Source of the DNA: a virus
Virus record (IMG/VR): IMGVR_UViG_3300035182_002579
Location: 1-25,153 of that record
Direction: 5' to 3' (one strand)
DNA length: 25,153 bases
Numbering within the stretch: the stretch's first letter is position 1; each line of letters opens with the position of its first letter. The notes under the pieces are model-generated. The model was not told where the DNA came from. It searched no databases and saw only the letters and a list, made by a program, of their open reading frames with translations. Below, in pieces: positions 1 through 25,153 of this stretch. Both the position numbers and the translations under genes were made by a program.

Positions 1-237
1 TTATTCAGCTTTCTTTTTTAAGTAATCCAACGCAATTTTTAAAGCTTCTTTCAATGCAGAAAGAAAATCGTCAGGTAAAAGAATCAATACTATACCTGTA
101 ACGATCATACTTATTATAAAGTAATTGATTGTAGTAATCTGCTCCTTGTACAACAGATATTGCAACACCATACCTCCGGCAATCAATAACGACCCTAGGA
201 GTGAAGTCTTCCAGCTATTAATAATATTATTTAGCAT
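1..237 (-). CDS. small two-helix membrane protein, holin candidate
   Basis: A 78-aa protein with two hydrophobic stretches (about residues 13-30 and 38-55) followed by an amphipathic, Lys-rich tail ending in KKKAE. The N-terminal SWKTSLLGSLLIAGG resembles small phage holin-like proteins of Bacteroidota phages. The size, two membrane segments, charged C-terminus and place at the end of the late operon all fit a holin, which would open the inner membrane for the lysozyme. Its start lies inside the preceding small membrane gene (11-nt overlap), which suggests coupled translation. The function is inferred from topology and position only; a superinfection-exclusion or other small membrane protein is possible. 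Confidence 0.55.
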   Translation of the reverse strand: MLNNIINSWKTSLLGSLLIAGGMVLQYLLYKEQITTINYFIISMIVTGIVLILLPDDFLSALKEALKIALDYLKKKAE

Positions 238-394
238 CGTCTTTTTTATTATGCTTAAACTGATTGATAACTTTTAAAAACCAATAAGCAGCAGTAAGCG
301 ACAATATAATAGTACCAAGCAAAGTGTTAACAAAAACAATTGTACTTGTTGTAATAAAAGCGGTTAATAATATTGGTTTAAAATTGTGTGTCAT
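227..394 (-). CDS. 55-aa membrane protein (partner of downstream holin candidate)
   Basis: A short ORF starting MTHNFKPILLTAFITTS and ending KHNKKDDAK. Residues 8-42 are almost wholly hydrophobic and could form one long or two short membrane helices, followed by a basic tail. The start is an ATG preceded by a TAGTATTTAA element 12-21 nt upstream, a variant of the signal found before many genes here. It overlaps the next small membrane gene by 11 nt. A pair of overlapping small membrane genes at the end of a phage late operon resembles holin/antiholin or holin/pinholin arrangements. No family is recognised, so the role is inferred. Confidence 0.5.
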   Translation of the reverse strand: MTHNFKPILLTAFITTSTIVFVNTLLGTIILSLTAAYWFLKVINQFKHNKKDDAK

Positions 395-418
395 TTAGGT
401 AATCTTAAATACTAAATA

Positions 419-871
419 TTATTTATTCCAAGTATTGTACAAGCTGTCCTCACGCAAAATATTTAGCTTTATAAAGTCTTTTATAATTATTGGGCTGTTT
501 AAATATTGTTTGAAAAAATCAAATAAACCAATTGGATTGGCAACTATATTACCGGAGGGGTCAACGTAATAATTTGTCGTGTTACCACTTGCATCAGTTG
601 CACCAGAAAGAGCAACCATTACCCCGTCAACAGGATTACAAAGTCGTTGATTATTTGCGACTAATGTAAAATTATAAACTGGATATTCAACACCATTGAC
701 CTCCGCTCCTATTCCGTCGATATCGTTCTCATCTTTTTCAAAAAAGCGTCTTTTAGTCCAGACGCTAAATTGTGAATTAGGTATATCGATGTCAATTATA
801 TTAATGTCAATTACCCTTGCTTTGCCATTGGTTGGGCTATCGCTTATTCTAATTTGAAAATCTGTTAACAT
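419..871 (-). CDS. hypothetical phage protein after the tail fibre
   Basis: A 150-aa protein starting MLTDFQIRISDSP, with no signal peptide or membrane segment. The first half is beta-rich and acidic (alternating INIIDIDIPNSQFSVW). A Gly/Asn/Thr-rich middle (about residues 88-112) looks like a loop or a short fibre-like turn, and the C-terminus is helical. It lies 27 nt after the fibre gene in the tail operon, so a baseplate- or fibre-associated role is plausible, but I do not recognise the family. The start is an ATG in a very AT-rich leader with no Shine-Dalgarno site. Confidence 0.5.
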   Translation of the reverse strand: MLTDFQIRISDSPTNGKARVIDINIIDIDIPNSQFSVWTKRRFFEKDENDIDGIGAEVNGVEYPVYNFTLVANNQRLCNPVDGVMVALSGATDASGNTTNYYVDPSGNIVANPIGLFDFFKQYLNSPIIIKDFIKLNILREDSLYNTWNK

Positions 872-898
872 ATTTTTATAAATTTTTATTAATAATTA

Positions 899-2593
899 TT
901 AAGCTGGTTCAATTAGTAGCCAACTGATTAATGAGGTATCTGTTGCATCTGCACTCGTAATCGTAAAACTTGTACCAGCCGTCCTTGCCGTCACTCCTAT
1001 CGCTTTTGGTACGGTTACCGTACCCAAACTTTGTATTGTTAATTGTATTCTACTATTAGCCGTTACCGATGTAGTACTAACTACAACAGAACCAGCAGTC
1101 AAAGTTGCAACCCCTGAACTCGCATTAGTACCCTCTTTGATGTAGATTTTATTGCCAGCGTTGACTAGAGAAATATTTCCGGCAAAACCAGCAGCATAAT
1201 TTTTAATTATCGTAACATTAGTACCTCCTGTTGGTTGACCAAAATAAGCGGTATAAACGTTGTTAAGTGTCGTTGACGAACTACCAGTAATTATTGTTCC
1301 GTTGAACACATTAAAACGTTGTTGGGTAACTGTACCTCCAGTATATTGAATGTAACGCCCCGCACTTCCGTTAAAAATTGCGTCAGGGTATTCTAAAGGT
1401 TTATAACTTTTATGATTACCAGCATCAATTCTTAATGCAGGTACAAAACTAGAAGTTAATTGCGCTTGTGAAACATAAAGTTTAGCGTTGTCGGTTGTCG
1501 AACCAAGTAATAAATTACTGATATTTGACAAACGCATCTTTTCAATGCCACTTTGCGTCCAGTTATTCACCCACTGATAATTAGTCGTTAAAAAGTTTGT
1601 CCCAATATTGTAAATAATTGAGCCGTAATTAGTAGCAGCAGAATTATTAAAATATAATGCAGATAAATTATTATTAATTGCAACGTTGCCGCCGAAACCA
1701 GCAGCATATTTATTTGTAACAGTTGCGTTAGTGCCTCCCGTTGGCGCACCGTCAACGTAAAATGTATAGGCGTTAGTTAATGTACTCGCTGTAACAAAAG
1801 AATAAATCGGTGCAGAAATTCTAACAGCTCTTTGTAGTGGTAGTGCACCTCCGCTAAATTGAACTGTACGATTTAGATTAAAATAAACGTCATTTAATTC
1901 AATTGATTTAGTTAAACTGGTATGCGCACCTCCTGTCGCTTTGATGATCGGTAAACCTCCGGTCGTTGTCAATGCGTTCTGTTGCAATTCAAATTTTGCC
2001 GCTGGTGTTGCACCTACAACAGCTGATGTTGAAAGTAATAAATCTCCTTTTGTTGAAAGATTACCAGCAAGAGCACCGTTAGAATAAAATGATATAAAAT
2101 AGGTACTCGCTCCACCTACTTGAGCCTCCAATGTAGTATTACTACTTTTTAAAAAAGCTCCGAGAGAACCATTCGACCAAGATTCGTAGCCGGCTAAGGC
2201 CGTACCAGTATTTGAATATTTTAAACTGGTGTTCATTGCTGTTATTTGTAATTGTCCAGTTGAGCCGGAAAAAGTTAAATTATTAGTACCTAAACCTATC
2301 GTTGTTGCACCAGTTAACGAACCACCTAACCCAACGTTATTTTTTGAATTTACTTTTAATCCATTAGTAGCCCCTGTTATTGTGCCTGTACTGGTTGAAG
2401 TAATTGTAACACCAGTAAGCGATTGAATAACGTTAATACCTGTACCAGCCTTTACGTTTTTTATTTTTAAATAAGAACTAAGGTCAATTATTGGAGCAAC
2501 TGAATATAAACCACCATTATTTAAGATGGTGTAATTTTGATTTGTATAATTTAGTTTATACGTTTGATTATTAAATTTTATTTGGTAACCCAT
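899..2593 (-). CDS. tail fibre / receptor-binding protein
   Basis: A 564-aa protein rich in Gly, Thr, Ser and Asn with beta-repeat character, as expected of a trimeric fibre shaft. The N-terminus (1-70) probably attaches to the tail tip. Two copies of a roughly 108-residue module lie at about 198-305 and 369-475; both contain PTGGTN followed by NKYAAGF or KNYAAGF, then GGN or AGN. The last 75 residues (about 490-564, with GVATLTAGSVVVSTTSVTAN and ARTAGTSFTI) match a C-terminal domain I know from Bacteroidota phage fibres and related adhesins, likely a trimerising or tip domain. It sits downstream of the tail-tip genes. Host receptor specificity cannot be read from the sequence. Confidence 0.75.
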   Translation of the reverse strand: MGYQIKFNNQTYKLNYTNQNYTILNNGGLYSVAPIIDLSSYLKIKNVKAGTGINVIQSLTGVTITSTSTGTITGATNGLKVNSKNNVGLGGSLTGATTIGLGTNNLTFSGSTGQLQITAMNTSLKYSNTGTALAGYESWSNGSLGAFLKSSNTTLEAQVGGASTYFISFYSNGALAGNLSTKGDLLLSTSAVVGATPAAKFELQQNALTTTGGLPIIKATGGAHTSLTKSIELNDVYFNLNRTVQFSGGALPLQRAVRISAPIYSFVTASTLTNAYTFYVDGAPTGGTNATVTNKYAAGFGGNVAINNNLSALYFNNSAATNYGSIIYNIGTNFLTTNYQWVNNWTQSGIEKMRLSNISNLLLGSTTDNAKLYVSQAQLTSSFVPALRIDAGNHKSYKPLEYPDAIFNGSAGRYIQYTGGTVTQQRFNVFNGTIITGSSSTTLNNVYTAYFGQPTGGTNVTIIKNYAAGFAGNISLVNAGNKIYIKEGTNASSGVATLTAGSVVVSTTSVTANSRIQLTIQSLGTVTVPKAIGVTARTAGTSFTITSADATDTSLISWLLIEPA

Positions 2594-2620
2594 TTTTTCA
2601 AGTACTAATTTTAATAAGGG

Positions 2621-2986
2621 TTATTTTGTGACCTCATCTTGAACGATAAACTTACCTTGCATAATGGTTTGACCTTTCGTGCTGGTGCTTACTTGGAAGT
2701 CATACACGTACTCGTCCGCATTAATTGGCAACGAATTACATTGAATTGTGAACGCACCAACAGAGCGGTTACTTATATCAATCTGATAGGTTGCACCAGT
2801 AGCCGTAAATGAAATTACCTCAGTACCTAATTCGTTATTTTTTACAGTAAGTTTCGCTGAAGTATATCCAGAAAAATTGACAGCATTGCCGTTATCGTCT
2901 TGCACGACAAAAGGAAAGTTTACTAAATCGTTTTTTTTTGTTACTAAATCAATCGTTACTGCTGGTGAAAGTTGTATTGTTGGCAT
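2621..2986 (-). CDS. BppU-like baseplate/tail protein
   Basis: A 121-aa all-beta protein. The pattern of an N-terminal strand, then a charged KKNDLVNFPFVVQDDNGN turn, then NFSGYTSAKLTVK resembles the N-terminal domain of baseplate upper protein BppU and related Ig-like tail proteins, where the phrase is typically 'GD.f.l.f.l.d..G.p.dlsGyt'. It lies between the tail-tip protein and the fibre, consistent with a fibre adaptor in the baseplate. An exact AAGTATTTAT element lies 27 nt before its ATG. The family link is by pattern only; an unrelated Ig-fold tail protein is the main alternative. Confidence 0.5.
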   Translation of the reverse strand: MPTIQLSPAVTIDLVTKKNDLVNFPFVVQDDNGNAVNFSGYTSAKLTVKNNELGTEVISFTATGATYQIDISNRSVGAFTIQCNSLPINADEYVYDFQVSTSTKGQTIMQGKFIVQDEVTK

Positions 2987-3012
2987 TGAAAGGTATTTTA
3001 TAATTTTTGATT

Positions 3013-3022
3013 ATAAATACTT
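3013..3022 (-). promoter_or_regulatory. AAGTATTTAT gene-start element
   Basis: An exact copy of the recurrent decamer in the gap between the tail-tip gene stop and the BppU-like ATG (26 nt from element to start). It is preceded on the minus strand by TTGGA, as is the copy at 7804. Confidence 0.5.
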
Positions 3023-3034
3023 TCCAAATCCTTT

Positions 3035-5695
3035 TTAGGTAACAATATTAGTAACCGTTGTCGTGGTAATCCCATTTGACAGTACTTGAGCAAGTTCGAG
3101 CGTTGCCCAACATCCCTGAACATCGTACTCCAATGCAATTACCTCGTAAGTTTTACCACCAAAAGAAAGCAAGCTATTTATTTTAATCTCTGAATTATCT
3201 TTCACATCAATTCTCAGATATGATCTAAATTTTGAACTTCTTTTTTGCTTATTAAACAAATTAAGTTGGGTCAGATTATTGACAATATTAGATGAACTGT
3301 ATAATACCTCCAGATCATCTATAACAGTTAAGATTGAAGTTGCACCTCCTGCAATATTTCTAATCTTTAAACCAAATTCAGAATCGTCATTGGTACTAAA
3401 ATAACCCGTTGAATAAGTTGTATAAGTTGTACCTGTCAATATTGGAGTCCAACCAGCAATTAAATTATAATTACCAATTGAAAGCGATTTACTATACAAT
3501 TCAGCTAAGGCAATGCCTTTCTGGTTTTTAATTTTGAACTGTAAATTATAAGTGCCTTGAGGAAATACTCCAGCCATTAAGTATTGACTTGCTACTCCGT
3601 TACCATTTACAACCGCCATTGTTGTCGGTGCAATTGTATTCCCAGAATATTGCCAAGTAACTCCGGTACTTTCCTGTAACCAATTATTATTTAGAGGTGC
3701 TTTGCTTATTAATACCTGACTTAAATCTACTTGAATTAATGAAGATAATGGAACGTCAAAATAAAATCCAATGCCAATGGTTTTACTGCTTAGTGTAAAA
3801 TTAACCTGACGATCAAATGCACCAGTACTAATATTAGTTGCTGACCCGATTGGTACTCCAGTTGCTACTGGAGCAACAGAACATTGCAAGAAGCTTGCAG
3901 CCGCTCCAGTACTGTTGTTAGTACCGATAACTCGCAATGAATAAGAGCCAGCATCAAAAGTATTTAATACGTAAAGAAAATTACTTAACGCTGATGTTGC
4001 TCCATTGCCCGCTCTAATATGTCCCGAACTTATCCAAGTAAAATTGTCACCACCTAAAGACGATTGGCTAAAAGGTGTTAATGAACTACCAAAAGTTGTA
4101 TTAAAATAATTTGGGTCTGAAAAATTAGCGGACGGGAATTGATTACGATAACCGTAATTAACCCAAGTCGTTGTCAATGCTGAGGGAGCGTATTGGAGTG
4201 CTCCAACTTCATAAATTGAACTTCCGTCTCCGAAATATTGGTCTTGTGTGTCAACTGCAATTGCTGTTGAATTATCAACAGTACCAGTTGTTTGCAACTG
4301 ATAAGCCTTGTCAGTTTTATAATTTTTGAAGACCAAAATATTGTCGTACTGCTGAGTAATATTTTGGATTACACCGTAATTAAAAGGTAACATCCAAATT
4401 TTAAGATTATGATTACCACTTTGAGTATAAGCGAGGTTAAACGTGTAATTATTCAACGTATTAAATACTGGTACGTATGGGAGGTCTTGATAACTAACAG
4501 TATTGCCGCTCAACATCAACTCACAACGTATAGTAGGATAACCACCAGTACCACCACCGTAATAAGTCAAGTAAGTAACGAGCATACTTACATTGACAGT
4601 AATTGTTGTACCTGAATTGCTGTTAAGTGCAATTACAGGACTTTTAATTGCTGTGGAATGAGGAAAACTTGTTCCACTAAAAGCCCAACTATCAGCAGCC
4701 GTCAGCCTTTTATTTGAAGAATCATAACTTATTGAGTTATGTGCATAGGGTGCAGATTCATTTGACCATCCTGTTGTATTTAAATTAAATAATCCGTTTA
4801 ATACTGAATCAGGTACATAACGTCCTGAATCAAAAACGTAATAATTTAGATACGTTTTTTTGAACGGTCTTATTTTTGAAAGTTCGTCCGAACCAATTTT
4901 AACTTTTGGGTTAAGCGTTAACAGACGATTATAAGAAGAGGTAACACCAGTCAAATAATTCCAATCGTATACGGTTCTTGACGAACTGGTCTCGTTACGT
5001 TCTGTTATAACATATTGTCCATTTGATTGAGCAATAAAGCAATTAAAAGAGTTTAATATTTTGCTCAATGCATCGTAACAACTTAGATAAGAAATAGTTT
5101 GCTTATCAAAATTTGCAAACCGTCTTTCATTACCTGAAACCTTATCAAATAAAGTACTACCCGACAATTGAGTAGGCAATACATTACATTGTACGGCAAT
5201 TGGTAAAGCAATACCAGTTTGTGTCAAACATTTTTTTACCATCTGAATTAAAGGAGTTGTATTTGTTAATCCAAGGGCATAAGGATAGTCAATATTTTTT
5301 AAATTGGCGAGACCATCAACAGCGTTGATGGTTATGAAATAAGAACTAGTTAAAACATTTGTTGTAATATTTTCGGGCTGTAACCAGCCCTCCCAATACT
5401 TTATAGGAGTTAAATTTGTGTTCAATACCTCGACTTGCCAATCTTGATACTCGCTTTCAAGTAAATCTGTAAAGCTTTGTCCAGATGTAGCATAAAAAGT
5501 AAATTCAAGACCAGACCCTTTGATTGGATTATCAATCTCATCTCGTCCCGATTTATAATTTATTTTTAGAGGCTGTGGAGCATAATACTTAATCTCTGTT
5601 GTTGCACCTGTATAATTAATTTTATTCAAATTAACTTGGTACGTGCTGCCAGATTGGTCAAGCAAATTGAATTTATATTTTATTCCATAACTCAT
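3035..5695 (-). CDS. tail-tip / baseplate hub-like protein
   Basis: An 886-aa protein, the largest here, directly after the tape measure (3-nt gap from its stop to this ATG, so probably coupled). The first ~250 residues carry a pattern I know from Bacteroidota siphophage tail proteins: DWQVEV (85-90), then a WEGWL phrase (about 101-105), then INAVDGLANLKNIDY (123-137) and a helical ALSKILNSF segment. That region corresponds to hub-like domains that cap the tail tube. The middle (about 300-800) is long and beta-rich with many Ser/Thr/Asn, like carbohydrate-binding modules. The C-terminus (DNSEIKINSLLSFGGKTYEV) looks like a small OB- or Ig-type fold. No peptidase motif was seen. The role follows from gene order and pattern. 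Confidence 0.65.
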   Translation of the reverse strand: MSYGIKYKFNLLDQSGSTYQVNLNKINYTGATTEIKYYAPQPLKINYKSGRDEIDNPIKGSGLEFTFYATSGQSFTDLLESEYQDWQVEVLNTNLTPIKYWEGWLQPENITTNVLTSSYFITINAVDGLANLKNIDYPYALGLTNTTPLIQMVKKCLTQTGIALPIAVQCNVLPTQLSGSTLFDKVSGNERRFANFDKQTISYLSCYDALSKILNSFNCFIAQSNGQYVITERNETSSSRTVYDWNYLTGVTSSYNRLLTLNPKVKIGSDELSKIRPFKKTYLNYYVFDSGRYVPDSVLNGLFNLNTTGWSNESAPYAHNSISYDSSNKRLTAADSWAFSGTSFPHSTAIKSPVIALNSNSGTTITVNVSMLVTYLTYYGGGTGGYPTIRCELMLSGNTVSYQDLPYVPVFNTLNNYTFNLAYTQSGNHNLKIWMLPFNYGVIQNITQQYDNILVFKNYKTDKAYQLQTTGTVDNSTAIAVDTQDQYFGDGSSIYEVGALQYAPSALTTTWVNYGYRNQFPSANFSDPNYFNTTFGSSLTPFSQSSLGGDNFTWISSGHIRAGNGATSALSNFLYVLNTFDAGSYSLRVIGTNNSTGAAASFLQCSVAPVATGVPIGSATNISTGAFDRQVNFTLSSKTIGIGFYFDVPLSSLIQVDLSQVLISKAPLNNNWLQESTGVTWQYSGNTIAPTTMAVVNGNGVASQYLMAGVFPQGTYNLQFKIKNQKGIALAELYSKSLSIGNYNLIAGWTPILTGTTYTTYSTGYFSTNDDSEFGLKIRNIAGGATSILTVIDDLEVLYSSSNIVNNLTQLNLFNKQKRSSKFRSYLRIDVKDNSEIKINSLLSFGGKTYEVIALEYDVQGCWATLELAQVLSNGITTTTVTNIVT

Positions 5696-5698
5696 TTT

Positions 5699-7771
5699 TT
5701 AATAATTTGTATTACCTCTTTTTCGATTAGCTTCTTGAAAGGCAAACCAAATATGATCGTTTTTAACCCCAACGCTTGACACCGATAATTTAATTTTATT
5801 ATTACCAAAACCTGATAACATTTTATTTGTATCACCATTATTATATACACGACTACCAGCAGGTAAGTCAATTAATTCTGCACCACGCTCACCAACCATT
5901 GCAAGACCTCCAGTAGTAACACCTCCGTTGGCAAATCCGGGGATTGCGGAGAACGCTGCATAGATGCCAGCAGTACCAGCAGCGATTGCAGCAACGTCCA
6001 ATGGGAAAGGCAAAGCAGCGTTAGCTGCAATGGTTTCACTTAACGCCTCGGCAAGGTTAGCAGCAATCATTTGTTTAACAGTCGACAAAACTTGATTACC
6101 TAACTCGGCAAAACTTGCCTTACCGGTTGCAACGCTTTCACCAATTTGCTTACCTAACTGTTGCATTGCAGGGTATGCCGTTTGTTGAACATTAGTTTTA
6201 AAAGCGTCTCCAATCTTTTGAAGAATGCTAGGCATATAAGCAGCATTTTTTCCAGCTCCAACAATAACTGTATTCAATTGAGTAAAATCTTTTATCTGCT
6301 TACTTAAATCGACTTTAATTCCAAGATCATTTTTTTCACCTTGTTTATTTCCTTTTTTGTCTTTAACAGCCTCACCAAAAGCATTTGAAAAAGTTAACCC
6401 TGCTTTTGTACCTGCTTTTTTACCGTCTGTCGACGCTGCATTAGGGTCAATTAGATTTATTTTTTTAGCTAGTAATGTATTTTCAATAGCTGTTTTAAAA
6501 TTTGTCGCTGTTTCTTTTCCAAAATTAATTGCGTCTGTTGCAACTTTTTTCATTGCACTTGCATATATATTTGGTATTGCTTTTAAGTTGCCCGTAAAGA
6601 CAGCCTTAATGAGTTCACCGGTCGTACCGAATACGTCAAATATTAAATTGCCAACTAATTTAATTGCTGTCCAAAGTTCTTTAAACGCAAAAATTGTGTC
6701 CTGAATAATTGCTCTAAATAAAATAGATCTTTGGTATAGATCGACAAAATAGTCAACTACTTCCATAATAGACTGTTTCATTTGTTTAAAAGCCTTGACC
6801 GCTATCTCATAGGCGTCTGCCTTAATACTTGCAAAATATGTTGAACTTTGTCCGAATAATTGGACAAGCTCCTTATTCATTTCTGTCTGAGCTTCTGCAA
6901 TTCTTAAATTTGATTTTTCAACATCGTCAGCATTATTAATAACCTCACTCCATTTAGTGGTCATTGTTGACAAACTTTCAATAAATTTGGCGCCAGCTTG
7001 AACACCTTGCTTTCCGAATACTTGCATTAAAGTATCACCGACTTCTTTTGAATTTGCTCCAAAACCTTTCATCTTTTCGGCAATCTTTTGGATAGCTTCA
7101 TATTCGGTCATTGAACCGTTCTTTATTCTTAACGATAACTCATCCGAATTAATACCAATGTTTTGCAAAGCCTTTTGAGCGTTGGCGTTCATTTCGCGCA
7201 AATTTTGTGTTGCTTTTCCAATCGCACCGATTGCGGTCTCTGGAATAATACCGGAGTCCATAGCTTGAGAAACAATTGCAAATGATTGCTTAGCATCTAA
7301 GCCAAGCGTTTTAAAACTTGGACTAAATTGTTTTATTAAACCAAGTAATTGACCAGCATCGTCATCTTGAAGAGCAATACCTTGCTGCACTAATGTACTC
7401 GCCTCTTCAAAACTTATTCCATAATTATTAGCGAGAGCATTTGTGGTCTTTAAAGTTTCGTTAAAATCTGTACCGAATGTGTCGGACGTTGCCTTAATAC
7501 TTGCAGTAACGTTTGTCAAATCATTCCCTGTCAAGTTAGTTAAGTCCCTAACCTTTGCAGTTGCATCTCCAATTCGGTTTATAAAATCAAATGCTGCTTT
7601 ACCAGCAGCGATAATTGAACCAACAGCAAAAGCACCAGCAATAGCTCCTCCTATTTCTTTTAAACCTGTTGAAAGATTGGTGAGCTTTCCTTTAGTTTCT
7701 TCAAGCGCGGATTTAAACGCTGCTGTATTTGCGTTGATTTCAAAAATCAATTCACTAACAAGTTTTGCCAT
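5699..7771 (-). CDS. tail tape measure protein
   Basis: A 690-aa protein from ATG 7771 (MAKLVSELIFEINANTAAF). The open frame extends to a TTG at 7804, but that TTG lies within the AAGTATTTATTG element, so ATG 7771 is preferred. The N-terminus is the usual coiled tape-measure head followed by a Gly/Ala hydrophobic stretch (GGAIAGAFAVGSIIAAG). The body is helical, with hydrophobic segments near 370-400. The C-terminus has the family's standard ending: a Gly/Ala-rich hydrophobic run, then FANGGVTTGGLAMVGERGAE and SRVYNN. It sets tail length and probably passes into the host envelope at DNA injection. It follows the chaperone genes and precedes the tail tip, the canonical siphophage order. Confidence 0.93.
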   Translation of the reverse strand: MAKLVSELIFEINANTAAFKSALEETKGKLTNLSTGLKEIGGAIAGAFAVGSIIAAGKAAFDFINRIGDATAKVRDLTNLTGNDLTNVTASIKATSDTFGTDFNETLKTTNALANNYGISFEEASTLVQQGIALQDDDAGQLLGLIKQFSPSFKTLGLDAKQSFAIVSQAMDSGIIPETAIGAIGKATQNLREMNANAQKALQNIGINSDELSLRIKNGSMTEYEAIQKIAEKMKGFGANSKEVGDTLMQVFGKQGVQAGAKFIESLSTMTTKWSEVINNADDVEKSNLRIAEAQTEMNKELVQLFGQSSTYFASIKADAYEIAVKAFKQMKQSIMEVVDYFVDLYQRSILFRAIIQDTIFAFKELWTAIKLVGNLIFDVFGTTGELIKAVFTGNLKAIPNIYASAMKKVATDAINFGKETATNFKTAIENTLLAKKINLIDPNAASTDGKKAGTKAGLTFSNAFGEAVKDKKGNKQGEKNDLGIKVDLSKQIKDFTQLNTVIVGAGKNAAYMPSILQKIGDAFKTNVQQTAYPAMQQLGKQIGESVATGKASFAELGNQVLSTVKQMIAANLAEALSETIAANAALPFPLDVAAIAAGTAGIYAAFSAIPGFANGGVTTGGLAMVGERGAELIDLPAGSRVYNNGDTNKMLSGFGNNKIKLSVSSVGVKNDHIWFAFQEANRKRGNTNY

Positions 7772-7803
7772 TATAGTAACGACCCACGGGTAAGGGGTCA
7801 GCA

Positions 7804-7813
7804 ATAAATACTT
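7804..7813 (-). promoter_or_regulatory. AAGTATTTAT gene-start element
   Basis: An exact decamer 32 nt before the tape-measure ATG. A CCACGGGT motif (7784-7791) lies between the decamer and the start codon. Confidence 0.5.
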
Positions 7814-7826
7814 TCCAAAATTGGTT

Positions 7827-8255
7827 TTAATTTTCTGTTTCTTTTTTTAAAAACTGTTCAGCAAAATTTGAAAATTCCTCATCGTATTGAACATTTTTAA
7901 ATTTTTCTTTTTCAATCTCTTTAAATTGTTCATCGATATGCAACGGGTATAAATCTCTTGGTGTATCGATGTGAGCAGTATCGCTCATTGAACTTTTTAT
8001 TATATAATATGAAACTGTTCTTAATTCATTTTTAATTATATCAAATCTATTAGCATCCTTTTCTGTTTTAATTCCTAAAATTTGGAACGCTTGCACAGGT
8101 GTTAATAAATCAAAGTCGGTAATTGAATAATTAAAGTTTACCACAAATAACGAAAGCAGGTAATTGTATGTCAACTCCTGCTCTGGTTCATCTTTTTTTA
8201 TACCCGTATCAGTACTTAATTTTTTTTTGTGGGTACAAACATTTTTAAAACACAC
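7827..8255 (-). CDS. tail assembly chaperone, T-like downstream frame
   Basis: A 142-codon frame that overlaps the upstream chaperone gene and has only a GTG inside it for its own start (8255). It is best read as the C-terminal extension made by -1 frameshifting, as in lambda gpG/gpGT. The extension proper starts after the A-run near 8222 with LSTDTGIKKDEPEQE, an acidic linker. A helical domain follows (YNYLLSLFVVNFNYSITDFD, LLTPVQAFQILGI), then a charged C-terminus. Full-length fusion from 8515: about 229 aa. It sits directly upstream of the tape measure, its expected partner. Made alone from GTG it would lack the G domain, which seems unlikely. Confidence 0.75.
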   Translation of the reverse strand: MCFKNVCTHKKKLSTDTGIKKDEPEQELTYNYLLSLFVVNFNYSITDFDLLTPVQAFQILGIKTEKDANRFDIIKNELRTVSYYIIKSSMSDTAHIDTPRDLYPLHIDEQFKEIEKEKFKNVQYDEEFSNFAEQFLKKETEN

Positions 8256-8515
8256 TGATTAAATACATCTAAAAAATCCGCGTAATTTTCTGATAAGATG
8301 TCCTCGCAATCTGATTCTTTAAAAAGCAATTCTTTTGCTTCTAATTTGTGACCACGTTTTAAACCTTCAAAAAAAATAATTTCTGTGTTAGCTGGTGAGT
8401 TAATTATCTGTTCAATTTCACCAATTTTTAAATTTAATTTATTGCAGACGTTTTTGATTACTGCAAAATCCACAATACACGGTAACTCCTGATTTTTATA
8501 ATTGATGTAGTACAT
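8216..8515 (-). CDS. tail assembly chaperone, G-like
   Basis: A 99-aa protein (MYYINYKNQELPCIVDFAVI) with mixed alpha/beta content and an acidic helix near 65-85. Its position between the major tail protein and the tape measure, its size, and the overlapping frame that follows identify it as the short form of the tail assembly chaperone. This protein keeps the tape measure soluble while the tube polymerises around it. It ends right after the slippery A-run with codons AAA AAA AAT TAA. There is no Shine-Dalgarno site; the leader is a T-rich stretch behind a hairpin terminator. Confidence 0.75.
   Translation of the reverse strand: MYYINYKNQELPCIVDFAVIKNVCNKLNLKIGEIEQIINSPANTEIIFFEGLKRGHKLEAKELLFKESDCEDILSENYADFLDVFNQCVLKMFVPTKKN
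8219..8229 (-). promoter_or_regulatory. programmed -1 ribosomal frameshift site
   Basis: The minus strand reads CCC ACA AAA AAA AAT TAA in the G frame: nine consecutive A (8228 down to 8220). A_AAA_AAA (8228-8222) is a classic -1 slippery heptamer placed one codon plus a stop before the end of the zero frame. Shifting by -1 enters the open T frame (AAA TTA AGT). Placement in tail chaperone genes just upstream of the tape measure is conserved across long-tailed phages. Confidence 0.75.
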
Positions 8516-8543
8516 ATTTTGTTTTTTGTTTTTTTGAGAGTGA

Positions 8544-8578
8544 GAAAACCAGTACCAACATTAATAGTTAGTACCGGT
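8544..8578 (-). terminator. hairpin terminator after major tail protein
   Basis: Starting 22 nt after the major tail stop, the minus-strand RNA can form a 12-bp stem ACCGGTACTAAC / GTTGGTACTGGT with a 7-nt loop, followed by TTTT. Two of the 12 pairs are G.U in the minus-strand RNA but would be A.C mismatches on the plus strand, which fits transcription in the direction of the gene. The U-tract is short, so termination is probably partial. Confidence 0.6.
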
Positions 8579-8599
8579 CTTTTAATATTATTCAATTAA

Positions 8600-9037
8600 T
8601 TAGGTTGTTGCTTTTGTTAACGCTCCAGACCCTTGCATTTTTATTGACCCAGTACCAAATTTACCAGCCGAATATTTAAGGTCAACTGAGGTAACTATTA
8701 CGCTGCCTTTCTGAAAGTTACCAGCGTCAATTTTTACAACTAAATTTAAAGCTGTACCGACTTTTATTTGTTCAAAAGTTAACAACCCATTGGTTGAGCC
8801 TGTTGGGTTAGAGGTTGTACCAGTATAGTAACCGGTTACCGTATCGTCAGTTATAAAAGTTGCGTCTGCCGTCCAAGACTTCCAAGTTGATTGGAATATT
8901 TTTTGGAATTGATTGTCAAATGCTGCTACCTCTTCAGTACCGACCGAATAAGCAATATTAATGTCGGTTAACTGCATTACTTGTTTACCTGCTAATGAGA
9001 GAAAGCCTTTGTTTGCTTCTAAAAATTTTACTGCCAT
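8600..9037 (-). CDS. major tail (tube) protein
   Basis: A 145-aa protein, MAVKFLEANKGFLSLAGKQV, beta-rich with the composition of TP901-1/phi13-type tail tube proteins: an N-terminal strand pair, an acidic/aromatic central region (TWKSWTADATFITDD), a Gly/Thr loop (YYTGTTSNPTGSTNG) and a C-terminal strand with small Gly-rich turns (KFGTGSIKMQGSG). It is the expected size of a short tube protein. It lies after the tail terminator gene and before the chaperones, the canonical position. A hairpin terminator lies just downstream. High expression is expected because hundreds of copies build each tail. Confidence 0.8.
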   Translation of the reverse strand: MAVKFLEANKGFLSLAGKQVMQLTDINIAYSVGTEEVAAFDNQFQKIFQSTWKSWTADATFITDDTVTGYYTGTTSNPTGSTNGLLTFEQIKVGTALNLVVKIDAGNFQKGSVIVTSVDLKYSAGKFGTGSIKMQGSGALTKATT

Positions 9038-9063
9038 TGTTAAAAAAAATTTTAATTATAAAA

Positions 9064-9453
9064 TTATAATGAGTACCACAAATTAAATTTGATGATACCC
9101 GTAAAGATTTTGAGGTCAAAATCGTAAGCCAAGTCCTCGTCAGTTACATTAATGTAATGAACGTTATTGTTTACGCTTGCTAAAATCAAAAGCTTTGCTT
9201 TAATAAATACTAAGCTTTCAATGATTGGTTGAGATTGTGTGTTATTTATTTGTACAGAAAGCAAATAAAATTTCAAACGCTCTTTTGTGTCAAATGAATC
9301 AACGTTAGCAGCGTTGCTAACATTATATACGATTGAATAGCCCTTTAGCAACTCTACGTTTGGCAAAATGGTATAATACACGTCCGTTGAGGTGTAACCT
9401 GTAACCGCTTGCTTGATCTGGTTATATATGCTGTCTAATAAGTCTTTTTTCAT
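9064..9453 (-). CDS. tail terminator / completion protein
   Basis: A 129-aa alpha/beta protein: an N-terminal helix (KKDLLDSIYNQIKQAV), then strands and an even mix, ending FNLWYSL. Size and position between the HK97-gp10-like protein and the tail tube match the tail-to-head joining or tail terminator slot of siphophages (gp17- or gpU-like). These proteins cap the tube when length is reached. There is no recognisable motif beyond fold-like pattern and synteny. It starts 2 nt before the previous gene's stop region, so it is tightly packed in the operon. Confidence 0.55.
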   Translation of the reverse strand: MKKDLLDSIYNQIKQAVTGYTSTDVYYTILPNVELLKGYSIVYNVSNAANVDSFDTKERLKFYLLSVQINNTQSQPIIESLVFIKAKLLILASVNNNVHYINVTDEDLAYDFDLKIFTGIIKFNLWYSL

Positions 9454-9454
9454 T

Positions 9455-9928
9455 TTATTTTATGTTTTTCAACTGCTTTTTTATCGAATTATTAACCAGT
9501 TTGGCAAAATTATTACTAAAAAAATCAACGGCCTTTGGAGCTGCTGCTTCGTGCGCACGTTGGACAAATGGTTTAGCGTTCATCGTTCCACGGTTGGCTC
9601 CTGCTCTATACTTACCAAGGCCTTTAGTAGTTCGAACAGAAGTTCCAAATTCTATAAACTTTGCGTAAAACCCAGATTTTTTAAATCCAATAGTTACGCC
9701 TCCGTTGTCAGTTTTAACAATAGCGACTTTACTTGCCAACTTATTTTTGTTTCTTTTTGTGTTATTACCTTCAGGAGCAGAGTTTTGAATTTCTTTTTTA
9801 ACAATACCTCCTGCTTTCATCATTAAGTCCTGAGTTATATTTTGGTTAACATCGTCCGGCAATTGATCTAACATTTTTTGCACCTCTGTCAACCCTTGAA
9901 TTTTAAAATCTATATTACCGTCTGCCAT
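9455..9928 (-). CDS. HK97 gp10-like head-tail joining protein
   Basis: A 157-aa protein beginning MADGNIDFKIQGLTEVQKML, followed by the typical helix with KAGGIVKKEIQNSAPEG. The signature YAKFIEFGTSVRTTKG (about 88-103) and MNAKPFVQRAHEAA (about 114-127) corresponds to the family phrase 'a.fvEfGT..rpAkPFlrpA'. Proteins of this family act at the neck or tail-completion stage. Basic residues are abundant (KRNKNKLASK). Two nt separate its stop region from the upstream gene, which fits coupled translation. Confidence 0.88.
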   Translation of the reverse strand: MADGNIDFKIQGLTEVQKMLDQLPDDVNQNITQDLMMKAGGIVKKEIQNSAPEGNNTKRNKNKLASKVAIVKTDNGGVTIGFKKSGFYAKFIEFGTSVRTTKGLGKYRAGANRGTMNAKPFVQRAHEAAAPKAVDFFSNNFAKLVNNSIKKQLKNIK

Positions 9929-9930
9929 TT

Positions 9931-10251
9931 TTATAAATAATTTATTAATTCAATTATTGTTGATTGATTACGGGTAACGGTATTAACGTTATATACTTTG
10001 TATGCTTCACTTTTATATAATACCCTTGTCCCCTTTTTTAAAAATGGTGTGTATCTGCAAAAAAAACTGATATAATCCATAGCCGATTGCTCAAAACTAT
10101 TGGAGCTTAGCTTTCCTTTTTGAGTTGTTTGACTCGCCATTATTACACGGGTTGTTACCCACGTCTCAACAGCTTCACCGTATGTCGTTGCGGTAACGAC
10201 AAGCTCTTGTAACTCCAATCTTTCGGTTAAACGTGCTGTCTGTGCTGCCAT
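9931..10251 (-). CDS. head closure / head-tail adaptor protein
   Basis: A 106-aa, mostly beta protein: MAAQTARLTERLELQ, then strands with ETWVTTRVIMAS and FFCRYTPFLKKGTRVLYKSEAYKVYNVNTV. This is the SPP1 gp16 / head-tail joining pattern, in which 'f.iRy...i..g.rv.y.g..y.I..i' is conserved. It overlaps the upstream connector gene by one base (stop and start share it). Its role would be to close the portal channel after packaging and to form the tail docking surface. Confidence 0.75.
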   Translation of the reverse strand: MAAQTARLTERLELQELVVTATTYGEAVETWVTTRVIMASQTTQKGKLSSNSFEQSAMDYISFFCRYTPFLKKGTRVLYKSEAYKVYNVNTVTRNQSTIIELINYL

Positions 10252-10811
10252 TAATATAACGCATTAATATACGGTGAAAGTAATCTTTCAAATGAATTAG
10301 ATTTTTGTATTTGATTTGATACATAATTATTACGATCGATGTCAAACAACTCACCTACTTTTAGGTAGACAGCACGTTTGATCGATTCACTAATGACAGC
10401 CATACCGGAGGTGTAATTAATTAATAACCTAGTACCGGAGCAACTCCCTTTAAATATTATGTTGGTATAGTTGTTAAACTTTTCAATTGCATACGATGCA
10501 GGGTCTAAAGTTGTGAGCGTATTGCCTGAACCAAACCCATAACTAATTTGAATACTAGTAACTTTTACGTTGGTTGTATAAATAGGATAATTTATATAAA
10601 CAAAATTTGTCAAATAACTATTTTCTTCCAGCACACACACGGACGGCACAATGTCGTCTTGTATATGTTGCTCGGCAATGTCAACTGCCGAACGGAGGTA
10701 ACGTTTTAACTGACCGTTATAAGTCAAATCTAATTCGTCAATATTTAAGTCCTCTTTTAATTCAGCGATTGAAAATATATTATCGTATGTTTTTGTCTTT
10801 GTAATTTGCAT
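10251..10811 (-). CDS. head-tail connector (gp6-like)
   Basis: From ATG 10811 the protein is 186 aa (MQITKTKTYDNIFSIAELKE). The frame is open to a GTG at 10832, directly behind an AAGTATTTAT element, so the seven-codon-longer form is possible but less likely. The helical phrase LKEDLNIDELDLTYNGQLKRYLRSAVDIAEQHIQDDI is that of phage gp6/DnaB-like connector proteins (family phrase 'lk.hLrid...dD..l..l...A.e.iE..t'). It forms a ring under the portal. The C-terminal helices fit the same family (AVYLKVGELFDIDRNNYVSN). Confidence 0.85.
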   Translation of the reverse strand: MQITKTKTYDNIFSIAELKEDLNIDELDLTYNGQLKRYLRSAVDIAEQHIQDDIVPSVCVLEENSYLTNFVYINYPIYTTNVKVTSIQISYGFGSGNTLTTLDPASYAIEKFNNYTNIIFKGSCSGTRLLINYTSGMAVISESIKRAVYLKVGELFDIDRNNYVSNQIQKSNSFERLLSPYINALY

Positions 10812-10834
10812 TTGAAAAATTTTAAAACTCACCT

Positions 10835-10844
10835 ATAAATACTT
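10835..10844 (-). promoter_or_regulatory. AAGTATTTAT gene-start element
   Basis: An exact decamer between the capsid terminator and the connector gene, 23 nt before ATG 10811. Placement behind a terminator would suit a new transcription start. Confidence 0.5.
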
Positions 10845-10871
10845 AGAAAAACAGGCCAAGGAATAAAAAAA

Positions 10872-10899
10872 GGTCTCCATTTAAAATGGAGACCCTTTT
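10872..10899 (-). terminator. intrinsic terminator after major capsid gene
   Basis: A perfect 10-bp stem GGTCTCCATT / AATGGAGACC (10872-10894, 3-nt loop). On the minus strand it is followed by a run of seven T (complement of the A-tract ending at 10871). It starts 21 nt after the capsid stop. Because CTTTTA lies on the other side, it could act weakly in both directions. Confidence 0.85.
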
Positions 10900-10920
10900 A
10901 TAAAAAATCTAAGTAAAAGC

Positions 10921-12102
10921 TTAAATGAATGAACCGTTTTTGGTTATAGCAAAAGCAGCAGCGTTGACAACCTTCACGTCACACATCTGAATTACTGAAT
11001 AGTTAATTAAATTTTGTCGACTAGAAGAGTAAGGGTCAACAATTATAACCAATCCACTCCACTTACCGACAGCGGCCTCGGAGAAATTACCAAGGACAGC
11101 CAGTCCGTTAGGTACTTGAGGTGACGCCATTGCAGGATAACCAGCAACGGTGTTGTCGGTGGCCCAAACAAAGTTTGAATCAGTTGCTGTTGCTGTACGT
11201 ACTTTTGACTTCCAATAGTTACGTCCTTTAAATGACGACAAGAAAGCAGATGGAGTTGCATTAGTACCGGCCTCTAAAGTCAAAATGTGCTGATATGTTG
11301 AAGCAGACGCAACAGTTGCGGTCAAGCCTGATAATTGATTGAATAACTCTTTGTCAATCGCTTTATCAATTATTAAAGCAAACTTATCCATAATACTGTT
11401 CATAATTTCAGGATTTGTTTGATTAAGCAATTCACGGCTAAAAGCCGCAGTTGCATTAACAGCACGAGGGGTCAATGTAGCCTTTGCAGGTATATAACTT
11501 GCGTCTGTGATCGTTGAATTTTCCGTTCCAAAAGATACCGAGAAGTCAGCAGCACTAACCAAGTCAAGCTTACCACCAACCAAGTTATCATATACCGTTA
11601 CTCCCAATGCCTGATAAAGTATAGGCGTTGGTACAAAAGATAAACTTGAACCTTGCAATACTCTACCTTGTGCTGAAGAGTTTGAAGTCGTCTGAGCGCG
11701 TTGTTCGGCTCTTTCTTTTAAGAAGGAGTTTGGGATGTAAAATTCGTTTGACCGAAGTTCAACACCTTCTGATTTTGCAACAGCTTCCATTGCTTGTCTA
11801 TCAGTTCGGTCTAATTTTCCTGTTGAAAAACTTCTGAAAGCTTTTTCAAAATTGAAAGCTGGAGCGTCAATTTTTCTTTCTGAACCTTGAACAAAAATAT
11901 TTTTCACTTCTGCTCTTTTTTCAGTCTCTAAAAATTTCTCACCATCAATTCTCTCATTTAATCCGGTAATTTCGTTTTTCAACGTTTCAAATTTTGCTTT
12001 TTCGTCAGCTGTCATAGCTGACCTATTTTCTTTTTCAAGAATTTCTTTTATCGCTTCCATTTCTGCGATTTTTTCGCTTCGCTTTGTTATTAATTCTTTC
12101 AT
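10921..12102 (-). CDS. major capsid protein, HK97 fold
   Basis: A 393-aa protein. Residues 1-65 are a charged coiled coil (ITKRSEKIAEMEAIKEILEK) and form the delta/scaffold domain, which the prohead protease is expected to remove. The mature domain contains family phrases: SFVPTPILYQALGVTVYDNLVGGKLDL, then PAKATLTPRAVNATAAFSRELLNQTNPEI (the 'k.l...v.is.ell.ds' region), then the DKAIDKELFN helix and a C-terminal strand set. Size and order (portal, protease, capsid) are those of HK97-like phages. The exact cleavage site is not evident. It is followed by a strong terminator, consistent with expression as an abundant product. Confidence 0.92.
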   Translation of the reverse strand: MKELITKRSEKIAEMEAIKEILEKENRSAMTADEKAKFETLKNEITGLNERIDGEKFLETEKRAEVKNIFVQGSERKIDAPAFNFEKAFRSFSTGKLDRTDRQAMEAVAKSEGVELRSNEFYIPNSFLKERAEQRAQTTSNSSAQGRVLQGSSLSFVPTPILYQALGVTVYDNLVGGKLDLVSAADFSVSFGTENSTITDASYIPAKATLTPRAVNATAAFSRELLNQTNPEIMNSIMDKFALIIDKAIDKELFNQLSGLTATVASASTYQHILTLEAGTNATPSAFLSSFKGRNYWKSKVRTATATDSNFVWATDNTVAGYPAMASPQVPNGLAVLGNFSEAAVGKWSGLVIIVDPYSSSRQNLINYSVIQMCDVKVVNAAAFAITKNGSFI

Positions 12103-12202
12103 TATTTTTTTTTTGAATAAAATTTAAGGTTATTTAAGTACCCGACTTTTATAATTTTTTGAAGTAGAATACTACTAATATAAATAGTGCCAATCTTTCT
12201 TT
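12103..12202 (-). promoter_or_regulatory. leader between protease and capsid genes
   Basis: This 100-nt gap is the longest in the head-gene cluster. On the minus strand it holds TTGGCAC, then a TTTATATTAG stretch, a small dyad AGTAG-TATT-CTACT, and an A10 run just before the capsid ATG. It has no Shine-Dalgarno site. It is a plausible place for an additional capsid promoter, but no Bacteroidota TTTG/TAnnTTTG pair is clear. Confidence 0.3.
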
Positions 12203-12877
12203 TTATTTGTTTTTTGCTAAAAATATTTCAACGTCGTAAATGTCGAGGTCAACTTTTATAACCTCCTTTACTGATTTTAATTTTTTATAACGGGTTTTAA
12301 GTTCATTTTTGCCTCGCAAACTCAAGCTGGTGTTGTTGTAAGCAGGGTTAACAACGCTTGACACATCGTATAGTCCGCTTACTTTATTTATGTAACGATA
12401 AAGGCCGTCCTCTTTTTCTTCCCAAGTCTCGTCTGGATCGGCAACAGTGAAGCAAAAGCTATTCTCCTGATAATTCCCAACCCTTATATTTTCGTACAGA
12501 TCATTCGCAATTGAAGTGTCCGGTACATTTGCATCAAATGAGAGGCCGTATTTGTCAACAGCTAATTTTAAAGTATTGGCTTTAGTTCTTGCAATTAATT
12601 TAGATTGCTTATGATCTATGCAATATATAACGTCCAGATTATCGGCTCGTAACACATCGTCAAAAGCGTTAGGCATAATTACTTCGTAGAACGTAATTAA
12701 TGTCCCTGAATCGTCGTCAATCTCTGCAATCAATTTACTTGCTTGATTAAATACACAAGCGTAACCAGTAATTGCACGTTGCTTAGTATCGCCTGAACTA
12801 GTACCTGTTGAGGCTCTTGTTATTTTTTCGTTAGAAATTTTAAAATTTCTAACTTCTTTTATCGATTTCAATTTCAT
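12203..12877 (-). CDS. prohead maturation protease (HK97 gp4-like, S78)
   Basis: A 224-aa protein with the herpes-assemblin-like serine protease pattern. The RAITGYACVFN strand (34-44) is followed by FYEVIMPNAFDDVL (63-76), a catalytic His in IDHKQSKLIART (H89), a catalytic Ser in YQENSFCFTV (S140) and an acidic third position in LYDVSSVVNPAY (D171, where Glu is more common). It matures the capsid by cutting the scaffold domain. Oddly, KLKSIKEV near the N-terminus recurs as KLKSVKEV near the C-terminus. The ATG lies 4 nt after an exact AAGTATTTAT element. Confidence 0.9.
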   Translation of the reverse strand: MKLKSIKEVRNFKISNEKITRASTGTSSGDTKQRAITGYACVFNQASKLIAEIDDDSGTLITFYEVIMPNAFDDVLRADNLDVIYCIDHKQSKLIARTKANTLKLAVDKYGLSFDANVPDTSIANDLYENIRVGNYQENSFCFTVADPDETWEEKEDGLYRYINKVSGLYDVSSVVNPAYNNTSLSLRGKNELKTRYKKLKSVKEVIKVDLDIYDVEIFLAKNK

Positions 12878-12881
12878 AGTT

Positions 12882-12891
12882 ATAAATACTT
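12882..12891 (-). promoter_or_regulatory. AAGTATTTAT gene-start element
   Basis: An exact decamer with only four bases (AACT) between it and the protease ATG, among the shortest spacings seen. That is too close for the ATG to be served by this copy acting as a conventional -35 or -10 box. Confidence 0.5.
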
Positions 12892-12902
12892 ATTACTTTG
12901 GG

Positions 12903-14222
12903 TTATTGTTGGTCGGTGTTGCCGTTATCGCTGTTATCGGTGTTGTTGTTATCGGTGTTACCATTGCCTTTGGCTGGAGGTAATAGATTATACTTATCAT
13001 ACAACTGGAGCGGAGCGTTTTGCTTTTGCAACCAAGTATAGTTTGAATATTCGTCACTCAATACAGGTATATTAAAAGCCGTCCTTACCTCATTAGGTGT
13101 CACTGCAGCCATTTGAAAAAGGGTCCTTAGCGCGTTAGCCTTGTCAACTATGTTGGTTGAGGCTAAAATATTCTGATTAAATTCAATGGTTACACCTGCA
13201 GAGCGTTCTGCAGGGGTTAATAACTTGAATTCAAGTTCAGCAGTTATCAGATTAAGCAACGCTCCAAGGGTGTTGATACGAAAGTGCATACTTGCCTCTT
13301 CGTATTTTTGGGTTGAATCGTTTTGACCCTGTAGATATTTAGGGACACCAAATAATCCAAAGATTGCATTCTCCGAATATGCGGCTGTTGTCAAAAAGTT
13401 AGCGTCAGCTGCATTTAATTTTAATTCTTTCAATTCAAAGTTAGGTGGTGTAATAATTATGTTACCCGAGTTATCGTAACCTGAATATTTAGCATTCCAA
13501 TCCTCGACAATCTCAGCTAACTTCTGATTGGTTGTCTTTCCCATATCGGCGATTTGAGAAAGGTATTTTGTGCCTCTGGTTTCATTTGTATAGAAATTTG
13601 AAACGGTTGATTCTGCTTTATACTGAATGTTCAACTCCAACCTCAAAGCTTCTATTGGATTGAGACCTTTACCAATAACGTCTTTGACGATTAATCTAAA
13701 ATGTAAAATCTCTTCTGGTCTAAATGGCGTTTTTAAAAATTCCGAATAATACCAAAGTTGGTTTTGGTAAAATCCAATTTCAATTTGATACGGATCAAGC
13801 AATTTAAATTGACCCGTTGCCTCGTCGATAAAGGCATAAGCGTTACCTTCAGTGTAGAGGCTGTAGATAATTCCTGTTAACCAGTCCTTTGTATTAACCC
13901 ATTGTTGAGGATTGTACTTTAATTGGTCAAAATATGCGTGACTGGTTAAAGGTATCTTTTTGACACCTTCATATTTGTAAATGGTTAATGACAATCGGTT
14001 AACCGATTCAGATAGGATTTTTATGCACGAAAAAACAGAACTGATTTGTTCTCCAGCTTTTTTTAAATCAACGTCCGGGTTTTTATTCCCTGAATATTGA
14101 GCAATCATTGCTTGTTTAATTAAGTCTTTTCGACCTGAAATTATCTGACCATTGGTGTTACTGGTTTGATTGTTTTGAAAAAAACTCGCGACCGCTTTCA
14201 ACTGATTTTTGATGAAACCCAT
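12903..14222 (-). CDS. portal protein (HK97 gp3-like)
   Basis: A 439-aa protein. Family phrases are clear: ISSVFSCIKILSESVNRLSLTIYKY (about 60-85), HAYFDQLKYNPQQWVNTKDW (the 'h.l..lL...pN..mt...f' region), TEGNAYAF, the wing helix WNAKYSGYDNSGNIIITPPN, then NAIFGLFGVPKYLQG and the C-terminal stem. It forms the dodecameric ring at one capsid vertex. The last ~25 residues are a low-complexity Asn/Asp/Gly tail (GNTDNNNTDNSDNGNTDQQ), encoded by short DNA repeats. It starts 47 nt after TerL. Confidence 0.93.
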   Translation of the reverse strand: MGFIKNQLKAVASFFQNNQTSNTNGQIISGRKDLIKQAMIAQYSGNKNPDVDLKKAGEQISSVFSCIKILSESVNRLSLTIYKYEGVKKIPLTSHAYFDQLKYNPQQWVNTKDWLTGIIYSLYTEGNAYAFIDEATGQFKLLDPYQIEIGFYQNQLWYYSEFLKTPFRPEEILHFRLIVKDVIGKGLNPIEALRLELNIQYKAESTVSNFYTNETRGTKYLSQIADMGKTTNQKLAEIVEDWNAKYSGYDNSGNIIITPPNFELKELKLNAADANFLTTAAYSENAIFGLFGVPKYLQGQNDSTQKYEEASMHFRINTLGALLNLITAELEFKLLTPAERSAGVTIEFNQNILASTNIVDKANALRTLFQMAAVTPNEVRTAFNIPVLSDEYSNYTWLQKQNAPLQLYDKYNLLPPAKGNGNTDNNNTDNSDNGNTDQQ

Positions 14223-14255
14223 TTAATTTTTTTGATGAAATAAGAATTATTACCA

Positions 14256-14265
14256 ATAAATACTT
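14256..14265 (-). promoter_or_regulatory. AAGTATTTAT gene-start element
   Basis: An exact decamer in the short gap between the TerL stop and the portal ATG, 33 nt before the start. Confidence 0.5.
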
Positions 14266-14269
14266 TGGT

Positions 14270-16003
14270 TTACGGGTTTTTCTTTTTGGCGTAAAGTTGT
14301 TGCATTTGCTCTAAAAAATAAAAATTATTTGACCTATTATTTTCAATCCAAGCGGCAAGGGCAATCGTCAAAGCAACAACCCCGTCGATTGACTCTCTTT
14401 TTATTTTTTTTAAATACATATTCCCTTTATCGTCTGTATTGGCAAATATATTTTGAAAATTCCAGCGGAGGACTGGGTTTTTCGGCAGGTGTATTTTTTT
14501 TGTAAGAATTAAACGCTCTAACAATTGGATTGCCGGAGTTAACGTGTAATTCATTCTCACATTTATAACCTCAAGGTCTAACTTACTGGTCAATTGATAC
14601 TCTATTTGTTGGGCAAGAGCAGGGTCAAACCCAACTGCATCTATATTATATTTTTTTTGTAGTGTTTTAAATTCTTCAAAAATATCGTTATGATCTAAAA
14701 CCTCCATTTTAGATTGTAAAATAAAATTATTTGGCTCTTCATCAGTTATAAACCACCTGCTTAAATCAATTGAACCACTGTCTTTAATCTTTGTTCTTTC
14801 GTTATTTGGGAAAAAATATTTAACGTCTGCAGTGAACGTCTCGTCAATAGGATTAAAATTTACATAAGCAATTGAAGTTAAGTCCCTTTGATGTGATAGG
14901 TCAACGCCACAAAAAATAGTTTTACGTTCTTCAATTTCTCTACCTGTAAAATTTTCAAAAATAACCTCGTCCTTTAACCAAACAGTTTGTCCGACATTGT
15001 AGTCAGTCCAGCAATTCATATTGAAAGTGATAAAAGTGTCCATTTTGTCGGTAAATAATCTACTGGTCTCGTAACTGCTTATTAAATTTTCTTTAGGGAC
15101 ACATACACCCAATGACGGGTTACTTTTTCGCCACGTGTCAACTCCAAGTAAAATCTCTTCTTTAGAATCTTGCGTAAAAATTTGGGCAAACCAATTATCT
15201 AATTTAACCTCACCCTCCAAAATTTTTTGACAAGTTTGTTGCATAGCAAAAGCAGGAGATTTTGCGCGATCGTTCGAAACGTGCGTTATAATAAATTGCA
15301 AATGATTTTTTTGCTTACTCTCTTGTGCAGACTTTACTACCTGCTGAAGGTGTGCGTCCTTATGGACTGCAAATTCATCGATGCAAGAAAATATTAAACC
15401 CTTCCCAACCGAGTGAATACCACCAGCGTCAGAGCTTTTTATTTCAATTCTATTGACCGTCTTTGCTGTTCGATTGTAAATAATATTTTTATTTGTTTTA
15501 AAATAAGGTGCAATTGCTGGACTGCACTTTATCATTTTATCGATATACTCGATTAAAGTCCTACTTTGCTCTCGCGCACGTGCAACTAAAAGTATATGAG
15601 CGTTATTAATACCCGTGGCAATTGCAAAATAAATTGACAAAATTCCAGCAACTGTTGATTTGTTATTGCCCTTGGCAATTGATATGTAACTGAGGTCAAA
15701 GAGTTTAGTGCTTTCGTCTTTCCACAATCCTAGGAGGTTAGCAAACCAAAAAATTTCGTGCCCTTGTGGTTGGTATCTAATTACCTCCTTGTCCGTTGGT
15801 ATGTTGATTAAAAAAAGAAATCGATAAAACTTTTTAACCTCTTTTTCTTTCCAAAGATATTTTTCCTTCAATAAAAGAAAGCGTTGCACAGCTAAAACCT
15901 CATAACGATTGGCAACTAAAGCACCTGAAAGAATATTATTAATATATTCTTGTAAAACTTTCTCACATAATTCGACAAATTGTTTTGGAGTTTGAGCTGG
16001 CAT
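14270..16003 (-). CDS. terL: terminase large subunit
   Basis: A 577-aa HK97-type packaging motor. The ATPase half has an unusual P-loop, AKGNNKST (110-117), where most relatives have a Gly before Lys. Walker B is LIFSCIDE (203-210; D209, E210). The adenine/coupling phrase ITHVSND follows at about 239-245. The nuclease half has acidic residues in FCGVDLSHQRDLTS (D368), DAVGFDPA (D460) and ESIDGVVALTIALAAW (D540), as expected for the RNase H-like fold. It cuts concatemers and pumps DNA through the portal. Order TerS-TerL-portal is standard. A TTAAATACT element and a CCACGGG motif lie just upstream. Confidence 0.94.
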   Translation of the reverse strand: MPAQTPKQFVELCEKVLQEYINNILSGALVANRYEVLAVQRFLLLKEKYLWKEKEVKKFYRFLFLINIPTDKEVIRYQPQGHEIFWFANLLGLWKDESTKLFDLSYISIAKGNNKSTVAGILSIYFAIATGINNAHILLVARAREQSRTLIEYIDKMIKCSPAIAPYFKTNKNIIYNRTAKTVNRIEIKSSDAGGIHSVGKGLIFSCIDEFAVHKDAHLQQVVKSAQESKQKNHLQFIITHVSNDRAKSPAFAMQQTCQKILEGEVKLDNWFAQIFTQDSKEEILLGVDTWRKSNPSLGVCVPKENLISSYETSRLFTDKMDTFITFNMNCWTDYNVGQTVWLKDEVIFENFTGREIEERKTIFCGVDLSHQRDLTSIAYVNFNPIDETFTADVKYFFPNNERTKIKDSGSIDLSRWFITDEEPNNFILQSKMEVLDHNDIFEEFKTLQKKYNIDAVGFDPALAQQIEYQLTSKLDLEVINVRMNYTLTPAIQLLERLILTKKIHLPKNPVLRWNFQNIFANTDDKGNMYLKKIKRESIDGVVALTIALAAWIENNRSNNFYFLEQMQQLYAKKKNP

Positions 16004-16026
16004 TCATAATTTAAATACTCCACGGG

Positions 16027-16338
16027 TTAAGATTCATCTTCTAAATATTTTGGCAAATCGAAAGCCTCGGTCTTTTCTTCTTTAGATTTTCGATTCCTTT
16101 CCTGTGGGGTTAAATTCAACTTCGTTAGGATGGATTGAATTTGCTTTGAAGCCATAGCCACGGTCGTTAACGCTTGCCAATCTTTGGGGTCACGTTTTGC
16201 GGACGCTTTTGCCGTCAGTGAAATAATACACCAATCAATTAATTCGTGTATCAAGATCTCATCAATTTTTTCAAATTGGCTTTTTGATTTCATCAAATCG
16301 ATAACCTGTTTCTTTAATTTTTTTTCGAATGCTGTCAT
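16027..16338 (-). CDS. terS: terminase small subunit (P27-like)
   Basis: About 103 aa from ATG 16338; an ATG at 16344 is formed by the AAGTATTTATG element itself and is less likely to be used. Helical throughout (AFEKKLKKQVIDLMKSKSQF), with the C-terminal phrase ILTKLNLTPQERNR typical of P27-family small terminases ('lGltPs.R.r'). It recognises the packaging site and hands DNA to TerL. It sits between the HNH gene and TerL, the usual cassette. The acidic end (DLPKYLEDES) may contact TerL. Confidence 0.8.
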   Translation of the reverse strand: MTAFEKKLKKQVIDLMKSKSQFEKIDEILIHELIDWCIISLTAKASAKRDPKDWQALTTVAMASKQIQSILTKLNLTPQERNRKSKEEKTEAFDLPKYLEDES

Positions 16339-16342
16339 AAGC

Positions 16343-16352
16343 ATAAATACTT
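16343..16352 (-). promoter_or_regulatory. AAGTATTTAT gene-start element
   Basis: An exact decamer whose last two bases form part of the first possible ATG of the small terminase. It also abuts the GC-rich possible cos region. Confidence 0.5.
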
Positions 16353-16498
16353 GACCCTCCCCCTATGCCAAAGTTCAAAAGTTGCGAGATGAGCGAGGGG
16401 GCTGTGGTTTGGGCAATAAGCAATTTTTTATTTTTGACTTACCCCCAAAGGGTCACCGGCCTCGGCCTCTTGTTTTTTTTTATTCGTTGAAAAAATAA
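16352..16498. other. possible cos/packaging region between HNH and TerS
   Basis: A non-coding stretch conspicuously richer in G+C than its surroundings. TGACCCT (16352-16358) and AGGGTCA (16449-16455) form 7-bp inverted repeats bounding about 100 bp. Inside are C5 and G5 blocks and just outside is a GGCC-TC-GGCC dyad. HNH, TerS and TerL flank it, which is where HNH-assisted cos phages carry their cleavage site. No cut site can be assigned. Confidence 0.4.
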
Positions 16499-16849
16499 TT
16501 ATTCAAAATTATTTAGGTCTTCCATCCGAGCGTCAATCCTAACGGCTCGGAGGGCTGCCTGCTCCTTAGCGGTCTCTTTGCTATGGCAACTAATGCAGAT
16601 ACTTATTAAGTTGTCAAGGTTCAATCTATTGCGCCAACCACTTGCAGTATGTAATGGTTCAATATGATGGACGTGAAAGGCTGGCTCGGTATGGCATACC
16701 TCACACAACGGTCGGTCGTTAAGTATTATTAATCTGGCTGAACGCCACTTTTTTAATAAATAAAATTTGTGATTGCGGTCTCTCAATGCGTTGAACGTGG
16801 AGCCGGTGTTACCGATAAGGTCGTCCACTGCTGTTATTACTTTCTTCAT
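16499..16849 (-). CDS. HNH endonuclease beside terminase
   Basis: A 116-aa protein with a complete HNH/zinc pattern: CEVC (about 69-72), HVHHIEP with the catalytic His pair, N in NLDNLISICISCHSKET (second CxxC and final H). A basic helix precedes the domain (FYLLKKWRSARLIILNDRPL). HNH proteins next to terminase genes in HK97-like phages are known to stimulate terminase cutting at cos, and this is the likely role. A free-standing homing endonuclease is the alternative but less favoured by synteny. Its leader holds the CCACGGG tandem repeats. Confidence 0.88.
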   Translation of the reverse strand: MKKVITAVDDLIGNTGSTFNALRDRNHKFYLLKKWRSARLIILNDRPLCEVCHTEPAFHVHHIEPLHTASGWRNRLNLDNLISICISCHSKETAKEQAALRAVRIDARMEDLNNFE

Positions 16850-16857
16850 TTAGTTGT

Positions 16858-16976
16858 CCACGGGTATAGATAAGGGTTATTAATTCCACGGGCTTGGATA
16901 AAAGTTATTAATTCCACGGGCTTGGATAAAAGTTATTAATTCCACGGGCTAATTCCACGGGTATAGATAAGTATTA
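16858..16976. repeat. tandem 28-bp repeats carrying CCACGGG
   Basis: Five CCACGGG-headed units starting at 16858, 16886, 16914, 16942 and 16955. The first three are spaced exactly 28 bp. The units at 16886 and 16914 are identical (CCACGGGCTTGGATAAAA followed by GTTATTAATT). The outer units have TATAGATAA instead of CTTGGATAA, and the fourth is truncated to 13 bp. They fill the gap between the coiled-coil gene and the HNH gene, in the HNH leader on the minus strand. Confidence 0.9.
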
Positions 16977-16977
16977 A

Positions 16978-17262
16978 TTACTTTTTTTTTCTGACGATAG
17001 CGTCTCCAACTTTTTTAATTGAAATACTTGGACGCTTATTGCGCTCCTTTATATTTTCGATTTGTTTTATTTGACTTTTTATTTTAGCCTCTTGTTGCTT
17101 ATCCATATTAATTAGCTTTAACTCTTCCATTTTATTCTCTACCTGATTTTTTAAAAGTGCCAATTGATAATAATCAAAAAGCTGCACGTCATTAATAATT
17201 AATTGCAATCGTAATTGTAATGATTCTGTCTCAAGGACTTTTAACTTTTGTTCGATGTCCAT
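16978..17262 (-). CDS. coiled-coil hypothetical protein
   Basis: A 94-aa protein, almost entirely charged heptad-like helix (MDIEQKLKVLETESLQLRLQ; KNQVENKMEELKLI; KIKSQIKQIENIKERNKR) ending in a basic tail KVGDAIVRKKK. It probably dimerises and may bind nucleic acid through the tail. A TTAAATACTT element lies just upstream of its ATG. No family is recognised. It lies between the methyltransferase pair and the packaging cassette. Confidence 0.55.
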   Translation of the reverse strand: MDIEQKLKVLETESLQLRLQLIINDVQLFDYYQLALLKNQVENKMEELKLINMDKQQEAKIKSQIKQIENIKERNKRPSISIKKVGDAIVRKKK

Positions 17263-17275
17263 AACATTAAATACT

Positions 17276-17386
17276 TTACTCTTTTGCTTTTACTTTTTTT
17301 CTATTACGCATTTTATCTTTTAAACGCTTGAGGTATGAGTAGGCACTTTCATCGTCTTTTCGAATTACTTCTTTTTTCTTTTTCAT
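17276..17386 (-). CDS. 36-aa basic protein coupled to methyltransferase
   Basis: A short ORF, MKKKKEVIRKDDESAYSYLK to VKAKE, more than a third Lys/Arg. Its ATG overlaps the methyltransferase stop as ATGA (17383-17386), the signature of translational coupling, and this is the main reason to think it is real. It is probably a single basic helix that binds nucleic acid or the methyltransferase. It ends at the element before the next gene. No homologue is recognised. Confidence 0.45.
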   Translation of the reverse strand: MKKKKEVIRKDDESAYSYLKRLKDKMRNRKKVKAKE

Positions 17387-18162
17387 AATTGGTTTTCTTT
17401 TTTTATTTGTTCAATAAATTTTACTTTATGCTGTGCAATGCGATCAACGCTTACCTTATAATAGTAAGGGTCTTTTTCGATCATTATGTAATTTCGATTT
17501 GTATTAATTGCAGCAATCGCAGTTGTAGCACTACCAGCGGTACAGTCAAGGACCACATCGTTCTCATTTGAGTATGTGCGCAGAATATATTCAATCAATT
17601 TTGTGCTCTTTTGGGTTGCGTGAAGTCCGCGCTCAACGTCAAATGCGATTATTGATTTTGGATAATTAGTTTGAGTCTGAACATAAGTCTTGCCGGTTAT
17701 ACCTTTTATGTGATTAAACCTCTGTCGATTTTCTTGTGGAGTGTTGCGACAGACTTTTGGCTTAGTTAATTCAATTAAGCCTTGAGGATTATAAGTCCCA
17801 AACTTTTTATAAAAAATTAATATAGACTCGTGGTGTGCGAGGGGTCTTCTTTTTGCGTTTGCAAAGTTTGAATTAATATTTTTTTGCCAAATGATCTCGT
17901 AACGAAAGTTTTTCAAATTAGAATTAACCAGCAATGACGTGAAGGGCTGGACGGCTGTTAGTGCAATAACACCTCTGTCTTTTATAAGACGATTGAATTG
18001 CAACCACAACTCGTCTATATTAATTGGATTGTCCCAATTGCAATACTTTTTGTCAGTGACTCCATAAGGCAAGTCACAACAGATGAGGTCAATACTTTTT
18101 GGAGTTATAAGCGGCAATAACGTTAGGCAATCACCAGAGTATATTTGATTAAGTTGTAACAA
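17383..18162 (-). CDS. DNA methyltransferase, N6-adenine/N4-cytosine class (beta order)
   Basis: A 259-aa protein. The catalytic motif DLPYG lies at about residues 29-33 (first), a central target-recognition region follows, then HATQKSTKLIEYILRTYS and the SAM-binding motif VLDCTAGSATTA (about 206-217). In relatives the latter usually reads DPFAGSGTT; here Gly is replaced by Ala (GSATT). This order is the beta class. There is no adjacent restriction gene, so it is probably an orphan enzyme protecting phage DNA or regulating it. The start appears to be TTG at 18162 (MLQLNQIYSGDCLTLLPLI fits the family's N-terminus). The only nearby ATG (18170) is out of frame. Confidence 0.88.
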   Translation of the reverse strand: MLQLNQIYSGDCLTLLPLITPKSIDLICCDLPYGVTDKKYCNWDNPINIDELWLQFNRLIKDRGVIALTAVQPFTSLLVNSNLKNFRYEIIWQKNINSNFANAKRRPLAHHESILIFYKKFGTYNPQGLIELTKPKVCRNTPQENRQRFNHIKGITGKTYVQTQTNYPKSIIAFDVERGLHATQKSTKLIEYILRTYSNENDVVLDCTAGSATTAIAAINTNRNYIMIEKDPYYYKVSVDRIAQHKVKFIEQIKKENQL

Positions 18163-18217
18163 AATTTCATAAAAGTTTTACCGGTTTTAAATGCCAACGG
18201 TGAGGGCTTAGGTTATT

Positions 18218-18799
18218 TTATTTTTCTGTTAAGATTTTATTTAGTTCATATTGATCAAATCCTTTCTCATTAAGATATCTTTCAACCTCTTCTGTCGTCA
18301 TTATAGCTCCTGTTTTTTTTTCGATGCAATAATTAGCCGACAAAATTGGTAAATGATAAATCCATTTTTCAACCGTCTGTTTCGATTGATTATTTTTTTG
18401 CATTGCCTCTAATCCGCTTTCATATTCGGTTTTAAAATCTAAAATAAAAATTAGAATATGATTTTTGTATTCAACGATGTACAACGCAACAGGTGAGGCC
18501 AATAGACTACAAGCCGTCTTGAGATTATTATATTTTTTTGCTTCTATAAAAGAAGACCAGTAAGTATTAGCCTCCAGATCAACTCGACTTTTAAACTCCA
18601 TTATAAGGCTGGTGCAGCAACCACTAGTTATGATTGCATCGTAGACGCTATATTTGTTTTTAATTAAATTCAGATCATTAAAATTCAGATTATTAAAATA
18701 TCTATTAAATAATCTTATTATGTTATCTCCTTCTTTTTCTTGTTCGTTTAGTGGTCGTCTAATTGTGACGTTGTCGATTGTAACGTGTTGTAATTCCAT
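18218..18799 (-). CDS. PD-(D/E)XK nuclease-like protein
   Basis: A 193-aa protein. A nuclease core is suggested by YSVYDAIITSGC (D about 54, active-site Asp position), then SLIMEFKSRVD (E-x-K at about 68-70), followed by YWSSFIEAKKYNNL, where a helix Lys follows as in phage PD-(D/E)XK proteins. The second half (YIVEYKNHILIFILD) continues the sheet. It may process DNA ends or act in recombination. It lies between zinc-ribbon and methyltransferase genes in the accessory DNA-metabolism block. It is a restriction-like fold but not obviously paired with the methyltransferase. Confidence 0.65.
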   Translation of the reverse strand: MELQHVTIDNVTIRRPLNEQEKEGDNIIRLFNRYFNNLNFNDLNLIKNKYSVYDAIITSGCCTSLIMEFKSRVDLEANTYWSSFIEAKKYNNLKTACSLLASPVALYIVEYKNHILIFILDFKTEYESGLEAMQKNNQSKQTVEKWIYHLPILSANYCIEKKTGAIMTTEEVERYLNEKGFDQYELNKILTEK

Positions 18800-18805
18800 A
18801 TTTTT

Positions 18806-19222
18806 TTATTTTGTTTTATTTTGATTGTTATTTTTTTTCTTTTTGGCATAAACTCCTTCCAGCCTTAGACCTTGCTTTTTTAATCTTTCAACAATATCTT
18901 TTTTTCCAAGATGGTAAAGCTTCTGGTATTCACTCCAAAACTTTTTGTTAAGTTGGTAATATAACTGACCATACTTGCTAACCTTATCGTAATTATCGAG
19001 TTGGTACTCTTTTCTATAATTTTTAAAATACTCCTTTTTTTCTGATCTATTTTTTTTTACGTGATCAGATTGGCATACCTTGCACCAACTCATCTTGGTG
19101 GGATAAACCACCGTTGCTCCTGTTGCGTTAACGACCTTAATTTTTATTGTATAAAAATCAGATTCTATTATTTTTTTTTCCTTGCAGCGCGTGCATATTT
19201 TGGTTTTGCCTTTTGCTTTCAT
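18806..19222 (-). CDS. zinc-ribbon protein with Tyr-rich helix
   Basis: A 138-aa protein. KICTRCKEKK (C10, C13) and SWCKVCQSDHVKKN (about C47, C50) give a four-Cys zinc ribbon. After it comes a long basic helix with regularly spaced Tyr (EYFKNYRKEYQLDNYDKVSK; YGQLYYQLNKKFWSEYQKLY) and a Lys/Asn tail. This architecture is common in small phage DNA-binding or HNH/endonuclease VII-like proteins, but the catalytic His/Asn are not obvious, so it is called a DNA-binding zinc ribbon only. It starts 7 nt after an exact AAGTATTTAT element. Confidence 0.6.
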   Translation of the reverse strand: MKAKGKTKICTRCKEKKIIESDFYTIKIKVVNATGATVVYPTKMSWCKVCQSDHVKKNRSEKKEYFKNYRKEYQLDNYDKVSKYGQLYYQLNKKFWSEYQKLYHLGKKDIVERLKKQGLRLEGVYAKKKKNNNQNKTK

Positions 19223-19229
19223 TTTGACT

Positions 19230-19239
19230 ATAAATACTT
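19230..19239 (-). promoter_or_regulatory. AAGTATTTAT gene-start element
   Basis: An exact decamer seven bases before the zinc-ribbon ATG. A related AGTATTTAT (19257-19265) lies just upstream in the opposite orientation, so the two face each other across about 20 bp. Confidence 0.5.
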
Positions 19240-19377
19240 TAATATTTTAAAAAATTAGTATTTATAAAAAATATTTTAGGCACGTTACCCACGGGCATAA
19301 CTAAAGGCATAACTAACGGGCATATCCACGGGCAAAAAGCTAATTAGATATTTTTCTAATTAGAAAGGGTATTGACG

Positions 19378-19404
19378 AGAAAAGGGGTGCAGGACGCAAC
19401 CCTT
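19378..19404 (-). terminator. terminator-like hairpin downstream of replication gene
   Basis: On the minus strand AAGGGTTGC-GTCCT-GCACCCCTT forms a 9-bp stem with one mismatch and a 5-nt loop, followed by TTCTC. It is GC-rich in an AT-rich setting and lies downstream of the replication gene. The T-tract is short, so strength is uncertain. Confidence 0.45.
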
Positions 19405-19580
19405 ATAATAAAAGGAATATTTAAATTAATTGGTGGGGTCTATACTCTCCTCTTTTGCACGTTTCTCCATTTTTCTTTTTTGCATTTGTGCGATATTTTT
19501 TAAAACAAAATCTGGAATCACTACCTCAGACCATTGAGGTGTATTAGATGTCTATCTAAATTTTCTAATTTGAAATTTGA

Positions 19581-19590
19581 AAGTATTTAT
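19581..19590 (+). promoter_or_regulatory. AAGTATTTAT element in reverse orientation
   Basis: The only exact plus-strand copy of the decamer seen, about 30 bp beyond the stop of the replication gene. No plus-strand gene follows it. Confidence 0.35.
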
Positions 19591-19618
19591 ATACGCCAGA
19601 TTTTTTATTTTGTTTATT

Positions 19619-21022
19619 TTAATTACCCACGGGTTCAGCCTGTGGGTTTTTAATTTTAATAATTGGCTCAAATCCAAAATAATCTGAACTAAGCTTTTCG
19701 ATTATCCTAATACTGTCAATGCAGTCTGTTAATATGCAATCATTCAAGTTGAGGGCTATGCTGCTAGGGTACTCGGTTGCAATGCGATCAATTATTATAA
19801 TATTAACTAAATTAGATTCTGACTTTAATAAAATAGACGCTAGTGTATAGTCTTTTTTATTGGAATTGAACCAGCTGAGTAATTTTTCTATTTCAGAAAA
19901 TTTTAATTTTAAAGCATCGATTGAACCGTTTATTTTTTTTGACCGATAAAACCATTTTGTTATAAAGAGCATTTTAGCCTCTTCCTTATTAGTAACTGCT
20001 AAAAGGGTAATTAACTCATTGTACATACTTGGACTGCTTACAAGGGCTTTAAAATCGATTAGCTCGGCTGCTAATGCTGTGTAATCAATACCGGCAATAG
20101 TAAACCCACGGGTTAACCTATCTTGGCATACTTGAAGTATTGCCGAAGGTGTTAATATATTGCTCATACCTAATTTAATATCCACCTCCGTTAGTTGCTT
20201 CAATGGTATGTCTTTTGCCGCAATAATAAAGTCTATCAGCTTACTGAAGTGAAGACCAGCACTGCATTGAAAGTCATATTCAATCAAACCAAGTTGAGAG
20301 CGTAATGCCCGTGGCATATTCAAGATAGGGTGAGTTACCTTTCTACATTTTTCAGTTATATTAACCCTTTTAAATTGGAGATTATAAACGCTAAATATAT
20401 TTTTGTTGGTTGTAAAAATATCGTCAGTATCGGTTTGGAATGTTGGAAGTTGAATTTTTTCTAAAGATTTTTTTTGATGAATAAAATATTTCTCTTTCAT
20501 CAATTTATCTCTCTCCAATAACCACGGGTTACGACCTGCCATATACTCACCAACGGGCTTAACTTCTATGGCTTTTGCCTTGGCAATATTTTTTAACAAA
20601 ACCTTACTGGTAATTGTTAATGGTTCTAACTCTTGATTATAAAAGACTGGATTGACGCTGTAGGATTTGCTAAACCCGTGGGTTGTACTATACTTCTCAT
20701 TAACCTCGATAACACCCAATTGCTCCAGCAATTGGATTACTACTAAATAAGATGAGTTTGGAATGAAGGAGGTAATTTCAATTTTATGAACATTAACTAA
20801 GCTGTTGAATTCTTTTGTTAAATATGATTTTGATAAAATCAGATGAACAAGAAAGTAACCATACTCAACATACTTGATTAACTTTTTTGACTGGACGTTA
20901 GTGTCGATTACCGTTATTTTTCCATCTGGAAAATGTTTAGGAACTCTTAAAAAAAATTCAGGTTGGGATAATATTAAATCGTTAAGATTTAGATTTTTTG
21001 GTTTATAAATTTGAACGGGCAC
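19619..21022 (-). CDS. putative replication protein: winged helix plus polymerase-palm-like domain
   Basis: A 467-aa protein from GTG 21022 (the only in-frame start; an upstream TAA closes the frame and the nearby ATG 21027 is out of frame). Residues 50-130 look like a winged helix (LLEQLGVIEV, then GFSKSYSVNP). The rest carries an order of motifs I associate with palm-domain polymerase-like proteins of Bacteroidota mobile elements: HPILNMPRALRSQL (231-244), an acidic motif A-like LIEYDFQCSAGL (D250), a Lys helix EEAKMLFITKWF (348-358), LASILLKSESNLV (394-406) and a motif C-like LNLNDCIL (424-431; N427-D428 where His-Asp is usual), ending YFGFEPIIKIK. It probably initiates phage DNA replication. 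The palm assignment is inference. Confidence 0.5.
   Translation of the reverse strand: MPVQIYKPKNLNLNDLILSQPEFFLRVPKHFPDGKITVIDTNVQSKKLIKYVEYGYFLVHLILSKSYLTKEFNSLVNVHKIEITSFIPNSSYLVVIQLLEQLGVIEVNEKYSTTHGFSKSYSVNPVFYNQELEPLTITSKVLLKNIAKAKAIEVKPVGEYMAGRNPWLLERDKLMKEKYFIHQKKSLEKIQLPTFQTDTDDIFTTNKNIFSVYNLQFKRVNITEKCRKVTHPILNMPRALRSQLGLIEYDFQCSAGLHFSKLIDFIIAAKDIPLKQLTEVDIKLGMSNILTPSAILQVCQDRLTRGFTIAGIDYTALAAELIDFKALVSSPSMYNELITLLAVTNKEEAKMLFITKWFYRSKKINGSIDALKLKFSEIEKLLSWFNSNKKDYTLASILLKSESNLVNIIIIDRIATEYPSSIALNLNDCILTDCIDSIRIIEKLSSDYFGFEPIIKIKNPQAEPVGN
19627..20681. repeat. CCACGGG motifs inside the replication gene
   Basis: Five copies, at 19627, 20106, 20308 (reverse), 20522 and 20675 (reverse), with near-matches AACGGGC at about 20553 and 21014. 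They encode different residues (PVG, TRG, PRA, PW, THG), using all three frames and both orientations, so a protein-level reason is excluded. Confidence 0.75.
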
Positions 21023-21391
21023 TGCATAGGCTTTTTATTTTAAATGTTATTTGCTTTACATAGGGTTTTTTGCTTTAAAATTTAAAGCAATGGGAGTAGC
21101 TATGCACTACTCCCAAACAAAAGGGTTGCAAAATCCTTTTGTATAACTATCTTTTTATATTAAATACTTGAAGTTTTAGAAAAGACTAAAAAAATATAAA
21201 AATATTTTTCTTTCGTTATTTTGGATTGCTGGAAAGTAAGCAACTAAATGTTATTTTTTGAACTAGCGATTTAAGCGTTTTTTTATAAAATTCAGCTTAA
21301 CCGGTTTACAAATATACTCATTAACTAAAGTACGCTCACCATTAGTCAGGTACTTTATTATTGCATTGCAACATATAAAGCATATGTAAAT
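21023..21391. promoter_or_regulatory. leader of replication gene with serial dyads
   Basis: No gene. In order there are: a TGCTTTAAA-A-TTTAAAGCA palindrome (21071-21089); a perfect hairpin GGGAGTAG-N7-CTACTCCC (21092-21114); a hairpin ACAAAAGG-N10-CCTTTTGT (21117-21142); a TTAAATACTT element (21160-21169); and an 8-bp inverted repeat TAAAGTAC-N16-GTACTTTA (21326-21357). All of the first four lie within 150 bp upstream of the replication GTG on the minus strand, so they could be leader RNA structures or operators. Confidence 0.6.
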
Positions 21392-21743
21392 AAGTGTACT
21401 TGAAAGTATGTACTTGATTGAAAAAGATAAAAAAAGATAGACACATCTATAACCAATACCATACCCCCATATGTGTCTACCTTTTTCTATTTATACAGTA
21501 CCCAAGGGTACAACCGCTTATGTACTTAAAGTAATGTACCAATTGAAAAGTAAAAAAAGGTAGACACATCTATAACCAATACCATACCCCCATATGTGTC
21601 TACCTTTTTCTATTTATACAGTACCCAAGGGTACCAAAAAAAAGTGTACTTGAAAGTATGTACTTGATTGAAAAAGATAAAAAAAGATAGACACATCTAT
21701 AACCAATACAATACCTCCCATATGTGTCTATCTTTTTCTATTT
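21392..21743. repeat. three ~120-bp direct repeats, each with a long hairpin
   Basis: Copies: 21392-21511, 21520-21634 and 21642-21743. Each has a TACTT/AAGTA dyad, then a 16-bp stem (arms 21431-21446/21471-21486, 21554-21569/21594-21609, 21681-21696/21722-21737) around a highly conserved 24- or 25-nt loop. Copies 1 and 2 add the palindrome GTACCCAAGGGTAC. In copy 3 the repeat instead runs into the lysozyme ATG six bases after the stem. Both strands have T-tracts after the stem (T7 on minus, T5 on plus), so each is also terminator-like. Confidence 0.9.
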
Positions 21744-22349
21744 ATGGTTATGACCACCGAAAAATTAAAAGCTTGCTTACCAGCTTGCCAACCTGACAAA
21801 TGGGTTGATCCAATTAACCAAGTTATAGCCAAATATGACATTAATACACCATTACGCTTGGCTTGCTTTTTAAGCCAGACAGGCTATGAAAGCAACAGTT
21901 ATAACGTTCTAACTGAAGACCTTAACTATAATGCTGACCAACTGGTTAAGTATTGGCCTAACCTGTTCACCGGTAAAACCGCTCAAGCTTATGCACACCA
22001 ACCGGAAAGGATAGCCAACAGGATATACGGTAATCGTTTAGGTAATGGTAATGAAAGCACTTATGATGGGTGGAATTACCGAGGACGAGGTATAATCCAG
22101 ACTACGGGCAAGATCAATTATGAAAAGGTATCAATTGGATTGAATATAAGGGCCGTGGAGCAACCTGATCTGTTATTGACCCCTTTATATGCTGCCTTGT
22201 CAGCGGGGCTGTATTGGGCTACAAATGGCTTAAATGCTTATGCTGATAAATCGGATATTATCACACTAACCAAACTAATTAACGGAGGTGTTAATGGGTT
22301 AAGTGACAGGGTCAAATTATTCAACCATATTATAACTATTTTAAAATAA
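21744..22349 (+). CDS. GH19-family lysozyme/chitinase-like endolysin
   Basis: A 201-aa protein (MVMTTEKLKACLPAC; a second ATG lies two codons later at 21750). The family-19 glycosidase pattern is clear: LRLACFLSQTGYESNSYNVLTEDLNYNA (catalytic Glu in GYES, second Glu in TEDLNY), the FTGKTAQAYAHQPERIANRIYGNRLGNG segment, YRGRGIIQTTGKINYE, and a C-terminal helix with LTKLINGGVNGLSDR. In phages these enzymes cut peptidoglycan. There is no signal peptide, so it needs a holin; the holin candidates are at the other end of the window and could be close by in the circular phage genome. It is the only plus-strand phage gene, sitting behind the hairpin repeats and convergent with the integrase. Confidence 0.9.
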   Translation: MVMTTEKLKACLPACQPDKWVDPINQVIAKYDINTPLRLACFLSQTGYESNSYNVLTEDLNYNADQLVKYWPNLFTGKTAQAYAHQPERIANRIYGNRLGNGNESTYDGWNYRGRGIIQTTGKINYEKVSIGLNIRAVEQPDLLLTPLYAALSAGLYWATNGLNAYADKSDIITLTKLINGGVNGLSDRVKLFNHIITILK

Positions 22350-22409
22350 AAAAGCACCATAGGTTAACCCTATCGCTAAGCCATAGCCTTTATAATTGGT
22401 TGAACGTCC

Positions 22410-22426
22410 TTGACCCTGTAGGTCAA
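22410..22426. terminator. dyad between convergent lysozyme and integrase genes
   Basis: TTGACC-CTGTA-GGTCAA, a perfect 6-bp stem in the 116-nt gap between the two convergent stops. T- or A-rich tracts lie at some distance on both sides (CTTTTTTG about 15 nt on). A weak bidirectional terminator is possible. The gap also holds a loose ATAGG/CCTAT dyad and ends with a CCACGGG motif (reverse) abutting the integrase stop. Confidence 0.35.
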
Positions 22427-22465
22427 CTAAGACCCCTTTACTTTTTTGCTGTTTTATACCCGTGG

Positions 22466-24475
22466 TTACTTATACGGGTTTTTTCCAACTTTCAAATTTT
22501 TCAAAATCTTTGTCTTTTCTTCAATAGTATTGCGTTGGACGTAACTACTGGACAATTCGGTAAGATCACCTTTATGACCAGTGAATAATTCAATTTGCCG
22601 ATCAGGTAAATTAAGTTCAGTAGCTAATATCGTCCCGAAAGTTTTTCGGGAAAAATACGGATTGAAAATTTTTTTAATCGGTTTAGAAATAAAATTAACG
22701 TTATTGGTAATTACTTCACGATCTAAATTTATAATTAGGCCAATTGATTGAACCAATGACCGGTAATGCTGCTCCAGTAGATCGATGTTAGCGGTGACTT
22801 TATTAACTTTTGCATTAACCCGCACCAATTGAGGTATAACGTAGTTCAACGGCTTTAATATTTTGTCTGTATAATCGTTCAAAGGATTGTGTATGGTTTG
22901 GGTTACTTTATTTTGATAAAAAGCAACTTTCCAAACCCCTTGTTTGTGTTTTAATAATTTAGCTGTATGCAACTCTTTAAACCCACGTAGGCCGCCAAAC
23001 ATTGTTTGAAGTATAAAGAGCTTTTTTGCTTTTTCAAGTTCATCAATACTAATCAATACCGACTTGGATTTATTTACACTGTCAAAAATCTGCTGGTATT
23101 GGTTCAATTTCTTTTCATCAAATTGAAACCAAAATATTTGGTCAAATTCATCTTTATTTAAATTATGCTCTATCCTAGTCCCGACCTCATCCTTTTGGTC
23201 AGTGATTGCAGATAATTTTAAGTCAGATAAGTCAAGCTTAGGTAAGTAACCCTTTTTGTAAAAGCTAAATTTATTGTTGGAGCTGTTAATGAGGGTCTTT
23301 GTTATACCAATCATTTTGTTTAATGATTTTGGCTTGTATGATGTGCGCTCTTTATCTTGATGAAATATTTGCTTATCATATTTCAAAGGGTCAAAGGTTT
23401 TTGTTTGAATAGCGTAATAACCGTTTTCTTTTAAAAAAGTAAAGAAGTCAATTAACCAATTCACATTAAAATATTTTAAGTCCTCTTTTGGTTGTCTAAG
23501 CTCACGATACTCAATCAATCTAATTAAAATTTTGCGATATGTGTCGGGTATAGTATCGTCATAATATATCGTCCCGAACATTTCAATGATATTTTGTTTA
23601 TTCCAAAGACTTTTTTTATAAACCAACTCCGTTGGCATTGTTGCCCGTTCTTTTTCTTTTTGTTCATTTACGAGCTTGGTAATTACTTTGGCAGAGGTGT
23701 TATAATCATTTTCAATTTTTACATTTTCTTTTTTCTCAACAGATTTAATAACGTCCTTATCGATTGTAATAATCTCTTTCACTTCTTTGGTGTAAAGCTT
23801 TCGAGTTCTTTTAATGTAAAACAAAATGAATTGATCTAAAAAGAATTTTTTTTTTGGCAATAAATAGCTTTCGCGTACATCCTGAGAAAGTATTGCAAGT
23901 GCCTCGGCTTTAAACCTTTCGTAAAGTTTGGGAGGAAAGTTCACTGGAAAATTCTCCAGCGATAAAGGGTCAATAATAACCTCGGTTTGTTGGATAATTT
24001 CAAAACCATCAGCATCGATGGTAACTAATTCTTTTTTTACTTTCTTTTTTGGATATTCATTTCTCAATTCCAATGCCAATGGAGTTGGTACTTCTTTTTT
24101 TATAGTTATCTCTAAAGAACGTAACCGCTTGCCTTTCTTTTTTTCTAAAAAATCTAACCCGTATAAATGTGCTTCTATTTGTTCGCGGGTAAACTCGTTG
24201 TTATATGTAACATAAGTATTGGCCTTTTGCTTTAACGTGTTTAGTTCAGTGTTTAACCTGCTTACTTCGTAAGCAGGTAAACCGCTAACAACTTGCCCGT
24301 CTTTAAATTGGTTTTTTTTTAAGGTAAGCCTTTGGGCGTCTAAATACACCGGTATGTCCAATTGCTTTTTTAAACCCTTGCGACCAATAATTCGAAGTAA
24401 TACGTACCCATATTTTTCCTTTTGCACTTGCAGCCTAAAGAAAAAACGAAACTTGGAGTTGATCTTGGAAGTCAT
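22466..24475 (-). CDS. int: tyrosine recombinase (prophage integrase), long and divergent
   Basis: About 669 aa from ATG 24475 (MTSKINSKFRFFFRLQVQK); a GTG two codons upstream is possible. Residue numbers here count from the GTG. The N-terminal arm-binding-like region is followed by a large Lys/Glu-rich section (about 100-290), which makes the protein far longer than the usual ~400 aa. The catalytic domain shows MFGGLRGFKELHTAKL (R499), the beta-strand Lys in YQNKVTQTIHNPL (K525), PYFSRKTFGTI (R612), ELFTGHKGDL (H636) and the nucleophile SSSYVQ (Y647). The first His of the H-x-x-R box is Tyr here (Y609). It integrates and excises the phage at the site on its right. Confidence 0.9.
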   Translation of the reverse strand: MTSKINSKFRFFFRLQVQKEKYGYVLLRIIGRKGLKKQLDIPVYLDAQRLTLKKNQFKDGQVVSGLPAYEVSRLNTELNTLKQKANTYVTYNNEFTREQIEAHLYGLDFLEKKKGKRLRSLEITIKKEVPTPLALELRNEYPKKKVKKELVTIDADGFEIIQQTEVIIDPLSLENFPVNFPPKLYERFKAEALAILSQDVRESYLLPKKKFFLDQFILFYIKRTRKLYTKEVKEIITIDKDVIKSVEKKENVKIENDYNTSAKVITKLVNEQKEKERATMPTELVYKKSLWNKQNIIEMFGTIYYDDTIPDTYRKILIRLIEYRELRQPKEDLKYFNVNWLIDFFTFLKENGYYAIQTKTFDPLKYDKQIFHQDKERTSYKPKSLNKMIGITKTLINSSNNKFSFYKKGYLPKLDLSDLKLSAITDQKDEVGTRIEHNLNKDEFDQIFWFQFDEKKLNQYQQIFDSVNKSKSVLISIDELEKAKKLFILQTMFGGLRGFKELHTAKLLKHKQGVWKVAFYQNKVTQTIHNPLNDYTDKILKPLNYVIPQLVRVNAKVNKVTANIDLLEQHYRSLVQSIGLIINLDREVITNNVNFISKPIKKIFNPYFSRKTFGTILATELNLPDRQIELFTGHKGDLTELSSSYVQRNTIEEKTKILKNLKVGKNPYK

Positions 24476-24532
24476 ATACACTAAATTTGGTTATATTTTA
24501 TACACCAAAAATATGCTATTTGTATACACCAA
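24475..24532 (-). promoter_or_regulatory. three GTGTATA repeats at 24-bp spacing upstream of integrase
   Basis: TATACACTAA at 24475 and TATACACCAA at 24499 and 24523 (on the minus strand TTAGTGTATA, TTGGTGTATA, TTGGTGTATA). The spacing is exactly 24 bp each time. The first copy overlaps the integrase start. This fits arm-type integrase or excisionase binding sites next to the attachment core, or an autoregulatory operator. Confidence 0.65.
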
Positions 24533-24628
24533 TCCAGTAGAAAACCGCGTTTTTACCCCTTCCACGGGTTTAACCGGTCCCTCCCTCTCCGCATTCATTG
24601 TTTTCTATAAAATCCTCTTCCCGACGGC
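24533..24628. other. prophage-host junction and upstream region of nucleotidase
   Basis: Base composition changes here from AT-rich phage to GC-richer host sequence. The stretch contains CCACGGGTTTAACCGG (24562-24577) and a pyrimidine-rich segment (GGTCCCTCCCTCTCC). The attachment core should lie here, but it cannot be fixed without the other end of the prophage. No clear Bacteroidota promoter pair is seen for the nucleotidase. Confidence 0.5.
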
Positions 24629-25153
24629 GTGCAAAAGCGACTAATCGTAGACATGGATGACGTACTCGCCGATGCGACGGGCCAGCTCATCGACCTGTAT
24701 GAAAAAGAATTTGGTGTACGGGTATCGCGCGAATCGATGAACAACAAGGAAGAGCGCGAAAAATTTCCCGACCATCATGAAGCGGTATACCGGTTTGTCT
24801 TCCGGAAAGATTTCTTCCGCACCATGCCGGTGACCGAGCACAGTCAGGAGGTCATGGAAACTCTCAACAAGAAGTACGAATTGTTTGTGGTTTCGGCGGC
24901 GATGGAATTTCCCAACTCCCTTTCCGAAAAACTGGAATGGCTGAACGAACATTTTCCCTTTCTCCATTGGAAACAATTCGTTTTCTGCGGCAAGAAAAGC
25001 ATCGTTCATGGCGACTACATGATCGACGACCTGCCGCACAACCTGGAAACGTTTAACGGGGAAAAGCTTCTCTTTTCGGCGCCGCACAATTTGCAATACA
25101 CCCACTTCAAGCGCGTACACGGATGGAAAGAGGTTGGCGATTTTTTATTGTGA
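24629..25153 (+). CDS. 5'(3')-deoxyribonucleotidase, host gene
   Basis: A 174-aa HAD-superfamily phosphatase. Motif I is IVDMDDVLADATG (nucleophile Asp, general acid Asp two residues on), motif II lies in LFVVSAAMEFPNS, the Lys of motif III in FCGKKSIVHG, and motif IV is DYMIDDLPHN. It dephosphorylates deoxynucleoside monophosphates and so trims the dNTP pool. The length is normal for the family and the gene is complete to its stop at the window edge. The start appears to be GTG 24629; the frame upstream closes at a TAA (24608) with no ATG, so phage insertion may have altered the original start or leader. Codon use and GC content are clearly unlike the phage genes. Confidence 0.9.
   Translation: MQKRLIVDMDDVLADATGQLIDLYEKEFGVRVSRESMNNKEEREKFPDHHEAVYRFVFRKDFFRTMPVTEHSQEVMETLNKKYELFVVSAAMEFPNSLSEKLEWLNEHFPFLHWKQFVFCGKKSIVHGDYMIDDLPHNLETFNGEKLLFSAPHNLQYTHFKRVHGWKEVGDFLL

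Follow-up and report, generated by a model that had tools for sequence, protein, structure and literature searches.

A triplicated, large-loop, terminator-like hairpin array between the divergent endolysin and polymerase-like genes of a Bacteroidota prophage

The window, that is, the whole stretch of DNA that we analysed, is a 25,153-bp IMG/VR virus record. The gene at its right end encodes a 5'-nucleotidase, for which the closest relative found was in a Bacteroidetes MAG contig (L005, 91% identity); further close relatives are held by Cyclobacteriaceae. The remainder of the window is a tailed prophage with portal, terminase, HK97-type prohead protease and capsid genes, and the prophage with its hairpin array belongs to Bacteroidota. 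The minus strand appears to carry every convincing phage gene in the window except for that of a GH19-type endolysin (21744-22349, plus strand). The gene of a 467-aa protein (19619-21022, minus strand) diverges from it, and the 721-bp gap between the two holds the hairpin array. Beyond the endolysin lies the gene of a divergent tyrosine-recombinase-like protein (22466-24481, minus strand), for which the label 'integrase' of the first-pass annotation is kept provisionally, on the basis of motif inspection and homologues. The endolysin gene, alone on its strand and with its own terminator-like hairpin (22458-22479), resembles a moron cassette (21744-22479). The sequence CCCTCTCCGCATTC (24570-24600), immediately 5' of the 5'-nucleotidase gene, matches the 3' end of a tRNA-Ser gene that occupies the same place in L005, and it is probably attR. 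The L005 DNA preceding tRNA-Ser is GC-rich, and a chimeric contig is possible there.

The 467-aa protein had no match in Pfam, PHROGs or NCBIfam. Searching with the corresponding protein of a relative (L108), we found homologues in 72 of the 204 genomes of one Bacteroidota family, and residues D250, K350 and D428 were retained in an alignment of 37 homologues. The structure model of the protein (pLDDT 82) had family-A DNA polymerases as its top 36 PDB matches (best E 1.4e-3), with low TM-scores, so that the predicted class, a family-A-like polymerase, is fairly clear, although its detail is not. The secondary structure and weak matches to ArsR-type repressors suggest an N-terminal winged helix in front of the polymerase-like palm. 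The earlier description of this gene as a replication gene is thus backed by the predicted fold. The family that combines the winged helix with the family-A-like palm (the present protein; L078, L103-L119 and L124-L152) is widespread in Bacteroidota and has no Pfam entry. Of 37 members, 15 match phrog_4756, a group of no known function.

The array consists of three hairpins with 16-bp stems of modest G+C content. Copy 1 (21427-21490; arms 21431-21446 and 21471-21486) has a 24-nt loop and one A/C mismatch in plus-strand RNA, and copies 2 (21550-21613; arms 21554-21569 and 21594-21609) and 3 (21677-21741; arms 21681-21696 and 21722-21737) have perfect stems with loops of 24 and 25 nt, respectively. 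The hairpins proper (21431-21486, 21554-21609 and 21681-21737) follow one another, start to start, at 123 and 127 bp, and the triple repeat reported in the first-pass annotation was recovered in its stems, loops, spacing and coordinates. Apart from copies 2 and 3, the 25-kb window has no perfect inverted repeat with arms of 11 bp or more (loop up to 60), and when the whole window was dinucleotide-shuffled eight times, the perfect arms reached 12 bp at most, against 16 bp in the array. The array is not due to chance. Copies 1 and 2 end in a GTACCCAAGGGTAC tail, which copy 3 does not have because the endolysin ATG (21744) starts at that point. The run of seven Ts described earlier on the minus strand is present, but five of the seven pair within the stem.

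Over long stretches, copies 1 and 2 are 97% identical and copies 1 and 3 are 96% identical. Between copies 2 and 3, the 24-25 nt of the loop show one substitution and one insertion, the 32 nt of the stem show two substitutions, both at one pair (G-C versus A-T), and the upstream sequence shows differences at many positions. As far as the 5' arm, all diagnostic sites of copy 1 agree with copy 3, except for one base that adjoins the copy boundary and differs in all three copies, and from the loop onward all of them agree with copy 2. This single switch in the aligned sequences identifies copy 1 as a mosaic, with its 5' half from copy 3 and its 3' half from copy 2. The A/C mismatch of copy 1 at the variable stem pair (A21437/C21480 in copy 1, G21560/C21603 in copy 2 and A21687/T21731 in copy 3) is most readily explained if two diverged copies underwent crossover or conversion, and it therefore carries no information on the transcribed strand. 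The first-pass annotation had taken this pair as covariation indicating a selected RNA fold, and its state in copy 1 (G.U on the other strand) as a sign of minus-strand transcription. Neither argument could be maintained: 15 of the 16 stem pairs are invariant among the three copies, the observed covariation was reached in 341 of 500 shuffles, copy 1 is recombinant, and a G-C/A-T exchange suits a DNA palindrome equally well as RNA. The mosaic origin accounts for the A/C pair, which leaves the strand assignment without a basis. If three substitutions are placed at random, a single stem pair receives two of them about 3% of the time, which hints at selection on the palindrome but does not prove it. 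The further role that had been read from the conserved loop is not indicated either, since loop conservation is not above that of the stem and the whole unit is near-identical through duplication or conversion.

When the three copies were compared with shuffled sequences, the folding z-scores ranged from -5.8 to -8.0 for RNA of either strand and from -5.0 to -7.9 for DNA. All six combinations of strand and copy fold far better than shuffles in the predictions for RNA and DNA alike, and folding by itself therefore distinguishes neither RNA from DNA nor the two strands from each other. The minus-strand RNA has the more stable fold (-24.5 to -25.9 kcal/mol, versus -15.5 to -22.1 kcal/mol on the plus strand), and the U-tract is longer on the minus strand (U7, including the five paired residues) than on the plus strand (U5).

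Short GTAC sites are interleaved with the hairpins. A GTAC-N10-GTAC pair (21396-21413) precedes hairpin 1, a GTACCCAAGGGTAC palindrome and then GTAC sites spaced 14 bp apart (21498-21539) come before hairpin 2, and a GTACCCAAGGGTAC palindrome with a GTAC-N10-GTAC pair (21621-21663) precedes hairpin 3; the spacings within the array are 10, 14 and 15 bp. GTAC sites with a constant 14-bp spacing stand ahead of every hairpin and are absent from the rest of the window. GTAC-N10-GTAC occurs four times in the window, always in the array, where 0.12 occurrences are expected, and part of this count is accounted for by the tandem duplication. In copy 2, both GTACs and their spacing are kept and the intervening bases are changed. 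Among the 8-bp inverted repeats of the window (loop 4-30), one alone has GTAC in an arm: the dyad TAAAGTAC-N16-GTACTTTA (21326-21357), which lies beside a minus-strand TATATTTG and is a candidate promoter/operator of the polymerase-like gene. By their sequence, the GTAC sites and the dyad resemble protein sites, and perhaps one regulator serves both the array and the polymerase promoter.

We built a covariance model (R1) from the three copies and searched it on 0.5 Mb of loci and on 295 genomes of a related family. This search, which had been proposed in the first-pass annotation, returned no homologue of the array: together with blastn on the same 295 genomes, it gave only short A-rich matches and ordinary terminators, as did a search of IMG/VR and GTDB for the exact loop pattern and a blastn search of phages and plasmids. 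The endolysin relatives (L002-L004) are high-GC phages with no comparable repeats, and Rfam had no match at the gathering score anywhere in the window. Several other identities were considered and rejected. A type III toxin-antitoxin system, with tandem RNA repeats before a toxin gene, does not fit, as the downstream plus-strand gene encodes the GH19 endolysin and no toxin endoribonuclease gene is present. A G-quadruplex in the minus-strand loop was discounted on inspection by eye, the fourth GG run being absent from copy 3, and integrase arm sites appear improbable, as the attachment end is about 3 kb away.

Leaving aside the three copies, the best matches of R1 were mostly short-loop hairpins with an A-tract, a stem and a T-tract, the form of ordinary terminators. 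The best non-self match in the window was a short-loop hairpin of the phage itself (10863-10903, ATAAAAAAAGGTCTCC...GGAGACCCTTTT). Most of the other matches, in Bacteroidota genomes, lie after or between gene ends, several of them between convergent genes, and two weak ones (L170 and L171) fall inside ORFs. In a survey of 1.37 Mb of Bacteroidota loci for the A-tract/stem/T-tract form, we found 30 hairpins, none of them inside ORFs (14 between convergent, 9 between tandem and 6 between divergent genes, and 1 at a locus edge); 29 of the 30 have a loop of at most 15 nt, versus 24-25 nt in the array. Published intrinsic terminators have a median loop of 4 nt, and the usual TransTermHP criterion is 3-13 nt (PMC12207403). 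The array hairpins are predicted to form the stable stem with a U-rich tract that characterises intrinsic terminators, but their loops of 24, 24 and 25 nt exceed the terminator limit, and we therefore call them terminator-like and not canonical members of the class. Like bidirectional intrinsic (Rho-independent) terminators, they have an A-tract, a perfect stem and a T-tract that can be read on both strands; unlike them, with their loops of about 3-13 nt, the array consists of three tandem large-loop copies in a divergent gap, one of which touches a start codon. The base of the hairpin is that of a two-way terminator, and its loop size and location are atypical.

Our preferred reading, which we put forward tentatively and give somewhat less than an even chance, is that the hairpins are a triplicated two-way element of the intrinsic-terminator type, an insulator with unusually large loops in a divergent control region. 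The sequence anatomy, the folding predicted on both strands, the resemblance of the stem base to terminators of Bacteroidota and the duplication and mosaic history of the copies are shown here; termination itself, its strand and the reason for keeping three copies are what we infer. The array would probably keep the transcription of the endolysin and polymerase-like genes apart. Minus-strand RNA from the integrase gene would cross the endolysin gene, fold into a strong stem that has a U-rich tail, and end ahead of the polymerase-like gene, and plus-strand RNA would stop at the array; in any plus-strand read-through RNA, the endolysin start would be buried in hairpin 3. The interleaved GTAC sites would probably bind a putative regulator of the divergent gap. 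A terminator scan of the stretch from the integrase stop to the array gave no strong candidate on the minus strand, which makes minus-strand read-through towards the polymerase-like gene plausible. The terminator reading of the first-pass annotation is thus supported by the covariance-model matches, the minus-strand fold, the longer U-tract and the terminator scan. The folding z-scores and the absence of surveyed hairpins of this type from ORFs also speak for it, and the A-tract/stem/T-tract form is kept across copies whose flanking sequence has diverged. Against the terminator-type reading, the array lies in a divergent gap and not at a gene end, its loops are unusually long, the G+C content of its stems is modest, and the searches of relatives gave no homologous array. 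If the reading is correct, a temperate phage insulates its divergent lysis/replication gap by duplicated large-loop two-way terminators, and the case warns that gene conversion among paralogous repeats can mimic RNA covariation.

The chief rivals are control of endolysin translation and a replication origin. Under the former, which we consider unlikely, hairpin 3 would bury the endolysin start region in long plus-strand transcripts, translation would proceed only from RNAs starting inside or beyond its 5' arm, and copies 1 and 2 would be upstream attenuators or duplicates. Just 6 nt separate the 3' arm of copy 3 from the endolysin ATG, and the predicted mean unpaired probability of positions -20 to -1 is 0.08 if the transcript contains all of the hairpin and 0.43-0.57 if it begins at or beyond 21690, so that the start is predicted to be paired in long transcripts and free in short ones. 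A documented precedent is the lysozyme gene e of T4, the leader hairpin of which can bury the start of this lysis gene in long transcripts (PMC3014915). Unlike that leader, the array is triplicated and has T-tracts on both strands, neither of which is explained by translation control, and no late promoter was identified in its 5' arm. No Bacteroidota-type promoter was found between the arms, and no TAnnTTTG-type site in or just past the 5' arm of copy 3 in a scan that would miss phage-specific promoters; nor is there an upstream plus-strand gene able to supply read-through. The terminator/insulator and start-masking roles are compatible.

A replication origin and operator appears similarly improbable. 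The GTAC sites would be putative iterons for the winged helix of the polymerase-like protein, the hairpins would be unwinding or priming structures, and the gene would be autoregulated through the TAAAGTAC-N16-GTACTTTA dyad. The predicted family-A fold and winged helix of the adjacent gene product, the four GTAC-N10-GTAC pairs and the closeness of the unique GTAC dyad to the minus-strand TATATTTG favour this arrangement, as does a weak excess of repeats or long palindromes 5' of homologous polymerase genes (8/38 versus 14/157, p = 0.04). However, most polymerase homologues have no such array upstream, large-loop hairpins near these genes are no commoner than in chromosomal DNA, GC skew is uninformative on an origin, and the array, which adjoins the endolysin gene, ends some 370 bp short of the polymerase start. 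We rejected the idea that tandem hairpins are conserved in the polymerase family, since the upstream regions of the homologues are mostly without arrays. Iteron-type origins have uniform iterons of about 20 bp. The present locus is like those with an autoregulatory dyad in having short repeated sites beside the gene of a winged-helix, replication-type protein, and differs from them in that the GTAC spacing is 10 and 14 bp, the array is not conserved with the gene and GTAC binding is putative. It is rather improbable that the array serves, as both replication origin and autoregulatory operator, a class of Bacteroidota mobile-element polymerases that has yet to be named, with GTAC iterons binding the winged helix and hairpins as start structures; were it so, a polymerase family that is widespread and lacks a Pfam entry would gain its first cis element. 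Still less probable, in our estimate, is that a single hairpin was duplicated in tandem neutrally or by recombination and that its copy number has no role. The high identity of the copies, the mosaic copy 1 and the absence of the array from relatives are in keeping with such a duplication, but the spacers have diverged, whereas the GTAC sites and the stem that they separate are retained, and random placement would seldom put two of the three substitutions on a single stem pair.

Palindromes also occur elsewhere around these polymerase genes. The leader of the present gene (21070-21115) has two more, TTGCTTTAAAATTTAAAGCAA on the plus strand and a hairpin of TGGGAGTAG and CTACTCCCA. A TATAACCAATA shared by the array and L108 was not significant (z = 1.8). 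In genome G603, 5' of two related polymerase genes, L107:7935-8005 has a perfect 20-bp stem with a 31-nt loop and L108:7926-8030 has a repeat pair 58 bp apart, and TGTACCATCATAT is common to both regions.
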